A DNA stretch of 64,000 nt from the NCBI RefSeq assembly GCF_004305975.1, contig NZ_BHZI01000001.1:1-64000 (forward strand), given 5' to 3'. The position numbers and the translations under genes are program-made. Source of the DNA: Streptomyces otsuchiensis (GTDB lineage Bacteria > Actinomycetota > Actinomycetes > Streptomycetales > Streptomycetaceae). Within the stretch, counting starts at the first letter, position 1. Every line of letters begins with the position of its first letter. The notes under the pieces are model-generated. The model had not been told where the DNA came from and made no database searches. It worked only from the letters and a program-made list of their open reading frames with translations. Positions 1-64,000 of the stretch are shown here, piece after piece.

Positions 1-88
1 GGCGGACAACCGCGGCAACAGGCGGCCCCGCCTGCCCGGGCCGCTCCGTCCCGCCGGGCGGGGCCGCCTGTTGCCGCGGTTGTCCGCC
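1..88. terminator. Long perfect inverted repeat upstream of recG
   Basis: Bases 1-30 and 59-88 are perfect reverse complements. A few further pairs (31-34 with 55-58, one G-T) tighten the stem and leave a loop of about 20 bases. It is probably the transcription terminator of a gene lying to the left of the window. There is no T-run, which is usual for streptomycete hairpin terminators. The window edge cuts at its first base, so the true stem may be longer. It ends only 12 bases before the recG start. Confidence 0.7.
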
Positions 89-100
89 TGATGGTGTGCA

Positions 101-2368
101 ATGGGGCCCGTGACCGCCCCGTACTCCTCCCGTACGCCACTCACCAACGTGGTCGGCGGGTCGACCGCCAAGGTGATGGCCGCCCAGCTCGGCCTCCACA
201 CGGTCGGCGACCTGCTCTACCACCTTCCCCGCCGATACGCGGAACGCGGTGAGCTGACCCGACTCGCCGAACTGCCGCTCGACGAGCACGTCACCGTCGT
301 GGCCGAGATCGCCGACGCACGCGTGCACACCTTCAATCACGGGCGCGGCAGACGGCTGGAAGTGACGCTGACCGACGGCAGCGGCAAGCTCCAGCTGGTG
401 TTCTTCGGCGGCGCCGTCCATCACCACCGCCGTGAGCTGCTGCCCGGTCGTCGTGGCCTGTTCGCGGGCAAGGTCTCCGCCTTCAACAACAAGCTCCAGC
501 TCTCGCACCCCGCCTACCAGCTGATCGGCGAGGAAGTGGACGGGGGAGCGGAGGCCGCGCGGGAGTTCGCGGACCGGCTCCTGCCGCTGTACCCGGCTTG
601 CAAGCAGCTCGAGTCGTGGAAGATCGCCAAGGCCGTCGACACGGTCCTGGACACCCTGGTGGCGTCGGACTGGGACGGTGTGGGGGACCCTCTGCCCCAG
701 TCGCTCCGCTCGCAGCACGGCCTGCTCACTCTCCCCGAGGCACTGCTCGGCGTGCACCGCCCCCGCACGCACGCGGAACTCGAGGCCGCCCGCGACCGCC
801 TGAAGTGGGACGAGGCACTGGTGCTCCAGGTGGCTCTCGCGCGCCGCAGGCACGCGGCCGCCCAGCTTCCCGCGGTGCCCCGCGCGCCACGTCCCGGCGG
901 CCTGCTGCACGACTTCGACGCGACGCTGCCCTTCACCCTGACCACGGGGCAGAGCCGCGTCAGCGACGAGATCTTCGCCGAGCTGGCCACCGACCACCCG
1001 ATGCACCGGCTCCTCCAGGGTGAGGTGGGTTCTGGCAAGACGCTGGTCGCGCTCCGTGCCATGCTCGCGGTGGTGGACTCAGGCGGTCAGGCGGCCATGC
1101 TCGCCCCGACCGAGGTCCTCGCACAGCAACACCACCGTTCCGTCACCGAGATGATGGGCGAACTCGCCGAAGGCGGACTGCTCGGCGGTGCGGAGAACGG
1201 CACCAAGGTGGTTCTGCTCACCGGATCCATGGGCATGGCCGCCCGCCGCCGGGCCCTGCTGGAGCTCGTCAGCGGGGACGCCGGAATCGTCATCGGTACG
1301 CACGCGCTGATCGAGGACGCCGTCCGCTTCCACGACCTCGGCCTCGTCGTCGTCGACGAGCAGCACCGCTTCGGGGTCGAACAGCGGGACGCGCTCAGAG
1401 CGAAGGCGGACCAGCCTCCCCACCTGCTGGTGATGACCGCGACACCCATTCCCCGCACCGTCGCCATGACGGTCTTCGGTGATCTCGAGACCTCCGTCCT
1501 CGACGAACTTCCGGCGGGCCGTTCCCCGATCGCCAGCCATGTGGTGCCCGCCGCCGACAAGCCGCACTTCCTGGACCGTGCCTGGGATCGAGTACGAGAG
1601 GAGGTCGCCGGCGGCCATCAGGCGTACGTCGTCTGCCCGCGGATCGGTGACGACGTCCCCGACCAGGCGTCGGCCGGCCGTCGGAAGTCCGCAGCGGACG
1701 GCAACGCCCCGGCCGAGGAGGACGAGGGCGCCCTCGCGGAGGAGTCCGCGCGGCGGCCGCCGCTCGCGGTCCTGGAGGTCGCGGAGCGCCTCGCAGAGGG
1801 GCCGCTGCGCGGGCTGCGCGTCGAGTCGCTCCACGGCCGCATGGCGCCGGAAGCGAAGGACGACCTGATGCGCCGCTTCACCGCCGGTGAGGTCGACGTG
1901 CTCGTCGCGACGACGGTCATCGAGGTGGGCGTCAACGTCCCGAACGCGACCGCCATGGTGATCATGGACGCCGACCGGTTCGGTGTCTCCCAACTGCACC
2001 AGCTCCGTGGCCGGGTCGGCCGTGGCAGCGCACCCGGGCTCTGCCTGCTGGTCACCGAGATGCACGAGGCATCAGCCGCCCGGGCGCGCCTGGAAGCCGT
2101 GGCCCAGACGCTCGACGGCTTCGAACTCTCCCGCATCGACCTGGAGCAACGCCGCGAGGGCGATGTCCTGGGGCAGGCGCAGTCCGGCGGTCGCAGCTCC
2201 CTTCGTGTCCTGACCGTCGTGGCCGACGAGGAACTCATCGCGCTGGCGCGGACGGCGGCCACGGAACTGGTGGCGGCGGATCCGGAACTCGACACGCACC
2301 CCGACCTCAAGGTCGCCCTGGACGCCCTGCTCGACGCGGACCGTGCCGAGTACCTCGACAAGGGCTGA
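101..2368 (+). CDS. recG: ATP-dependent DNA helicase RecG
   Basis: RecG is the monomeric superfamily 2 helicase that reverses stalled replication forks and branch-migrates Holliday junctions. The 755-residue product has the family layout: an N-terminal wedge/OB domain (about residues 60-145), then helicase domain 1 with Walker A GEVGSGKT at residues 307-314 and the DEQH box at 419-422, then helicase domain 2 with the ATTVIEVGVNVPNA and QLRGRVGR motifs, and the C-terminal RecG tail. A low-complexity Ala/Glu/Arg insert of about 40 residues sits inside the second helicase lobe, after the VVCPRIGDD segment. The ATG at 101 has no good ribosome site; the in-frame GTG at 113 is an alternative. rsmD follows about 425 bases downstream. 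Confidence 0.97.
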   Translation: MGPVTAPYSSRTPLTNVVGGSTAKVMAAQLGLHTVGDLLYHLPRRYAERGELTRLAELPLDEHVTVVAEIADARVHTFNHGRGRRLEVTLTDGSGKLQLVFFGGAVHHHRRELLPGRRGLFAGKVSAFNNKLQLSHPAYQLIGEEVDGGAEAAREFADRLLPLYPACKQLESWKIAKAVDTVLDTLVASDWDGVGDPLPQSLRSQHGLLTLPEALLGVHRPRTHAELEAARDRLKWDEALVLQVALARRRHAAAQLPAVPRAPRPGGLLHDFDATLPFTLTTGQSRVSDEIFAELATDHPMHRLLQGEVGSGKTLVALRAMLAVVDSGGQAAMLAPTEVLAQQHHRSVTEMMGELAEGGLLGGAENGTKVVLLTGSMGMAARRRALLELVSGDAGIVIGTHALIEDAVRFHDLGLVVVDEQHRFGVEQRDALRAKADQPPHLLVMTATPIPRTVAMTVFGDLETSVLDELPAGRSPIASHVVPAADKPHFLDRAWDRVREEVAGGHQAYVVCPRIGDDVPDQASAGRRKSAADGNAPAEEDEGALAEESARRPPLAVLEVAERLAEGPLRGLRVESLHGRMAPEAKDDLMRRFTAGEVDVLVATTVIEVGVNVPNATAMVIMDADRFGVSQLHQLRGRVGRGSAPGLCLLVTEMHEASAARARLEAVAQTLDGFELSRIDLEQRREGDVLGQAQSGGRSSLRVLTVVADEELIALARTAATELVAADPELDTHPDLKVALDALLDADRAEYLDKG

Positions 2369-2793
2369 CGCGGCGTCGTGCGAGGCCCGCCCCAGGGTGT
2401 TGAACCGTCCCTACCGCCACGTGGAGACGTTCCGTGCGCGGGGCGGCGAGCGGGACCATGGGGTGGCGCCTCGCTGCCTGGGTGCCGGGCCTCCGCGTCG
2501 CGCCTCCGCTCCGTCGGAGCGGAGGCTGCCTCTAAGGGAGCCGGGGGCGCGCGAGGCCGGGTTCGACACCTCTGCGAACGCGCCGCGCCGCTCGCGCGCT
2601 CCGTCCCGCAGTGTCCGGCGCAGGAGGTTGAGTGCGCGCCCCTGGCCCGCCGACGTGGGTGCGGGCCCGGGCCGGTCGACCCGCCGCTCGGTCCGTATAG
2701 CGTGTGACGCGCGCGACCAGCCGGTGCCCGGCACCGCCGCGCGCAACGCCCCGCTACGCCCCGCCAGGCCACGCCCCGACAGTGAGGAAACCG
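2369..2793. other. Non-coding gap recG-rsmD with probable rsmD promoter
   Basis: This 425-base GC-rich stretch holds no convincing gene. A TATAGCGT element at 2696-2703, with GTCGAC at 2675-2680 upstream, resembles a vegetative -10/-35 pair. It would start a transcript near 2710, giving rsmD a leader of about 85 bases. The GGTTCGAC string near 2560 is not part of a foldable tRNA. I see nothing else in it. Confidence 0.4.
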
Positions 2794-3381
2794 ATGACCC
2801 GCGTAATCGGCGGCGCCGCCGGCGGCCGGAGGCTCGCCGTCCCGCCCGGCACCTCCACCAGGCCGACGTCCGACCGCGCGCGTGAGGGCCTCCTCTCGAC
2901 GTGGCAGGCGCTGTTCGGACCCCTGGACGGGGCCCGCGTGCTCGACCTGTTCGCCGGCTCAGGCGCGGTCGGGCTCGAAGCGCTGTCGCGTGGCGCGGCT
3001 CACGCCCTGCTCGTCGAGTCGGAAGCCCGCGCAGCGCGGGTGATCCGGGAGAACGTCCAGTCGCTCGGCCTGCCCGGGGCTGAGGTGCGTGGCGGCCGCG
3101 CGCAGCAGATAGCCGCCGGCGCCCCGCCGGCCGAGCCCTATGACCTGCTCTTCATCGACCCGCCCTACGCGGTGAGCGATGCCGAGGTGTGCGAGATCCT
3201 GGTCACACTGCGAACCGGGGGCTGGCTCGCCCGGGAGGCGCTGGTCACCGTGGAGCGTGGCACACGGGGTGGCGAGTTCCAGTGGCCCGCCGGTTTCGAG
3301 GGGCTCCGGTCCCGTCGCTACGGCGAGGGAACGCTCTGGTACGGTCGCGCCGCCGTAGACGACATCGGAGACCGGTCATGA
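2794..3381 (+). CDS. rsmD: 16S rRNA (guanine(966)-N(2))-methyltransferase RsmD
   Basis: RsmD transfers a methyl group from S-adenosylmethionine to N2 of G966 in 16S rRNA during small-subunit assembly. The protein opens with the family's MTRVIGGAAGGRRL. It has the SAM-binding motif LDLFAGSGAVGLEALSRGA at about residues 49-67 and the N-methyltransferase motif IDPPY near residue 118. The start at 2794 is preferred because homologues begin there and a GTGAGGAA ribosome site lies just upstream; the frame stays open to 2704 but that part is compositionally random. Its stop overlaps an ATG (ATGA at 3378-3381), and coaD begins 26 bases later, so rsmD-coaD is a transcriptional unit. Confidence 0.94.
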   Translation: MTRVIGGAAGGRRLAVPPGTSTRPTSDRAREGLLSTWQALFGPLDGARVLDLFAGSGAVGLEALSRGAAHALLVESEARAARVIRENVQSLGLPGAEVRGGRAQQIAAGAPPAEPYDLLFIDPPYAVSDAEVCEILVTLRTGGWLAREALVTVERGTRGGEFQWPAGFEGLRSRRYGEGTLWYGRAAVDDIGDRS

Positions 3382-3407
3382 CGGTCCGCCAGAGCGAGGA
3401 GAGTCCG

Positions 3408-3887
3408 TTGCGCCGCGCAGTCTGTCCGGGGTCCTTCGACCCCATCACCTGTGGACATCTCGACATCATCGCCAGGGCGTCCAAGCTCTACGACACCGTG
3501 CACGTCGTGGTGATGATCAACAACTCCAAGAAGGGCATGTTCTCTCTCGACGAGCGGATCGCCCTCATCGAGGAGGTCACCGCCGACTTCGGCAACGTGG
3601 TCGTCGAGTCCTTCCACGGCCTGCTGGTCGACTACTGCAAGCAGCGGGACATCCCTGCCATCGTCAAGGGCCTCCGCGCGGTCAGCGACTTCGACTACGA
3701 GCTTCAGATGGCGCAGATGAACAACGGGCTCTCCGGAGTGGAGACGCTCTTCATCCCTACCAACCCCACCTACAGCTTCCTCTCCTCCTCGCTGGTGAAG
3801 GAAGTCGCCGCATGGGGCGGCGACGTGGCCCACCTGGTGCCCGACCCCGTGCTGCGCGAACTGCGCCGCAAGCTGACCGCCGAGTGA
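3408..3887 (+). CDS. coaD: Phosphopantetheine adenylyltransferase CoaD
   Basis: CoaD catalyses the penultimate step of coenzyme A synthesis, joining AMP from ATP to 4'-phosphopantetheine. The sequence has the nucleotidyltransferase T/HxGH-type motif GSFDPITCGH at the N-terminus and the later YSFLSSSLVKEVA motif. I chose the TTG at 3408 because it gives the 159-residue length usual for the family and follows GAGGAG (3396-3401) at 6 bases. An in-frame ATG at 3378 overlaps the rsmD stop and would add 10 residues. The Cys before Gly-His replaces a residue that is usually Asn in actinobacteria. Confidence 0.95.
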   Translation: MRRAVCPGSFDPITCGHLDIIARASKLYDTVHVVVMINNSKKGMFSLDERIALIEEVTADFGNVVVESFHGLLVDYCKQRDIPAIVKGLRAVSDFDYELQMAQMNNGLSGVETLFIPTNPTYSFLSSSLVKEVAAWGGDVAHLVPDPVLRELRRKLTAE

Positions 3888-3964
3888 CCCGGGCGGGTGC
3901 CCCGGTGCGCCCGGAGGAACCCCGCCGGGCCGGGCATCCGGCTACCTGGGGCCGCCCGGGGGCC

Positions 3965-3970
3965 GTACAG
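3965..3970 (+). promoter_or_regulatory. -10 element of a probable leaderless promoter
   Basis: TACAGT lies 8 bases before the GTG at 3979. That puts the expected transcription start on or next to the start codon, and no ribosome site precedes the GTG. No clear -35 is visible, so this is inferred. Confidence 0.4.
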
Positions 3971-3978
3971 TCACTGCC

Positions 3979-4977
3979 GTGGACGTACACCAGAAACTGG
4001 ATGAGATCGTCGCCGCGGTCGAGAGTGCCAAGTCGATGCCGATGTCGGCGTCCTGTGTCATCAACCGCAGCGACCTGCTCGGGCGCCTCGACGAGGTGCG
4101 CGAGGCGTTGCCCGGCTCGCTCGCGCAGGCGCAGGAGTTGCTCGGCGGTCGCGAGCAGGTGGTGGCGCAGGCCCAGCAGGAGGCACAGCGCATCGTCGAG
4201 GCGGCCCGCACGGAGCGTGGCTCTCTCGTGGACAGCACCGAGGTCGTGCAGCGCGCCCAGGCGGAGGCCACCCGGATCGTCACCGAGGCGCGGCGCGAGG
4301 CCGACTCGGTGCGCGAGGAGGCGGACGACTACGTCGACAGCAAGCTGGCCAACTTCGAGGTCGTCCTCGGCAAGACGATCAGCTCCGTCGACCGCGGCCG
4401 CACCAAGCTTCTCGGCCGCGACGGAGACCCCGAGGAGCTGCTCGCCCAGGCTGACGCCTACGTCGACGCCCAGTTCAGCGCCATCGAGGCCGTCCTCCGG
4501 AAGACGCTCGAAGCGGTCGGCCGCGGGCGGCAGAAGCTCACCGGCCACCGCCCCACGGACGATCTCGGCGGACAGTTCGGTGATCCGGACGAGCGCGCCG
4601 ACCAGGCGGCGGCGTCCTACGGCCAGGAGCAGCCGGAGTCGTACTACTCCCAGCCCTCGGCCGCGCGTGAGGGGTACGACTACCAGGGTGCGTATCAGGG
4701 GTACGGAACGCAGCCGGGGTACCAGGACTACGCGCCGGCCGAGCCCGATCAGCAGCAGGCATACGGCGGCAGCTCACCGGATCCGTACCAGCCCGCCGCC
4801 GCGCACCAGGCGTCGTCCGGCTACGGTGACCCCGCCCCGTACGGCTACCAGCAGCACGGGGCCCAGCACGCCCAGGGGCAGGGCTACCCGCAGGCCGGGG
4901 CTCTGGAAGAGGCCAGCCTCTTCGACACCGGCATGATCGACGCCGAGCAGCTGCGCCGCTACGAGCAGGGCCGCTGA
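3979..4977 (+). CDS. DivIVA-like coiled-coil cell division/polar growth protein
   Basis: The 332-residue product has a short N-terminal region, then a heptad-rich Ala/Glu/Gln/Arg coiled coil at about residues 40-190, then a Tyr/Gln/Gly/Pro-rich disordered tail from about 210 to 315. This matches the coiled-coil protein encoded beside coaD in streptomycetes. It is often annotated as a cell division initiation protein or likened to ATP synthase subunit b, but it is not DivIVA itself. A cytoskeletal or polarity role is inferred from architecture only. The GTG start is supported by the onset of coding character and by a -10 element that suggests leaderless translation. A 20-bp hairpin (5032-5074) ends the unit. 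Confidence 0.8.
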   Translation: MDVHQKLDEIVAAVESAKSMPMSASCVINRSDLLGRLDEVREALPGSLAQAQELLGGREQVVAQAQQEAQRIVEAARTERGSLVDSTEVVQRAQAEATRIVTEARREADSVREEADDYVDSKLANFEVVLGKTISSVDRGRTKLLGRDGDPEELLAQADAYVDAQFSAIEAVLRKTLEAVGRGRQKLTGHRPTDDLGGQFGDPDERADQAAASYGQEQPESYYSQPSAAREGYDYQGAYQGYGTQPGYQDYAPAEPDQQQAYGGSSPDPYQPAAAHQASSGYGDPAPYGYQQHGAQHAQGQGYPQAGALEEASLFDTGMIDAEQLRRYEQGR

Positions 4978-5417
4978 GCTGAGCTGTGGCGGCCAGGCGG
5001 ACCGCGTTCGCCCTTCCCGCTTGCCTGCGGCCGCCCCATGCCGCGGTGCTGCCACAGCACTGCGGCATGGGGCGACGGCGTGGGGCGCACCGCACCGCAC
5101 CGCATGGGGCAGACGGTGCCGGGGATGGGGCAGGCGCATCAGCCGGAGCGCGTGGCGCCCCGCTGCCTTCCGTGAGGGGCCCGTCCTCCTGGCTGTGGCG
5201 GGGTCACCGCTCCGGGCCCCAGGCGACTCCGTTGCCCGTGCTGGCCGGCCCGATCCGGTGCCCACCTCGGGCCACGGCCGAATTGGGTCCGCGACCACCG
5301 GTGAAGTACGCTGTCTGCTCGGCCGTGGTCTCACCACGGTCCTGGCTGCCCAGTCGCTCTTCCGTGCGGAGAGGTCTGCCTCGCGGCCTGTGCCGCCCGC
5401 GTAGAAAGCAGGACGCC
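4978..5417. other. Intergenic region with GCATGGGGC repeats and a promoter
   Basis: After the hairpin, further copies of the GCRTGGGGC motif lie at about 5080 and 5102, with a looser copy near 5124. From 5140 to 5300 the sequence is featureless. A TACGCT -10 candidate at 5307-5312, with TTGGGT at 5283-5288 about 18 bases upstream, is the likely promoter of the DUF177-rpmF-rnc-mutM unit. Confidence 0.4.
5032..5074 (+). terminator. Hairpin terminator after the coiled-coil gene
   Basis: Bases 5032-5051 pair with 5055-5074 (20 bp, one G-T pair, 3-base loop). Both arms carry the CGCCCCATGC/GCATGGGGCG motif that recurs through the window. No T-run follows. Confidence 0.7.
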
Positions 5418-6053
5418 CTGAAACCGCCCCTTGACCACCGTGCCCCACTCGTGTTCGACACACGGGAACTGGGGCGGCGGCCGGGTGCGCTGAAGCGGCT
5501 GTCCCGCACCGTCGACTCCCCAGGTGATCTCGGTACCGAGGTGATCGGGGTTCCGGCGGACGCGCAGGTGGAGGTAGAGCTCCGACTCGAATCGGTGATG
5601 GACGGCGTCCTCGTTACGGGCACCGCGCGTGCGCCCCTCACGGGCGAGTGCGTAAGGTGTCTGGAGCCGCTGAGCCACCAGTGCGAGGCGGATTTCCAGG
5701 AGCTGTTCTCCTACCCCGACGCCGACGACCGGAGCCGCCCCGCGGACACCGGCGACGACGCCGAGGAGGAGACGTTCCGTATCGAGGGCGAGCTGTTCGA
5801 CCTCGAGCCGGTGCTGCGTGACGCGGTGGTGCTGTCACTGCCGCTGCAGCCGGTGTGTCAGGAGGACTGCCCAGGTCTGTGCCCCGAGTGCGGGGTGCGG
5901 ATCGCGGCTGAGCCCGGCCACCAGCACGACGAAGCCGTCGACATCCGTTGGGCGGCGCTGCAGGAGCTGACCGGTTCCCAGGGAACCGGTGAGCCGGCCG
6001 CAGAGCAAGCGAAGTCTCCTCGCTCCGGCGGGGACGAACCACAGGAGAAGTAG
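5418..6053 (+). CDS. YceD/DUF177 family protein, 23S rRNA accumulation factor-like
   Basis: YceD proteins are encoded beside rpmF throughout bacteria and are linked to 23S rRNA accumulation. Here the gene ends 2 bases before rpmF. The product carries the family signature CVRCLEPL near the middle and the C-terminal block [15 protein letters not shown], a likely metal-binding cysteine set. The start is uncertain. Homology begins at about [21 protein letters not shown]. The actinobacterial start codon, which I recall as GTG, corresponds here to GAC at 5412. The best-placed initiator is a CTG at 5418, 4 bases after AGGAC. In-frame GTGs at 5301, 5325 and 5364 are longer options without clear ribosome sites. 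Confidence 0.85.
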
Positions 6054-6055
6054 CC

Positions 6056-6229
6056 GTGGCTGTTCCGAAGCGGAAGATGTCGCGCAGCAACACGCGCCAC
6101 CGCCGGTCCCAGTGGAAGGCTGTGGCCGCCAATCTGGCGACGTGTGAGCGCTGCCAGGAGCCGAAGTTGCAGCACACCGCGTGCGGCAACTGCGGCACGT
6201 ACAACCGCCGTCAGGTCCTCGAGGTCTGA
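6056..6229 (+). CDS. rpmF: 50S ribosomal protein L32
   Basis: The 57-residue protein begins [17 protein letters not shown], typical of bacterial L32, a small subunit protein of the 50S particle. Four cysteines in two pairs (CERC and CGNC, about residues 30-46) form the zinc site, so this is the zinc-binding form; streptomycetes often also have a cysteine-free paralogue. It is read from GTG, 2 bases after the DUF177 stop and behind an AGGAGAAG ribosome site. Confidence 0.97.
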
Positions 6230-6248
6230 TCGGCGGGTGACAGGCTTC

Positions 6249-7040
6249 ATGTCAGACGCCAGTACGTCGCTGAACGAGACGTCGGCGGACAGTGCCTCGT
6301 CCCACGCCATTCTGGAAGGGCGGCTCGGCTACCAGCTGGAGGCCGCCCTTCTGGTGCGCGCGCTGACGCACCGGAGCTACGCGTACGAGAACGGCGGGCT
6401 GCCGACCAACGAACGGCTGGAGTTCCTCGGGGACTCCGTGCTCGGCCTCGTGGTCACGGACACGCTCTACCGTACGCATCCGGACCTCCCTGAGGGGCAG
6501 CTCGCCAAGCTGCGTGCCGCGGTCGTCAACTCCCGGGCCCTCGCCGAGGTCGCCCGCGGACTGGACCTGGGCGCCTTCGTGCGTCTGGGCCGGGGCGAAG
6601 AGGGCACTGGCGGCCGGGACAAGGCATCGATTCTCGCCGACACGCTCGAGGCGGTCATCGGTGCCGTCTATCTCGACCAGGGACTTCCTGCCGCGGACGA
6701 GTTGGTCCACCGGCTCTTCGACCCGCTCATCGAGCGCTCCGCCGGCCTGGGCGCCGGCCTGGACTGGAAGACCAGCCTCCAGGAGCTGAGTGCCGCCGAA
6801 GGGCTCGGAGTCCCCGAGTACGTGATCACCGAGTCGGGCCCAGATCACGAGAAGACCTTCACGGCTGCTGCTCGCGTCGGTGGTGTCACGCACGGCACCG
6901 GCACCGGCCGCAGCAAGAAGGAGGCGGAACAGCAGGCAGCGGAGACCGCGTGGCGCGCGATCCGCGAGACCTCGGACGAGGCCCCAGGTGCCGACGACGG
7001 CTCCGGGGCAGCGAGCCCGGGCGCCGGCAACGGTGCCTGA
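6249..7040 (+). CDS. rnc: Ribonuclease III
   Basis: RNase III cleaves double-stranded RNA, including rRNA precursors; in streptomycetes it is also known as AbsB, a global regulator of antibiotic synthesis. The 263-residue protein has the catalytic signature [16 protein letters not shown] (metal-binding Glu and Asp), the second acidic set [19 protein letters not shown], and a C-terminal double-stranded-RNA-binding domain ending in [21 protein letters not shown] 6249 is preferred; a GTG at 6237 is possible. Its end overlaps mutM by 8 bases, suggesting translational coupling. Confidence 0.96.
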
Positions 7041-7932
7041 GCTTCCCGAGGTCGAGGTCGTCCGGCGCGGTCTTGAGCGCTGGGCGGCCGGGCGTGTCGT
7101 CGACACCGTGGAGGTGCTGCACCCCCGGGCGGTCCGGCGTCACGAGGCGGGCGCGCAGGACTTCGCGTCCCAGCTGGCCGGTAGCCGGATGGCTGCGCCC
7201 CGGCGGCGTGGCAAGTACCTGTGGATACCCCTGGACACCGCCGGCGAGGGGCCCGCCCCGACGGGCACCGCGCTCCTCGCCCATCTGGGGATGAGCGGAC
7301 AGCTGCTGATCCAGCCCGCCTCCACCCCGGACGAGCGCCATCTGAGGGTTCGGCTGACCTTCGACGACTCCGAAGCGGGTGAACTGCGCTTCGTCGACCA
7401 GCGGACTTTCGGAGGGCTCTCGGTGCACCCGACGGTGCCCGGCGATCCGGAGGCGCTGCCCGAGAACATCGCGCATATCGCCCGTGACCCGCTGGACCCG
7501 TTGTTCGACGAGCAGCTCTGGTTCGCGTCGCTCAGGCGCCGCAGCACCACGATCAAGCGCGCGCTACTGGACCAGTCACTGATCAGCGGGGTCGGCAACA
7601 TCTACGCGGACGAGGCACTGTGGCGCGCCCGTGTCCACTACGAGCAGCCCACCGCCGCTCTGACGCGTCCGAAAGCTTCGGAGCTGCTCCACGAGGTCAC
7701 GAACGTCATGACGGCGGCACTGGACGTCGGTGGGACCAGCTTCGACAGCCTGTACGTGAACGTCAACGGGGAGTCCGGCTACTTCTCGCGCTCGCTCGAC
7801 GCCTACGGCCGAGAGGGCGAGCCGTGCCGCAGGTGCGGGACCGCCATACGCCGCAGTCCCTGGATGAATCGCTCCAGCTACTACTGCCCACGTTGTCAGC
7901 GCACTCCTGCCGGCACATCGGCACGTCGCTGA
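7033..7932 (+). CDS. mutM: Formamidopyrimidine-DNA glycosylase (Fpg/MutM)
   Basis: MutM removes 8-oxoguanine and formamidopyrimidines from DNA and nicks the abasic site. After removal of the initiator, the mature N-terminus PELPEVE supplies the catalytic proline and glutamate. The conserved lysine is in RGKYLW, and the helix-two-turn-helix [18 protein letters not shown] is intact. The C-terminal zinc finger has its four cysteines (CRRC...CPRC). The GTG start at 7033 overlaps the end of rnc, as in other streptomycetes. Length 299 residues is normal. Confidence 0.96.
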
Positions 7933-7982
7933 CTTTGCCCCCCGGCCGTTGCCGGCGTGGGCGGGAGGGCCGCTGACCGAGA

Positions 7983-8870
7983 TCAGTAGCCGAAGTTCTG
8001 CGTCCACCAGGGACCGCCGGGGCCGTTGTGGACGCCCACGCCCAGCGTCTTGAAGTCGCAGTTGAGAATGTTGGCGCGATGACCCTCGCTGTTCATCCAG
8101 GAGTCCATCACCGCCTCTGGGCTCTGCTGGCCGCGGGCTATGTTCTCGCCGCCGAGGTTCGATATACCCGCGGCGTCGGCGCGGTCCCAGGGCGTCCGGC
8201 CGTCAGGGTCGGTGTGTGAGAAGAAGTCGCGCTCGGCCATGTCGCGACTGAAGTCGCGTGCGATGCCGGCCAGTGCCGTGTCGTTCGCGACGGGGCGGCA
8301 GCCGGCCTTGGCGCGCTCCTCGTTCACGAGATTCAGCACCCGGGCCGCCGCCTGCTCGGCCGGGTCGTCGCTCTGTGGGGGAGTGGACGGTGTGCCGGGG
8401 CTGCTGCTCGGCGGCGGCGACGGTGCGGCGGGGCGCTCCGGCGCGGGGCTGCTCGTCGAGGGCGAGGGTGCGGCGGCCGTCTCCTCGGCGGACGGTTCCG
8501 GCTCGTTCTCAGGCTCGGGCTCCGGCTCTGCCGACTCCTGCTCGGCCGTCTCCTCGGGGGAGGGATCGGCCTCTTCGGAGGGAGTCTCGTCGCTGGGTTC
8601 CGGGCCGATCTCACGCCCGGTGGCGCGGCTGGCGGTGTCGTCCTCGGTGCGCTCCGGTGACGGAGAGGCGGTGGTCGACGCGGGGTCACCGCCGTGCGCG
8701 GCGATGTCCTGGTGGCTGTCGGCGTCAGAACCGGGCCCAGGCAGCACGCCGGTCCCGATGGCGATGGCGCCGAGGGTCAGCGCTGCGGAGGCGCTGAGCA
8801 GCCCGGCCCGTGCGGGGCCCTGCTTCCGGTGCGCGGCCCGCACCGGAACGGAACGGCCGTGGCGTCCCAT
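7983..8870 (-). CDS. Secreted/anchored CAP-domain (SCP/PR-1-like) protein
   Basis: The 295-residue protein has an N-terminal basic stretch and one hydrophobic helix (about residues 22-45), a Pro/Ser/Glu/Thr-rich linker of roughly 110 residues, and a C-terminal CAP domain (about 175-295). CAP signatures seen: [38 protein letters not shown] and [11 protein letters not shown] proteins are extracellular and bind lipids, sterols or divalent metals; no enzymatic role is assigned here. It converges on mutM with a 50-base gap and no obvious terminator. Confidence 0.88.
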
Positions 8871-9008
8871 CAGGCGTACCGTCCTTCGTCACTCGACAAC
8901 ACGTTCACCGTTCACACACGATGCGACTCACCCGAAAGGGTGATGCATGGTGTGGGACTGTACGGCATACCGCAACCCGGGAGCGCCCGGTCGGACGGAA
9001 AACAGCGG

Positions 9009-9014
9009 ATAGCG
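9009..9014 (+). promoter_or_regulatory. -10 element for acyP, probable leaderless start
   Basis: TAGCGT lies 8 bases before the ATG at 9023, which lacks a ribosome site. Transcription starting at or just before the ATG is inferred. Confidence 0.4.
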
Positions 9015-9022
9015 TGCGTCAC

Positions 9023-9481
9023 ATGAGCGCCACATCGTCCTCCGCCACAGGTCCCGCCGTCACGAGCCCGTTCGGTGCTTCCGGCGATGGTCGGGGTGCC
9101 GCACCGGAGGAGGGGCGAGGGACGGCCACTGTGGCCGGATCCGGACGGACGGCCGGGCCGGCGGCCGACGGCAACCGTCGTGACAGCGATGTCCCGGCGG
9201 CCGCCAGGCCGTCACGGATGACGGCGTGGGTGCGGGGGCGCGTGCAGGGCGTCGGCTTCCGCTGGTTCACGCGCGCGCAGGCGCTCGCGATCGGAGGTCT
9301 CCGGGGTTTCGCACTGAACCTCGAGGACGGCCGCGTCCAAGTGGTCGCCGAGGGGTCGCGGGAGGACTGCGAACGGCTGCTGCGGTGGCTCCGCTCGGGC
9401 GACACTCCGGGAGCGGCCACCGGCGTGACAGAGATATGGGACACACCACGCGGCGGTTACCCCGACTTCGCGATCCGGTGA
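9023..9481 (+). CDS. acyP: Acylphosphatase
   Basis: Acylphosphatases hydrolyse carboxyl-phosphate bonds such as acetyl phosphate. The C-terminal 90 residues hold the complete fold with the phosphate-cradle motif [15 protein letters not shown] and the usual ending GGYPDFAIR. The residue that is normally the catalytic Asn appears in the [13 protein letters not shown] segment. The ATG at 9023 adds about 65 Ala/Gly/Thr-rich residues not usual for the family; it is supported by the adjacent -10 element. An internal ATG at 9218 would give an 87-residue protein of standard length. Confidence 0.88.
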
Positions 9482-9829
9482 GCCACTCTCACTTCCGTCT
9501 GCGGGACATGGCGCCAAACGGGTTGCCGTCACCGCTCCGACGTGCGAGGCTGCGACGAAACGAATGATCCACTGAGCCGTCGCTCCACAGTGAGCCTTCG
9601 CCCCGGCAGCGTCCGGCGGCCACGGCCGAGAACCGCGCCGTCGTGCTGATCACGGTCGTCGCGCGGTGTGATCGTGTTGACCGTCCCCCTTTTTGGTGAG
9701 ACTCTGAAAGTCCCGCGCACCTTGGCTGTGTAGCCCGTTGAACCCCAGATAGAGGCAGCAGCGCGTGGTGCGATCCCTCACGACCCACGACGACTTCGGT
9801 CGGTCACTCAGTGTGGAGGACCATCCATC
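9482..9829. other. Intergenic region with promoter for the small coiled-coil gene
   Basis: This 348-base stretch has lower GC than its surroundings. TTGACC at 9677-9682 followed after about 17-18 bases by GAGACTCT (from 9699) fits a good vegetative promoter with an unusual T-run in its spacer. A second candidate is TTGAAC near 9740 with AGATAG downstream. No gene is apparent. Confidence 0.4.
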
Positions 9830-10039
9830 ATGGCAAAGGCGCTTTTCGGTTACGTCGGCGGCTCCGACCCCCGAGTACTCGCCGAAATGCGACGGCTTCA
9901 GCAGCGCGTTCAGGACCTGGAGACCCAGCTCGTCCGGGTCCAGGCGGAGAACGACGCGCTCGCGGCGGCTGTCACTCGGCATTCCGACTCGGTGCTCGAC
10001 TCCATCGACGTGCACAGTGCGGAGCCTGCTCTGACCTGA
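9830..10039 (+). CDS. Small conserved coiled-coil protein upstream of smc
   Basis: A 69-residue protein. Residues 18-50 form a regular Leu/Gln/Arg/Glu heptad coiled coil, preceded by a MAKALFGYVGGSDPR start and followed by a short acidic tail. I recall near-identical small proteins at the same place upstream of smc in other streptomycetes; their function is unknown to me. The gene has its own promoter region and its own terminator (10088-10117), so it is monocistronic. Whether it cooperates with SMC is an open guess based only on position. Confidence 0.75.
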   Translation: MAKALFGYVGGSDPRVLAEMRRLQQRVQDLETQLVRVQAENDALAAAVTRHSDSVLDSIDVHSAEPALT

Positions 10040-10087
10040 TCTCCTGAACCGGGGATCCGGTGCGGACCGCTGGCCCGCTGAGCATGC

Positions 10088-10117
10088 AAGGGACGCCTCG
10101 GCGTCCCTTCTTCTTTG
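10088..10117 (+). terminator. Rho-independent terminator
   Basis: AAGGGACGCC (10088-10097) pairs with GGCGTCCCTT (10100-10109), closing on a CTCG-type loop, followed by the T-rich CTTCTTT. This is the most classical intrinsic terminator in the window. Confidence 0.88.
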
Positions 10118-10262
10118 CCCTTTCCTTCTGGCGAGTGCCGACAGGTCGGCCACCTCGACCACGCGAGCAGTGCTCCACCGAACCCGACCGGCTGCCGCGC
10201 TCACCCTGTGGTGTGCCCCACTCGCTCCGGGTCGAAACGGATATTCCCGCGGCGACGACCGG

Positions 10263-10268
10263 TAAAGT
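10263..10268 (+). promoter_or_regulatory. -10 element for smc, probable leaderless start
   Basis: TAAAGT lies 8 bases before the smc GTG at 10277 with no ribosome site between them. Confidence 0.4.
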
Positions 10269-10276
10269 CCGAAGGC

Positions 10277-13200
10277 GTGCACCTCAAGAGCCTGACGCTG
10301 CGGGGGTTCAAGTCCTTCGCCTCAGCGACAACGCTGCGATTCGAACCCGGTATCACCTGCGTGGTGGGGCCCAACGGATCAGGAAAGTCGAACGTGGTCG
10401 ACGCCCTCTCCTGGGTGATGGGAGAACAGGGCGCCAAATCACTGCGCGGCGGCAAGATGGAAGACGTCATCTTCGCCGGTACCACCGGGCGGCCACCTCT
10501 GGGACGGGCCGAGGTGTCGCTGACGATCGACAACTCCGACGGCGCACTCCCGATCGACTACGCCGAAGTCACCATCACCCGGATCATGTTCCGCAACGGC
10601 GGCAGCGAATATCAGCTCAACGGCGACACGTGCCGGCTGCTCGATATCCAGGAACTGTTGTCCGATTCCGGAATCGGCCGCGAAATGCATGTCATCGTCG
10701 GCCAGGGCCAGCTCGACTCGGTCCTGCACGCCGACCCCATGGGCCGCCGCGCCTTCATCGAGGAAGCAGCCGGCGTGCTGAAACACCGCAGGCGCAAGGA
10801 GAAGGCGCTGCGGAAACTCGACGCCATGCAGGCCAACCTGGCGCGCGTCCAGGACCTCACCGACGAACTGCGCCGGCAGCTCAAACCGCTCGGACGTCAA
10901 GCAGCCGTCGCCCGCCGCGCCGCGGTCATCCAGGCTGACCTACGGGACGCCCGGCTGCGACTGCTCGCCGACGACCTCGTCACACAGCGGAACGCACTGA
11001 GCGCGGAGATCGCCGACGAGGCCGCCCTCAAGGAGCGCAAGCAGGACGCCGAGGACCGGCTCAAGGCGGCGCTGCGCGGCGAGGCCGCCCTCGAACAGGA
11101 CGTCCGCACGCTCACGCCTCGGCTGCATCGGGCCCAGACCGCCTGGTACGAGCTCTCGCAGCTCGCCGAGCGCGTGCGCGGCACCGTCTCCCTGGCCGAC
11201 GCGCGGATCACCAGCGCGTCCTCCCAGGAACCCGAGGAACGACAGGGCCGGGACCCGGAGGAGCTCGAGCAGGAAGCCGAACGGGTCAGAGCACAGGAAG
11301 CCGAACTCCAGGCCGCGCTCGACGCCGCCGGCCTCGCGCTGGAGGACAGCGGCGAACACCGCGCACGGCTCGAAACAGAGCTAGCGGGCGAGGAGCGACG
11401 ACTGCGCGACGCCGCGCGGGCCATCGCCGACCGACGGGAAGGACTCGCGCGGCTCCAGGGCAGGGTGAACGCCGCGCACGGGCGCGCCGCGTCCGCCCAG
11501 GCGGAGATCGACCGGCTCATCCTCGCCCGCGACGGCGCCGCGGAGCGGGCCGCGTCCGCTCACGCAGAACACGAGGCGCTGCTGGCCGAAGTCGGAGAGC
11601 ACGACGCGGACGAGACGGAGCTGAACAAGCGTCACGAGGAAGCCCGCGCCGATCTGGCGCGCGCTGAGGAGGCCCTCGACACGGCGCGTGAGGCGGTGGG
11701 CGCGGGGGAGCGCCGCCGAGCCGCGGTCTCCGCCCGCCATGACGCGCTCGCAATGGGACTGCGTCGCAAGGACGGCAGTGGGGCGCTTCTTGACCCGGCC
11801 GCTGGTCTCACCGGCGTGCTGGGATCCGCCGCATCTATGCTCACCGTCGCGCCGGGCCATGAGACCGCCGTAGCGGCCGCGCTGGGCGCCGCGGCCGACG
11901 CGGTCGCGGTCGACGGCCCTGTCGCCGCCGTTGACGCGTTGCGGCTGCTGCGCAAGAACGACTTCGGGCGCGCGGACCTCTTGGTCGCCGGAGAGCCGGG
12001 GGAGCAGTGTGACGGAGAGACCACGGCGAGCAGTCCGGGGCATGGGGCGGCCGTTCGCGTCGGCGGCATGGGGCGGGCCGGTGCCGATCCGAATGCCGTG
12101 CGGGGGCGTGGCGTGGGGCAGGCGGCCACGGCGTCGGTCCTCGCCGCCGACCTGGTGGACGGTCCCGACGCCCTTCTGCCCGCCGTACGTCTGGTGCTGC
12201 GCGACGTCATCGTGGTCTCCACCCTCGAAGACGCTCGGGAGGTGGTCCACCACCACCCTGAGTTGACCGCCGTCACCTCTGACGGCGACCTTCTCTCGCG
12301 GGCCCTCGCCCGGGGCGGCTCAGCGGGCGCGCCCAGCCTGCTGGAAGTACGCGCGTCGGTGGACGAGGCGGCCGCCGAGCTGGACGACCTGGCGTCCGGC
12401 CGTGCGGCCCTCGACGCGGAGCTGGAGCGCGCGACCGAACGACGCGTCGCATGCGCGGCCGCCGTCGAGGAGATCGGAGCCCTACGGCACGAGGGCGACC
12501 GGACGAGATCCCGCGTTGCGCAGGACCTCGGACGTCTCGCCGGTCAGGCGCGTGCCGCCGCGGGAGAGGCCGAACGAGCGGACCGCGCGGTCGATGTGGC
12601 CCGGGACGCGCTGGAGAAGGCGACCGGCGAGGCTGCCGAGCTCGCGGAGCAGCACGTGGCGGCGTCGGAGAGCGACCTGCCGGACGAGGAGCCGGACACC
12701 TCGGTGCGCGACCGGCTCGCCGCCGAGGGGGCCAATGCGCGACAGGCCGAGATGGAAGCCCGGCTCCAGGTCCGCACCCACGAGGAGCGGGTCCGCTCAC
12801 TCGCCGGGCGCGCCGATGGCCTGGTGCGCGCGGCACGCGCGGAACGGGAGACGCGCCTCAGGGCGGAGCGGCGCCGCGCCCGGCTCCGCCACGAGGCCGA
12901 GACCGCCACGGCGGTCGCGGCCGGCGCGCGCCAGCTGCTGGTACACGCGGAGGAGTCCCTGGCGCGAGCCGCGGGGGAGCGAGATGCCGCGGAAGAGGCA
13001 CGTGCGACACGGGAAGCGGCGCTGGACGCTGAACGACAGGCGGGCCGACGGCTGAAGGAGGAGCTCGACGGACTCACCGACTCCGTGCACCGTGGTGAGG
13101 TCCTCGGCGCGGAGAAGCGTCTGCGTATCGAGCAGATGGAGACCCGCGCACTCGAGGAGCTCGGGGTAGAGCCGTCCGTACTGACAGCGGAGTACGGCCC

Positions 13201-13933
13201 GGACCAGCCCGTTCCGCCCTCCGAGGAGCCGGACGAGCCGGACGAGACGGTCGACGTGGGCCCTGGACGGCTTCCGGTGCCCTTCGTCCGCGCGGAGCAG
13301 GAGAAGCGGCTGAAGGCCGCCGAACGGGCCTACAAGCAGCTGGGCAAGGTCAACCCGCTGGCGCTGGAGGAGTTCGCCGCGCTGGAAGAGCGGCACCAGT
13401 TCCTCAGCGAACAGCTGGAGGATCTCAAGAAGACCCGTGCCGACCTGCTGCTGGTGGTGAAGGAGGTGGACGAGCGCGTGGAGCAGGTCTTCACGGCCGC
13501 CTACCACGATACGGCGCGACAGTTCGAAGGTGTCTTCTCCCGGCTCTTCCCCGGCGGAGAGGGCCGGCTGATCCTGACGGACCCCGACAACATGCTCGCC
13601 ACGGGAGTCGATGTCGAGGCGCGTCCGCCGGGGAAGCGGGTGAAGCGTCTGTCCCTGCTGTCCGGGGGTGAACGCTCGCTGACAGCGGTCGCGCTCCTCG
13701 TCTCGATCTTCAAAGCGCGCCCGAGCCCGTTCTACGTCATGGACGAGGTGGAGGCCGCCCTGGACGACACGAACCTGCAGCGGCTGATCCGCATCATGGA
13801 AGAGCTCCAGGAGAGCTCCCAGCTGATCGTCATCACCCACCAGAAGCGCACCATGGAGGTCGCCGACGCGTTGTACGGCGTGTCCATGCAGGGCGACGGG
13901 GTCTCCAAGGTGATCAGCCAGCGACTCGACTGA
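10277..13933 (+). CDS. smc: Chromosome partition/condensation protein SMC
   Basis: SMC is the ATPase of condensin and organises the chromosome with ScpA/ScpB. The 1218-residue protein begins MHLKSLTLRGFKSFA. It carries Walker A GPNGSGKS near residue 32, a first coiled coil (about 165-500), the hinge (about 510-670), a second coiled coil, then the signature LSGGERSL and Walker B FYVMDEVEAALDD near the C-terminus. The GTG at 10277 matches family starts and follows a -10 element. The hinge carries an insert (residues about 572-620) that is Gly/Ala-rich and encoded by three units of the dispersed GCATGGGGC repeat. An acidic Pro/Glu/Asp segment lies near residue 980. Confidence 0.97.
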   Translation: MHLKSLTLRGFKSFASATTLRFEPGITCVVGPNGSGKSNVVDALSWVMGEQGAKSLRGGKMEDVIFAGTTGRPPLGRAEVSLTIDNSDGALPIDYAEVTITRIMFRNGGSEYQLNGDTCRLLDIQELLSDSGIGREMHVIVGQGQLDSVLHADPMGRRAFIEEAAGVLKHRRRKEKALRKLDAMQANLARVQDLTDELRRQLKPLGRQAAVARRAAVIQADLRDARLRLLADDLVTQRNALSAEIADEAALKERKQDAEDRLKAALRGEAALEQDVRTLTPRLHRAQTAWYELSQLAERVRGTVSLADARITSASSQEPEERQGRDPEELEQEAERVRAQEAELQAALDAAGLALEDSGEHRARLETELAGEERRLRDAARAIADRREGLARLQGRVNAAHGRAASAQAEIDRLILARDGAAERAASAHAEHEALLAEVGEHDADETELNKRHEEARADLARAEEALDTAREAVGAGERRRAAVSARHDALAMGLRRKDGSGALLDPAAGLTGVLGSAASMLTVAPGHETAVAAALGAAADAVAVDGPVAAVDALRLLRKNDFGRADLLVAGEPGEQCDGETTASSPGHGAAVRVGGMGRAGADPNAVRGRGVGQAATASVLAADLVDGPDALLPAVRLVLRDVIVVSTLEDAREVVHHHPELTAVTSDGDLLSRALARGGSAGAPSLLEVRASVDEAAAELDDLASGRAALDAELERATERRVACAAAVEEIGALRHEGDRTRSRVAQDLGRLAGQARAAAGEAERADRAVDVARDALEKATGEAAELAEQHVAASESDLPDEEPDTSVRDRLAAEGANARQAEMEARLQVRTHEERVRSLAGRADGLVRAARAERETRLRAERRRARLRHEAETATAVAAGARQLLVHAEESLARAAGERDAAEEARATREAALDAERQAGRRLKEELDGLTDSVHRGEVLGAEKRLRIEQMETRALEELGVEPSVLTAEYGPDQPVPPSEEPDEPDETVDVGPGRLPVPFVRAEQEKRLKAAERAYKQLGKVNPLALEEFAALEERHQFLSEQLEDLKKTRADLLLVVKEVDERVEQVFTAAYHDTARQFEGVFSRLFPGGEGRLILTDPDNMLATGVDVEARPPGKRVKRLSLLSGGERSLTAVALLVSIFKARPSPFYVMDEVEAALDDTNLQRLIRIMEELQESSQLIVITHQKRTMEVADALYGVSMQGDGVSKVISQRLD
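12037..12124 (+). repeat. Three GCRTGGGGC repeat units inside the SMC hinge
   Basis: GGGGCATGGGGCGG at about 12037, GCGGCATGGGGCGGG at about 12063 and GGCGTGGGGCAGG at about 12110 lie within 90 bases, in frame with smc. The same motif is otherwise mostly intergenic in this window. The stretch encodes the extra hinge segment containing HGAAVRVGGMGRAG and RGVGQAATAS. Confidence 0.6.
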
Positions 13934-14199
13934 CGGGGTGACGGGGTGACGGCGCACCCTGCCGGGCGGGTCGGCCCCCGCCGTATCCGGCGCGTGGGGC
14001 CACGGCGCCACCACCCCACTGCGGCGCGCTCTGCACATGGGGCCTGCCCACCCGCCCCGTGGCGCGGTGCCAGCGCGCCCCACGCCGCCGCACGAGGCGG
14101 AGCACCGGACGCCGCACCACGCGGGCGTCCGTGATACTGAGGAGCCTGCCAGGCATCGTCACATCTCCCCCCGGCACCGGGGCGAACGCTAGGGAACTG
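13934..14199. repeat. smc-ftsY spacer with GTGGGGC repeat copies
   Basis: This spacer holds a short tandem GACGGGGT(GACGGGGT) just after the smc stop. It also holds GCGTGGGGCC (about 13993), CACATGGGGCC (about 14035) and GCGCCCCACGCC (about 14078) copies of the dispersed motif in both orientations. No gene is seen. The ftsY promoter presumably lies in the last 80 bases, where GTGATACTGAGGAG is a possible site. Confidence 0.4.
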
Positions 14200-15414
14200 A
14201 TGGAAATCGTCATCCTCGCCGTGGTCATCGCCGTGGTCGTGCTCGGCACGGTCAGCGGCCTCGTCATCAGCGCGGGGCGCCGCCGCAAGGCGCCTCCCGC
14301 CGACGGGGCGAGCGCCACCGGCACCACCACGGCACCGCCGGCTGAGCCCCAGGCCGGCGACGACAGCGTCCAGGCCCCCCCGGCCGACGCCCGGCCGAAC
14401 GGGGACGTCCAGGCCGCGCCTCCCGTCGATGTCGCGGAGACACCCGCCCCGCTCGCCCCGCAGACGGAGACCCCGGCGCCGACCGAGGGCCGCCTTGTGC
14501 GGCTCCGCGCCCGCCTGGCGCGGTCGCAGAACTCCCTCGGCAAGGGCCTTCTCGCTCTCCTGTCCCGGGAGAACCTCGACGAGGAGACCTGGGAGGAGAT
14601 CGAGGACACGCTTCTCGCCGCCGATGTCGGGGTGGCACCCACCCAGGAGTTGGTCGAGCGTCTTCGTGAGCGTGTCCGGGTGCTCGGTACCAGGACCCCG
14701 GAGGACCTGCGCACGCTGCTCCGCGAGGAACTGCTCCAGCTCATCGGCACCGACACCGACCGCGCCGTGAACACGGAGGGCGGAGTGTCCGAGGCCGGCG
14801 TCGAGCTGCCGGCCATCGCCCTGGTGGTCGGAGTGAACGGCACCGGCAAGACCACCACCACGGGGAAGCTGGCCCGCGTGCTCGTCGCCGACGGCAAGTC
14901 CGTGGTGCTCGGTGCGGCGGACACCTTCCGCGCCGCGGCCGCCGACCAGCTGCAGACCTGGGGTGAGCGCGTAGGCGCCCGCACCGTGCGGGGCCCCGAG
15001 GGCGGCGACCCCGCGTCGGTGGCCTTCCAGGCGGTCAAGGAGGGGATCGAGGAAGGTGCCGATGTCGTCCTGGTGGATACCGCTGGGCGGCTGCACACCA
15101 AGACCGGCCTCATGGACGAGCTGGGCAAGGTCAAGCGGGTGGTGGAGAAGCACGGACCGGTCGGCGAGGTCCTCCTTGTCCTGGACGCCACCACCGGCCA
15201 GAACGGACTCGTTCAGGCCCGCGTGTTCTCGGAGGTCGTGGACGTGACCGGCGTCGTGCTCACCAAGCTCGACGGCACCGCGAAGGGCGGCATCGTGATC
15301 GCGGTCCAGCGCGAGCTGGGTGTTCCGGTCAAGCTGGTCGGTCTGGGCGAGGGGGCGGACGACCTGGCGCCCTTCGAGCCGGAGGCGTTCGTGGACGCGC
15401 TGATCGGACAGTAG
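14200..15414 (+). CDS. ftsY: Signal recognition particle receptor FtsY
   Basis: FtsY is the membrane receptor GTPase that accepts ribosome-nascent chain complexes from Ffh. The 404-residue product starts with a hydrophobic helix (residues 2-25). A Pro/Ala/Glu-rich linker to about residue 100 follows, then the four-helix N domain and the GTPase G domain: G1 GVNGTGKTTT near residue 211, DTAGRLHTK, TKLDGTAKGG, and the closing GEGADDLAPF. The ATG at 14200 follows AGGGAA by 4 bases and is the only start that keeps the membrane helix N-terminal. Confidence 0.96.
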   Translation: MEIVILAVVIAVVVLGTVSGLVISAGRRRKAPPADGASATGTTTAPPAEPQAGDDSVQAPPADARPNGDVQAAPPVDVAETPAPLAPQTETPAPTEGRLVRLRARLARSQNSLGKGLLALLSRENLDEETWEEIEDTLLAADVGVAPTQELVERLRERVRVLGTRTPEDLRTLLREELLQLIGTDTDRAVNTEGGVSEAGVELPAIALVVGVNGTGKTTTTGKLARVLVADGKSVVLGAADTFRAAAADQLQTWGERVGARTVRGPEGGDPASVAFQAVKEGIEEGADVVLVDTAGRLHTKTGLMDELGKVKRVVEKHGPVGEVLLVLDATTGQNGLVQARVFSEVVDVTGVVLTKLDGTAKGGIVIAVQRELGVPVKLVGLGEGADDLAPFEPEAFVDALIGQ

Positions 15415-15587
15415 GCAGACCGCGCACAGCGGCGCGCCGCGGTGGCGATGCCTGCCGCATGTGGCGTGTCCGGCCGCGCTCACCCTCGGGCCTGGGAACG
15501 CTCGGGCCCGGGGAACGCTCGGCCCGTGTCGCGCTCGGCCCGGGCGCGACGGCTTCGGACCCCGGCTCGGGCGCCGTCAGTCGGCTT

Positions 15588-16292
15588 TCAGGAGGCCGCC
15601 GGAAGATCCGCCCCGCGCTGGCAGGTGTAGGCGAGGGTTCCGAGCAGCAGCCTTCCGTCCGGAGGACTGAGTGCGCTCTCCGGCCCGGGGGCACGGAGCC
15701 AGCGAACGGGGCCCTGGCCGCCGTGGTTCGACGGCGGCGCCGTGATGTGGTGACCCGGACCCAGGCCGCGCACGTCGACAGTGGGTGCGTCCCAACCCAT
15801 GCCGTCCAGCAGCCCTGGCATGAGGCGCGCCGTGCCCGGAGAGGTGAAGAACCAGACGCGGCCGTGTGGGGCCAGTGCCACTGGCCCCAGACGGAGCCCC
15901 AGGCGCTCCATGCGCAGCAGCGCCAACTCCGCAGCGGCGTGGGGCGCCTCCACCACGTCGAACGACCGGCCGGTCGGCAACAGGACTCCGGCGCCCGGGC
16001 ACTCGGCCCAGGCACGGGTGACGCCCTCCAGCGTGGTGCCTGCCCGGATCACGAGTTCCGGATCGAGCGGGTGCGCACCGGGGGAGTCACAGCGCGGCTC
16101 GGCGCAGGAGCAGAAGAGCCGACCGGCCCCGTCGTGTCCGGCCAGAGCCCCGGGCAGCACCTCCCAGCCCCACAGGCCGGCGTACTCGGCGACGGCTGTG
16201 ACCTCCGGCGCGTGGTTGTCCCGGCGGGGCCGTCGACGGGGTACCCGCCGTAGCTCCCGCATGTCGCGTATGCCACCGATCGTGAAGCCCAT
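15588..16292 (-). CDS. Primase-polymerase (PrimPol)-like domain protein, probably non-catalytic
   Basis: The 234-residue protein resembles the N-terminal 'bifunctional DNA primase/polymerase' family at this same place between ftsY and nsdA in streptomycetes. It has an N-terminal cysteine/histidine cluster (CSCAEPRCDSPGAHP, about residues 62-76), then the core GVLLPTGRSFDVVEAP, GPVALAPHGRVWFF and PVRWLRAPG. In active PrimPols the core has an Asp-x-Asp metal site; here the matching segment reads FDVVEAP with only one clear Asp, so catalysis is doubtful. It converges on ftsY (the 173-base gap contains several GCTCGGCCCG-like repeats near 15490-15540) and diverges from nsdA. A related shorter protein lies at 61214-61921. 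Confidence 0.78.
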   Translation of the reverse strand: MGFTIGGIRDMRELRRVPRRRPRRDNHAPEVTAVAEYAGLWGWEVLPGALAGHDGAGRLFCSCAEPRCDSPGAHPLDPELVIRAGTTLEGVTRAWAECPGAGVLLPTGRSFDVVEAPHAAAELALLRMERLGLRLGPVALAPHGRVWFFTSPGTARLMPGLLDGMGWDAPTVDVRGLGPGHHITAPPSNHGGQGPVRWLRAPGPESALSPPDGRLLLGTLAYTCQRGADLPAAS

Positions 16293-16796
16293 GCCTCCTC
16301 CAACGGCCCGGAGCGTGGTTGGTTACGCCGGAGCGTGCCAGCTGCGCCCGGCGCACGCTGGTGTACGTGCGCCCCGGTCCCTGCTTCGTTCGCACCGGTT
16401 CGAACAGCCTGTGCCCAGTACATCTCGCGGTGTTGGGGATAGGTTCGGAAGGCGGGGTGGCGAATGGTGGCGATTGCCGGGCCCACCTCCCTGAAGCGGT
16501 GTCCACAGCATTACGTTCGGTGTGTTCGTAGACACTTCGTCATCTAGACTCGGAGTCAGCAAGCAGACGGTGTGTCAGCCGACGTGCCGTCATGTACGCC
16601 TGCCTGAACGGTGTTTGGGGCGGGACCGCCGCGATGGGACGCGCGGCTGCGCACCTGCCCGCACGTTCCGGCGTGAACCGGCGGATGTTCAGGGCGCGTG
16701 CTCGACCATCACGCGCCGTATGGATCGGTGTCCCGTGACAGGGCGACGACGAACGCGCGGCCCGCTGTGGCGACCGGGCCGGGATTGGGGCGAACC
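16293..16796. other. Divergent regulatory region, PrimPol-like gene / nsdA
   Basis: About 500 bases without a credible gene. The middle part (about 16500-16570) is relatively AT-rich (TTACGTTCGG, TTCGTCATCTAGACTC) and includes TAGACT at 16553-16558 as a good -10 for nsdA transcription, giving a leader of more than 200 bases. The part nearest the PrimPol-like gene should hold its promoter on the minus strand. No inverted repeat of note was found. Confidence 0.4.
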
Positions 16797-18314
16797 GTGA
16801 ACGGCAACGGGACCGGCGGAGTCACGGCCAAGAGCCCCAACGAGCGACTCACTTCCTGGTTCCGGCGTAGCGGATGGTCCAAGGGTGAGATGGCCCGCCA
16901 GGTGAACCGCCGGGCCCGCCATCTGGGCGCACACCACGTCAGCACCGACACCTCCCGCGTGCGCCGGTGGCTCGACGGTGAGCAGCCGCGGGAACCGATA
17001 CCGCGGATCCTGTCCGACCTGTTCTCGGAGCGGTTCAGCTGCGTCGTCACGGTTGAGGACCTCGGGCTGCGGTCGGCACCCCAGCACGCGGCGGCATCCG
17101 GCATCGACCTGCCGTGGGCGGGGCCCCAGACCGTCGACCTCATCAATGAGTTCTCGCGCAGCGATCTCATGCTGGGGCGGCGTGGGTTCCTCGGCACATC
17201 CCTGTCCATGTCAGCGGGGCCCGCGCTGATAGAGCCCATGCAGCGCTGGCTGATCCCGAGCCAGCAGAGCCCCGGGACGTCCCGTGGCGCGAGGCTGACG
17301 CCCCTGCCGCCGGACCCGGCCACAGGCCGCCGCCGGCAGGCCGGGCTCTCCACGCCCGAGCTGGAACTTCTTGAGTCGACCACGGCGATGTTCCGGCAGT
17401 GGGACGCGGCGTGCGGCGGAGGTCTCCGTCGGAAGGCGGTGGTCGGGCAACTGCACGAGGTCACCGACCTGCTGCAGCAGAGCCAGCCCGAGCAGGTCCG
17501 TCGGCGTCTCTTCCGCGTCACCGCCGAGCTGGCGGAACTGGCCGGATGGATGAGCTACGACATCGGGCTCCAGCCCACCGCCCAGAAGTACTTCGTCCTG
17601 GCCCTGCACGCCGCGAAGGAGGCGGAGGACCGTCCCCTCGGTGCGTACATCCTCTCCAAGATGACGCGCCAGATGATCCATCTGGGACGCGGGGACGACG
17701 CGCTGGAGCTGATCCATCTGGCGCAGTACGGCAGCCGCGACACCGCCACGCCGCGGACACAGGCGATGCTGTACGCGCTGGAGGCACGGGCCTACGCGAC
17801 GATCGGCGAGCCCATGAAGGTCCGCCGCGCGGTGCGCATGGCGGAGGAGACCTTCTCCGAGCAGTCTCCCGGTGATCCCGAGCCCGACTGGATCGGCTTC
17901 TTCTCCGAGGCGGAGCTTCACGCCGAGAACGCGCACTCCTTCCGTGATCTCGCGTACAACCCGTCGCGCAGTCGTCCCTATGCCTCGCTGGCGCGCCCGC
18001 ACATGGAGCGTGCTGTGGAACTGTTCGGCAAGGAGTGTGTCAGACCCGGCAGCGGACACCAGCGTTCGTATGCACTCAATCTGATCGGGCTGGCCACCGT
18101 CGACCTGCTCGACGGCGAGCCGGAGGCGGCCGCCGCTCGGGCACGGGAGGCCGCCGAGGTCGCCGAGAGCCTGCGGTCGGAGCGCGTCAGCACCCGGCTG
18201 CACGCGACGGTGGCCGGAGCCGCGCGCGACTACGGCGATGTCGCCGAAGTCATCGACATCGCCGAGCGGCTCGGGCGCGATCATCCCGGTACCGAGGCGC
18301 CACGCGCCGTCTGA
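16797..18314 (+). CDS. nsdA: NsdA-type negative regulator of antibiotic production and sporulation
   Basis: NsdA of Streptomyces coelicolor negatively affects actinorhodin production and sporulation. The protein here (505 residues) matches the family: an N-terminal helix-turn-helix-like segment (WSKGEMARQVNRRARHLGAHHVSTDTSRVRRWLDGEQPREPIPRIL), followed from about residue 190 by helical tetratricopeptide-like repeats (for example QPTAQKYFVLALHAAKEAEDR and AYATIGEPMKVRRAVRMAEE). The RRWLDGEQPREP motif is diagnostic. GTG 16797 gives the family N-terminus; longer in-frame starts reach 16698. It is likely a single-gene unit, with a tandem 18-bp duplication directly after the stop. Confidence 0.9.
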   Translation: MNGNGTGGVTAKSPNERLTSWFRRSGWSKGEMARQVNRRARHLGAHHVSTDTSRVRRWLDGEQPREPIPRILSDLFSERFSCVVTVEDLGLRSAPQHAAASGIDLPWAGPQTVDLINEFSRSDLMLGRRGFLGTSLSMSAGPALIEPMQRWLIPSQQSPGTSRGARLTPLPPDPATGRRRQAGLSTPELELLESTTAMFRQWDAACGGGLRRKAVVGQLHEVTDLLQQSQPEQVRRRLFRVTAELAELAGWMSYDIGLQPTAQKYFVLALHAAKEAEDRPLGAYILSKMTRQMIHLGRGDDALELIHLAQYGSRDTATPRTQAMLYALEARAYATIGEPMKVRRAVRMAEETFSEQSPGDPEPDWIGFFSEAELHAENAHSFRDLAYNPSRSRPYASLARPHMERAVELFGKECVRPGSGHQRSYALNLIGLATVDLLDGEPEAAAARAREAAEVAESLRSERVSTRLHATVAGAARDYGDVAEVIDIAERLGRDHPGTEAPRAV

Positions 18315-18350
18315 CCCTGCCCGATCCCCGTGCCCTGCCCGATCCCCGTG
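18315..18350 (+). repeat. Perfect 18-bp tandem duplication
   Basis: CCCTGCCCGATCCCCGTG occurs at 18315-18332 and again at 18333-18350, starting at the base after the nsdA stop codon. The rest of the gap to 18600 includes two CGCCCCATG copies (about 18443 and 18472) and a weak hairpin. No gene is seen. Confidence 0.85.
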
Positions 18351-18619
18351 CCCCGGCCGCGACCGGCCGCCCCGTACAGCCCGACGGGCTCCCCCACAGC
18401 CACGTCGCGCCGGGCGGCCGTCGCGGCCGGTCTTCTCTCGCGCCCCATGGCTGTCCCGGCACGCGTGGCCGCCCCATGCCGGGGGTCTTGCGGGGTGGCG
18501 TGCCGCGCCGCTCGGACCCGGTATCGCGGGCCCCAGGCAGCCCCCAGCACGACGCTGCCGGAACCGTGGTCACGCCGCCATTGCGGTGCGGCCACGGTTC
18601 ATGTCCGATTCATCACCGT

Positions 18620-18655
18620 GTAACACCCCGGAGGCCATCGTCACGGTGTCGAAAC
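18620..18655 (+). promoter_or_regulatory. GlnR-type operator of the amtB operon
   Basis: The nitrogen regulator GlnR binds gTnAc-N6-GaAAc half-site pairs. Here GTCAC (18640-18644), six bases, then GAAAC (18651-18655) is an exact match. An upstream pair GTAAC (18620-18624), six bases, GAGGC is a weaker one, with 4 bases between pairs. Another GAAAC lies at about 18673-18677. The site is about 100 bases before amtB, where GlnR activates the operon under nitrogen limitation in S. coelicolor. Identification is by pattern only. Confidence 0.75.
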
Positions 18656-18755
18656 ATCGACAGCCGTCGCCGGAAACGGCCCTCCGCGAGCCTGGAGCGC
18701 ATCCTGACCCGCCCCGCTTCTCCCGCACGGGTCGTAACACGAGGAGACGTTCACC

Positions 18756-20389
<1,634 letters not shown>

Positions 20390-20441
20390 ACAACCCACCC
20401 GCCGCACCCGCGGCGACGAGCACGGGAGTTGGGAACCGCAC

Positions 20442-22991
20442 ATGATGGCGGAGCCGACCGACACCAAGGACACTTCCGAGTCCGACGCGGGACCCAACGG
20501 CAACTACGCGGCGGCCCGGCTGCACCTCCTCACCCGGGGGGAGCGGTCCGGGCCGCCGCGCCGTGCCGAACTCGCCCGACTCACCGACGACTGGCTCGCA
20601 GGTCTCTACGACCGTGTGCCGACCGTCCCCGGCACATCCCTCGTCGCGGTCGGCGGCTACGGCCGGGGCGAACTCTCGCCACGCAGCGACCTCGACCTGC
20701 TGCTCCTGCACCAGGACGCCCCCACGCAGCGGCTCGCACCGCTGGCCGACGCCCTGTGGTACCCCGTGTGGGACCTCGGCATCGCGCTCGACCACTCCGT
20801 TCGCAGCCTCAAGGAGACGCGCGGAACCGCCGCCGACGACCTCAAGGTCCGTCTCGGGCTGCTCGACGCGCGCCACATCGCCGGTGACCCCGCGCTCACC
20901 GAGCAGCTGCGCACCACGCAGCTCGCAGACTGGCGGGCCGAGGCACCCGAACGGCTTCCTGAGCTGCACCAACTCTCCCAGGAACGGGCACGCCGTCACG
21001 GTGAGCTGCCCTTCCTCCTCGAACCCGACCTCAAGGAGGCGCGGGGCGGGCTGCGGGACGTCACGGCGCTCCGTGCCGTCGCCGCGTCCTGGCTCGCCGA
21101 CGCCCCACGCGCAGGTCTGGACGACGCCCGCACCACCCTGCTCGACGTCCGTGACGCGCTCCACCTCACCACCGGACGGGCCACCGACCGGCTCGCGCAG
21201 GAGGACCAGCCCCAGGTCGCCGACGCTCTCGGACTCCTCGACCCGGACGCCCTGCTGCGGCAGGTCTACGAGGCGTCGCGACTGGTCGCCTATGCCTGGG
21301 ACGTCACCTGGCGCGACGTCGGCCGAGTGCTCCGCGGCCGCGCCGCGGGCGGCCGCACCGGACGCGTTCGGGGCATCTTCCCCGGACGCTCCGGCAGGCA
21401 GCGGCCGAACGTCGGCAGTGGCCCCGCCCGTATCCCGCTCGCCGAAGGCGTCGTCGAGTACGACGGCGAGGCGGCCCTCGCCCGGACGGCGCGCCCCGAG
21501 CGGGACCCGGTGCTGCCGCTGCGTGCCGCGGCCGCGGCCGCGCAGGCAGGCCTGCCGTTGGCACTGCCCGCGCTCCACCGCCTCACCGAGGCCGCCGCAC
21601 CTCTCCCCGTGCCCTGGCCGGCCGAGGCACGGGAGGAGTTCGTGACCCTGCTCGGCGCGGGGCCGGACACCGTTCCGGTCTGGGAAGCCATGGCCGCCGC
21701 CGGACTCATCACGCGCCTGCTGCCCGACTGGGAGCGCGTGAGCTGCCGGCCCCAGCGCAACCCGGTCCACCGGTGGACGGTGGACCGGCATCTCGTCGAG
21801 ACCGCGGTGCGCGCCTCGGCCCTCACCCGCCGCGTGGAGCGCCCCGACATCCTGCTGGTCGCCGCACTGCTCCACGACATCGGCAAGGGGTGGCCCGGCG
21901 ATCACAGCGTCGTGGGCGAGACGATCGCCCGCGACATGGCTTCGCGCGTCGGATTCGGTACGGACGACGCGGAGATCCTCGCCACGCTCGTCAGGCACCA
22001 CCTCCTCCTCATCCAGACCGCCACGCGTCGCGACCTCAGTGACCCCACCACGGTCAGGGCCGTCGCGGACACGGTGGGCTCCTCCGCGACCCTGGAACTG
22101 CTCCACGCACTGACCGAGGCGGACGCGCTCGCCACCGGGCCGGCCGCATGGTCGGCATGGCGCGCGGCTCTCGTCGACGAACTCGTCGTGCGCGTGAAGG
22201 CGGAGCTCGCCGGTGCCGACGCCGGGCGCGCGGCCGGCGCGCCCCGGCGGCAACCGACCGCCGCCGCAGAACGCCTGGCCATGGAGGCGGTACGCGGCGG
22301 CGCCCCCGTGGTGACCCTGCACACCCGCCCCGAGCCCCAGCGCGCGGCAGGTGCCGACGCCGATCGGTCTGACGGAGCGAGCGAGAGAGGCACCGACGTA
22401 TCGTCCTCGGCCTCCGAACAGGTGGGAGTCGAGCTGACCGTGGCCCTTCCCGATCGCCCCGGCGCGCTCCCGGCGGTCTCCGGCGTTCTCGCCATGCACC
22501 GCATGACGGTGCGGTCGGCCGAGCTCCGCTCCGTCGATCCCGTCGGCCAAGGGCAGGCGCTGCTTCTGGAATGGCGTGTCGCGGCGGCCTACGGCTCGCT
22601 GCCCGAGGCGGACCGGCTGCGGGCCGACCTGGTCAGGGTCCTGGACGGGACGCTGGACATCGCCGGCCGGCTCGCCGAACGCGAGGCGGCCGCCCGCCCC
22701 AGGCGACGCCGCATGCCGCAACCGCCCCCGCCACGCGTGACAGTGGCCCCGCTCGGCTCCAGCCGCGCCACCGTGCTGGAAGTACGCGCCCCCGACGGGC
22801 CCGGCCTGCTGTTCCGGATCGCTCAGGCGCTGGAGAACCGCGGCGTACGGGTACGCAGCGCTCATGTGTCGACCCTCGGCGCAAACGCGGTCGACGCCTT
22901 CTACGTCACCGACGAAGCCGGTGCCCCGCTCACGGGGGAGGCAGCGGCCACGGTCGCCGGCGAGTTGCAGGAAGCCCTGCGCCGGGACTGA
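20442..22991 (+). CDS. glnD: PII nucleotidyltransferase GlnD
   Basis: In actinobacteria GlnD adenylylates PII rather than uridylylating it. The 849-residue protein has a nucleotidyltransferase domain with GGYGRGELSPRSDLDLLLL (about residues 69-87), a helical linker, an HD hydrolase domain with LLVAALLHDIGKG (about residue 470), and two C-terminal ACT domains (about 663-730 and 770-849) that sense glutamine. An Arg/Ala/Pro-rich stretch separates the HD and ACT parts. Two adjacent ATGs (20442 and 20445) follow GGGAG/GGGAA. It is the last gene of amtB-glnK-glnD. Confidence 0.95.
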   Translation: MMAEPTDTKDTSESDAGPNGNYAAARLHLLTRGERSGPPRRAELARLTDDWLAGLYDRVPTVPGTSLVAVGGYGRGELSPRSDLDLLLLHQDAPTQRLAPLADALWYPVWDLGIALDHSVRSLKETRGTAADDLKVRLGLLDARHIAGDPALTEQLRTTQLADWRAEAPERLPELHQLSQERARRHGELPFLLEPDLKEARGGLRDVTALRAVAASWLADAPRAGLDDARTTLLDVRDALHLTTGRATDRLAQEDQPQVADALGLLDPDALLRQVYEASRLVAYAWDVTWRDVGRVLRGRAAGGRTGRVRGIFPGRSGRQRPNVGSGPARIPLAEGVVEYDGEAALARTARPERDPVLPLRAAAAAAQAGLPLALPALHRLTEAAAPLPVPWPAEAREEFVTLLGAGPDTVPVWEAMAAAGLITRLLPDWERVSCRPQRNPVHRWTVDRHLVETAVRASALTRRVERPDILLVAALLHDIGKGWPGDHSVVGETIARDMASRVGFGTDDAEILATLVRHHLLLIQTATRRDLSDPTTVRAVADTVGSSATLELLHALTEADALATGPAAWSAWRAALVDELVVRVKAELAGADAGRAAGAPRRQPTAAAERLAMEAVRGGAPVVTLHTRPEPQRAAGADADRSDGASERGTDVSSSASEQVGVELTVALPDRPGALPAVSGVLAMHRMTVRSAELRSVDPVGQGQALLLEWRVAAAYGSLPEADRLRADLVRVLDGTLDIAGRLAEREAAARPRRRRMPQPPPPRVTVAPLGSSRATVLEVRAPDGPGLLFRIAQALENRGVRVRSAHVSTLGANAVDAFYVTDEAGAPLTGEAAATVAGELQEALRRD

Positions 22992-23211
22992 TGCCGCGCC
23001 CGCCCCGCCCCGCGCGGCGCACCGGCCCGCTCCGCACGGGGCGTGAGCGCGGGGTGAGCCATGACGGTGTCCAGGACTGCATCTGCGGGGTAGGCGCCGG
23101 GCACCCCCTGTACCGCCCCACGCGGCCGCCGCGGGGGTTCGGCCGCCGCGCGGCCCGATACCCTGGGGTGCAGACAGAGCCACGCCCCCGACTCCGAGGA
23201 TCCGCGACGCC

Positions 23212-24768
23212 GTGTTCGATACTCTTTCCGATCGTCTCAGTGCGACGTTCAAGACTCTCCGAGGCCGGGGCCGTCTGTCCGAGGCGGACATCGACGCCAC
23301 CGCGCGCGAGATCCGAATCGCGCTGCTGGAGGCCGATGTCGCGCTTCCGGTGGTCCGCGCCTTCATCAAGCAGGTCAAGGAGAGGGCCCTCGGCTCCGAG
23401 GTCTCGCGGGCGCTGAACCCCGCCCAGCAGGTCATCAAGATCGTCAACGAGGAACTGGTCGGGATCCTCGGCGGTGAGACCCGGCGCCTGCGGTTCGCCA
23501 AGACCGCGCCGACCGTGATCATGCTCGCGGGCCTGCAGGGCGCGGGTAAGACGACCCTCGCCGGCAAGCTGGCCAAGTGGCTGAGCACACAGGGGCACAG
23601 CCCTCTGCTGGTCGCGTGTGACCTCCAGCGTCCGAACGCCGTCAACCAGCTCGGCGTGGTCGCCGAGCGTGCCGGTGTGGCGATCTACGCGCCCGAGCCG
23701 GGTAACGGTGTCGGCGACCCGGTCGCGGTGGCACGCGACTCGGTGGCGTTCGCTCGCGACAAACAGTACGACGTGGTGATCGTCGACACCGCCGGACGGC
23801 TGGGCATCGACGCCGAGCTCATGGAGCAGGCGGCCGACATCCGTGACGCGGTCAGCCCCGACGAGGTCCTCTTCGTCGTGGACGCGATGATCGGTCAGGA
23901 CGCGGTCACCACGGCCGAGGCGTTCCGGGACGGCGTGGGATTCGACGGCGTGGTGCTGTCGAAGCTCGACGGTGACGCCCGCGGTGGTGCGGCGCTCTCG
24001 GTGGCGCATGTCACCGGCCGACAGGTCATGTTCGCCTCCAACGGAGAGGGCCTCGACGACTTCGACGCCTTCCACCCGGACCGGATGGCGTCCCGCATCC
24101 TCGGCATGGGAGATGTGCTCAGCCTGATCGAGAAGGCCGAGCAGACCTTCAGCCAGGAGGAGGCGGAGAAGCTCGCCGAGAAGCTGTCCAAGGGGCCCAA
24201 GCAGTTCACCCTGGACGACTTTCTGTCGCAGATGGAGCAGGTCCGCAAGATGGGCTCCATCTCCAAGCTCCTCGGCATGATGCCCGGCATGGGGCAGATG
24301 CGGGACCAGATCAACAACCTCGACGAGCGGGACGTGGACCGCACCGCCGCCATCATCAAGTCGATGACCCCGGGCGAGCGCGAGGACCCGAAGATCATCA
24401 ACGGCTCGCGCCGCGCTCGTATCGCGCGCGGTTCGGGTGTAGACGTCAGCGCGGTGAAGAACCTGGTGGAGCGGTTCTTCGAAGCGCGGAAGATGATGTC
24501 CAAGATGGCGCAGGGCGGCGGCATGCCGGGCATGCCGGGCATGCCCGGCATGGGGGGCGGGGCCGGCAAGAAGCGCGGCAAGCAGCCGCCCAAGAAGGTG
24601 AAGGGCAAGCAGCGCAGCGGAAACCCGATGAAGCGCAAGGCGGACGAGCAGGCGGCCGCAGACCGGCGCGCCGCCGGTGGCGCCTTCGGTGTCCCCGGCG
24701 CGGGGCAGGACGCGAGCGACTTCCAGCTTCCGAAGGAGTTCCGGGACATCCTGCCCCCGGACAAGTGA
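23212..24768 (+). CDS. ffh: Signal recognition particle protein Ffh (SRP54)
   Basis: Ffh binds 4.5S RNA and signal sequences and targets proteins to FtsY. The 518-residue protein has the N domain, the GTPase with GLQGAGKTTLAGKLA near residue 105, DTAGRLGID and SKLDGDARGG. The Met-rich M domain includes the GMMPGMGQM loop and the SRP-RNA-binding SRRARIARGSG. After it come a Met-Pro-Gly repeat and a basic Lys/Arg-rich tail of about 70 residues. GTG 23212 is used; TACCCT at 23159-23164 is a possible -10. No 4.5S RNA gene is nearby. Confidence 0.97.
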   Translation: MFDTLSDRLSATFKTLRGRGRLSEADIDATAREIRIALLEADVALPVVRAFIKQVKERALGSEVSRALNPAQQVIKIVNEELVGILGGETRRLRFAKTAPTVIMLAGLQGAGKTTLAGKLAKWLSTQGHSPLLVACDLQRPNAVNQLGVVAERAGVAIYAPEPGNGVGDPVAVARDSVAFARDKQYDVVIVDTAGRLGIDAELMEQAADIRDAVSPDEVLFVVDAMIGQDAVTTAEAFRDGVGFDGVVLSKLDGDARGGAALSVAHVTGRQVMFASNGEGLDDFDAFHPDRMASRILGMGDVLSLIEKAEQTFSQEEAEKLAEKLSKGPKQFTLDDFLSQMEQVRKMGSISKLLGMMPGMGQMRDQINNLDERDVDRTAAIIKSMTPGEREDPKIINGSRRARIARGSGVDVSAVKNLVERFFEARKMMSKMAQGGGMPGMPGMPGMGGGAGKKRGKQPPKKVKGKQRSGNPMKRKADEQAAADRRAAGGAFGVPGAGQDASDFQLPKEFRDILPPDK

Positions 24769-24774
24769 GCCGGA

Positions 24775-24832
24775 CCGGAACGGGCCTGTGGGGCGTAGCG
24801 GGGGACCGCCGCGCCCCACAGGCCCGTTCCGG
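24775..24832. terminator. 21-bp perfect hairpin terminator after ffh
   Basis: Bases 24775-24795 are the exact reverse complement of 24812-24832 around a 16-base loop. It starts 6 bases after the ffh stop and serves both ffh and the converging methyltransferase gene. The inner stem contains the TGTGGGGCG form of the dispersed motif. The rest of the gap to 25113 is GC-rich with no gene visible. Confidence 0.85.
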
Positions 24833-25113
24833 GAGTTCTCGTGGGCTGGACGCGGGCTCACCCGCCCCCAGCCTGCCCCGGGAGCCTGCCGCCGGGCGGC
24901 GCGTGACGCGGGTGCGGACGGAGAGCGCCGATCAGAGCGTTCTCCGGGTGTTCACGGCGGCACGGCGCACGGCGCACGATGCCCGGCGCCCCGCTGCCGG
25001 GCCGCCCACCGCCGCGAAAGCGTCGCCCCACCGCCCCGTCAGCGGAGGGGTCCACGCACCGGGCTGCCCCGCCGCGCGCCATGCCGTCACCCGCGCCGCC
25101 CCAGGCGACGCGG

Positions 25114-25998
25114 TCAGACCTCGGCGATCACGTAGGGGAGCGGGCTGGGGAGCCAGACAGCGCCGTCGCGCCCCACGTACGGGTGGAGCGCCTCCGTCAG
25201 TTCCCGCACCACCTGCTCGGCGCCCGCCACGCGGACCGCCGCGTCGAAGTTCCCCGTGGCCAGCAGCCCCCGTACCGCCCCGTCCAGCCCGGGATAGCCG
25301 AAGGGACAGTTCACCTCGGCGGTCTCGCGATGCCGGAGGCCCGCACGCGCCGCCACGTCCTCCAACGCGGCTGCCGATCCCACCGGCCCGGTGGTTTCCT
25401 GGCCCTCGCCGCGCGGCGGTGTCCCGTCCTCCGCGCCGCAGCGCGCGGCTCGCGCACGCCCGTCGGCGGGGCCCGGTTCCCGCGTCGGGGTGTCGAGGCG
25501 GTGAGTGACCGTCGCGGTGCACTGACCCGGGTCGCCGCAGCCAGCCAGCACCACCGGGCTTCCCGGCGCGGCGAGCCGCGCCGCCCGGCGCAGCACCGCC
25601 GGATCGGGTGGCCCGCTGAAGGCTGTGATCAGGGTGTAGGGAGCACCCGCAGCGTCCGGGACCGCTGACGACACCAGCCTCGCGGGCCAGCGCCGGCCGC
25701 CCCACTCCGGCTCGGGGAGCAGTCGCTCGCGCGCCAGGCGCAGCCGGTCGGCATCGGTGTCGGCGCCGGTGACATCCGCTCCCAGGGAGGCGGCACGGAG
25801 CAGGGCGAGTCCGGAGCCACACCCGAGACCGAGCAGTCGTGTGCCCGGCCCCACGCCCAGGCGTCGGTACACGGCGTCGTAGAGCGGGACGAACATGCGC
25901 TCCTGGATCTCCGCCCAGTCACGCGCGCGGGCCGGTGGTGCGGTGTCGTGGCGTCCGGGCGGACGCCGGTGCTCCTGGTGGATCAGCGTGGGTGTCAT
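25114..25998 (-). CDS. Class I SAM-dependent methyltransferase
   Basis: The 294-residue product has a methyltransferase fold in its first half: LLGLGCGSGLALLRAASLGADVTGADTD (about residues 57-84) is motif I with the acidic end of strand 2, and SPVVLAGCGDPGQCTATV follows in a later strand. Residues 165-205 are a low-complexity Gly/Pro/Arg-rich insert. The C-terminal part (EVNCPFGYPGLDGAVRGLLATG) resembles small-molecule methyltransferases. The substrate is unknown. It converges on ffh and is divergent from proS; I recall a methyltransferase at this place in other streptomycetes. Confidence 0.8.
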   Translation of the reverse strand: MTPTLIHQEHRRPPGRHDTAPPARARDWAEIQERMFVPLYDAVYRRLGVGPGTRLLGLGCGSGLALLRAASLGADVTGADTDADRLRLARERLLPEPEWGGRRWPARLVSSAVPDAAGAPYTLITAFSGPPDPAVLRRAARLAAPGSPVVLAGCGDPGQCTATVTHRLDTPTREPGPADGRARAARCGAEDGTPPRGEGQETTGPVGSAAALEDVAARAGLRHRETAEVNCPFGYPGLDGAVRGLLATGNFDAAVRVAGAEQVVRELTEALHPYVGRDGAVWLPSPLPYVIAEV

Positions 25999-26139
25999 GA
26001 CCGTGCCCCAATCGACGGGTGTGCGGCGGCCGCCGGCCGATGAAGTTGCCCCTGCTCCTGTATGACAGAAAACTCCGCTCCGCTCCTGTCGTCCAGAGGG
26101 CGATCGAGGCGTGATTCACGCTTATGACACGTCGCGCCG

Positions 26140-26145
26140 TAGCAT
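26140..26145 (+). promoter_or_regulatory. -10 element for proS, probable leaderless start
   Basis: TAGCAT lies 7 bases before the ATG at 26153 with no ribosome site. TTCACG at 26115-26120 is a possible -35, 19 bases upstream. Confidence 0.4.
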
Positions 26146-26152
26146 TCGCGGC

Positions 26153-27568
26153 ATGGCAAAGGCTCCCGTACTCACCCCCCAGGCGGAGGACTTCCCGCGC
26201 TGGTACCAGGACCTGATCAACAAGGCCGAGCTGGCCGACAACGGGCCTGTGCGCGGCACGATGGTCATTCGACCGTATGGCTACGGCCTGTGGGAGCGAA
26301 TGCAGCAGGAGCTGGATGCCCGGATCAAGCGGGCGGGGGCGAAGAACGCCTACTTCCCCCTCTTCATCCCGCAGTCGTACCTGAACCGTGAGGCCGAACA
26401 TGTGGAGGGCTTCGCTCCGGAGCTCGCCGTGGTCACGCACGGAGGAGGCAAGGAGCTGGAGGAGCCGGTGGTGGTGCGGCCCACCTCCGAGACGATCGTC
26501 AACGAGTACTTCTCCAAGTGGGTCCAGAGCTATCGGGACCTCCCGCTCCTGATCAACCAGTGGGCCAACGTGGTGCGCTGGGAGATGCGTCCGCGGGTCT
26601 TCCTCCGAACGAGTGAGTTCCTCTGGCAGGAGGGCCACACCGCGCACGCGACCTACGAGGACGCGCGGGAGTACGCGGCGCGGATCCACCGCGACGTCTA
26701 CGCGGACTTCATGGTGAACACGCTCGCCATCGACGTGGTACTCGGTCGGAAGACTCCCCAGGAGCGGTTCGCCGGCGCGATCAACACCCTCACCCTCGAA
26801 GGCATGATGCGGGACGGCAAGGCGCTCCAGATGGGCACCAGCCACGAGCTCGGCCAGAACTTCGCGAAGGCCTTCGACACCCGCTTCCTCTCGCGGGACG
26901 GTGGCCGTGAGCTGGTGTGGCAGACGTCGTGGGGCGCCTCCACCCGCCTGGTCGGCGGTTTGATCATGGGTCACGGGGACGACAACGGGCTCAGAGTGCC
27001 GCCCCGCCTGGCCCCCGTGCAGGTCGTGGTCCTCGCCATCAAGGGCGACGAAGCGGTAATCGCCAAGGTCCGGGAGATCGGCGAGCGGCTGGCCGCCGCC
27101 GGTGTGAGGGTGGAGGTCGACGACCGCACCGACACTCCGTTCGGCCGCAGGGCCGTGGACTGGGAGCTCAAAGGCGTGCCCGTGCGGGTGGAGATCGGCC
27201 CGCGGGACCTCGAGAGTGGAACCGCCGTGCTCGCTCGCCGGATTCCGGGTGGCAAGGAGACGGTGGCGATCGACACTCTCGCCGGTGTGCTTCCCGGGCT
27301 GCTCGAGGCAGACCAGGCGCTGCTGCTGGCCCAGTCGCGCGAGCGCCGCGAGGCCCGTACCAGCGACGTCCGCAGCGTCGGAGAAGCAGTGGAGGCGGCC
27401 AAGGCCGGTGGCTGGGCCCGCCTGCCCTGGGCGGAACTCGGGCCGGAGGGGGAGCGACGCCTCGCTCAGGACGCGGTGTCCGTGCGCTGCCTGCTCGCGG
27501 AGGACGGCTCCGTTCCGGACAGTGACGACGCGCCGGGAACCGTGGCGGTCGTGGCCCGTGCTTACTGA
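26153..27568 (+). CDS. proS: Prolyl-tRNA synthetase, short archaeal/eukaryotic-type
   Basis: The enzyme charges tRNA-Pro with proline. The 471-residue protein has class II synthetase motifs: motif 1 region MVIRPYGYGLWERMQQ, motif 2 NVVRWEMRPRVFLRTSEFLWQEGHTAH, the RPTSETI loop, and motif 3 STRLVGGLIMGHGDDNGLRVP. The anticodon-binding domain follows. It lacks the roughly 180-residue editing insertion of the standard bacterial enzyme (about 565 residues) and ends in Ala-Tyr; the terminal tyrosine is typical of the archaeal type. Streptomycetes normally have a long bacterial-type ProRS elsewhere, so this may be a second copy, which cannot be tested in this window. A hairpin at 27613-27643 terminates it. 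Confidence 0.93.
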   Translation: MAKAPVLTPQAEDFPRWYQDLINKAELADNGPVRGTMVIRPYGYGLWERMQQELDARIKRAGAKNAYFPLFIPQSYLNREAEHVEGFAPELAVVTHGGGKELEEPVVVRPTSETIVNEYFSKWVQSYRDLPLLINQWANVVRWEMRPRVFLRTSEFLWQEGHTAHATYEDAREYAARIHRDVYADFMVNTLAIDVVLGRKTPQERFAGAINTLTLEGMMRDGKALQMGTSHELGQNFAKAFDTRFLSRDGGRELVWQTSWGASTRLVGGLIMGHGDDNGLRVPPRLAPVQVVVLAIKGDEAVIAKVREIGERLAAAGVRVEVDDRTDTPFGRRAVDWELKGVPVRVEIGPRDLESGTAVLARRIPGGKETVAIDTLAGVLPGLLEADQALLLAQSRERREARTSDVRSVGEAVEAAKAGGWARLPWAELGPEGERRLAQDAVSVRCLLAEDGSVPDSDDAPGTVAVVARAY

Positions 27569-27612
27569 CAGCAGGTAACCACTTCGCTGTCTCCGCCCGG
27601 TTCCGGAGGCAT

Positions 27613-27643
27613 CGTGACCCCGCGCTCCCGGCGCGGGGTCACG
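27613..27643 (+). terminator. Terminator hairpin after proS
   Basis: Bases 27613-27625 pair perfectly with 27631-27643 (13 bp) around a TCCCG loop. No T-run follows. Confidence 0.75.
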
Positions 27644-27732
27644 CAACGTGATGGAAACTGACGGGTAAGTGCAAATTCGGAGAGTTGGCCCGGAATCGGA
27701 ACACCGAGGGGGGCTGGCTCGTTAGACCCGAC

Positions 27733-28326
27733 GTGAGCACGACACCACCAGTTCTCGCCGCCGAGTTGGCACTCGCGTGGGCCGACATTCAGCGGTACCA
27801 CCCGGAGCTGCCCAACCTGGCTGCGCCTGAATCCCTGATTGGGGAGTCCTCGTCCGCCTGCGGATCCGAACTCTCCTTCGAACGGCTGCTTCACGAAGCA
27901 GTGCACGGCATCGCCGCCGCCCGCGGGGTGCGGGACACCTCGCGCGCCGGCCGCTATCACAACCGCCGTTTTCTGTCCGTCGCCGAGGAACTCGGCCTGA
28001 GTCACGCCCATGAGCCCCATCCGAGCAGCGGATTCTCCGTCGTCACCATGAACGCCGAGACCCGTCGCCGATACCGCACCACGGCCGACCGTCTGCATCG
28101 GGCGCTGTCGGCGCACCTCGCCGCCACGTCCGGCGAGACCTCGCGCAGCTTCCGCGGTCCAGCCGCTCGCCACGGGTCCTCCGGTGGTGGCGTGCGAGTC
28201 AAGGCGGTCTGCGACTGCGGGCGTAACGTCCGGGTCGTGCCGTCGGTGCTCGCCCAGGCCCCGATCGTCTGCGGCGCCTGCGACAAACCCTTCCGTATCG
28301 CGGAAGCGGTGCCAGTGGCCGCCTGA
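27733..28326 (+). CDS. SprT-like zinc metallopeptidase-family protein
   Basis: The 197-residue protein contains LLHEAVHGIAAARGV (about residues 53-67), an HExxH zinc-peptidase motif, with GRYHNRRF downstream as in SprT/phage-type minimal metalloproteases. Near the C-terminus, CDCGRNVRV and CGACDKPF supply four cysteines that look like a zinc ribbon. The substrate is unknown. Related SprT proteins act on DNA-protein crosslinks in other organisms, but that role is only a guess here. GTG 27733 is preferred; the frame extends to TTG 27685. It is monocistronic, with a terminator before proS's neighbour and another at 28411. Confidence 0.75.
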   Translation: MSTTPPVLAAELALAWADIQRYHPELPNLAAPESLIGESSSACGSELSFERLLHEAVHGIAAARGVRDTSRAGRYHNRRFLSVAEELGLSHAHEPHPSSGFSVVTMNAETRRRYRTTADRLHRALSAHLAATSGETSRSFRGPAARHGSSGGGVRVKAVCDCGRNVRVVPSVLAQAPIVCGACDKPFRIAEAVPVAA

Positions 28327-28748
28327 CCCCTCGGCCCGCCCTCACGCTTCACCGCCCGACTCCGTGCCCCCACGCATTCGCATGGAGCCGACGGCGCCAC
28401 CGCTGTCCGCGCCTGCCGGTGCCCAGTCCACCGGCAGGCCCTTTCGTGTGCGTCCGGGCCGTCCGTGGCCCCGTTCGCCGACAGCCGTCGCCCGCAGCGG
28501 GCCCGTGCGGCCCCATGCGGGCCTCTGCGGCCTCATGCTGCGCCGCAGGCCACGCAGTGCGTCGCGGACGAGGGCCAAGAGGCGGCGTGGGGCGATGTCG
28601 CGCGTATGGCAGAATGGCGTGTTGAACTCGTCGGCCGATCAGGAACCCTCTCTCCTCCGGACGGCGCGTCCTCGGGTAACACCACACCGCAACCCCACGC
28701 GGGATGGCCACGTGCCCACCCACATCAACACCAGGAGACACCACAGCC
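28327..28748. other. Intergenic region carrying the rpsP promoter
   Basis: Besides the terminator at 28411, this 422-base gap has GCGGCCCCATGCGG (about 28507) and GCGTGGGGCGATG (about 28585) copies of the dispersed repeat. GTATGGCAGAATGG at about 28604-28617 resembles promoters found before rpsP in other streptomycetes, with CAGAAT as the likely -10. The ribosome site AGGAG (28733-28737) serves rpsP. Confidence 0.4.
28411..28448 (+). terminator. Hairpin plus T-stretch after the SprT-like gene
   Basis: GCCTGCCGGTG (28411-28421) pairs with CACCGGCAGGC (28429-28439), followed by CCCTTTCGT. Confidence 0.75.
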
Positions 28749-29177
28749 GTGGCAGTCAAGATCAAGCTGAAGCGTCTGGGCAAGATCCGGTCGCCGCACT
28801 ACCGCATCATCGTCGCCGACTCCCGTACCCGCCGTGACGGCCGGGCCATCGAGGAGATCGGCCTGTACCACCCGGTGCAGAACCCCTCGCGGATCGAGGT
28901 CGACTCGGAGCGCGCCCAGTACTGGCTCGGTGTCGGCGCGCAGCCGACCGAGCCCGTCATGGCGATCCTCAAGGTCACCGGTGACTGGCAGAAGTTCAAG
29001 GGTCTGCCCGCTCCGGCGCCGATGAAGGTGGCCGAGCCCAAGTCGGACAAGGGCACCCTCTTCGAGGCTGCCGGCGCCGACGAGCCGAAGGGTGAGGCCA
29101 TCACCCCGAAGGCCAAGAAGGCCGACAAGGGTGAGAAGAAGGCCGACGAGGCCGCGGCCGAGTCGACCGAGGCCTGA
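28749..29177 (+). CDS. rpsP: 30S ribosomal protein S16
   Basis: S16 is an early-assembly protein of the small subunit. The first 80 residues are the conserved domain ([21 protein letters not shown]...[23 protein letters not shown]). The rest, to residue 142, is a Lys/Ala/Glu-rich tail common in actinobacteria. The GTG start gives the family N-terminus. It leads the rpsP-khpA unit, with the next gene 2 bases away. Confidence 0.97.
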
Positions 29178-29179
29178 GG

Positions 29180-29419
29180 ATGCTCGAGGAGGCCCTCGAG
29201 CACCTGGTGAAGGGCATCGTCGAACACCCCGACGAGGTCCAGGTCGCCTCACGCAACCAGCGTCGCGGACAGGTGCTGGAGGTCCGGGTACACCCCGACG
29301 ACCTCGGCAAGGTGATCGGCCGTAACGGCCGTACCGCCCGTTCGCTGCGTACGGTCGTGGGCGCGCTCGGCGGCCGCGGCATCCGCGTCGACCTGGTCGA
29401 CGTGGACGAGGTCCGCTGA
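29180..29419 (+). CDS. khpA: KH-domain RNA-binding protein KhpA
   Basis: A 79-residue single type II KH domain with the RNA-binding loop GKVIGRNGRTARSLR. KhpA proteins bind RNA broadly and are always found between rpsP and rimM in Gram-positive genomes. It is read 2 bases after the rpsP stop and ends before a 15-bp hairpin (29432-29476). Confidence 0.93.
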   Translation: MLEEALEHLVKGIVEHPDEVQVASRNQRRGQVLEVRVHPDDLGKVIGRNGRTARSLRTVVGALGGRGIRVDLVDVDEVR

Positions 29420-29431
29420 CATCTCGTGAAC

Positions 29432-29476
29432 CGGCATGGGCCGGAGACGGCAATCCGCCGACTCCGGCCCATGCCG
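29432..29476 (+). terminator. Hairpin between khpA and rimM
   Basis: Bases 29432-29446 pair perfectly with 29462-29476. The 15-base loop can itself form a small CGG/CCG pairing. It probably terminates or attenuates the rpsP-khpA transcript ahead of rimM. The arms read CGGCATGGGCCGGAG, close to but not the dispersed motif. Confidence 0.7.
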
Positions 29477-29665
29477 CGTTCCAGGCCCGCCCGTGAGGTG
29501 TGTGGAGTACGGCCTCACGCGGCCGCCACGGGGCACGGGGCCCTGCGTGAACCCGCCCCGGGTGGTCCCGGCACAAAGCGGGCCAGGGCCCGCACGTCCC
29601 GCCGCAGGCTCCCTGTCCCGCCATGGACGCACGTGAACGCTCAGCACGAAAGGAACCGAACCGCA

Positions 29666-30214
29666 GTGCAGCTTGTCGTCGCCCGCATCGGCCGCGCCCA
29701 CGGGATCAAGGGCGAACTGACCGTGGAGGTGCGTACGGACGAGCCCGAACAGCGTCTCGGACCCGGCGCCGTCCTCGCCACCGACCCACCGGAGCGCGGA
29801 CCGCTCGTCATCGAGACGGGGCGTGTCCACAGCGGACGGCTGCTGCTGCGCTTCGAGGGCGTCGGTGACCGCACGGCCGCGGAGGCCCTGCGGAACACGC
29901 TGCTCATCGCCGAGGTGGACCCGGAGGAGCGTCCGGACGACCCCGAGGAGTTCTACGACCATCAGCTCGACGACCTCGAGGTCGTCACCGCCGATGGCAC
30001 CGTCATCGGCCGCGTGACGGAGGTCGCGCATCTCCCCGCCCAGGACCTGCTGGTGATCGCGCGGGAGGACGGTGGCGAGGTGATGATTCCCTTCGTGACC
30101 GAGTTCGTCCCCGAGGTGGACCTGCAGGCGCAGCGGGTGGTCGTCACCCCGCCTCCGGGACTCCTCGAAGAGCCGCTGCCCGGCGACGCGCGGGACGCGG
30201 GACGGAAGGACTGA
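29666..30214 (+). CDS. rimM: Ribosome maturation factor RimM
   Basis: RimM binds S19 and helps mature the head of the 30S subunit. The 182-residue protein has the N-terminal barrel ([22 protein letters not shown]) and the PRC-barrel domain ([25 protein letters not shown]...[15 protein letters not shown]). GTG 29666 gives the family start, about 11 bases after AAAGGAA. It is followed after 5 bases by trmD, its usual partner. Confidence 0.96.
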
Positions 30215-30219
30215 GCGCG

Positions 30220-31074
30220 ATGCGTCTCGACGTGATCACCATCTTCCCGGAGTACCTCGAACCGCTGAACGTCTCCCTCGTGGGCAAGGCGCGTGAGCGC
30301 GGGCTGCTGGACGTACGGGTGCACGACCTCCGGAACTGGACCCACGACCGGCATCACACTGTGGACGACACCCCGTACGGCGGCGGTCCCGGCATGGTGA
30401 TGAAGCCGGAGCCATGGGGCGAGGCCTTGGACGCGGTCATCGGCGGAGCGGGTGCCGACGGGGACGCAGACACCCCGCACGGTGCGGTGGACGGGGGGCC
30501 TGCTCCGGTCATCGTGGTGCCCACGCCGAGCGGCGTCCCGTTCACCCAGGAGGCCGCGGCGGAGCTGGCCGCGCGGCCCTGGCTCGTCTTCACCCCCGCC
30601 CGTTACGAAGGCATCGACCGCCGGGTCATCGAGGACTACTCCGACCGGCATGAGGTGCGTGAGGTGTCGGTCGGCGACTACGTCCTGGCGGGCGGCGAGG
30701 CACCCGTTCTCGTGATGGTCGAGGCCATCGCGCGCCTGTTGCCGGGGGTTCTCGGGAACGCGGAGTCGCATCGGGACGACTCCTTCGCCGACGGTTCCAT
30801 GGCGGGACTTCTGGAAGGGCCGGTGTACACCAAGCCGCCCGCGTGGCGGGGGCGCACGGTGCCGGACGTCCTTGTGAGCGGGCACCATGGGCGCATCGCC
30901 CGGTGGCGGCGGGACGAGGCGCTTCGCCGTACGTCCGCGCACCGTCCCGACCTGATCGAACACGCGGTGCCGCAGGAGATGGACCGCGCGGACCTGCTGA
31001 CCCTCGCGGAACTGGGCTGGGTGGCGGGGAGCGACGGGCGATTTGGGCGAACACCGGGCGCCGTGGAAGAATGA
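30220..31074 (+). CDS. trmD: tRNA (guanine(37)-N(1))-methyltransferase TrmD
   Basis: TrmD methylates G37 next to the anticodon to prevent frameshifting. The 284-residue protein has the SPOUT trefoil-knot motifs: [12 protein letters not shown] start, [23 protein letters not shown], and [16 protein letters not shown]. An insert of about 20 residues rich in Gly/Asp/Ala follows the MVMKPEP block. GGAAGGA precedes the ATG. Confidence 0.97.
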
Positions 31075-31219
31075 GCAGCTGCCGCGTTCGAAGGCGCGTG
31101 ACCCTGCCACAGGGGGAAGAACACCGCCGGCACGACGGCACGGGCATCGCACGGTGTCCCGCCCACCATCACATCGTTCCGCTGATGACCTGTGGCATCA
31201 GCGAAGAGAGCAGCAGGTC

Positions 31220-31567
31220 ATGAACCTCCTCGACACAGTCGACTCCGCGTCGCTCCGCAGCGACATCCCGGCGTTCCGCCCCGGTGACACCGTCAACGTC
31301 CACGTGCGCGTCATCGAGGGCAGCCGCTCCCGTGTCCAGCAGTTCAAGGGTGTCGTCATCCGCCGCCAGGGCTCGGGCGTCCGCGAGACCTTCACGGTCC
31401 GCAAGGTCAGCTTCGGCGTCGGCGTGGAACGGACCTTCCCCGTGCACACCCCGGTGGTGGAGAAGATCGAGCTGGTGACCCGCGGTGCCGTCCGCCGCGC
31501 CAAGCTGTACTACCTCCGTGAGCTGCGTGGCAAGGCAGCGAAGATCAAGGAGAAGCGCGACAACTGA
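31220..31567 (+). CDS. rplS: 50S ribosomal protein L19
   Basis: The 115-residue protein matches L19 at the 30S-50S interface: [39 protein letters not shown] and the C-terminal [22 protein letters not shown] 31220 follows AGCAGGT. The 145 bases after trmD show no clear terminator, so co-transcription with trmD is likely. Confidence 0.97.
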
Positions 31568-31603
31568 GCCTGTCGCCTTCACCGGGCCGGTTACCATCTC
31601 GGC

Positions 31604-32302
31604 GTGACCGACACCGACGCCTCGTCCCAGGAGCGCGATCCCACTCCACCTCCCCAGGAGGAACCGGAGCAGGGGTCGCGCTCCTGGCGCGTGTGGGCGA
31701 CGGCATTCATCGCGCCGGTCGTCGGCTTCGCCCTCACCAGCGCCTTCGTGATGCAGGCCTTTCTGATCCCCAGCGGATCGATGGAGGAGACGCTGCACGT
31801 GGGTGACCGGGTCCTGGTCAACAAGCTCGCTTATCGCTTTGGCGACATTGGGCGTGGCGATATCGTGGTCTTCGACGGAACGGGCTCGTTCGTCCACGAC
31901 GCCTCGGAACCGGGCCCCGTGGCCCGCGTGTTGCGGGCGGCGGGTGGTGCGGTCGGGCTGACGCCGTCCGGGGACACCGACTACATCAAGCGGGTGATCG
32001 GGATCGGCGGGGACCGGGTCGTGTGCTGCGACGCCGAGGGCATGATCACCGTCAACGGGAAGCAGCTGGAGGAGCCCTACCTGTATCCGGGCGACGAACC
32101 CTCAGCCACACCGTTCGACATCGAGGTGCCCGCAGGACGGCTGTGGGTTCTCGGCGACCACCGGTCCGACTCCAGCGACTCCCGTGACCATCTGGGCTCG
32201 CCCGGAGGCGGCACCGTGGCCGAGGGCCGGGTCATCGGACGTGCCGAAGCGGTCGTCTGGCCGCCCTCCCGCACCGGCGGGCTACGGGCGGACCGTGGGT
32301 AG
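31604..32302 (+). CDS. lepB: Type I signal peptidase (first of four)
   Basis: Signal peptidase I cuts signal peptides from exported proteins. The 232-residue enzyme has an N-terminal membrane helix (about residues 28-55) and the catalytic Ser-59 in IPSGSM. Lys-129 (DYIKRVIGIGGD) is the general base, and the LWVLGDHRSDSSDSRDHLG box is present. It corresponds to the SipW-Z cluster of streptomycetes. TACCAT at 31592-31597 is 6 bases before the GTG, suggesting a leaderless start although rplS is only 36 bases away. It overlaps the next peptidase by 8 bases. Confidence 0.95.
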   Translation: MTDTDASSQERDPTPPPQEEPEQGSRSWRVWATAFIAPVVGFALTSAFVMQAFLIPSGSMEETLHVGDRVLVNKLAYRFGDIGRGDIVVFDGTGSFVHDASEPGPVARVLRAAGGAVGLTPSGDTDYIKRVIGIGGDRVVCCDAEGMITVNGKQLEEPYLYPGDEPSATPFDIEVPAGRLWVLGDHRSDSSDSRDHLGSPGGGTVAEGRVIGRAEAVVWPPSRTGGLRADRG

Positions 32303-33107
32303 TCGGGGAAGGCCCCGTGGTGCCCCGTCCCCCGGCGCCGCCGAGCCCCATGGCGAGGCATCACCCGGGACCCCGAACCGCCTCGGCGGGGGGCGCGCCG
32401 CCCGACGACGGGCGGCCAAGCGGATCCGCCGGCGCCGTCGGCTGCGGACCACGCGCGAGATACCGATGCTGATAGGCATCGCTCTCGGTATCGCGTTGCT
32501 GATCAAGACCTTTCTGGTGCAGGCGTTCGTCATCCCCTCAGGTTCGATGGAGCCGACCATCCAGATCGACGACCGCGTGCTGGTCAACAAGTTCACGCCG
32601 TGGCTCGGCTGGGAACCCTCGCGCGGGGACGTGGTGGTGTTCAAGGACCCCGGCGGCTGGCTGGAGACCGACGCCGGCATGCCCCAGAGCGCTGATCCGC
32701 CGGTGATCGGGCAGGTCAAGACCGCCCTGAGCTGGGTCGGGCTGATGCCCAAGGAGGACGAGGACCTGATCAAGCGCGTCATCGGTGTGGGTGGCGACAC
32801 CGTGGTCTGCTGTGACGAGGAGGGTCTGGTCACGGTCAACGGTGTGCCCGTCGAGGAGCCTTACGTCCACCCGGGCAACGAGCCGTCCACGATCCCGTTC
32901 GACGTCACCGTGCCGCCCGGCCGGGTGTTCGTCATGGGGGACCATCGCGGCAACTCCGCCGATTCGCGGTTCCATCTGAACGAGCCCGGTGAGGGCACCA
33001 TCCCCGTCGCCTCGGTGGTCGGCCGGGCGAGTGTGATCGCGTGGCCGTATGCTCACTGGGGCCGACTCGACGGCGCGGACGCCTTCGAGGCGGTTCCCGA
33101 GCCGTAG
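32295..33107 (+). CDS. lepB: Type I signal peptidase (second of four)
   Basis: The 270-residue paralogue has a longer cytoplasmic N-terminus with a strongly basic stretch (RRAAKRIRRRRRLRTTRE) before the membrane helix (about residues 58-78), catalytic Ser-84 in IPSGSM, Lys-160 in DLIKRVIGVGGD, and VFVMGDHRGNSADSRFH. The GTG at 32295 overlaps the end of the previous gene, implying coupled translation. Confidence 0.94.
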   Translation: MGSRGRPRGAPSPGAAEPHGEASPGTPNRLGGGRAARRRAAKRIRRRRRLRTTREIPMLIGIALGIALLIKTFLVQAFVIPSGSMEPTIQIDDRVLVNKFTPWLGWEPSRGDVVVFKDPGGWLETDAGMPQSADPPVIGQVKTALSWVGLMPKEDEDLIKRVIGVGGDTVVCCDEEGLVTVNGVPVEEPYVHPGNEPSTIPFDVTVPPGRVFVMGDHRGNSADSRFHLNEPGEGTIPVASVVGRASVIAWPYAHWGRLDGADAFEAVPEP

Positions 33108-33304
33108 CCCGCCCGGTCGCGTTGTTCGCGTCGCGGCACGGGGTGCGTGGCGCCCGCCCCGTGCGGGTAGGCGCTGCCAGGCGGGTCGAGGCGAAAGAAG
33201 TGACAGAACTCCCGATCCCTGCGGAACTCCCGCTCGTTATCGGAGTGGAGCTGTGAGCCTGTTCCGCCCCTCGGGCAGGCTGCGAAGTGGTGTGAGGAGT
33301 CGAT

Positions 33305-34312
33305 GTGGGGGATGTGGCAGTGGGAGCCCGGTCCGGAGCGTCCGAGGACCCGGAGAGGCGCCCTTCACCGGGATACTCCGGGGCCGCCGGCGACCGTCCT
33401 GCGGACGCGCCCGGTGGTTACGACCCCGGAGCCGGTGACGCCGACGGTTCGGTGAGCCCGGACAGTGGGAGCGCGGGTGGCCACGCCGACGACGGCGTCC
33501 CCGGTGATGGCGAGGACGGCGGTGACCGGGGCCGGGGGCACAAGGGGACGAAGAACCGTTCGTTCTGGAAGGAACTGCCGATCCTCATCGGTGTCGCGCT
33601 CGTCCTGGCTCTTGTGATCAAGACGTTCCTGGTCCAGGCATTCTCGATCCCCTCGGACTCCATGCAGAACACCCTGCAGCGCGGTGACCGGGTCCTGGTC
33701 GACAAGCTGACGCCCTGGTTCGGCGCCACCCCCGACCGCGGTGAAGTGATCGTCTTCCGTGACCCGGGCGGCTGGCTCCCCCCGCCTTCCAACGACGGCG
33801 GCGCCTGGGCGAACGTGCAGGAGGGCCTGAGCTTCATCGGTCTGATGCCGTCCGCGGAAGATCAGAACCTGATCAAGCGGGTCATCGCCGTCGGGGGCGA
33901 CACCGTGGAGTGTCAGGTGGGCGGCCTTGTCACGGTCAACGGCAACGAGGTGGACGAGACCGACTTCATCTACCCCGGGAACACGGCCTGTGACGACCGG
34001 GCCTTCGGCCCGATCGACATCCCCGAGGGCCGGCTCTGGGTCATGGGCGACCACCGCCAGGACTCGCAGGACTCGCGCTTCCACATGAGCGGCCCCGGAG
34101 GCGGCACCGTCTCCGAGGAAGAGGTCGTCGGTCGCGCCGTCGTCGTCGCCTGGCCGGTGAACCGCTGGTCGGTGCTCTCCGTACCGGAGGGCTACTCCTC
34201 GCTCGACAACGCGGCGGCGCTGGCGGTGCCCGGTGCGCTCGGACTGGCCGGCGCGGTGCCGCTGGTCTGGTGGCGACGTCGGCTGCTTCTCGACCGCGGT
34301 CGCGACGACTGA
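33305..34312 (+). CDS. lepB: Type I signal peptidase (third of four)
   Basis: The 335-residue paralogue has an 85-residue Gly/Asp/Pro-rich cytoplasmic N-terminus and a membrane helix (about 94-113). Catalytic Ser-119 is in IPSDSM and Lys-191 in NLIKRVIAVGGD. A second hydrophobic helix near the C-terminus ends in WWRRR, so both ends are anchored. GTG 33305 follows GAGGAG by 5 bases. A 197-base gap separates it from the second peptidase, so it may have its own promoter. Confidence 0.94.
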   Translation: MGDVAVGARSGASEDPERRPSPGYSGAAGDRPADAPGGYDPGAGDADGSVSPDSGSAGGHADDGVPGDGEDGGDRGRGHKGTKNRSFWKELPILIGVALVLALVIKTFLVQAFSIPSDSMQNTLQRGDRVLVDKLTPWFGATPDRGEVIVFRDPGGWLPPPSNDGGAWANVQEGLSFIGLMPSAEDQNLIKRVIAVGGDTVECQVGGLVTVNGNEVDETDFIYPGNTACDDRAFGPIDIPEGRLWVMGDHRQDSQDSRFHMSGPGGGTVSEEEVVGRAVVVAWPVNRWSVLSVPEGYSSLDNAAALAVPGALGLAGAVPLVWWRRRLLLDRGRDD

Positions 34313-34318
34313 ACTTCG

Positions 34319-34363
34319 GCGGGGCGGCGTGCGGACCTGACGGGTCACCGCACGCCGCCCCGC
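34319..34363 (+). terminator. 16-bp hairpin after the third signal peptidase
   Basis: Bases 34319-34334 pair perfectly with 34348-34363 around a 13-base loop, 7 bases after the stop codon. Confidence 0.8.
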
Positions 34364-34547
34364 GCCACGTCCGGGGTCACGCCCGGGGCGTGCGGGCGCG
34401 CCACCGCAGGGGGCGCCCACCGGGACCCTCGCCTTCCTCAGACCACCGCTCCACGCGGCGCGGGCGACCACAAAGCGTTCGCCGGGCGCGACGACGACCT
34501 CACTGGGTAGGGTCACGTTCCGGACCATGACCCAGATGGAGGACGAG

Positions 34548-35261
34548 ATGAGCGCTGCGCCGCGCACCCGGGGCCGTCTCGGCCGGGTCCTTTCCAACGC
34601 CGTCGTGGCCCTGGGATGTGTGCTCTTCCTCGGTGGGTTCGTGCTGGCCGCGTTCCTCTACCAGCCCTATCTGGTACCGACCGACTCGATGGCACCCACC
34701 GTCGCCGCCGACGATCGCGTGGTCGCCCAGCGCATTGACGGCCGTGAGGTGCACCGGGGCGACATCGTGGTGTTCCGGGACGACGCATGGAGCGAACTGC
34801 CCATGGTCAAGCGAGTCGTCGGGGTGGGCGGCGACAGCGTCACCTGTTGCGACGAGGACGGTCTGCTCCGGGTCAACGACGTTCCGATCGACGAGTCTTA
34901 TCGGGACAGGGGAGTGCCTGCCTCGCGCCACGGCTTCGAAGCCGTCGTGCCCGACGGCGAGCTCTTTCTGCTGGGCGACGAGCGCCTGGACTCCGTCGAC
35001 TCCCGGGCCCTGCTCGCGGACGGGCGCAGCGGAACGGTCGCCGAAGACGCCGTCGTCGCCCGTGTCGAGGCGATCGCCTGGCCTCCGAGCCGACTCGGTC
35101 CGGTGGCGCGCCCGGGCGAGTTCGGCGATCTGCCCGGCGGCGTGTCCAGCCCCGGGCCACTGAATCTGTTGGTGATCTCCACCGTGACCGGCGCGGTGCT
35201 CATCCTCGGTGGTGCCGCGATCGGACCGCTCACAGCCCGTTCCTCGCGACGGAAGGCGTAA
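34548..35261 (+). CDS. lepB: Type I signal peptidase (fourth of four)
   Basis: The most divergent of the four, with 237 residues from this start. It has an N-terminal helix with VALGCVLFLGGFVLAAFLY, the catalytic Ser in VPTDSM, the Lys in PMVKRVVGVGGD, the LFLLGDERLDSVDSRAL box, and a C-terminal helix. ATG 34548 follows GGAGGA and is preferred; ATG 34527 would add 7 residues and lies close behind TAGGGT (34508-34513), a likely -10. The GDH box reads GDE rather than GDH. Confidence 0.92.
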   Translation: MSAAPRTRGRLGRVLSNAVVALGCVLFLGGFVLAAFLYQPYLVPTDSMAPTVAADDRVVAQRIDGREVHRGDIVVFRDDAWSELPMVKRVVGVGGDSVTCCDEDGLLRVNDVPIDESYRDRGVPASRHGFEAVVPDGELFLLGDERLDSVDSRALLADGRSGTVAEDAVVARVEAIAWPPSRLGPVARPGEFGDLPGGVSSPGPLNLLVISTVTGAVLILGGAAIGPLTARSSRRKA

Positions 35262-35371
35262 CGTTCAGTCTGGCGGTAGGCGTGACGTTCGGTGACGGTG
35301 AGCGATATCGAGCGGACCCGACCTGCCGTGAAGCACAATGTGTGGACGGAACGGCTGAAAGGGATCACGCG

Positions 35372-35716
35372 ATGAGCGCCGAAGATCTCGAGAAGTACGA
35401 GACCGAGATGGAGCTGAAGCTCTATCGGGAGTACCGGGATGTGGTCGGACTCTTCACCTACGTGATCGAGACCGATCGGCGCTTCTACCTCACCAACGAC
35501 TACGAGATGCAGGTGCACTCGGTCCAGGGCGAGGTGTTCTTCGAGGTCTCGATGGCCGATGCCTGGGTGTGGGACATGTACCGGCCCGCGCGCTTCGTCA
35601 AGCAGGTGCGAGTGCTGACCTTCAAGGACGTCAACATCGAGGAGCTCAACCGGAACGAGCTCGATCTGACGCAGAACAACGGCTTCAGCGCGGGCAGTGA
35701 CGGAGGTGCGGGCTGA
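35372..35716 (+). CDS. DUF2469 family conserved actinobacterial protein
   Basis: A 114-residue acidic protein beginning MSAEDLEKYETEMELKLYREYRDVVGLFTYVIETDRRFYL, highly conserved in actinobacteria and of unknown function. It usually sits after lepB-rnhB and before yraN-comM-dprA. Here no rnhB precedes it and yraN does not follow; see the 41-bp element and the inverted block. A GAAAGGGA ribosome site precedes the ATG. Confidence 0.93.
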   Translation: MSAEDLEKYETEMELKLYREYRDVVGLFTYVIETDRRFYLTNDYEMQVHSVQGEVFFEVSMADAWVWDMYRPARFVKQVRVLTFKDVNIEELNRNELDLTQNNGFSAGSDGGAG

Positions 35717-35750
35717 CCCGCCTCGCTCCTTTCCACCCGAAAGAGTGACG

Positions 35751-35791
35751 GAGTTATCCACAGGTCCTAAGTTTTCCACCAAGATCCACAC
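35751..35791 (+). promoter_or_regulatory. DnaA-box-type 41-bp element, left copy
   Basis: The element reads GAGTTATCCACAGG, six variable bases, then GTTTTCCACCAAGATCCACA. It includes TTATCCACA (35754-35762), a perfect DnaA box, plus TTTTCCACC (35772-35780) and GATCCACA (35783-35790), which resemble weaker boxes in the same direction. It lies 30 bases before the M23-like gene. An inverted copy (33 of 41 bases identical) is at 42129-42169, upstream of yraN. Confidence 0.75.
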
Positions 35792-35820
35792 GGGGGCGGC
35801 CGACGTACGAGTCTGCCCGT

Positions 35821-37005
35821 ATGCACATCTCCCCGCCTGACTTCTCCCGGCGAGCCATCCGCCGGACCCTGACCACCGCTACCGCCCTGGTGACCTCCAC
35901 GCTCGTCCTCGGCTCGTTGTGGCTGCCGCTGGCCGCCGCCCTCGCGCGAGAGGACGGCACCGGCGCGGCGGACGAGCACGCGGTCCCGAACATCCGGTCC
36001 GGCCCTGCACCGAGCGGGCGCTCAGAACCGCTCGACGGGACCGAAGGGCCGGAGGGGGTCTACGGGCCGGTCGAGCCGCAGGCTCAGCCGGCCCGTCACC
36101 CCGGCGCGGGCGTCAACCTGACTCCCTACGCCGACACCGCCCACGCTGCGGACGACCGCCCCGCACACCACGCAACGTCACCGCGATCGGTGCCGTCGGC
36201 CGGTCCGGGAGAGCCGGGCGCCGAGCGGTCCGAACCCGATACGCCCGAGGCGCCCGGACCGACCGGACCGACCGGACCGACCGGACAGGAAGATCAGCCG
36301 CTACCGGAACTCGATCCCTTCGGTACGGGCGACACGGGAGCACAGGGTTCGGCGCTGCCCACAGACGCCGACTGGCCCCTCGGGCCCCGCCCGCAGGTCG
36401 TGCGCCGCTGGGATCCGCCGCCCGCCCCCTGGGCGCCCGGCCACCGCGGCGTGGATCTCGCGGCGAGCCCCGGCACACCGGTCCACGCGGCGCTGGACGG
36501 TCACGTCAGCTTCGCCGGCATGGTGGCCGGGCGCGGTGTCGTCGTGATCGCCATTGACGGGACCGGGCTGCGCATGACACATGAACCGGTGATCCCGTCG
36601 GTGGCGGCGGGGCAACGGGTGAGTCGCGGCGAGCCCGTCGGGGTCGTCTCGGACGGTCCGTACCACTGCCAGGACTCATGCCTGCACTGGGGCCTGCTGG
36701 ACGGCCGTACCTACCTCGATCCCCTCTCGATCGTCGGCCGGGATCCTTCCAGGCTGCTGCCCGTCACCGGTGTGCCGCTACCCCCGCCGGAGCACCACCG
36801 GGCGCGCGGGCGGAGCGGTGCCGTTCCGGGGCGGCGGTCGTCCGGCCGCAGCAGGGGCAGTGCCTCAGGAGGCAGGGGTGGGGCGACGCGACCGGGGCCG
36901 ACGGCGCGAACGGTGGCGGGCGACTCCGTGCCGCGCACGCCCGGCGGCGTCAGGCCGCGGAGCGGGCGCCGTCCAGCACGAGCCGGACGGCGCGCTCGGC
37001 GATGA
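35821..37005 (+). CDS. Secreted M23-family (LytM-like) protein with incomplete active site
   Basis: The 394-residue product has a signal peptide (about residues 1-42, ending LAAALA), a Pro/Glu/Thr-rich linker with GPTGPTGPTG repeats, and an M23 domain at about residues 205-305. The first zinc ligands are present (HRGVD), but the usual His-x-His is SCLHWGL, with Cys at the first position. The protein may therefore be a regulator or binder rather than an active peptidoglycan endopeptidase. This variant is common in the actinobacterial homologue that normally sits divergent from rpsB. The last 80 residues are Arg/Gly/Ser-rich and the 3' end overlaps tetR by 56 bases, so the true C-terminus may be unusual. 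Confidence 0.88.
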   Translation: MHISPPDFSRRAIRRTLTTATALVTSTLVLGSLWLPLAAALAREDGTGAADEHAVPNIRSGPAPSGRSEPLDGTEGPEGVYGPVEPQAQPARHPGAGVNLTPYADTAHAADDRPAHHATSPRSVPSAGPGEPGAERSEPDTPEAPGPTGPTGPTGQEDQPLPELDPFGTGDTGAQGSALPTDADWPLGPRPQVVRRWDPPPAPWAPGHRGVDLAASPGTPVHAALDGHVSFAGMVAGRGVVVIAIDGTGLRMTHEPVIPSVAAGQRVSRGEPVGVVSDGPYHCQDSCLHWGLLDGRTYLDPLSIVGRDPSRLLPVTGVPLPPPEHHRARGRSGAVPGRRSSGRSRGSASGGRGGATRPGPTARTVAGDSVPRTPGGVRPRSGRRPARAGRRARR

Positions 37006-37540
37006 CCTCGCGGTCCTCGACGCCCAGACCGGCCCGCCGCACCGCGGCGTCCACCACCCCCTGCAGCAGCACCGCCGTCAGGCGTGGTTCGGACTGCCCC
37101 AGATCGGCGAGCACTCGTACCACCAGGTCGATCAGGCTGCCGTGCGCCGCTCGAATCTGCTCGCGGGCGGCGGCGTCCAGCTCGCTCGCCGCGATGGCGA
37201 CCACCGCCTGATGCCGCAGGTCTCCCGCAAGCGCCAGCTGCGTGCGGACGTAGGCCTCGAGCTGTCGCTCTGGTTCGCCGGCGGAGGCGACGGCGGCCTC
37301 CACTTCGGCGGCCCATGCCGGGAAGTCCGTGGCGCAGAGCGCCTCCACCACCGCACCGCGTGAACGGAAGTACTCGTAGACCGAAGACCGGGCCAGCCCG
37401 GTGCGTTCGGCCAGCGCGGGGAAGGTCAACGCCTTGGTGCCGCCGGAGGCGAGCAGAGCGCGCGCGGCCTCGAGCAGGGAGTCCCGCTGCTGTCTGCGAT
37501 GCTCGGCCACGGAGGCCGCCCGGATCCTCGGCACACCCAC
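36950..37540 (-). CDS. TetR-family transcriptional regulator
   Basis: The 196-residue protein has an N-terminal helix-turn-helix (RDSLLEAARALLASGGTKALTFPALAERTGLARSSVYEYFRSRGAVVEAL) typical of TetR repressors and a helical ligand domain. It lies 85 bases downstream of whiG, as the last gene of the yraN-comM-dprA-whiG-tetR series. Its ligand and targets are unknown. It converges on the M23-like gene with overlapping 3' ends. Confidence 0.92.
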   Translation of the reverse strand: MGVPRIRAASVAEHRRQQRDSLLEAARALLASGGTKALTFPALAERTGLARSSVYEYFRSRGAVVEALCATDFPAWAAEVEAAVASAGEPERQLEAYVRTQLALAGDLRHQAVVAIAASELDAAAREQIRAAHGSLIDLVVRVLADLGQSEPRLTAVLLQGVVDAAVRRAGLGVEDREVIAERAVRLVLDGARSAA

Positions 37541-37625
37541 AGACTAGAACGTGCGGACTCCGGAAGCACCCCTCCCCGGGCATCGGGGTCGCCGCAGGCC
37601 GCGCTGCGGTCCCCGTCGTGGGTGC

Positions 37626-38468
37626 TCAGCGGCGTACATCGCTCAACTTCGCCCGCAGCTGGAGCACCGACTTGCTGTGGATCTGACTGACCCGGCTCTC
37701 GGTCACTCCGAGCACCTGCCCGATTTCTGCCAGTGTGAGCCCCTCGTAGTAGTAGAGCGTCACCACGGTCTTCTCCCGGTGCGGAAGCGTGTTGATCGCC
37801 CGTGCCAGCAGACGGCGGAGCTCACGGTCCTCCGCGACCTCGACCGGGTCGTCCGCGGAGGTGTCCTCCAGCGTGTCCATCAGGCTGAGGTCGCCCTCGC
37901 CGCCGACGTGGAGCATCTCCTCCAGCGCCACCATGTTGGCAAGCGACAACTGACCGAAAAGGCTGTGGAGTTCCTCGACGGCGATGCCCATCTCCCGCGC
38001 GACCTCCGCCTCGCTGGGAGTGCGCCGCAGCGCCGCCTCCAGAGTCGCGTAGGCGCGCTCGGCCGCACGCGCCTTCTGCCGCACCGAACGGGGAATCCAG
38101 TCAAGCGCCCGCAGTTCGTCGATCATGGCGCCACGGATGCGCGTGATGGCGTATGTCTCGAACTTGATGGAGCGGTCCGGGTCGAACTTCTCGATGGCGT
38201 CGATCAGTCCGAAGATCCCCGAGGAGACGAAGTCGGCCTGTTCGACGTTGGGCGGAAGCCCGACGCTGACCCGCCCCGCCACGTACTTGACCAGCGGCGA
38301 GTAGTGCAGGATCAGCTGTTCGCGCAGGCGCTCGTCGCCTGTCGACTTGTAGGTGTGCCACAGCTCTTCGAGCGTGGTGGGCGAGCGCCGGGGCGCGGCA
38401 CTCTCCGGCGCGGCCGCGGCCGGTGCTTCCGGAGCCGGTGTGGGGGGCCCGGGGGTGCGCTGTGGCAT
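37626..38468 (-). CDS. whiG: RNA polymerase sigma factor WhiG (FliA family)
   Basis: WhiG is the sigma factor that commits Streptomyces aerial hyphae to sporulation. The 280-residue protein has region 2 ([79 protein letters not shown]), region 3, and region 4 with the helix-turn-helix [23 protein letters not shown]. The first 30 residues are a Pro/Ala-rich extension. It supports a sporulating actinomycete. The 154-base gap to dprA may hold its own promoter on the minus strand; TAGAAC close to the start is a weak candidate. Confidence 0.97.
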
Positions 38469-38622
38469 GCGTCGTCTGAAACCGTTCTACGGTGGTCTGT
38501 GCGAATGGTGCCGGTTCGAGTGGAACCTTGGTGAGCGTAGCGTGACATTGACGTCGCGTAGCGCATATCGCCCCTGAACGCACATGCGCAGATACGTTCC
38601 GCCCACCGCACCGTGGTGTTAC

Positions 38623-39927
38623 TTACCTATCCACGCCTGGGGTGCGCCGGGGTGCGGGGGAGAGTGCCTCGCGCCGCAGAGCCCATGTCTCGCCGGTTCG
38701 TTCGACGAATCCCAGCGCGCGGAGCTCCAACAGCCGTGCAAGAGCAGCCAACTCACTGACACAGGCGCCGGCCGCGATCTCCCGAACGGCGGCCTCGCCA
38801 CGAACCGGCACGGCCTCCAGTACTGTGGCCGACGCCTCGTCGAGTAGATCCCGCGGGCGTGCCACCGTCGGGGCCGGTTCCGCCAGCTCGCCCATCGCGC
38901 CCACCAGTTCGATCACCTCATCGGCCCGTGCCACCAAAACCGCCTCCGCGCGCAGTAGTTGATGTACGCCCTCGGACTGTGCGGAGAAGACGGAACCCGG
39001 CACGCCCATCAGGTGGCGGCCAAGTCGCGCCGCGTGTCGCGCGGTCGCGAGCGCACCGCTGCGCGGGGCGGCCTCGACGACGACGGTGCCCCGGGTGAGC
39101 GCGGCGAGGACGCGATTGCGCTGAAGGAAGCGGTGCCGGGTCGGGTGTTCGCCGGGAGGCAGCTCGCTCACCACCAGACCGCACTGACGGATCCTCCCCA
39201 GCAACTCCCGGTGACCCGCCGGGTATCCGTTGTCGACACCGCAGGCCAGGACGGCGACGGTCGGGCCACCGGCACGCAGCGCCCCCTGGTGCGCCGCGCC
39301 GTCGATCCCGTACGCCGCGCCCGAGACCACGGTCCATCCACGGTCGGCGAGCGAACGAGCGAGCTCGGCGGTCACATAGCCTCCGTAGTCCGTGCACGCA
39401 CGCGAACCCACCACCGCCACCGAACGCAGCGCGAGCAGACGGAGCGAGGCCTCGCCGCGGACCCACAGCCCCGTCGGGCGCGCGGCCCCCAGGTCGTCGA
39501 GCTGACTCGGCCACTCCGCGTCACCGGGGCACACGAACCGTGCGCCGCAGGCCGCGGCGCGCCCGAGGTCCGCCGCCGGGTCGGCACGGTGGGCGCGCAG
39601 CCGCATACCCGCCCAGCGCTGCGGCCCGAAGGGCCGGTCCCGACCGTCGTCGCGCACGGTGTTCCAGGCTGTGACCGGTCCCACTTCGGCGAGCCAGCGC
39701 CCCATCACCGCGTCGCCCGGCTCGCCGACGCGTGCCAGAGCCACGCGTGCCAGTCGTTCCTCCTCCGCCATCGGCGCCTCGGCCGGACCCGGAGGCCGGT
39801 AGAGGCCCCGGGCCGGGCCGCCTTCGGATGCTGTCCCTGTCGCAGGTGCCGTGCCGGGGGTCGGCACTGTCCCCTGGGCCGGTGTCGTCCCGGCGGCCGG
39901 GGCCGCGTGGGCGCTCGTGGTCGTCAT
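38623..39927 (-). CDS. dprA: DNA-processing protein DprA
   Basis: DprA binds single-stranded DNA and loads RecA, known from natural transformation but present in non-competent bacteria too. The Rossmann-fold core (about residues 170-370) shows VAVVGSRACTDYGGYVTAELARSLADRGWTVVSGAAYGIDGAAHQGAL, GVDNGYP and RNRVLAALTRGTVVVEAAPRSGAL. A C-terminal winged-helix domain follows. The N-terminus has a Thr/Gly/Pro/Ala-repeat extension of about 50 residues; the internal ATG at 39771 (MAEEERLARVALARVG) is where most homologues begin. Confidence 0.94.
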   Translation of the reverse strand: MTTTSAHAAPAAGTTPAQGTVPTPGTAPATGTASEGGPARGLYRPPGPAEAPMAEEERLARVALARVGEPGDAVMGRWLAEVGPVTAWNTVRDDGRDRPFGPQRWAGMRLRAHRADPAADLGRAAACGARFVCPGDAEWPSQLDDLGAARPTGLWVRGEASLRLLALRSVAVVGSRACTDYGGYVTAELARSLADRGWTVVSGAAYGIDGAAHQGALRAGGPTVAVLACGVDNGYPAGHRELLGRIRQCGLVVSELPPGEHPTRHRFLQRNRVLAALTRGTVVVEAAPRSGALATARHAARLGRHLMGVPGSVFSAQSEGVHQLLRAEAVLVARADEVIELVGAMGELAEPAPTVARPRDLLDEASATVLEAVPVRGEAAVREIAAGACVSELAALARLLELRALGFVERTGETWALRREALSPAPRRTPGVDR

Positions 39928-40090
39928 GGGAGCCGCCTCTCTCCTTGTCTCGTCACTTCATGCCAGGCAGTGGACCTGGCCCCGGATCCGCCCCGGACGC
40001 CGGGGCCCCGGGTGGACTTCTCCGCCTTACGGGAAGGCCGTCCACCAGTCGTGAGGCGGACCGTCCGCCGGCCGGGCGGGCGATCGCCGG

Positions 40091-41689
40091 TCACGGGAGG
40101 CTCCCCACCAGCCCGGCGCCGCGCGCCACTCCCGTGCGCAGCGCGAGCGCGGCATCGACATCGGCGGCCGTCGGACGGTCGTGACCCGCGAGGTCCGCGA
40201 CCGTCCACGCCACGCGCAGTACGCGGTCCAGGCCGCGAGCCGTGAGCAGACCCCGGTCCATGTCGCGTTCCGCGCGTACCAGCGCGCCCGGCGCCGGTGC
40301 CCATCGGCCGCGCAGCTCGTGCCCGGGTACCGCGCTGTTGACCCGCCACGGAAACCCCTCGTAGCGCGCCGCAGCGCGTTCCCGCGCGGCGGCGACCCGG
40401 CCGGCGACCGTCGCCGTGGACTCGCTCTCCCCGGCGGCGAGCAGCTCCGCCCGGCTCACCGGCTCCACCGGCACCCGCAGATCGACGCGGTCCAGCAACG
40501 GTCCGGACAGCCGCGCGCGATAGCGCCGTACCGCGCTGGGAGGACACTCGCACCCACCTCCGGGCGCGCCGTGCCTGCCGCACGGACAGGGGTTGGCCGC
40601 GAGGACCAGCAGCAGGCGGGCGGGCAGCCGCATGACGCCCGCCGACCGGGCGATCACGACCTGGCCCGACTCGAGCGGCTGCCGGAGTGCGTCCAGCGCT
40701 CGGCTGCTCATCTCGGCCGCCTCGTCGATGAAGAGCACACCGTGATGGGCGAGGGACACGGCTCCTGGGCGGGGTGTGCCCGTGCCGCCGCCCACCAGCG
40801 CGGCCATCGACGCGGAGTGGTGCGGGGCGCAGTAGGGCGGGCGTTCCACCAGTGGCCGCCCGGCGGGGAGAGTGCCGCTGACCGAGTGGACCGCGGTCGC
40901 CTCCAGCGCCTCCTGGCGTGTCAGTGGTGGCAGCAGCCCCGGCAGCCGTTCCGCGAGCATGGTCTTGCCGGCGCCCGGGGTCCCTTTGAGAAAGAGATGG
41001 TGGCGCCCCGCCGCCGAGACCTCCAGCGCGCGGCGTGCCGAACGCTGTCCGGCGACCTCCGCCAGATCCGGCGTGTGGTCGCCACCGGTCACGCCGTCGC
41101 AGAGCCCGGCCGCGGCGCCCGGAGGCAGCACCCCCGAGAGGTCCGGCCCCTCCGGAGGTGGCTCATCGGGCACGGGCGTGCCGTTCAAAACGGCCACGAG
41201 CTGTCGCAGGCTCCGCACCCCGAGGACCGCGACACCCGGAACCAGAGCGGCCTCGGCCGCGGTGGACTCGGCCACCACGACCTGTCGGTACCCCGCCTCC
41301 GCGGCTGCGAGCACGGCCGGGAGAACACCGCGCACCGGACGGATGCGGCCGTCGAGACCCAGCTCGCCGATCATCACCAGATCGGCGACGGCCGAGGGCT
41401 CCACCTGCTCGGCGGCCGCGAGCGTCGCGCAGGCGACGGCCAGGTCGAAACCGCTGCCGGCCTTCGGCAGTGAAGCAGGACTCAGTGCCACGGTCAGTTT
41501 CTTCTGTGGCCAGGGCACCCCGGAGTTGATGACAGCGGAACGGACACGGTCCCGGCTCTCGCTCAGCGACTTGTCCACCAGCCCGACCAGGGTGAAAGCG
41601 GCGACCCCCGGTTCGAGGTCGGCCTGCACCTCGACCACGACGCCCTCGACCCCGGTCACCGCGACGGAGCACGTCCGCGCGAACGGCAT
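40091..41689 (-). CDS. comM: ComM/YifB family magnesium-chelatase-like ATPase
   Basis: ComM-type AAA+ proteins are hexameric helicases that promote branch migration during DNA uptake. The 532-residue protein has the N-terminal Lon-like domain ([22 protein letters not shown]...LPKAGSGFDLAVA), Walker A GTPGAGKTML, Walker B GVLFIDEAAEM, LVLAANPCPCGRHG, and the C-terminal Mg-chelatase lid. Its ATG overlaps the yraN stop (TGATG at 41687-41691). A GTG one codon upstream is also possible. Confidence 0.95.
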   Translation of the reverse strand: MPFARTCSVAVTGVEGVVVEVQADLEPGVAAFTLVGLVDKSLSESRDRVRSAVINSGVPWPQKKLTVALSPASLPKAGSGFDLAVACATLAAAEQVEPSAVADLVMIGELGLDGRIRPVRGVLPAVLAAAEAGYRQVVVAESTAAEAALVPGVAVLGVRSLRQLVAVLNGTPVPDEPPPEGPDLSGVLPPGAAAGLCDGVTGGDHTPDLAEVAGQRSARRALEVSAAGRHHLFLKGTPGAGKTMLAERLPGLLPPLTRQEALEATAVHSVSGTLPAGRPLVERPPYCAPHHSASMAALVGGGTGTPRPGAVSLAHHGVLFIDEAAEMSSRALDALRQPLESGQVVIARSAGVMRLPARLLLVLAANPCPCGRHGAPGGGCECPPSAVRRYRARLSGPLLDRVDLRVPVEPVSRAELLAAGESESTATVAGRVAAARERAAARYEGFPWRVNSAVPGHELRGRWAPAPGALVRAERDMDRGLLTARGLDRVLRVAWTVADLAGHDRPTAADVDAALALRTGVARGAGLVGSLP

Positions 41690-42084
41690 CACGCCACCCC
41701 CCTGGCGTGCTCGATGAGGGGAGCGCCTCGGCGCGGCAGCGTCACACCCACCAGATCGATCCGGACCCCGCCCGCCGGGAGATCCCGGTGTTCGGGCAGC
41801 CAGCGATCGGCGAGCCAACGTTCCGACAGCTCCCGCAGCCGCGACAGCTGCCGCGGGCCCAGCCCGGCCATCGGATGCTGGTATCCACCGGCTCTCCGCG
41901 TCTTCACCTCGCACACGATGACGGTGACTCCGGTGGCCTCCGGGCCCGGATCCTCGCGGGCCACGATGTCGATCTCTCCCGCGCGGCACCGCCAGTTGCG
42001 GTCCATGATCGTCATCCCCGCATCGCCCAGGCTTCGAGCCGCGAGTCGTTCGCCGTACCGTCCGAGCGCTCCTCGTTCGTTCAT
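41689..42084 (-). CDS. yraN: YraN/UPF0102 family endonuclease-like protein
   Basis: A 131-residue protein with the restriction-endonuclease-like core of UPF0102: [13 protein letters not shown], the GEIDIVARE catalytic-type motif and VCEVKTRR. It is usually the first gene of yraN-comM-dprA and probably processes DNA; its activity is unproven in most species. A strong GGAGGTGA site lies before the ATG. It is now divergent from rpsB, with the right copy of the 41-bp element 45 bases upstream. Confidence 0.94.
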
Positions 42085-42128
42085 GGCGCCTCACCTCCGT
42101 GACCGACAGTGACGCAGTCCGGCGGACG

Positions 42129-42169
42129 CTGTGGATCTTGGTGGACAACCGGCTCCCTGTGGATAACTC
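42129..42169 (-). promoter_or_regulatory. DnaA-box-type 41-bp element, right copy
   Basis: Read on the minus strand: GAGTTATCCACAGG, six variable bases, then GTTGTCCACCAAGATCCACA. It has TTATCCACA and TTGTCCACC, the latter one base from the Streptomyces DnaA-box consensus TTGTCCACA. It is the inverted counterpart of 35751-35791, with the same length and spacing; all six spacer bases differ. Confidence 0.75.
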
Positions 42170-42682
42170 GGCCACCCTCAGGAGTGAGGCGAGCTGTCCC
42201 GCTGACGGCGCGGCCCCCCGCGTGCGCCCTGTCGGCAGAGCGCTGGCGGAGCGCCGGAGGAGCACCCCAACCACGCCCTGCAGCGCGGCTGGTGCGCGCC
42301 GGGCAAGCGCCCGCGCGCCGACCGGAGCGACACCCCCTCACCTGCTCCTCTGCCAGGCCCGGTGAGGCGCCAGGTGTCACGCGTGCACCCTGGAGTGCGT
42401 ACCTCGGCGCCCGCGCCGCCACCGCACGCCTGCCCTGCCCATCGGTGGTCTCCGGGCCGGTCGCCCGAGGCCTTCCCGGTCCCGTACACTTTCCCTGGCG
42501 ATCCGGGTCCCGGATCGACCTCGCATGCCCCGCCACCGGCCCGGCGACACCGGACCGGAGGCCGCGTTTCTCGGTCCGCGGGCGCCCTCAACAGCGCTCA
42601 CGGTAGGACGCGCAGGGGCGTCAGGAGCGTCGCCCGTCCCGGGTGGCGCTGACAACCGAGTCACACCCCAAGGAGAACGGCC
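42170..42682. other. rpsB promoter and leader region
   Basis: The 513 bases before rpsB contain TACACT (42485-42490), a good -10. Just after the expected start is a palindromic hairpin at 42499-42517 (9-bp arms around one base), at the very 5' end of the transcript. The leader is about 185 bases, long enough for translational autoregulation by S2, which is known in other bacteria but unproven here. AAGGAG at 42670-42675 is the rpsB ribosome site. The 42200-42450 part shows nothing recognisable. Confidence 0.45.
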
Positions 42683-43621
42683 ATGGCCGTCGTCACGATG
42701 CGGGAGCTGCTGGAGAGCGGCGTCCACTTCGGGCACCAGACCCGTCGCTGGAACCCGAAGATGAAGCGCTTCATCTTCACCGAGCGCAACGGCATCTACA
42801 TCATCGACCTGCTCCAGTCGCTGTCGTACATCGACCGCGCCTACGAGTTCGTCAAGGAGACCGTCGCCCACGGCGGTGCCGTGATGTTCGTCGGTACCAA
42901 GAAGCAGGCCCAGCAGACCATCGCCGAGCAGGCGACCCGGGTCGGCATGCCCTACGTGAACCAGCGCTGGCTGGGCGGCATGCTCACCAACTTCTCGACC
43001 GTCCACAAGCGTCTGCAGCGGCTCAAGGAGCTGGAGCAGATCGACTTCGAGGACGTCGCCGCCTCCGGTCTGACCAAGAAGGAGCTCCTGGTCCTCTCCC
43101 GCGAGAAGGCCAAGCTGGAGAAGACCCTCGGTGGTATCCGCGACATGCAGAAGGTGCCCAGCGCCGTCTGGATCGTGGACACCAAGAAGGAGCACATCGC
43201 GGTCGGTGAGGCCCGGAAGCTCAACATCCCGGTCGTCGCGATCCTCGACACCAACTGCGACCCCGACGAGGTCGACTACAAGATCCCCGGCAACGACGAC
43301 GCGATCCGCTCCGTCACGCTGCTCACCCGTGTGATCGCCGACGCCGTGGCCGAGGGCCTCATCGCCCGCTCCGGCGCCGCGACCGCGGCCAAGGAGGGCG
43401 ACAAGCCCGCCGCTGAGCCGCTGCCCGAGTGGGAGCGGGAGCTTCTCGAGGGTGCCGAGGCGAAGGCCGAGTCCGCCCCCGCCGAGGGTGGCGAGGAGAC
43501 CGCGGCCGCCGAGGCCCCCGCGACGGAGACCCCCGTCGCCGAGGCGCCTGCCGCTGAGGCTCCGGCCGCCGAGGCGCCCGCCGCCGACGCCGCGACCGAG
43601 GCCCCCGCCGAGCAGGGCTGA
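42683..43621 (+). CDS. rpsB: 30S ribosomal protein S2
   Basis: The first 240 residues are the conserved S2 domain ([32 protein letters not shown]...[19 protein letters not shown]). A tail of about 70 residues is built of Ala/Glu/Pro near-repeats ([15 protein letters not shown]). The ATG is 7 bases after AAGGAG. It leads the rpsB-tsf unit. Confidence 0.97.
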
Positions 43622-43639
43622 CGCACCACCTGTCCGGGA

Positions 43640-43674
43640 GCGGCGGGCCGGGGCCCCCGGCCCCGGCCCGCCGC
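43640..43674 (+). terminator. 16-bp hairpin between rpsB and tsf
   Basis: Bases 43640-43655 pair perfectly with 43659-43674 around CCC. The lack of a T-run fits partial attenuation that sets different S2 and EF-Ts levels. Confidence 0.75.
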
Positions 43675-43730
43675 CTGCCCGTACCGCGATCCCACCCCAC
43701 CGACCATTCCGGGAAGAGAATCACGTAATC

Positions 43731-44567
43731 ATGGCGAACTTCACCGCCGCTGACGTCAAGAAGCTCCGGGAGCTCTCCGGCGCCGGCATGATGGACTGCA
43801 AGAAGGCTCTGGACGAGGCCGAGGGCGACGTCGAGAAGGCCGTCGAGATCCTGCGGGTCAAGGGCCAGAAGGGTGTCGCCAAGCGCGAGAGCCGTTCCGC
43901 CGAGAACGGTGCTGTCGTCGCGCTCATCGCCGGCGACGACACTTCCGGCGTGCTGCTGGAGCTCAAGTGCGAGACCGACTTCGTCGCCAAGGGTGACAAG
44001 TTCCAGGCCGTCGCCCAGACGATCGTCGAGCACGTGGCGAAGACCTCCCCGGCCGACATCGCCGCGCTCCTCGCCTCCGAGATCGAGCCGGGCAAGACGG
44101 TTCAGGCGTACGTCGACGAGGCCAACGCCACCCTCGGCGAGAAGATCGTGCTGGACCGGTTCGCCCAGTACACCGGCGGTTTCGTCGCCACCTACCTGCA
44201 CCGCACCAGCCCCGACCTGCCGCCGCAGGTCGGTGTCCTCGTGCAGCTGGACAAGCCCGAGGCGCAGGTCGCCCGCGACATCGCCCAGCACATCGCGGCG
44301 TTCTCCCCGAAGTGGCTCTCGCGTGAGGACGTGCCCGCCGACGTCGTGGAGAACGAGCGCCGCGTCGCCGAGGCCACCTCCCGCGAGGAGGGCAAGCCCG
44401 AGGCCGCCCTGCCGAAGATCGTCGAGGGCCGGGTGAACGGCTTCTTCAAGGAGAACACCCTCCTCGGTCAGCCCTTCGCCAAGGACAACAAGAAGACCGT
44501 TCAGAAGGTGCTCGAGGAGGCCGGCGTCACCCTCCAGGGCTTCGCCCGCTTCCGGGTCGGCGCCTGA
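43731..44567 (+). CDS. tsf: Translation elongation factor Ts
   Basis: EF-Ts exchanges GDP for GTP on EF-Tu. The 278-residue protein has the N-terminal UBA-like domain ([29 protein letters not shown]) and the core motif CETDFVAK that contacts EF-Tu. The C-terminal residues [10 protein letters not shown] are typical. The ATG follows GGGAAGAGAA. Confidence 0.97.
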
Positions 44568-44577
44568 CGAACGGTCA

Positions 44578-44611
44578 GACGGGGGCCCGCCCATGACGGG
44601 CGGCCCCCGTC
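44578..44611 (+). terminator. Hairpin terminator after tsf
   Basis: GACGGGGGC (44578-44586) pairs with GCCCCCGTC (44603-44611), and the stem continues inward with one bulge to a short ATGAC-type loop. It lies 11 bases after the stop codon. Confidence 0.75.
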
Positions 44612-44796
44612 CCCGTCTCGCCCGTGCCGACGGCGCCGCAACCGCCGCGGCCCCGCTATTGTCGGGCGCAGAGCCTGCCCGGCGGTGCGCCGCGGGGTGG
44701 TGACCACCGCTGTTGTGTCGAGGAGGCCGTCGCCGTACTGGAACCGTCAGGGACCGTCGGCAATGGCCTCCTTCGTATGTGCACGAGGAGAGTTCC

Positions 44797-45561
44797 ATGA
44801 ACCAGGACAACGCCGCCCGGACGGACGGCGCCGCGGCCAAGCCGTCCCGCTACCTGCTCAAGCTGTCCGGGGAGGCGTTCGCGGGCGGGGGCGGCCTCGG
44901 TGTCGACCCCGACATCGTGCACAAGATGGCGCGCGAGATCGCGGCGGTCGTCCGCGAGGGCACCGAGATCGCCGTCGTCATCGGAGGTGGCAACTTCTTC
45001 CGCGGGGCCGAACTCCAGCACCGCGGCATGGACCGCGCCCGCTCCGACTACATGGGGATGCTCGGCACCGTCATGAACTGCCTGGCGCTCCAGGACTTCC
45101 TGGAGAAGGAAGGCATCGACTCCCGGGTGCAGACCGCCATCACGATGGGGCAGGTCGCCGAGTCCTACATCCCGCTGCGTGCCATCCGCCATCTGGAGAA
45201 GGGCCGCGTGGTCATCTTCGGCGCGGGTATGGGGATGCCCTACTTCTCGACGGACACCACGGCCGCCCAGCGGGCGCTGGAGATCCACGCCGAGGCGCTG
45301 CTGATGGGGAAGAACGGCGTCGACGGCGTCTACGACTCCGACCCCGCGAAGAACGCCGACGCGGTACGGTTCGACGCACTCGACTACGCGGAGGTCATCA
45401 CCCGTGACCTCAAGGTGGCGGACGCCACCGCGATCACGCTGTGCCGGGACAACGGACTGCCGATCCTGGTCTTCGAACTGCTCGCCGAGGGCAATATCGC
45501 CCGCGCCGTCAAGGGTGAGAAGATCGGCACACTCGTGAACAGCCAGGGCCGGCGGGACTGA
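44797..45561 (+). CDS. pyrH: Uridylate kinase (UMP kinase)
   Basis: PyrH phosphorylates UMP to UDP. The 254-residue protein has the amino-acid-kinase motifs [50 protein letters not shown] and [19 protein letters not shown] 44797 follows GAGGAGAG by 5-6 bases. The 229-base gap after tsf likely holds its promoter. Confidence 0.97.
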
Positions 45562-45610
45562 GGGTCCGTTGCTGCGCGGGTTCGCCTCACACATCGAATA
45601 GGAGCACGTG

Positions 45611-46168
45611 GTGATCGAAGAAGCTCTCCTCGAAGCCGAGGAGAAGATGGAGAAGGCCGTGGTGGTGGCCAAGGAGGACTTCGCGGCCATCCGCACCGGT
45701 CGTGCGCACCCGGCGATGTTCAACAAGATCGTCGCGGAGTACTACGGCGCGATGACCCCGATCAACCAGCTCGCCTCGTTCTCGGTGCCCGAGGCCCGGA
45801 TGGCCGTGGTGACCCCGTTCGACGTCAGCGCCCTGCGCAACATCGAACAGGCGATCCGCGACTCCGACCTCGGTGTCAACCCCTCCAACGACGGCCGGAT
45901 CATCCGCGTCAACTTCCCGGAGCTGACCGAGGAGCGTCGCCGGGAGTACATCAAGGTCGCCAAGGCCAAGGGTGAGGACGCGAAGATCTCGATCCGCGGC
46001 GTCCGGCGCAAGGCCAAGGAGTCCATCGACGGCGCCGTGAAGAACGGTGAGGTCGGCGAGGACGAGGGCCGCCGGGGCGAGAAGGAACTGGACGACACGA
46101 CCGCGAAGTACGTCGCACAGGTCGACGAGCTGCTGAAGCACAAGGAAGCCGAGCTGCTCGAGGTCTGA
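45611..46168 (+). CDS. frr: Ribosome recycling factor
   Basis: RRF with EF-G splits post-termination ribosomes. The 185-residue protein has [28 protein letters not shown], the [21 protein letters not shown] block and the C-terminal helix [25 protein letters not shown]. Two adjacent GTGs (45608, 45611) occur; the second is 6 bases after AGGAG and gives the family length. Confidence 0.96.
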
Positions 46169-46170
46169 TC

Positions 46171-46194
46171 CCGTGCCGCCCGCGGGCGGCACGG
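46171..46194. terminator. 24-base perfect palindrome after frr
   Basis: CCGTGCCGCCCG followed directly by its reverse complement, 2 bases after the frr stop. It can form a 10-bp stem with a 4-base loop. A terminator or attenuator before cdsA is likely. Confidence 0.65.
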
Positions 46195-46268
46195 ATGATC
46201 GGGGCGCGGCCGTCGCCCCGGGGCGAGTGGCGACGGTGTGTGGGTGGGAAAGCGAACGGAATGAGCGT

Positions 46269-47291
46269 GTGAACGAGGCATCCTGGGGACCGCGGGACCA
46301 GATGGGCGGGGCACCGGCGGGTCCCGCGGGCGACGGGAGGCACGGGGCGCAGACTCGATCTGTGCCCATCGTGTCACCACCCGGCGGCGACCACCCGCAC
46401 GCCGGCGGCCGGCCGCATCCCGGGGGCGAGCCCCGGCCCGAGCCGCGTCCGTCCCGGCTTGCCCCGTCGGGACGGGGCAAGCGTGCCGGCCGGGATCTCC
46501 CGGCCGCGATCGGCGTGGGGCTCGGCCTGGGCGTCGTCATTCTGGCCGCGCTCTTCGTCTACAAGCCGGTGTTCGTCGCCGTCATCGCGGCGGCCGTCGT
46601 CGTCGGGCTGTGGGAGCTGACGTCGAGGCTGGCCGAGCGCAAGGCGATCTCGGCACCTCTGGTGCCGCTCGCGGTCGGTGGCGCGGCAATGGTCGTGGCC
46701 GGTTATCTGCGCGGTGCCGAGGGTGCTTTCGTCGCCATGGCGCTCACGGTGCTCGCCGTTCTGGTGTGGCGGATGACGGCGCCGCCGGAGGACTACCTGC
46801 GGGATGCGACGGCCTCCGTCTTCGCGGTGCTGTACGTGCCGTTCCTGGCCACCTTCGTCGCGCTCGTGCTGTCGGCCGACGACGGATCGTGGCGGGTCCT
46901 GGTGTTCCTGCTGCTGACGGTGGTCAGCGACACGGGGGCGTACGCCGTGGGCTGGCGCTTCGGCAAGCGCAAGCTGGCGCCCCGTATCAGTCCCGGTAAG
47001 ACCCGGGAGGGGCTGCTGGGGGCGGTGTCGTTCGCCATGGTGGCGGGCGCGCTCTGCATGGAGTTCCTGATCGACGGCGGAACCTGGTGGCAGGGGCTGC
47101 TGCTCGGTCTGGCCGTCGCCGTCAGCGCCACTCTCGGCGATCTCGGTGAGTCCATGATCAAGCGCGATCTCGGGATCAAGGACATGGGCACCCTGCTGCC
47201 CGGTCACGGCGGCATCATGGACCGGCTGGACTCGATACTTCCCACCGCGCCGGTGGTGTGGGTGCTCTTCCTCGTCTTCGTCGGCGGCTGA
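46269..47291 (+). CDS. cdsA: Phosphatidate cytidylyltransferase
   Basis: CdsA makes CDP-diacylglycerol, precursor of all membrane phospholipids. The 340-residue protein has a Pro/Gly-rich cytoplasmic N-terminus of about 80 residues, then about eight membrane helices. The C-terminal family signature is present: SDTGAYAVGWRFGKRKLAP, SPGKTREG and GHGGIMDRLDSIL. GTG 46269 matches the MNEASWG start of homologues; the frame extends to 46173 without support. Confidence 0.94.
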   Translation: MNEASWGPRDQMGGAPAGPAGDGRHGAQTRSVPIVSPPGGDHPHAGGRPHPGGEPRPEPRPSRLAPSGRGKRAGRDLPAAIGVGLGLGVVILAALFVYKPVFVAVIAAAVVVGLWELTSRLAERKAISAPLVPLAVGGAAMVVAGYLRGAEGAFVAMALTVLAVLVWRMTAPPEDYLRDATASVFAVLYVPFLATFVALVLSADDGSWRVLVFLLLTVVSDTGAYAVGWRFGKRKLAPRISPGKTREGLLGAVSFAMVAGALCMEFLIDGGTWWQGLLLGLAVAVSATLGDLGESMIKRDLGIKDMGTLLPGHGGIMDRLDSILPTAPVVWVLFLVFVGG

Positions 47292-47619
47292 CCGGGCCGG
47301 GCCGGGTGCCGCGCGCATCTGACCGTGCCCGGCTGTCCCCTCCCCGCCCCGGCGGCCTCCGCCAGGCGTGTCTCCGAGATGGCGTACTGTCGCGGCATCG
47401 CGGTCGGGGTGCGCCGCCTCACGTTCTGCGGCGGCCGGTGCGGCCCGCCGCACCGGTAGGCTGGACATCCCGCGCCGTGGCAGAGCTGTGCCCGCAGGGT
47501 GCGGGGCCGCCGTCCCGCGACCCGCCGGGCCGGCCCGCCCGGTGTCGTGCCGTCCGTGCGAGCGATGCCGTGTCACCGTCATCGACGGGCAGACCGTCGC
47601 ATTGAGGAGTCGTGCGCCC
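47292..47619. other. cdsA-rlmN intergenic region with promoter candidates
   Basis: In these 328 bases TACTGT (47385-47390) and TAGGCT (47456-47461) are plausible -10 sites for rlmN. GAGGAG at 47604-47609 is its ribosome site. No gene or strong hairpin is seen. Confidence 0.35.
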
Positions 47620-48732
47620 ATGGCACCGCCCGTACCGGGAGAGCTGACGTTCGTAGCGCCGCGTGGAGCGAAGAAGCCGCCCCGCCACCTGGCCGACCTC
47701 GACCCCGCCGAACGACGGGAGGCCGTGGCGGCGCTGGGTGAGAAGCCGTTCCGCGCCAAGCAGCTGTCCCAGCACTACTTCGGACGCTTCGCCGCCGACC
47801 CCGAGCAGTGGACCAACATCCCGGCGGCCTCACGGGAACGCCTCGCGGCGGAGCTGCTCCCGCCACTGATGTCCGTCGTGCGACACATCAGCTGTGACGA
47901 AGGGGCGACCCGCAAGACGCTCTGGCGGCTCCACGACGGCACCATGGTCGAGTCGGTGCTGATGCGTTACCCGGACCGCGTCACCATGTGCATCTCCTCC
48001 CAGGCGGGCTGCGGGATGAACTGCCCGTTCTGTGCGACCGGTCAGGCGGGCCTGGACCGCAACCTCTCCACGGCGGAGATCACGCACCAGATCGTGGACG
48101 GCATGCGGGCGCTGCGCGACGGCGAGGTTCCCGGTGGCCCCGCCCGTCTGTCCAACATCGTGTTCATGGGGATGGGCGAGCCGCTGGCCAACTACAACCG
48201 CGTCGTGGGCGCGATCCGCAGGCTCACCGATCCCGAGCCCGACGGCGTCGGCCTGTCGCAGCGCGGTATCACCGTCTCCACGGTCGGCCTGGTGCCGGCG
48301 ATCAACCGGCTCGCCGACGAGGGCCTCAAGTGCCGCCTCGCCGTGTCGCTGCACGCGCCCGACGACGAGCTGCGCGACACCCTGGTACCGGTCAACACCC
48401 GCTGGAAGGTGCGGGAGGTACTGGACGCCGCATGGGACTACGCGGAGCGGTCCGGTCGCCGGATCTCGATCGAGTACGCCCTGATCCGTGACATCAACGA
48501 CCAGGGGTGGCGGGCGGACCTCCTGGGGCGGCTGCTCAAGGGGCACCGTGCCCACGTCAACCTCATCCCGCTCAACCCGACGCCCGGGTCCAAGTGGACG
48601 GCGAGCCGCCCGGAGGACGAGCGCGCGTTCGTCGCCGCACTTGAAACGCACGGTGTGCCGACAACGGTGCGTGACACGCGGGGTCAGGAGATCGACGGGG
48701 CCTGCGGCCAGCTGGCCGCGTCCGAGCGCTGA
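47620..48732 (+). CDS. rlmN: 23S rRNA (adenine(2503)-C(2))-methyltransferase RlmN
   Basis: RlmN is a radical-SAM enzyme that methylates A2503 of 23S rRNA and A37 of some tRNAs. The 370-residue protein has the [4Fe-4S] motif CGMNCPFC near residue 130, the N-terminal RlmN domain, [11 protein letters not shown], and the C-terminal mechanistic cysteine in [12 protein letters not shown] 47620 gives the usual start. Confidence 0.95.
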
Positions 48733-48735
48733 TCT

Positions 48736-48900
48736 GCCCCACGTCGTTCACCGCGTGGGGCGGGCGCGCGTGACGCACGCCCCACGGGGCGGTGTCGCAC
48801 GGTGCGCGCCGCATCATCGCTCCGCCCCACGCGCCATCGCTCGGCCCCATGCGCCGCATCATCGCTCCGCCCCATGCGCCTTCCCCCGGGGCGGGGCGGG
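48736..48900. repeat. Dense cluster of dispersed GCCCCAYGC repeats with a tandem array
   Basis: A small hairpin (GCCCCACG at 48736-48743 with CGTGGGGC at 48754-48761) follows the rlmN stop. Then 48806-48830, 48831-48850 and 48851-48875 are imperfect tandem units of the form GCGCCGCATCATCGCTCCG + CCCCAY, the middle unit lacking 5 bases, and a partial GCGCC follows. No gene is visible. Confidence 0.7.
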
Positions 48901-48995
48901 CCGCGATCCGGCACCACGCGTGGGCCCGGCCGCGCCGTTCCGGCCGGGTGGGTTATCGTGTGCTCGCACAATTGCATGACACATCACCCATACGT

Positions 48996-49095
48996 ATTGA
49001 CCGGCAGGGGAGCGCGCGAAGCGCTGAGAGTGCGGCACAGCCGCAGACCCTTGGAACCTCGCCCGGAGCTCATGGCGCCGGGTAGGGAGTTCGGA
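48996..49095 (+). promoter_or_regulatory. TPP riboswitch (THI element)
   Basis: The leader of thiB carries the conserved thiamine-pyrophosphate aptamer: GGGGAGC near 49000, GCGCTGAGAG (49021-49030 region), a short GCGG/CCGC helix, then AGACCCTTGGAACCT (49045-49059) and the closing helix with GCGCCGGGTAGGGAGT (about 49075-49090). TPP binding should switch off expression of the transporter downstream. The start codon is about 55 bases after the aptamer. Confidence 0.93.
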
Positions 49096-49149
49096 TCACA
49101 GCACCCCAGGTGCGTTCCGCTGCCTCGCCGTCCCGACGAAAGCAGCCTC

Positions 49150-50229
49150 ATGAATCGCACCACCCGGCGTACCGCCACCGCGGTCCTGGCATCCCTGACC
49201 GGCGCGTCCCTGCTGGCCGCCTGCGGTTCCGGAGGAGACGGCGAGGACGGGGCAGCCGACGACACCGTCACCCTCGTGACGCACAACTCCTTCGAGCTCT
49301 CGGACGAGGTGCTGGAGCGGTTCACCGAGGACACCGGCTACACCCTGGAGATCCTGCGCGCCGGCGACGGCGGGGTCATGGTCAACCAGGCGGTGCTGTC
49401 CGCCGGGAACCCCCAGGGAGATGTCCTGTTCGGCGTCGACAACACGCTTCTCTCGCGCGCCCTGGACGAGGGCGTCTTCGCCCCGCACCGTGCCGCCGGC
49501 CTGGACCGGGTCCCGGAGGAACTGCAGCTCGACGCGGGGGAGTGGCGGGTGACGCCCATGGACATCGGGGACATCTGTGTCAACTACGACCGTGCCTGGT
49601 TCGAGGACGCCTCCCTGGAACCGCCGCAGACGCTGGATGAACTCGCCGACCCCGACTACCGGGACCTGCTGGTGGTCCAGAACGCCTCCACCTCGACGCC
49701 TGGCCTCGGATTCCTGCTGGGAACCGTCGCCGCCTTCGGCGAGGACGGATGGCAGGATTACTGGGAGCGGCTCACGGAAAACGGCGTACGCGTCGTCGAG
49801 GGCTGGGAACAGGCCTACTACGAGGAGTTCTCCGGGTCCTCCGGCAACGGAGACCGCCCGCTGGTCGTGAGTTACGCCTCGTCGCCGCCGGTCGAGGTCG
49901 TCTACGGATCCGACCCGGAGCCCGAGCAGGCGCCGACGGGGGTCTCCACCGGAACGTGCTTCCGTCAGATCGAGTTCGCGGGCCTGCTGGAGGGCGCCGA
50001 CAACCCGGAGGGCGGCAAGGCACTCATCGACTTCATGCTCTCGCCCGCGTTCCAGGAGGACGTCCCCCTCCAGATGTTCGTCAACCCGGTCCGTGACGAT
50101 GTGGAGCTTCCCGAGGTCTTCACCCGCTACGGGGTGCGGATCGAGGACCCGTACCACCTGGAGCCCGACGCGATCACCGAGCACCGCAGCCGCTGGGTGA
50201 ACGAGTGGACCAACCTGGTCGTCCGTTGA
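49150..50229 (+). CDS. thiB: Thiamine ABC transporter substrate-binding lipoprotein
   Basis: The 359-residue protein has a lipoprotein signal peptide with lipobox LLAAC (about residues 22-26) and a periplasmic-binding fold (VTLVTHNSFELSDEVLERFTEDTGYTLEILRAGDGG; later DICVNYDRAWF, WEQAYYEEFSGSSGNGDRPLVVSYASSPP) typical of TbpA/ThiB. It binds thiamine or its phosphates outside the cell. It is first in thiBPQ and controlled by the TPP riboswitch. Confidence 0.94.
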   Translation: MNRTTRRTATAVLASLTGASLLAACGSGGDGEDGAADDTVTLVTHNSFELSDEVLERFTEDTGYTLEILRAGDGGVMVNQAVLSAGNPQGDVLFGVDNTLLSRALDEGVFAPHRAAGLDRVPEELQLDAGEWRVTPMDIGDICVNYDRAWFEDASLEPPQTLDELADPDYRDLLVVQNASTSTPGLGFLLGTVAAFGEDGWQDYWERLTENGVRVVEGWEQAYYEEFSGSSGNGDRPLVVSYASSPPVEVVYGSDPEPEQAPTGVSTGTCFRQIEFAGLLEGADNPEGGKALIDFMLSPAFQEDVPLQMFVNPVRDDVELPEVFTRYGVRIEDPYHLEPDAITEHRSRWVNEWTNLVVR

Positions 50230-50254
50230 CGCGGGCACCGATCGCCGCCGCGTC

Positions 50255-52015
50255 ATGACCGGCCGGTCTCCGCTCCGCCGCCGCGAGGACCACGCCGGGC
50301 AGCCGGAATCCGCCCCGGTGCCCCGCGCCATGCACGGCACCGCGCTCGGCCCCGGTGCACTCCGGAGGCGGGCCGGCCGGCGGGCACTCGCCACCCGCCT
50401 GGGGCTGATGGCGCTGCCAGTGGCGTTCTTCGGTCTCTTCTTCGGCTATCCGGTGGCCGCCATCGTCGGCCGTGGCCTCCACGTCGACGGCCGCTGGCAG
50501 TTCGGCCGGTTCGCCGAGGTCCTGTCCGATCCCGGTATCGGCCAGGTCCTGTGGTTCACCACCTGGCAGGCGGCGGCGTCCACCGCCCTCACGCTGCTGC
50601 TCGCGCTGCCGGGGGCCTACGTCCTGGCCCGCTTCTCCTTTCCCGGCAAGCAGACGCTGCGCGCGGTGGTCACCGTTCCCTTCGTGCTGCCCACCGTCGT
50701 CGTCGGCGCCGCCTTCCTCGGCCTGCTGGGGCGGGGAGGGCTGCTCAACGACCTGTGGGGCGTGCGGCTGGACACCACGGTGTGGGCGATTCTGCTCGCC
50801 CATGTCTTCTTCAACTACGCGGTCGTCGTCCGCACCGTCGGCGGCCTGTGGTCGCAGCTGGACCCCCGGCAGGAGGAAGCCGCCCGGCTGCTGGGCGCGG
50901 GGAGGTTCGCCGCCTGGCGCCGGGTCACGCTTCCGGCGCTCGTTCCGGCGCTCGCCGCTGCCGCGCTGATGGTTTTCCTGTTCACGTTCACCTCCTTCGG
51001 CGTCGTGCAGATCCTGGGCGGGCCCGGGTACGCCACGCTGGAGGTGGAGATCTACCGGCAGACGGCGCAGATGCTGGACCTGCCCACCGCCTCGGTGCTG
51101 ACGCTGCTCCAGTTCGCCGCGGTGGCGTCGATGCTGGGCGTGCACGCCTGGACCGTGCGGCGCCGCGAAGGGGCGCTCCGCCTCGTCGACCCGGCCGCGA
51201 CCAGCCGGCGGCCGCACGGGGCGGGGGAGTGGAGCCTGCTGGGCGGAGTGCTGCTCTCCGTGGTGCTTCTGGTGCTGCTGCCCTTGGGCGTGCTGGTCGA
51301 ACGATCGCTGCGCGGGCCGGATGGGTACTCACTGATCCACTACCGCGCGCTGGCCTCGGCCGACGGCGGGACGTTCCTGGTGCCGCCGCTGGAAGCGGTC
51401 GGCAACTCCCTGCGGTTCGCCGCCGTCGCGACGGTGATCGCGCTGGTCGTCGGTGGTCTGGCCGCGGCCGCTCTGACCCGTGGTGCGGGGCGGCTGGTGC
51501 GGGGGTTCGACGCGCTGCTGATGCTGCCGCTGGGCACGTCAGCCGTCACGGTGGGGTTCGGATTCCTCATCGCGCTGGACGCGCCGCCGCTGGACCTGCG
51601 TTCCAGCTGGATCCTGGTGCCGCTGGCGCAGGCGCTGGTGGGGGTGCCGTTCGTTGTGCGGGTGATGCTGCCGGTGCTGCGTGCCGTCGACGACCGGCTG
51701 CGCCAGGCGGCCTCGGTGCTGGGGGCGTCGCCGCTGCGCGCCTGGCGGGAGGTGGACCTGCCGATGGTGCGCCGCGCCCTCCTGCTCGCCGCGGGCTTCG
51801 CGTTCGCCGTCTCCCTCGGAGAGTTCGGCGCCACCGTGTTCATCGCACGCCCCGACGAACCGACGCTCCCCGTGGCCATCGCACGACTGCTGGGACGGGC
51901 GGGCGAACTCAACTACGGGCAGGCGATGGCGCTCAGCACCGTGCTGATGCTGGTCTGCGCTCTCACCCTGCTCGCCCTGGAGCGCATCCGCCCCGCGCGC
52001 TCCGGTGAGTTCTGA
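50255..52015 (+). CDS. thiP: Thiamine ABC transporter permease
   Basis: The 586-residue membrane protein is a fused double permease with about 12 helices in two related halves. Each half has an EAA-type loop (EEAARLLGAGRFAAWRRVTLP near residue 207 and LRQAASVLGASPLRAWREVDLP near residue 485) that docks on the ATPase. It follows thiB by 25 bases and precedes thiQ by 14. Confidence 0.94.
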   Translation: MTGRSPLRRREDHAGQPESAPVPRAMHGTALGPGALRRRAGRRALATRLGLMALPVAFFGLFFGYPVAAIVGRGLHVDGRWQFGRFAEVLSDPGIGQVLWFTTWQAAASTALTLLLALPGAYVLARFSFPGKQTLRAVVTVPFVLPTVVVGAAFLGLLGRGGLLNDLWGVRLDTTVWAILLAHVFFNYAVVVRTVGGLWSQLDPRQEEAARLLGAGRFAAWRRVTLPALVPALAAAALMVFLFTFTSFGVVQILGGPGYATLEVEIYRQTAQMLDLPTASVLTLLQFAAVASMLGVHAWTVRRREGALRLVDPAATSRRPHGAGEWSLLGGVLLSVVLLVLLPLGVLVERSLRGPDGYSLIHYRALASADGGTFLVPPLEAVGNSLRFAAVATVIALVVGGLAAAALTRGAGRLVRGFDALLMLPLGTSAVTVGFGFLIALDAPPLDLRSSWILVPLAQALVGVPFVVRVMLPVLRAVDDRLRQAASVLGASPLRAWREVDLPMVRRALLLAAGFAFAVSLGEFGATVFIARPDEPTLPVAIARLLGRAGELNYGQAMALSTVLMLVCALTLLALERIRPARSGEF

Positions 52016-52029
52016 CCGAGGAGAACCTG

Positions 52030-53238
52030 ATGACTCCGGCAGTTCCGAAAGCCGCTCGGCCGGCCGCGCCGTTGCTGCGCCTGGACGTTCTGACGGTGCG
52101 GTTCGGCGACCGTGCCGCCCTCGACGAGGTCACGCTCGACGTGCACGAGTCCGAGACGGTGTGCGTACTCGGCCCCAGCGGCAGCGGCAAGTCGACGCTG
52201 CTCCGCGCCGTCGCGGGGCTCCAGCACCCGGACGCGGGCCGGGTGATCCTCGACGGGAACGACCAGAGCGGGGTGCCCGCGCACCGGCGCGGCATGGGGC
52301 TGATGTTCCAGGACCACCAGCTGTTCCCGCAGCGCGACGTCGGCGGGAACATCGCCTTCGGTCTGCGGATGCGCCGCACGGGGCGGGAGGAGTCGACGGC
52401 ACGCGTGACGCGGCTGCTGGAGCTGGTGGGACTCCCCGGAGCCGAGCGACGCGCGGTGGCGTCGCTGTCCGGCGGCGAGCAGCAGCGCGTGGCACTGGCG
52501 AGGGCACTGGCGCCGAGTCCGCGGCTGCTGATGCTGGACGAACCGCTGGGGCAACTGGACCGGGGCCTCCGTGAACGGCTGGTCGTCGAACTGCGCTCAC
52601 TGTTCCGTTCGCTGGGCACGACGGTGCTCGCGGTGACCCACGACCAAGGGGAGGCGTTCGCGCTCGCCGACCGTGTGATCGTGATGCGCGACGGGCGGGT
52701 GGCCCAGTCCGGTACCCCGGTCGAGGTGTGGCGGCGTCCGGCGTCCGAGTTCGTCGCCCGGTTCCTCGGGTTCGCCAACGTCGTCGACGCGGTGGTCGGT
52801 GACGGCACCGTGCGCACGCCGTGGGGCGACCTGCGCGGCCCGGAGGGCGTGGAGCGGGGTGCTGCCCGCCTCCTGGTGCGGCCCGGCGGGGTCCTGCTGC
52901 GCCGTGGCTCTGCCCCGGCCGCCGCGTGGCCCGGCGGCCGGGGCGGCGGTGACGCGCCCCCCGGGCACGGTGGAGGTGGAGGAGACGGGGCGGCGCTCCT
53001 GGACGGCGACGAGGGCGCTCTGCGCTGTGTGGTGGCCGCGCGCACCTTCCGCGGTGACCATGTGGTGCTGCATCTGGACCCCGAGCGGGGCCCTCGGCTG
53101 GAGGCCACCTGCCCCCTACGTCACGCACCCGACGAAGGGGCGCGGGTCGTGGTCGGCTTCGACCCCGAAGAGGCCGTTCTGTTGCCTTCTGAGCCCCGAT
53201 CAGGCGCGCCGTCCGTGGAGAACTCGCAAAAAAGATGA
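52030..53238 (+). CDS. thiQ: Thiamine ABC transporter ATP-binding protein
   Basis: The 402-residue ATPase has Walker A GPSGSGKST, Q-loop MFQDHQLFPQ, signature LSGGEQQRVALARAL, Walker B LLMLDEPLGQLD and switch His in VTHDQGEA. A C-terminal extension of about 150 residues, with a Gly-rich stretch, looks like a regulatory TOBE-type domain. GAGGAGA precedes the ATG. It completes the thiBPQ operon. Confidence 0.94.
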   Translation: MTPAVPKAARPAAPLLRLDVLTVRFGDRAALDEVTLDVHESETVCVLGPSGSGKSTLLRAVAGLQHPDAGRVILDGNDQSGVPAHRRGMGLMFQDHQLFPQRDVGGNIAFGLRMRRTGREESTARVTRLLELVGLPGAERRAVASLSGGEQQRVALARALAPSPRLLMLDEPLGQLDRGLRERLVVELRSLFRSLGTTVLAVTHDQGEAFALADRVIVMRDGRVAQSGTPVEVWRRPASEFVARFLGFANVVDAVVGDGTVRTPWGDLRGPEGVERGAARLLVRPGGVLLRRGSAPAAAWPGGRGGGDAPPGHGGGGGDGAALLDGDEGALRCVVAARTFRGDHVVLHLDPERGPRLEATCPLRHAPDEGARVVVGFDPEEAVLLPSEPRSGAPSVENSQKR

Positions 53239-53254
53239 AAGTTTTCGTCTAGAC
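53234..53254. promoter_or_regulatory. Palindromic candidate operator upstream of the GH10-like gene
   Basis: GATGAAAGTTTTCGTC (53234-53249) is a near-palindrome centred on GAAANNTTTC, a form common for LacI-family operators of sugar genes. It overlaps the thiQ stop codon and abuts a perfect GTCTAGAC palindrome (53247-53254). The surrounding 100 bases are the most AT-rich non-coding DNA in the window and should hold the promoter of the next gene. Confidence 0.4.
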
Positions 53255-53338
53255 GGGCACAGTCTGGCGATCTAAATTGTCAGCCGCAACGCTGTTGATC
53301 AGAACACGCCACCACCAGCTCCCCAGGAGTGGTCCCGC

Positions 53339-54916
53339 ATGAGACGCATCCTGCCCACCCTTGCCGCGGGCCTCGGCCTGCTGGTATCCAGCCTGGTCAC
53401 CGCGGGCCCCGCCGCGGCCGCCCCCGACCAGGGCGACCAGCCCGAACAGTGGCGCAGCTACTGGGTGGACGCCTTCAACGAAGGCGTCTACACCCCGGAA
53501 CAGGCGGCTCGCGCCGTCGAGGACGCACTGGCGATCAACGCCAACGCCCTCATCGTCCAGACCGGCAGGCGCTACGACTGCTTCTGCAACCGCGCCCTCT
53601 ACCCGCGCACCGACGCGGCGGTCAACCCCGCCCCGTACGACCCGCTGGACGAGATCATCGAGCAGGCGCACGCCGCGGGCCTGGAGGTCCACGCCTGGGT
53701 GAACGTCAACACTCTCTGGAACAGCGCCACCGCGCCGAAGTCGCCCGAGCACGTCTTCAACCAGCACGGCCCCACCGCCGAGGGCAGCGACCGCTGGCTC
53801 AACAAGAAGGTCGACGGCACCGAGTTCCAGGGCGCGAACGTCTACGTGGATCCCGGTCACCCGGACGTCGCCGACTACATCGTCAAGGCGATCAGCAGCA
53901 TCGCCAGCGAGTACGACGTCGACGGAGTCAACCTCGACTACATCCGTTACCCGGACCACAACTCCACGACCACCCACAGCGACTGGGGCTACAACGATGT
54001 CTCCGTCGAGCGGTTCCAGCAGGCCACCGGCCGTTCCGACCTGCCCGAGCCCAGCGACGCGCAGTGGACCGACTGGCGCCGTGACCAGGTGACCAACCTG
54101 GTCCGGAAGATCTACCTGTCGCTGTGGGACATCGACCCCCAGACGCGACTCTCCATCAACGCCATCACCTACGGCAACGGTCCGCAGGCGGTCGGCGGCT
54201 GGGAGTCCACCCGGACCTACGGCGAGGTCCTCCAGGACTGGGTCGGCTGGCTCGACGAGGGCATCACCGACACCGTCATGACCATGAACTACAAGCGCAA
54301 CTGGCAGCCGGCGCAGAAGCAGATGTACTCGGAGTGGTCCGAGTTCATGGCCGACAACCAGATGGGGCGCCAGACCGTCAACGGCCCCGGCCTCTACCTC
54401 AACCCGGTCGAGGACAGCGTCGAGCAGGCGCTGGAGGCCGTGGCCCCCACCGCCGCCGGGAACACCGCGGCCGGGTGGAGCGGCTACGCGTACGCCAACC
54501 CGAGCAGCACCCACGTCGACGGGTCCTGGGAGAACCGTTCGGCGGAGCGCGACGCGCTGGCCGAGGCGCTGACCACCGGCCCGGACGCACCGTTCGCCGA
54601 GGAGGCGGCGGTCCCGGACATGGCATGGAAGACGAAGCCGGGCGAGGGCCACGTCACCGGCCAGCTGAAGCTGCGCAACGGTGACGGTCTGGACCAGACG
54701 AAGGTCACCCTGAAGCCGCTCACCAACCGCTCGCAGCCCGTGACCCGCGTCGCCGACGGCGACGGCTGGTTCGGCTTCGCCCATGTCGACCCGGGCGTCT
54801 ACCTGGTCACCGTGGACCTTCCCCGCGGGGTGGTGGGTGCGCCCGTCACCGCCGTGAAGGTGGACAAGGGCAAGGTCAGCGAGGCCAAGCTGGGCAGCTA
54901 CATCAACCTGCGCTGA
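53339..54916 (+). CDS. Secreted glycoside-hydrolase-10-like (YngK/DUF187-type) protein
   Basis: The 525-residue protein has a signal peptide (about residues 1-29, ending AAAA) and a barrel domain (about 38-390): WRSYWVDAFNEGVYTP, LIVQTGRRYDCFCNR, GLEVHAWVNVNTLWN, YDVDGVNLDYIRYPD and GITDTVMTMNYKRNW. This fits the GHL10 family, thought to act on peptidoglycan or other polysaccharides. A C-terminal carboxypeptidase-regulatory-like beta domain follows (about 435-525). The gene has its own promoter region and a strong terminator. Confidence 0.87.
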   Translation: MRRILPTLAAGLGLLVSSLVTAGPAAAAPDQGDQPEQWRSYWVDAFNEGVYTPEQAARAVEDALAINANALIVQTGRRYDCFCNRALYPRTDAAVNPAPYDPLDEIIEQAHAAGLEVHAWVNVNTLWNSATAPKSPEHVFNQHGPTAEGSDRWLNKKVDGTEFQGANVYVDPGHPDVADYIVKAISSIASEYDVDGVNLDYIRYPDHNSTTTHSDWGYNDVSVERFQQATGRSDLPEPSDAQWTDWRRDQVTNLVRKIYLSLWDIDPQTRLSINAITYGNGPQAVGGWESTRTYGEVLQDWVGWLDEGITDTVMTMNYKRNWQPAQKQMYSEWSEFMADNQMGRQTVNGPGLYLNPVEDSVEQALEAVAPTAAGNTAAGWSGYAYANPSSTHVDGSWENRSAERDALAEALTTGPDAPFAEEAAVPDMAWKTKPGEGHVTGQLKLRNGDGLDQTKVTLKPLTNRSQPVTRVADGDGWFGFAHVDPGVYLVTVDLPRGVVGAPVTAVKVDKGKVSEAKLGSYINLR

Positions 54917-54930
54917 CGCCTCATCGCATC

Positions 54931-54957
54931 TGCGTGGTGCACACCGTGCACCACGCA
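54931..54957 (+). terminator. 12-bp hairpin after the GH10-like gene
   Basis: TGCGTGGTGCAC (54931-54942) pairs with GTGCACCACGCA (54946-54957) around a 3-base loop, 14 bases after the stop. Confidence 0.8.
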
Positions 54958-54971
54958 TATGGGGCCGCGCG

Positions 54972-55017
54972 ACGGACGGAGGCCCGCCCCGCGAGAGCGG
55001 GGCGGGCCTCCGTCCGT
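54972..55017. terminator. 21-bp perfect hairpin with GAGA loop, bidirectional
   Basis: Bases 54972-54992 pair perfectly with 54997-55017 around GAGA. It lies between convergent genes and probably serves the minus-strand ABC operon as well. Confidence 0.85.
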
Positions 55018-55086
55018 GCTGTTCGCCGCCCCGCGCCGCCCGCGGCGACCGAGTCGCCGGCGGCTGGTCGGCGGGGCCGGGCCGGT

Positions 55087-56211
55087 TCAGCCGGGAAGCG
55101 GCAGGGTGAGCAACGCCGCTGTCAGCCATGTCAGCGGCACGAACACCGCCAGGAGCGTCGCCGCCCGCAGCAGCCGCGCCCGGCGCATCAACCGTGGCGC
55201 GGCGCCCAGTTCGCGGAGCGTCTCCGTCGCGGAGGCCCGCTCGGTACGCAGTGAAGCCGCTGTGGTGAGGGTTGCCCCGACGACCGCCAGGAGAACGACT
55301 CCCGCGCCCAGCAGCCCGAGCCCACCCGCGAACACCGGCCCGTCCAGGCGGGTCGCGGCCAGCGCGGCGGCCGTCGACGCGCTGACGGTGCCGAGCTGAG
55401 CACCCAGGCGGGAGGCCTCCCGCTGCAGGGTGCGTCCGGCCAGTAGCCGCAGCGCGCCCGGCCGGCCCAGGGTCAGCAGCCGTGCGGCAGCCTGAGCGAG
55501 CCCCGGTGCCGCCAGGACGACCCCGGCCACGCTGAGGGTCCAGCCGAGCAGGACCCCCGCTGACACGCCTCCGAGGGTGCCGGGCAGCGGCAGACCGTCC
55601 GTGTCGCCCGCCGTGGCTGCCGCGTATCCGCCGACAGCGGTCCCGGCCGCGACCAGGGCCGCGCCCCAGGGGAGAAGCGCGCCCGCCGCTGCCGCGCGCT
55701 CGCGCGCCGGTACCGCCAGCCCTCCGGCGACGGCGACGGTCACCGGAACCAGCGCCAGCAGGGTGAGCGCGCCGGCCAGGGGCAGGTCCGGGCCGCCGAC
55801 AGGCAGACCGATGCCCTGTCCGTCGAAGAGGGGAACGGAGCCCAGCTTGCCCCGCAGCTGAAGGAACACCAGAACCGCCGCAGCCACTCCCAGCAGCGCG
55901 GCCAGTGCCGTCGACAGTGCGGCGTGCGCGCGGAGCCGGCGTGGGGCGAGCGAGACCGCGTCCAGTGCGGAACGAGGCTCGGTCACCGGGTCGGCACGGG
56001 CCACGGAGGCCGCTAGTTGCGCGGTGGCGGCGAGCGGAAGCAGGCACCAGGCCAGACGCACGAAGGCCTCGCCGGGCTCCGTCGGGTTGGCGGTGGCGTA
56101 GGCGAGGGCGGCCAGCAACAGAAAGCCGACGCCGGCGGCGGTGGCGGCGAGGACCAGGCGTCGCAGCTGGGCGACGGGTCGCGCGCCGCGGGCTAGGCGG
56201 AGAGCGAGCAT
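55087..56211 (-). CDS. ABC transporter membrane protein (FtsX/MacB-like)
   Basis: The 374-residue protein has about eight hydrophobic segments and a C-terminal four-helix block (LLGAGVVLLAVVGATLTTAASLRTERASATETLRELGAAPRLMRRARLLRAATLLAVFVPLTWL) like the core of FtsX-type permeases, which drive conformational work rather than classic transport. Its start overlaps the end of the ATPase gene by 19 bases, so the pair forms one unit. The substrate is unknown. Confidence 0.78.
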   Translation of the reverse strand: MLALRLARGARPVAQLRRLVLAATAAGVGFLLLAALAYATANPTEPGEAFVRLAWCLLPLAATAQLAASVARADPVTEPRSALDAVSLAPRRLRAHAALSTALAALLGVAAAVLVFLQLRGKLGSVPLFDGQGIGLPVGGPDLPLAGALTLLALVPVTVAVAGGLAVPARERAAAAGALLPWGAALVAAGTAVGGYAAATAGDTDGLPLPGTLGGVSAGVLLGWTLSVAGVVLAAPGLAQAAARLLTLGRPGALRLLAGRTLQREASRLGAQLGTVSASTAAALAATRLDGPVFAGGLGLLGAGVVLLAVVGATLTTAASLRTERASATETLRELGAAPRLMRRARLLRAATLLAVFVPLTWLTAALLTLPLPG

Positions 56212-56918
56212 GCGGGTCCGGCCACGGTGGAGTCATCCGGGCCGGCGGTCAGCCGGCCGTCGAGCAGACGCAGTGTGCGGTCGGCCACCGGTGCGACCTC
56301 CTCCTCGCGGCCACTGATGACCGTGGTGATCATGTGGGAACGCGCGGCGGCGACCAGCGTCCGCAGCGCCTGGACGCGGTCGCCCTGGTGCAGTGGTGCG
56401 GTTGGTTCGTCGGCGAAGAGCACGGACGGCTCGTGGACCAGAGCCCGAGCGATGGCCACCCGCTGCTGCCGCGGCCGGCTCAGCTGTCCCGGGCGCTTGG
56501 CCGCGCACTCCCCGGCGTCCAGCCGCTCCAGCCACTCCAGGGCGGAGCGTCGTGCCTTGCGGTGACCGGTGCCGCCGAGGAGCAGGGGGAGGGCCACGTT
56601 CTCCCAGGCGGTCAGTTCGGACAGCAACTGGGGGGTGTCGGAGATCCTGCCGAAGCGTTCGCGGCGCAGCCGCTCGCGGACGCCGACGGGCAGGTCGTGT
56701 ACGGGAATGCTGTCGAACCAGACCTCGCCGCGGTGCGGGAGCAGTCCGGCCAGGCAACCCAGGAGGGTCGTCTTGCCACTGCCCCGCGGGCCGGTCAGGG
56801 CGACGATCTCACCCTTGCGGATACTGAGGTCCACGTCCTGGAGGGCGGGTGTGCCTTCGCGGACGCAGTGCAGCTCACGGGTCCACAGCAGGTCGTTGTC
56901 GGGTGGGGCGGCGCTCAC
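56193..56918 (-). CDS. ABC transporter ATP-binding protein with degenerate motifs
   Basis: The 241-residue protein has Walker A GPRGSGKTT (about residues 43-51) and Walker B VLFADEPT. The signature is LSRPRQQRVAIARAL instead of LSGGQQQR, the D-loop reads APLHQGD, and the switch-histidine segment is VISGREEEVAP with no His. ATP can probably be bound, but hydrolysis may be weak. It is the first gene of a two-gene unit with the FtsX-like permease and resembles LolD/MacB-type ATPases in length. It is divergent from the aldehyde dehydrogenase. Confidence 0.85.
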   Translation of the reverse strand: MSAAPPDNDLLWTRELHCVREGTPALQDVDLSIRKGEIVALTGPRGSGKTTLLGCLAGLLPHRGEVWFDSIPVHDLPVGVRERLRRERFGRISDTPQLLSELTAWENVALPLLLGGTGHRKARRSALEWLERLDAGECAAKRPGQLSRPRQQRVAIARALVHEPSVLFADEPTAPLHQGDRVQALRTLVAAARSHMITTVISGREEEVAPVADRTLRLLDGRLTAGPDDSTVAGPACSLSA

Positions 56919-57214
56919 CGAGGAACCTCCGCTGGTCGGCAGGGCAGCGACAGTACCAACGGGTCATGCCGGATCTTGGTTACGGAACGGGCCGTGGCGA
57001 GATAAATGCCGCAGAAGCCACCGGATGGCCGTCCGGGGCCCATGGAGAGAGAAAGAATCCAGCCATGCCACCGTGCCCGGACGTTCTGGCGGTGTCACGC
57101 GCCGTGAGCCGAAAGGTTTGTGGCGATGAGGCGCACTCTCCGCTGTCCTTCCGGTGGTGCGGGTGCATAGGCTGGAGTCGTCTCACCCGTGCAACGCGAA
57201 GCAGGAGGGGTGCC

Positions 57215-58648
57215 GTGACCAGCGAGCTGCGTCGGCTCCGTAACTACATCGACGGAGAGTTCCGGGACGCCGATGACGGCCGGACCACCGAGGTGATCGA
57301 CCCGGTGACCGGCAAGCCGTACGCCACCGCGCCCCTGTCGGGGCCCGCGGACGTGGACGCCGCGATGGACGCCGCACGCGCGGCGTTCCCCGCGTGGCGT
57401 GACGCCACGCCCTCCACTCGCCAGCTCGCGCTGCTGCGTGTCGCCGACGCCTTCGAGGAGCGCGCCGACGAGCTGCTGGCGGTGGAGTGCGAGAACACCG
57501 GGAAGCCCCTGGAGCTCACGCGGCAGGAGGAACTGCCCGCCATGCTCGAGCAGATCCGGTTCTTCGCCGGAGCGGCCCGCATGCTCGAGGGCAAGTCGGC
57601 GGGCGAGTACATGGAAGGGCTCACGTCCTTCGTGCGCCGCGAGCCCGTCGGGGTCTGCGCGCAGGTGGCCCCGTGGAACTACCCGATCATGATGGCCGTC
57701 TGGAAGTTCGCCCCGGCCATCGCCGCAGGCAACACGGTCGTGCTCAAGCCCTCGGACACCACTCCCGCCTCCGCTGTCCTGGCAGCGGAGATCCTCGGCT
57801 CCGTCCTTCCGAAGGGCGTGTTCAACGTGGTCTGCGGCGACCGGGACACCGGGCGGCTGATGGTCGAGCACGACACTCCCGCCATGGCCTCGATCACCGG
57901 CTCGGTGCGGGCCGGCATGGAGGTCGCCGCGAGCGCCGCCAAGGACCTCAAGCGCGTGCATCTGGAACTCGGCGGAAAGGCCCCGTGCCTGGTCTTCGCC
58001 GACGCCGACCTCGACGCGGCGGTCGAGGGCATCCGCGACGCCGGGTTCTTCAACGCGGGGCAGGACTGTACCGCCGCCACCCGCGTGCTGGTCCACGACT
58101 CCGTGCACGACGCCTTCGTCGACGCCCTGGTCAAGGCCACCGGCGACGTGCGCACGGGCGACGTCACCGACCCGGACTGCTTCTACGGGCCGCTCAACAA
58201 CGAGGCGCACCTCGGGAAGGTGGCCGGCTTCATCGACCGGCTCCCCGCTCACGCGAAGGTGGAGACCGGTGGCCACCGTGTGGGGGAGCAGGGCTACTTC
58301 TACGCCCCGACCGTGGTGAGCGGTCTGCGCCAGGACGACGAGATCATCCAGAACGAGGTCTTCGGGCCCGTCATCACCGTGCAGCGCTTCCGCGATGATG
58401 AGCAGGCGCTGGAGTGGGCCAACGGTGTGGACTACGCGCTGGCGTCCTCGGTGTGGACGACCGACCACTCGCGCGCCATGCGGCTCTCCAAGAGCCTGGA
58501 GTTCGGGTGCGTGTGGATCAACACCCACATCCCGCTGGTCGGGGAGATGCCGCACGGTGGCTTCAAGAAGTCCGGCTACGGCAAGGACCTTTCGGCCTAC
58601 GGCCTGGAGGACTACACCCGCGTCAAGCATGTGATGACGGCGCTCTGA
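57215..58648 (+). CDS. Aldehyde dehydrogenase, gamma-aminobutyraldehyde type
   Basis: The 477-residue NAD(P)-dependent enzyme has VAPWNYPIMMAVWKFAPAIAAGN, the catalytic Glu in LELGGKAP and the catalytic Cys in FNAGQDCTAATR. The GQDC form and the overall sequence fit aminobutyraldehyde dehydrogenases (PatD-like), which oxidise 4-aminobutanal from putrescine to GABA. The GABA aminotransferase at 62278 would take the product onward. GTG 57215 follows AGGAGG by 6 bases. TAGGCT (57168-57173) is the likely -10. A 24-bp hairpin overlaps its stop. Confidence 0.9.
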   Translation: MTSELRRLRNYIDGEFRDADDGRTTEVIDPVTGKPYATAPLSGPADVDAAMDAARAAFPAWRDATPSTRQLALLRVADAFEERADELLAVECENTGKPLELTRQEELPAMLEQIRFFAGAARMLEGKSAGEYMEGLTSFVRREPVGVCAQVAPWNYPIMMAVWKFAPAIAAGNTVVLKPSDTTPASAVLAAEILGSVLPKGVFNVVCGDRDTGRLMVEHDTPAMASITGSVRAGMEVAASAAKDLKRVHLELGGKAPCLVFADADLDAAVEGIRDAGFFNAGQDCTAATRVLVHDSVHDAFVDALVKATGDVRTGDVTDPDCFYGPLNNEAHLGKVAGFIDRLPAHAKVETGGHRVGEQGYFYAPTVVSGLRQDDEIIQNEVFGPVITVQRFRDDEQALEWANGVDYALASSVWTTDHSRAMRLSKSLEFGCVWINTHIPLVGEMPHGGFKKSGYGKDLSAYGLEDYTRVKHVMTAL

Positions 58649-58689
58649 CCGGTGGGCCCGGCCCAGGCCGGGCCCACCGGTCAGAGCGC
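58640..58689 (+). terminator. 24-bp perfect hairpin overlapping the dehydrogenase stop codon
   Basis: Bases 58640-58663 are the exact reverse complement of 58666-58689 around a 2-base loop. The left arm includes the last two codons and the TGA (58646-58648). A separate 16-bp perfect palindrome of the dispersed repeat (GCGTGGGG + CCCCACGC) is at 58719-58734. Confidence 0.85.
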
Positions 58690-58816
58690 GCTTCGCCGCA
58701 GGGCCCCGCGCCGCCCCGGCGTGGGGCCCCACGCGTCAGGGCGACGCCTGCACTGTTCGCCTTCTGTGACTTTCGGTGAGGGTGCCTGTGTGGCCGATGT
58801 TGGCCGGATGCACCCG

Positions 58817-58844
58817 TGTGACCGGGCGGGGCGGTTGCTACGTT
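58817..58844 (+). promoter_or_regulatory. Promoter for the small secreted peptide gene
   Basis: GTGACC (58817-58822) and TACGTT (58839-58844) are separated by 16 bases, close to the vegetative consensus. Transcription would start near 58851, giving a leader of about 67 bases with a GAAGGG ribosome site before ATG 58918. Confidence 0.5.
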
Positions 58845-58917
58845 CAGTGGCCGTTCCATCGCTTCAGGCCACTCGCACCTGATGCGGGCGACGTACCCCC
58901 ACCCGAAGGGATCACCC

Positions 58918-59076
58918 ATGCGCAACGGACTCCGCAACCGCAAGACCGCCCGGCTGGCGATCGTCCTCGCCGCCATCGGCATGTTCGCCGGCGGCATGAC
59001 CGCCCAGGCGTCCGCCGTGGACCACACGCCGGACCAGCAGTGCTGGCCGGTTCCCGGCGGCTGGCTCTGCCACTGA
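58918..59076 (+). CDS. Small secreted peptide with two cysteines
   Basis: A 52-residue product with a basic N-terminus (MRNGLRNRKTARLA), a hydrophobic core (IVLAAIGMFAGGM) and a probable signal-peptidase site after AQASA. Cleavage would leave the 19-residue VDHTPDQQCWPVPGGWLCH, whose two cysteines could close a disulfide ring of ten residues. Promoter, ribosome site, signal peptide and a downstream hairpin all support a real gene. I do not recognise it; no modifying enzymes lie beside it, so a ribosomally made, post-translationally modified peptide is not indicated. Confidence 0.7.
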   Translation: MRNGLRNRKTARLAIVLAAIGMFAGGMTAQASAVDHTPDQQCWPVPGGWLCH

Positions 59077-59131
59077 CACCAACGGCTGAGTCCGTGGGGC
59101 CGCCACACGGCCCCGGCGGCACAGGGTGCGG

Positions 59132-59163
59132 GCCGCCCGGATCCCCACGGTCCCGGGCGGCCG
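59132..59163. terminator. Bidirectional hairpin between the peptide gene and the GDPD gene
   Basis: GGCCGCCCGG (59132-59141) pairs with CCGGGCGGCC (59154-59163). GGCCCGTTTCTC follows on the plus strand. Confidence 0.65.
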
Positions 59164-59172
59164 GCCCGTTTC

Positions 59173-59922
59173 TCACACACGTGGCGCGGAGTCGGTCCCC
59201 CGACCGGCACGGTCGATCTCCTCGCGCAGCAGCGCGACCCGGTTGCTGGTGACCGCGTCCACGCCGAGTGCGATGAGCCGTCGCATGGTGCGGCGGGTGT
59301 CCGCCGTCCACACCCCGATCCGGTAGCCGTTCTCGTGGGCGTGGGCGACCGTCCGCTCGTCGACGAGGCCGAAGCGGTAGTTGAGCCAGGCCGGCCGGAT
59401 GTCGGCGAGGAGACTGGCGCGGATCGCGGTCGGCAGTTTCCAGGTCAGGGCGATCTCGGCCGCCGGGTCGGCCGCTCGCACCGCGCGCAGCGCGGCCGGA
59501 TCGCCGCAGTAGCGGACCCGTGCCATGGAGCCGTCCTCCCGGACGGCCTCCACCGCGCCCCGCGCGGTCGCGGGGTCGGGATCGGGCAGGTCGACCAGGG
59601 TCAGCTTCGGGAACGTCGCCGCCAGTGCCTGACGGAGCGTGGGCACCGCCCCTCCGCACACCTCGCCGAGTTCGGTGGACGTGAGCTCCGCGACGGCGCG
59701 GTCCTGACCCCAGAGGCGCTTGAGACCCGGGTCGTGGAGCACCACCGGAACGCCGTCGCGGCACAGCCGCACGTCGAGCTCAACGGCGTCGGCACCGGCC
59801 CGCAGGGCCGACCGGAAGGACGCCAGGGTGTTCTCACGCTCGCGGTAGGGGTCGCCCCGGTGCGCGACCGCCAGGACGGGGCCCGACGGAGCGGTCACAG
59901 CTGTTCCTCGGTCCGTTGCCAT
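59173..59922 (-). CDS. Glycerophosphodiester phosphodiesterase
   Basis: The 249-residue cytoplasmic enzyme (no signal peptide) has VAHRGDPYRERENTLASFRSALRAGADAVELDVRLCRDGVPVVLHD, the catalytic start of the GDPD barrel. The closing NGYRIGVWTADTRRTMRRLIALGVDAVTSN is also present. It hydrolyses glycerophosphodiesters to glycerol-3-phosphate and an alcohol. Its start overlaps the end of the adenosine deaminase gene by 28 bases, so the two are co-transcribed. Confidence 0.92.
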   Translation of the reverse strand: MATDRGTAVTAPSGPVLAVAHRGDPYRERENTLASFRSALRAGADAVELDVRLCRDGVPVVLHDPGLKRLWGQDRAVAELTSTELGEVCGGAVPTLRQALAATFPKLTLVDLPDPDPATARGAVEAVREDGSMARVRYCGDPAALRAVRAADPAAEIALTWKLPTAIRASLLADIRPAWLNYRFGLVDERTVAHAHENGYRIGVWTADTRRTMRRLIALGVDAVTSNRVALLREEIDRAGRGTDSAPRV

Positions 59923-60944
59923 GAGGTCAGATAATCGTCGATCTCCGCGGTGAGGCGGGATTTGAGCGGCGTGTCGAGGAACGACGCGTCCACCGCGCTC
60001 CGCGCCAGCGCGGCGAGACCCGCCTCGTCCAGCTCCAGCAGACGGGCCGCCACCAGGTACTCGCTGGTGAGGTCGGTGCCGAACATGGGTGGGTCGTCAC
60101 TGTTGATGGTGACCGGCACCCCCGCGGCGACCAGACGGGGCAGTGGATGGTCGGCGAGGGAGGCCACCGACTGAGTGGCCACGTTGGAGGTGGGGCACAC
60201 CTCCAGGGGGATTCCCCGCTCGGCCAGGTGGGCCATCAGCGCGGGGTCGTCCGCGCTGCGGATGCCGTGCCCCACCCGCTCCGCGCGCAGCGCGTCGAGC
60301 GCGTCCCACACCGACTGGGCGTCACTCGACTCGCCGGCGTGCGGCACGCTGCGCAGCCCCTCCGCGACGGCTCGTTCGAAATACGGTGCGAACTGCCCGC
60401 GCGGCACCCCGATCTCCGGTCCCCCCAGACCGAACGACACCAGGCCGTCCGGTCTCAGCTCGCACGCCATGCGGGCAGTTGCCTCCGCGGCGGGCAGACC
60501 CAGCTCCCCGGGAATGTCGAAGCACCAGTTCAGGGCGACCCCGAAGTCCCTCGCCGCTGCGTGGCGCGAGTCCTCGATCGCCTCCATGACGGCCTCCTCG
60601 GGGATGCCCCGTTTCGTGAAGCCGTAAGGCGTGACGGTCAGCTCGGCGTACCGGATCGTCTGGCCCGCCATCTCGCGCGCTACCTCGTAGGTCAGCATGC
60701 GGACATCCTCGGCGTCGCGCACCAGGTCCACCACCGACACGTAGACCTCGATGAAGTGGGCGAAGTCGCGGAAGGTGAAGTACTCGGCCAGCTCCGCCGG
60801 GTCTTTGGGCACCGGAGAGTCCGGGTGCCGGCCGGCCAGCTCGGCGACGATGCGGGGCGAGGCCGAACCGACGTGGTGGACGTGCAGTTCGGCCTTCGGC
60901 AGCCCGGCTGCGAAGTCGCGCAGACCGGGTCGAATCTCGTCCAT
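59895..60944 (-). CDS. Adenosine deaminase family protein
   Basis: The 349-residue protein has the zinc amidohydrolase motifs HVHHVGSAS, HAGESSDAQS, GHGIRSADDPALM and NSDDPPMFGTDL, so all metal ligands are present. The HVHH variant of the first motif (usually HxHL) is seen in a streptomycete branch of the family, so the natural substrate may be adenine or a modified adenosine instead of adenosine. ATG 60944 follows a strong GGAGGAGA site. Confidence 0.9.
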   Translation of the reverse strand: MDEIRPGLRDFAAGLPKAELHVHHVGSASPRIVAELAGRHPDSPVPKDPAELAEYFTFRDFAHFIEVYVSVVDLVRDAEDVRMLTYEVAREMAGQTIRYAELTVTPYGFTKRGIPEEAVMEAIEDSRHAAARDFGVALNWCFDIPGELGLPAAEATARMACELRPDGLVSFGLGGPEIGVPRGQFAPYFERAVAEGLRSVPHAGESSDAQSVWDALDALRAERVGHGIRSADDPALMAHLAERGIPLEVCPTSNVATQSVASLADHPLPRLVAAGVPVTINSDDPPMFGTDLTSEYLVAARLLELDEAGLAALARSAVDASFLDTPLKSRLTAEIDDYLTSWQRTEEQL

Positions 60945-61213
60945 GTTCTCCTCCAGCGCGGGCCGGCGCCGCGGTGCTCGTGTACCGGGGGTGTGCCTCC
61001 GGGCCGGCGGAGGGAGCCATCGTAGGTGGGACCCGCGCCGCGCCGGGCAGGCGGACCCCTCACCACACGGGATACCGGCACCGTGCGCCGGGACGGGTGA
61101 CACACACCACGAAAACAGTCGGCCGAACCCGCGTAAGGATCCCGCCTCCTTCCGCTCTCTCCTCCTGACGGCATGTCGCCCCGCACGGGGCCAGACGTGA
61201 GGAGAGCACACCA

Positions 61214-61921
61214 ATGAACAGCTCGGTAGGCGGCCGGACAGCGCTGCAGTGGCTTGCGGCGGCGGCACCGGAACCGGACAGTTGCCGACGGACATGGGAG
61301 GACAGCCCGCAGCGGCTCACCCTGCTGCCGGCGGGGCGCATGTGGGACGTCCTCACCCTGCCATCGGCGCTGGGCCGGGAGGCGCTCGACGTACTCCACC
61401 GCCTGGGGGAGGTGACCGGACCCGTCCTCGCCGACGAGGAGGCCGACCGGGTCGGGTTCCTGGTGCCGGCGGGCACATCCGCCCGCTGGGTCGGGACGGG
61501 CGTCAGCGGCGTGGGCAGCGGCAGCTGGATCGCCCTGCCGCACCCCCGGCGCAGGACCGGGCGCGTGCGATGGCTGGTCGCTCCCGACGGCTCGGGCGAG
61601 TTGACCGACCCGGCCCGGCTGGAGCTGGCCATGCACGAGGCGGCGGCGGTGCTGGCGCGTGGCGCCGGGGTCCCGCGCCAGGGCGGACGCGCCGACCGGC
61701 TCGGCGTGGTGCCGGGCGCCCCGGCCCCGGCGCCGGGCGGATCGGTGGCCCCCGAGTCCGCGGGGGACGAACGGCGCTGTGGCTCCCCGGCTCCGGACGA
61801 CGGCCGGGTGTCGGCTGACGCTCCGGAGCCGTCGCGGCCGTCGGGGCCGTCGAAACCGCCGGAGACGCATGGGGCCGGGGCGGTGCCGCGGCCCGAGCCC
61901 GGCGATGGGGTGACCGGATGA
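61214..61921 (+). CDS. Short PrimPol-like domain protein, paralogue of 15588-16292
   Basis: The 235-residue protein has a domain at about residues 10-145. Its blocks align with the PrimPol-like protein near ftsY: TLLPAGRMWDVLTLP, GPVLADEEADRVGFLVPAGT and GRVRWLVAPDG, against VLLPTGRSFDVVEAP, GPVALAPHGRVWFFTSPGT and GPVRWLRAPG. It lacks that protein's N-terminal Cys/His cluster and has no Asp-x-Asp metal site. The last 90 residues are Pro/Gly/Ser-rich. Streptomycetes carry a conserved hypothetical protein here. Function unknown. GAGGAGAG precedes the ATG. Confidence 0.75.
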   Translation: MNSSVGGRTALQWLAAAAPEPDSCRRTWEDSPQRLTLLPAGRMWDVLTLPSALGREALDVLHRLGEVTGPVLADEEADRVGFLVPAGTSARWVGTGVSGVGSGSWIALPHPRRRTGRVRWLVAPDGSGELTDPARLELAMHEAAAVLARGAGVPRQGGRADRLGVVPGAPAPAPGGSVAPESAGDERRCGSPAPDDGRVSADAPEPSRPSGPSKPPETHGAGAVPRPEPGDGVTG

Positions 61922-62211
61922 CGCGCCATGCGTCGCTCCGTCCCGGCGCGCGCGGGGGCGCTGCCGGGACCGAGCCGATTACCGCCGCGAAGGAAGCGGG
62001 CCCGGTGAGACCGTTCGCCCGCCGGCGCCGGCCCCACGCGGAGGAAGCAGGGGCTCCGCCGGCAGTCGACTGGCCGGGGCGGCGCGCCCCGGACAGGTAC
62101 CCGAACGACCCAGCCACCGCATCGACGGGACGGAGAGGCGTGCCGCCCCGTACGGAGCCCGGTGCGACCCTCGACGGAGCGTTGTACGGGGCCCCGCGCG
62201 CCAGGCCCTGA
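61918..62211 (+). CDS. Possible small translationally coupled protein
   Basis: The ATG overlaps the stop of the previous gene (ATGA at 61918-61921). The 97-residue product is Arg/Pro/Ala/Gly-rich with no recognisable domain, and it ends just before the hairpin at 62223. Low complexity makes it uncertain; the overlap is its main support. Confidence 0.35.
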   Translation: MTRHASLRPGARGGAAGTEPITAAKEAGPVRPFARRRRPHAEEAGAPPAVDWPGRRAPDRYPNDPATASTGRRGVPPRTEPGATLDGALYGAPRARP

Positions 62212-62222
62212 AGACCGGGACA

Positions 62223-62270
62223 CGCACGGCGGCGTGGGGCCGGCGACTGCCGGCCCCACGCCGCCGTGCG
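62223..62270. terminator. 22-bp perfect bidirectional hairpin
   Basis: Bases 62223-62244 pair with 62249-62270 around GACT, between convergent units. The inner stem is GGCGTGGGGCCGGC, the dispersed motif again. Confidence 0.85.
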
Positions 62271-62277
62271 GATTGGG

Positions 62278-63636
62278 TCACTCTCCCGCGAATGCGCTCC
62301 GCAGGACATCGAGGCCCTCGTTGAGCAGCTCTTCTCCGATGACGAGCGGCGGGAGGAAGCGCAGGACGTTGCCGTATGTGCCGCAGGTGAGGACCAGCAG
62401 ACCCGCCTGGTGGCACCGCTTGGCGACCGCGGCCGTCAGATCCGCGTCGGGCTCCTTGCCACCGGGCTTGACCAGCTCGACCGCCAGCATGGCGCCGCGC
62501 CCGCGGACCTCACCGATGGACGGGAACTCCTCGGCGAGCGCGGTCAGCCGGGGCTTCATGATCTCCTCGATACGGCGCGCCCGGGCCGCGAGGTCCTGCT
62601 CCCGCATCGTCTCGATGGCGCCGAGCGCGGCGGCGCAGGCCACCGGGTTGCCACCGTAGGTTCCACCGAGACCACCGGAGTGCGCCGCGTCCATGATCTC
62701 GGCCCGACCCGTGACGGCCGCCAGCGGAAGCCCGCCGGCGATGCCCTTGGCCGTGGTGATCAGATCGGGCACCACGCCCTCGTCGTCACATGCGAACCAC
62801 TGTCCAGTGCGGCAGAAGCCGCTCTGGATCTCGTCGGCGACGAACACGATGCCGTTCTCGCGCGCGAACCGCGCGATCCGGGGCAGGAAGCCGCGTGCCG
62901 GCTCGATGAAGCCGCCCTCGCCCAGCAGCGGCTCGATCACGATGGCGGCGGTGTTCTCCGCCCCGATCTGCTTGGTGATCTGGTCGATCACCTGCGCCGC
63001 CGCCTCCTCGGCGCAGTTCTCGGCGCCGGTCAGCCAGCGGTACGGGTAGGCGACCGGCACCCGGTAGATCTCCGGCGCGAACGGCCCGAAGCCGTGCTTG
63101 TACGGCATGTTCTTGGCCGTCAGCGCCATCGTGAGGTTGGTGCGTCCGTGGTAGCCGTGCTCGAACACGACGATGGCCTGGCGCTTGGTGTACGTGCGCG
63201 CGATCTTGACCGCGTTCTCCACTGCCTCCGCGCCGGAGTTGAACAGCGCCGACTTCTTGGCGTGATCGCCGGGCGTCACCTTGGCCAGCTCCTCGCACAC
63301 GGCCACGTAGCCCTCATACGGCGTGACCATCGCGCAGGTGTGGGTGAACCGGGTCAGCTGCTCGGTGGCGCGGCGGACGACCGCCTCGGCGCTGTTGCCG
63401 ACCGAGGTCACCGCGATGCCCGACCCGAAGTCGATCAGACGGTTGCCGTCGACATCCTCGATGACCGCGCCGCCGGCCCTCTCCACGAAGACGGGCAGCA
63501 CGGCGCCGACGCCGCCCGCCACCGCGGCCTCCTTGCGGGCCATCAGCTCGCGGGACTTCGGACCGGGGATTTCGGTGACGACGCGGCGCTCCTGGGTCAG
63601 CGCGGGCCCTCCGGACAGATCCTGGGTGATGCTCAT
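62278..63636 (-). CDS. gabT: 4-aminobutyrate aminotransferase
   Basis: GabT converts GABA and 2-oxoglutarate to succinate semialdehyde and glutamate, using PLP. The 452-residue protein has the class III aminotransferase features FNSGAEAVENAVKIAR, VFEHGYHGRTNLTMALT, VADEIQSGFCRTG and the PLP-lysine in ITTAKGIAGGLPLAAV. ATG 63636 follows GAGGAG by 6 bases; the frame stays open upstream to 63783 without support. It fits with the aldehyde dehydrogenase at 57215 as putrescine/GABA catabolism. Confidence 0.95.
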   Translation of the reverse strand: MSITQDLSGGPALTQERRVVTEIPGPKSRELMARKEAAVAGGVGAVLPVFVERAGGAVIEDVDGNRLIDFGSGIAVTSVGNSAEAVVRRATEQLTRFTHTCAMVTPYEGYVAVCEELAKVTPGDHAKKSALFNSGAEAVENAVKIARTYTKRQAIVVFEHGYHGRTNLTMALTAKNMPYKHGFGPFAPEIYRVPVAYPYRWLTGAENCAEEAAAQVIDQITKQIGAENTAAIVIEPLLGEGGFIEPARGFLPRIARFARENGIVFVADEIQSGFCRTGQWFACDDEGVVPDLITTAKGIAGGLPLAAVTGRAEIMDAAHSGGLGGTYGGNPVACAAALGAIETMREQDLAARARRIEEIMKPRLTALAEEFPSIGEVRGRGAMLAVELVKPGGKEPDADLTAAVAKRCHQAGLLVLTCGTYGNVLRFLPPLVIGEELLNEGLDVLRSAFAGE

Positions 63637-64000
63637 CGGGCACACTCCTCGGCACGGTGGTGGCGTGGGACGCCGGGCCTGCCCGGCCGGACGACGGGGC
63701 GTCCCGGACAGCTCGGCGTACATGCTTGCAATTCGCAGGCTAGGGCCACGGTGGTGGTGGAGACATGCACCACCACGGAGCACTCCCCAGCGTGTCTTGG
63801 CCGTCGCGTCGAAGCGGCGGGCGCCGACGCCGCCGTGTCCGCACCCGTGGCGCGGCGCCTCAGGGGGCGCGCTGGGAGCGCTGAGCGGGACAATGCGCCG
63901 CCCCGTGCGCCACGGGGCGCAAGCCGTCCCGGCGCCGGTATCGCACGGAGGCCGCCGGGACGGGGGCGTCCCGCATGGGGCGCGGGCCGGTTGTTCCGGC
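63637..64000. other. gabT upstream region
   Basis: This 364-base stretch has a 9-bp inverted repeat (GTGGTGGTG 63751-63759 with CACCACCAC 63768-63776) about 115 bases before gabT, a candidate operator. A lower-GC TTGCAATTCGC segment lies at 63726-63736. From 63880 to the end there are two more copies of the dispersed repeat (GCCCCGTGCGCCACGGGGC at about 63900, GCATGGGGCGCGG at about 63974). No gene is visible. Confidence 0.4.

Follow-up and report, generated by a model that had tools for sequence, protein, structure and literature searches.

In the 64,000-nucleotide stretch of the Streptomyces otsuchiensis genome analysed here (the window), the genes between DUF2469 and rpsB run in the opposite order to that seen in related genomes, and both ends of the inverted block coincide with copies of one short element. 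This raises the question of what the element does at these two places, and whether it had a part in the rearrangement. We consider it likely that the arms are copies of an operator present at six competence-type gene sets and read by one putative regulator, and that the block between them flipped once and was kept. The draft genome to which the window belongs comprises 6.15 Mb in 752 contigs. Family profiles bore out the gene content given in the original prediction (DUF2469, M23, TetR, WhiG, DprA, ComM, YraN and RpsB). The locus is laid out as follows, with the element upstream of the M23 gene termed the M copy and that upstream of yraN the Y copy:

35372..35716, + strand: DUF2469 gene, left outer neighbour (PF10611)
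35821..37005, + strand: M23 peptidase gene, 3' of the M copy (PF01551)
36950..37540, − strand: TetR-family regulator gene, within the inverted block (PF00440)
37626..38468, − strand: whiG sigma factor gene, within the inverted block (NF004935, above cut-off)
38623..39927, − strand: dprA (PF02481)
40091..41692, − strand: comM-type Mg-chelatase/AAA gene (PF01078, PF13541, PF13335)
41689..42084, − strand: yraN (UPF0102), first gene 3' of the Y copy (PF02021)
42480..42520, + strand: conserved start of the putative rpsB promoter/leader, from the alignment
42683..43621, + strand: rpsB, right outer neighbour (PF00318)

Within the conserved region ahead of rpsB, TACACT at 42485-42490 is likely to be the −10 sequence.

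The block had been described as bounded by inverted arms of 41 bp, and a recount gave the same identity, 33/41 bases between 35751-35791 (+) and 42129-42169 (−). Ungapped extension lengthened the arms to 49 nt at 80% identity (35742-35790 / 42130-42178). Taken as a bare repeat, the pair exceeds chance only a little: in 12 dinucleotide shuffles of the window, the top inverted 41-nt pairs matched at 29-32/41, and the window's own top pair (37/41) is a left-end hairpin unrelated to the arms. The repeat is real because the element is conserved at the same junctions in other genomes, where a matrix trained on other sites finds it upstream of yraN and M23. The arms thus stand, but the ‘41-bp DnaA-box element’ of the original prediction is in fact wider, with a conserved GGGTGACGGAG stretch 5' of the boxes. 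The two copies and their boxes are:

35742..35791, + strand: M copy, upstream of the M23 gene, 1 mismatch to the pattern
35754-35762, + strand: M copy box1, TTATCCACA, with the GTGACGGAG half immediately 5' of it
35772-35780, + strand: M copy box2, TTTTCCACC
35782-35790, + strand: M copy box3, AGATCCACA
42129..42178, − strand: Y copy, upstream of yraN-comM-dprA, 0 mismatches to the pattern
42158-42166, − strand: Y copy box1
42140-42148, − strand: Y copy box2
42130-42138, − strand: Y copy box3

Gene order was compared across the best 80 of more than 582 named Streptomyces loci from one DUF2469 scan: 60 are ancestral at both junctions, a further 19 show the ancestral DUF2469-yraN junction, and only one, Streptomyces sp. 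NBRC 109706 (L023), is inverted like the window. Of 15 loci from other genera, 12 could be assessed at the DUF2469-yraN junction and all of these were ancestral there; the M23 gene alone lay on the rpsB strand in seven, all from one family (f3). The claim that the block is inverted relative to its relatives therefore holds: 79 of the 80 top-ranking named loci, together with the outgroups, have the ancestral order rather than the window's orientation. At each of the two corresponding junctions the uninverted genomes have the element as well, the two copies already mutually inverted. Neither of the results that the original prediction gave as refuting it was observed. In a midpoint-rooted tree of nine concatenated proteins from this locus only (57 loci, each with the full gene set), NBRC 109706 pairs with the window at support 1.0 and a distance of 0.48. 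Since the sole other inverted locus among the 80 top-ranking ones pairs with the window in this tree, we read the data as one inversion on the stem of the two, kept since. Their pairing comes from the tree and not from raw identity (0.757, ranked seventh; 0.762 for L032).

The element itself consists of three direct DnaA-box-like 9-mers, TTDTCCACA, preceded by the conserved GGGTGACGGAG. A strict pattern, GGTGN7TNTCCACAN9TNNTCCAC, gave 99 matches in 36 of 37 Streptomyces genomes and none in 24 genomes of other families, while the reversed pattern, used as a control, had no match in 61 genomes or in 91 genomes of the family. Across the Streptomycetaceae the strict pattern occurs in 59/91 genomes and 15/17 genera; one genus (g27) has it in just 2 of 17 genomes. 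Six recurring sites account for 88 of the 99 matches in the 36 Streptomyces genomes: the whiG block, which holds two of them (42 matches, 41 of them assigned by a position no more than 16 kb from whiG and one at rpsB on a contig edge), degV/comEA (11), GTPase/ssb (18), mtnP/cpaB-mscL (16) and HAD/ssd-tadA (1), leaving two matches upstream of parA and nine elsewhere. The strict pattern overlooks most copies at the ssd site, their box1 being TATTCACA in 28/30. Allowing up to one mismatch, all six matches in the window's own genome fall at yraN-comM-dprA, M23, degV (at a contig end), ssb, cpaB/rcpC-mscL and ssd-tadA, five further two-mismatch matches lying outside this count. Over eight genomes the same search placed 41 of 49 matches at the six sites, three at parA and five elsewhere or unplaced; the shares by genome were 6/6 for the window's own, 5/6 for NBRC 109706 and 6/7, 6/6, 5/5, 5/6, 4/6 and 4/7 for the others, counting the M copy of one genome (G012) although it stands beside rpsB without M23. 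At every mapped one of the six sites, the element is aimed at the named downstream gene. Among the off-site matches, those upstream of parA occur in five genomes and a ROK/amino-acid-permease site is repeated. At the ssb site of NBRC 109706 the element is followed by the next gene only, no ssb being found there.

The ssb and cpaB sites were defined by pattern search alone, and the other four were tested with weight matrices in both directions. A matrix built from the 128 yraN and M23 copies only was applied to the 500 bp 3' of degV in 30 loci (of 33 matches) and to the 500 bp upstream of ssd likewise in 30 (of 32 matches), all picked by protein search, ignoring the element. It found the element in 29/30 degV-comEA gaps (scores 27.7-54.2) and upstream of 30/30 ssd genes of the ssd-tadA operon (20.9-55.4), against a maximum of 3.3 in the controls (other strand, coding sequence and the best of 20 shuffles). 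In the sole degV miss (G031) the element lies 1.4 kb from degV. Conversely, a matrix from 59 degV and ssd copies scored 73/80 yraN copies (dprA operon) and 62/62 M23 copies above every reverse-strand score. Five of the seven yraN misses are regions cut too short, with boxes present; two (L026 and L044) seem to be without the element. The 80 yraN regions comprise the window plus 79 named loci, L014 having been left out for its gap of more than 3 kb, and the 62 M23 regions are the window and 61 named loci, 18 of the 80 being excluded because M23 or rpsB was absent from the stretch or by the gap test. Some genomes are probably the same strains across sets, but the trained and tested sites differ.

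The products encoded at these sites were identified by profile. In the window's own genome, Ssd (TIGR03815), TadA (TIGR03819), two T2SSF proteins, MscL and DegV exceed curated cut-offs, while SSB (25.1 versus 26) falls just below its cut-off and RcpC/CpaB (24.7 versus 28.8) well below; the ssb product of L116 is above the SSB cut-off. For NBRC 109706, ComEA scores above cut-off for HHH_3 and SLBB and below it for TIGR01259, and ComEC is above cut-off for PF03772. ComEC of the window's own genome is intact, with no stops (contig C324). There, the element following degV lies at the end of contig C213 and comEA-comEC begin at the end of another contig, so that the link between the two is inferred from other genomes.

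The two forms of the element differ by 10 bp after box2, and inspection by eye found no fixed −35/−10 promoter within it. We rejected intrinsic termination of the preceding gene as the full explanation of the element: divergent genes flank the copies at rpsB/M23 and HAD/ssd, and palindromic pairing is weak, with at least six of eight pairs in 23/53 yraN, 13/62 M23, 7/29 comEA, 8/17 ssb, 3/18 cpaB and 10/30 ssd copies, compared with 4-12% of shuffles.

What, then, might an operator at these six sites control? The gene sets are yraN-comM-dprA, the M23 peptidase, comEA-comEC, an ssb paralogue, cpaB/rcpC-mscL and the Flp-pilus operon ssd(tadZ)-tadA-tadB/C. Combined, they would supply a pilus, a receptor and a channel for DNA, protection of single strands, DNA processing and local wall opening. 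Because these are together the parts of a DNA-uptake machine, we propose a competence-type regulon, in which a single regulator binding the direct TTDTCCACA repeats would switch on all six sets together; co-expression and DNA uptake as its purpose are what we infer from the genes concerned. One operator common to the competence genes is a hallmark of competence regulons elsewhere, as with the ComK box in Bacillus, the com-box in Streptococcus and CRP-S in Haemophilus and Vibrio. There, as here, one element is oriented towards comEA-comEC, dprA, ssb and pilus or secretion-ATPase genes, although the Streptomyces element differs from these operators in sequence. To our knowledge, natural DNA uptake or transformation is not known in Streptomyces, and nobody has tied its comEA, comEC, dprA and tad genes into a working system.

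In the same phylum, transformation of Micrococcus luteus requires tad genes and ComEC, and the organism is reported to be without homologues of the ComK cascade, according to the accessible part of PMC4322843; the regulation of its com genes is described as still being sought in that of PMC8467076. The parts of the machine are the same (tad pilus, comEA/EC). Unlike here, the accessible portions of the two papers name no shared operator, and the term DnaA does not occur in that of PMC8467076. Against the competence reading, walled Kitasatospora viridifaciens, a member of the same family, was reported not to be transformable, and deletion of comEA/EC had no effect on uptake by its L-forms (PMC9500057, accessible part). 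The off-site matches (8/49 and 11/99) and the rarity of the element in genus g27 count on the same side, as do its absence from the 24 genomes of other families, the sub-cut-off scores of SSB and CpaB/RcpC, and, in NBRC 109706, the ssb site with no ssb and the weak M23 copy. We found no description of the operator in the literature searched, which excluded most subscription papers; as far as that literature shows, it would be the first for competence genes in actinobacteria. The broader proposition, that the Streptomycetaceae have a complete, coordinately controlled competence programme under one new operator and that walled Streptomyces are transformable under some conditions, we regard as evenly balanced. 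Conservation of the operator would mean that selection keeps competence-type gene sets under joint control and would offer a handle for finding the regulator. The question of whether and when Streptomyces are naturally competent becomes directly testable with reporters.

The operator could be shared and real but serve sporulation, through septation and chromosome segregation, instead of DNA uptake. Such a role would suit the presence of ssd, ssb, parA, M23 and whiG: profile TIGR03815 describes Ssd as septum site-determining, SsbB of S. coelicolor is reportedly linked to segregation in sporulation, and copies of the element stand upstream of parA. It is the occurrence at comEA-comEC (29/30) and ssd-tadA (30/30) that makes us think a sporulation role unlikely, as we know of none for comEA-comEC, tadA or dprA. 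A different challenge concerns the binder, which might simply be DnaA, with ordinary DnaA boxes coupling these genes and parA to the replication state or titrating DnaA in the manner of datA. The E. coli DnaA box is TTATNCACA, which box1 of most ssd copies fits, and three direct boxes with helical spacing, as well as the copy-like pair upstream of parA in five genomes, would suit DnaA. The 9-mers also resemble TTGTCCACA, the high-affinity box of S. coelicolor (PMC4285127, Table 1, accessible part), and clusters of such boxes near oriC restrain initiation in that organism (PMC4585315, likewise). The boxes of the original prediction are DnaA-box-like, but the preferences at position 3 are not those of oriC-like boxes: box1 has A 24, G 29, T 22 and C 0 among 75 distinct elements, whereas oriC-like boxes have G 40, C 9, A 0 and T 0 (a small sample of 49 boxes from five genomes, located by box density rather than annotation and seeded with TTGTCCACA, which favours G). 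The oriC-near clusters of Streptomyces (PMC4585315, accessible part) likewise contain several boxes close to TTGTCCACA, but the element here has three direct boxes at fixed spacing at gene starts, avoids C at position 3 and carries GGGTGACGGAG on its 5' side. Titration would also leave unexplained why competence genes are so strictly selected and why the element always faces them. We have kept DnaA as a candidate, lowered to somewhat unlikely because of the position-3 differences, and give more weight to a regulator other than DnaA. Should the competence-type regulon be correct, the resemblance to DnaA boxes may tie DNA uptake to replication or chromosome state.

We now turn to the part played by the operators in the inversion. 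Uninverted Streptomyces carry them as a natural inverted repeat, because two members of the proposed regulon flank whiG, facing each other. The intervening block would have flipped a single time, in an ancestor of the lineage to which the window belongs, the operators staying with their genes. Where both the Y and the M copy were scored (59 genomes), the two agree on average at 71% of positions across no more than 39 bp, and their longest run of identity averages 9.7 bp (maximum 21), which from sequence would seem short for homologous recombination. Recombination between the repeats, as originally envisaged, gains from the related element at both junctions of uninverted genomes and loses from the shortness and 71% identity of the copies. 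Beyond box2 the element exists in a long form (box2-box3 20 bp) and a short form (10 bp). Both copies in the window are short and share a 16-bp identical stretch; NBRC 109706 has a short yraN copy and an M23 copy that is weak (2 mismatches), decayed and of the long type. A single staggered-break inversion as the origin of two short copies in the window is disfavoured, as NBRC 109706 keeps an M-like copy. Crossing-over at or near the elements may have produced the flip.

Only slightly less than evenly probable, in our estimate, is an inversion that had nothing to do with the repeats, its breakpoints falling by chance in two intergenic gaps that hold elements. The gaps are small and the elements fill much of them, so any viable inversion of the block would end near elements. 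The low identity between the copies in uninverted genomes fits such an origin, as do other changes at this locus: in G012, rpsB-tsf and its element copy lie about 1.16 Mb from whiG, another rearrangement ending here, and M23 alone is turned in one other family. It fits less well with both ends coinciding with copies of one element, and with window copies that are both short and share 16 bp, as crossing-over or gene conversion would leave. Continued switching of the block between orientations in culture, a suggestion of the original prediction, is very improbable, even though inverted repeats around whiG could in principle recombine. The repeats are short and imperfect (33/41), profile identities reveal no recombinase among the six genes of the block, both members of the deep sister pair have the same orientation and the M23-side copy of NBRC 109706 has decayed. 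Each genome examined shows one orientation, and the inversion looks fixed rather than switching.

Crossing-over at the operators would resemble inversions between rRNA or IS copies in having inverted repeats at both ends and preserved content, but here the repeats are regulatory elements of approximately 41-49 bp, kept for their function and of low mutual identity. Operators would then serve as, or sit at, rearrangement points, each staying with its own gene. In uninverted relatives the M copy directly adjoins the rpsB promoter region, whereas in the window the Y copy lies approximately 300 bp from it, and each operator has thus moved with its own gene.

More than one rearrangement has taken place at the M23/rpsB junction, since in one related family (loci L144–L149 and L161) M23 alone has been turned to the rpsB strand. 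Genome G012 (loci L158 and L242) has approximately 1.16 Mb between the whiG block and rpsB-tsf, which keeps its copy of the element; this displacement of rpsB-tsf is a rearrangement in its own right, with a breakpoint at that same junction. Additional DNA of approximately 5 kb is present in two loci, separating DUF2469 from yraN in L014 and dprA from whiG in L066.

Copies of the element were also observed at non-competence sites. One such site, ahead of an amino-acid permease gene, recurs in three genomes (loci L119/L201, L167 and L173); in L119 the gene upstream of it encodes a ROK regulator. A second non-competence site is shared by two genomes (L186 and L192), with matching flanking gene clusters on both sides. 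Among the six competence-type sites, the ssb site of NBRC 109706 (L234) retains the element itself, and no ssb was found in the stretch from the element to the following gene.

In five genomes, a box pair resembling a copy of the element was observed close to the putative oriC region, approximately 284–296 bp ahead of a ParA match:

Loci L164, L177, L248, L252 and L255 (genomes G013, G014, G005, G012 and G036): box pair before the ParA match

The pair could represent either DnaA boxes or an additional member.

The window holds two other features, of which the hairpin is probably a terminator:

31604–35261: four tandem signal peptidase (lepB-like) genes, repeated segments of family D1
1–88: strong hairpin with 39-nt arms, 92% complementary
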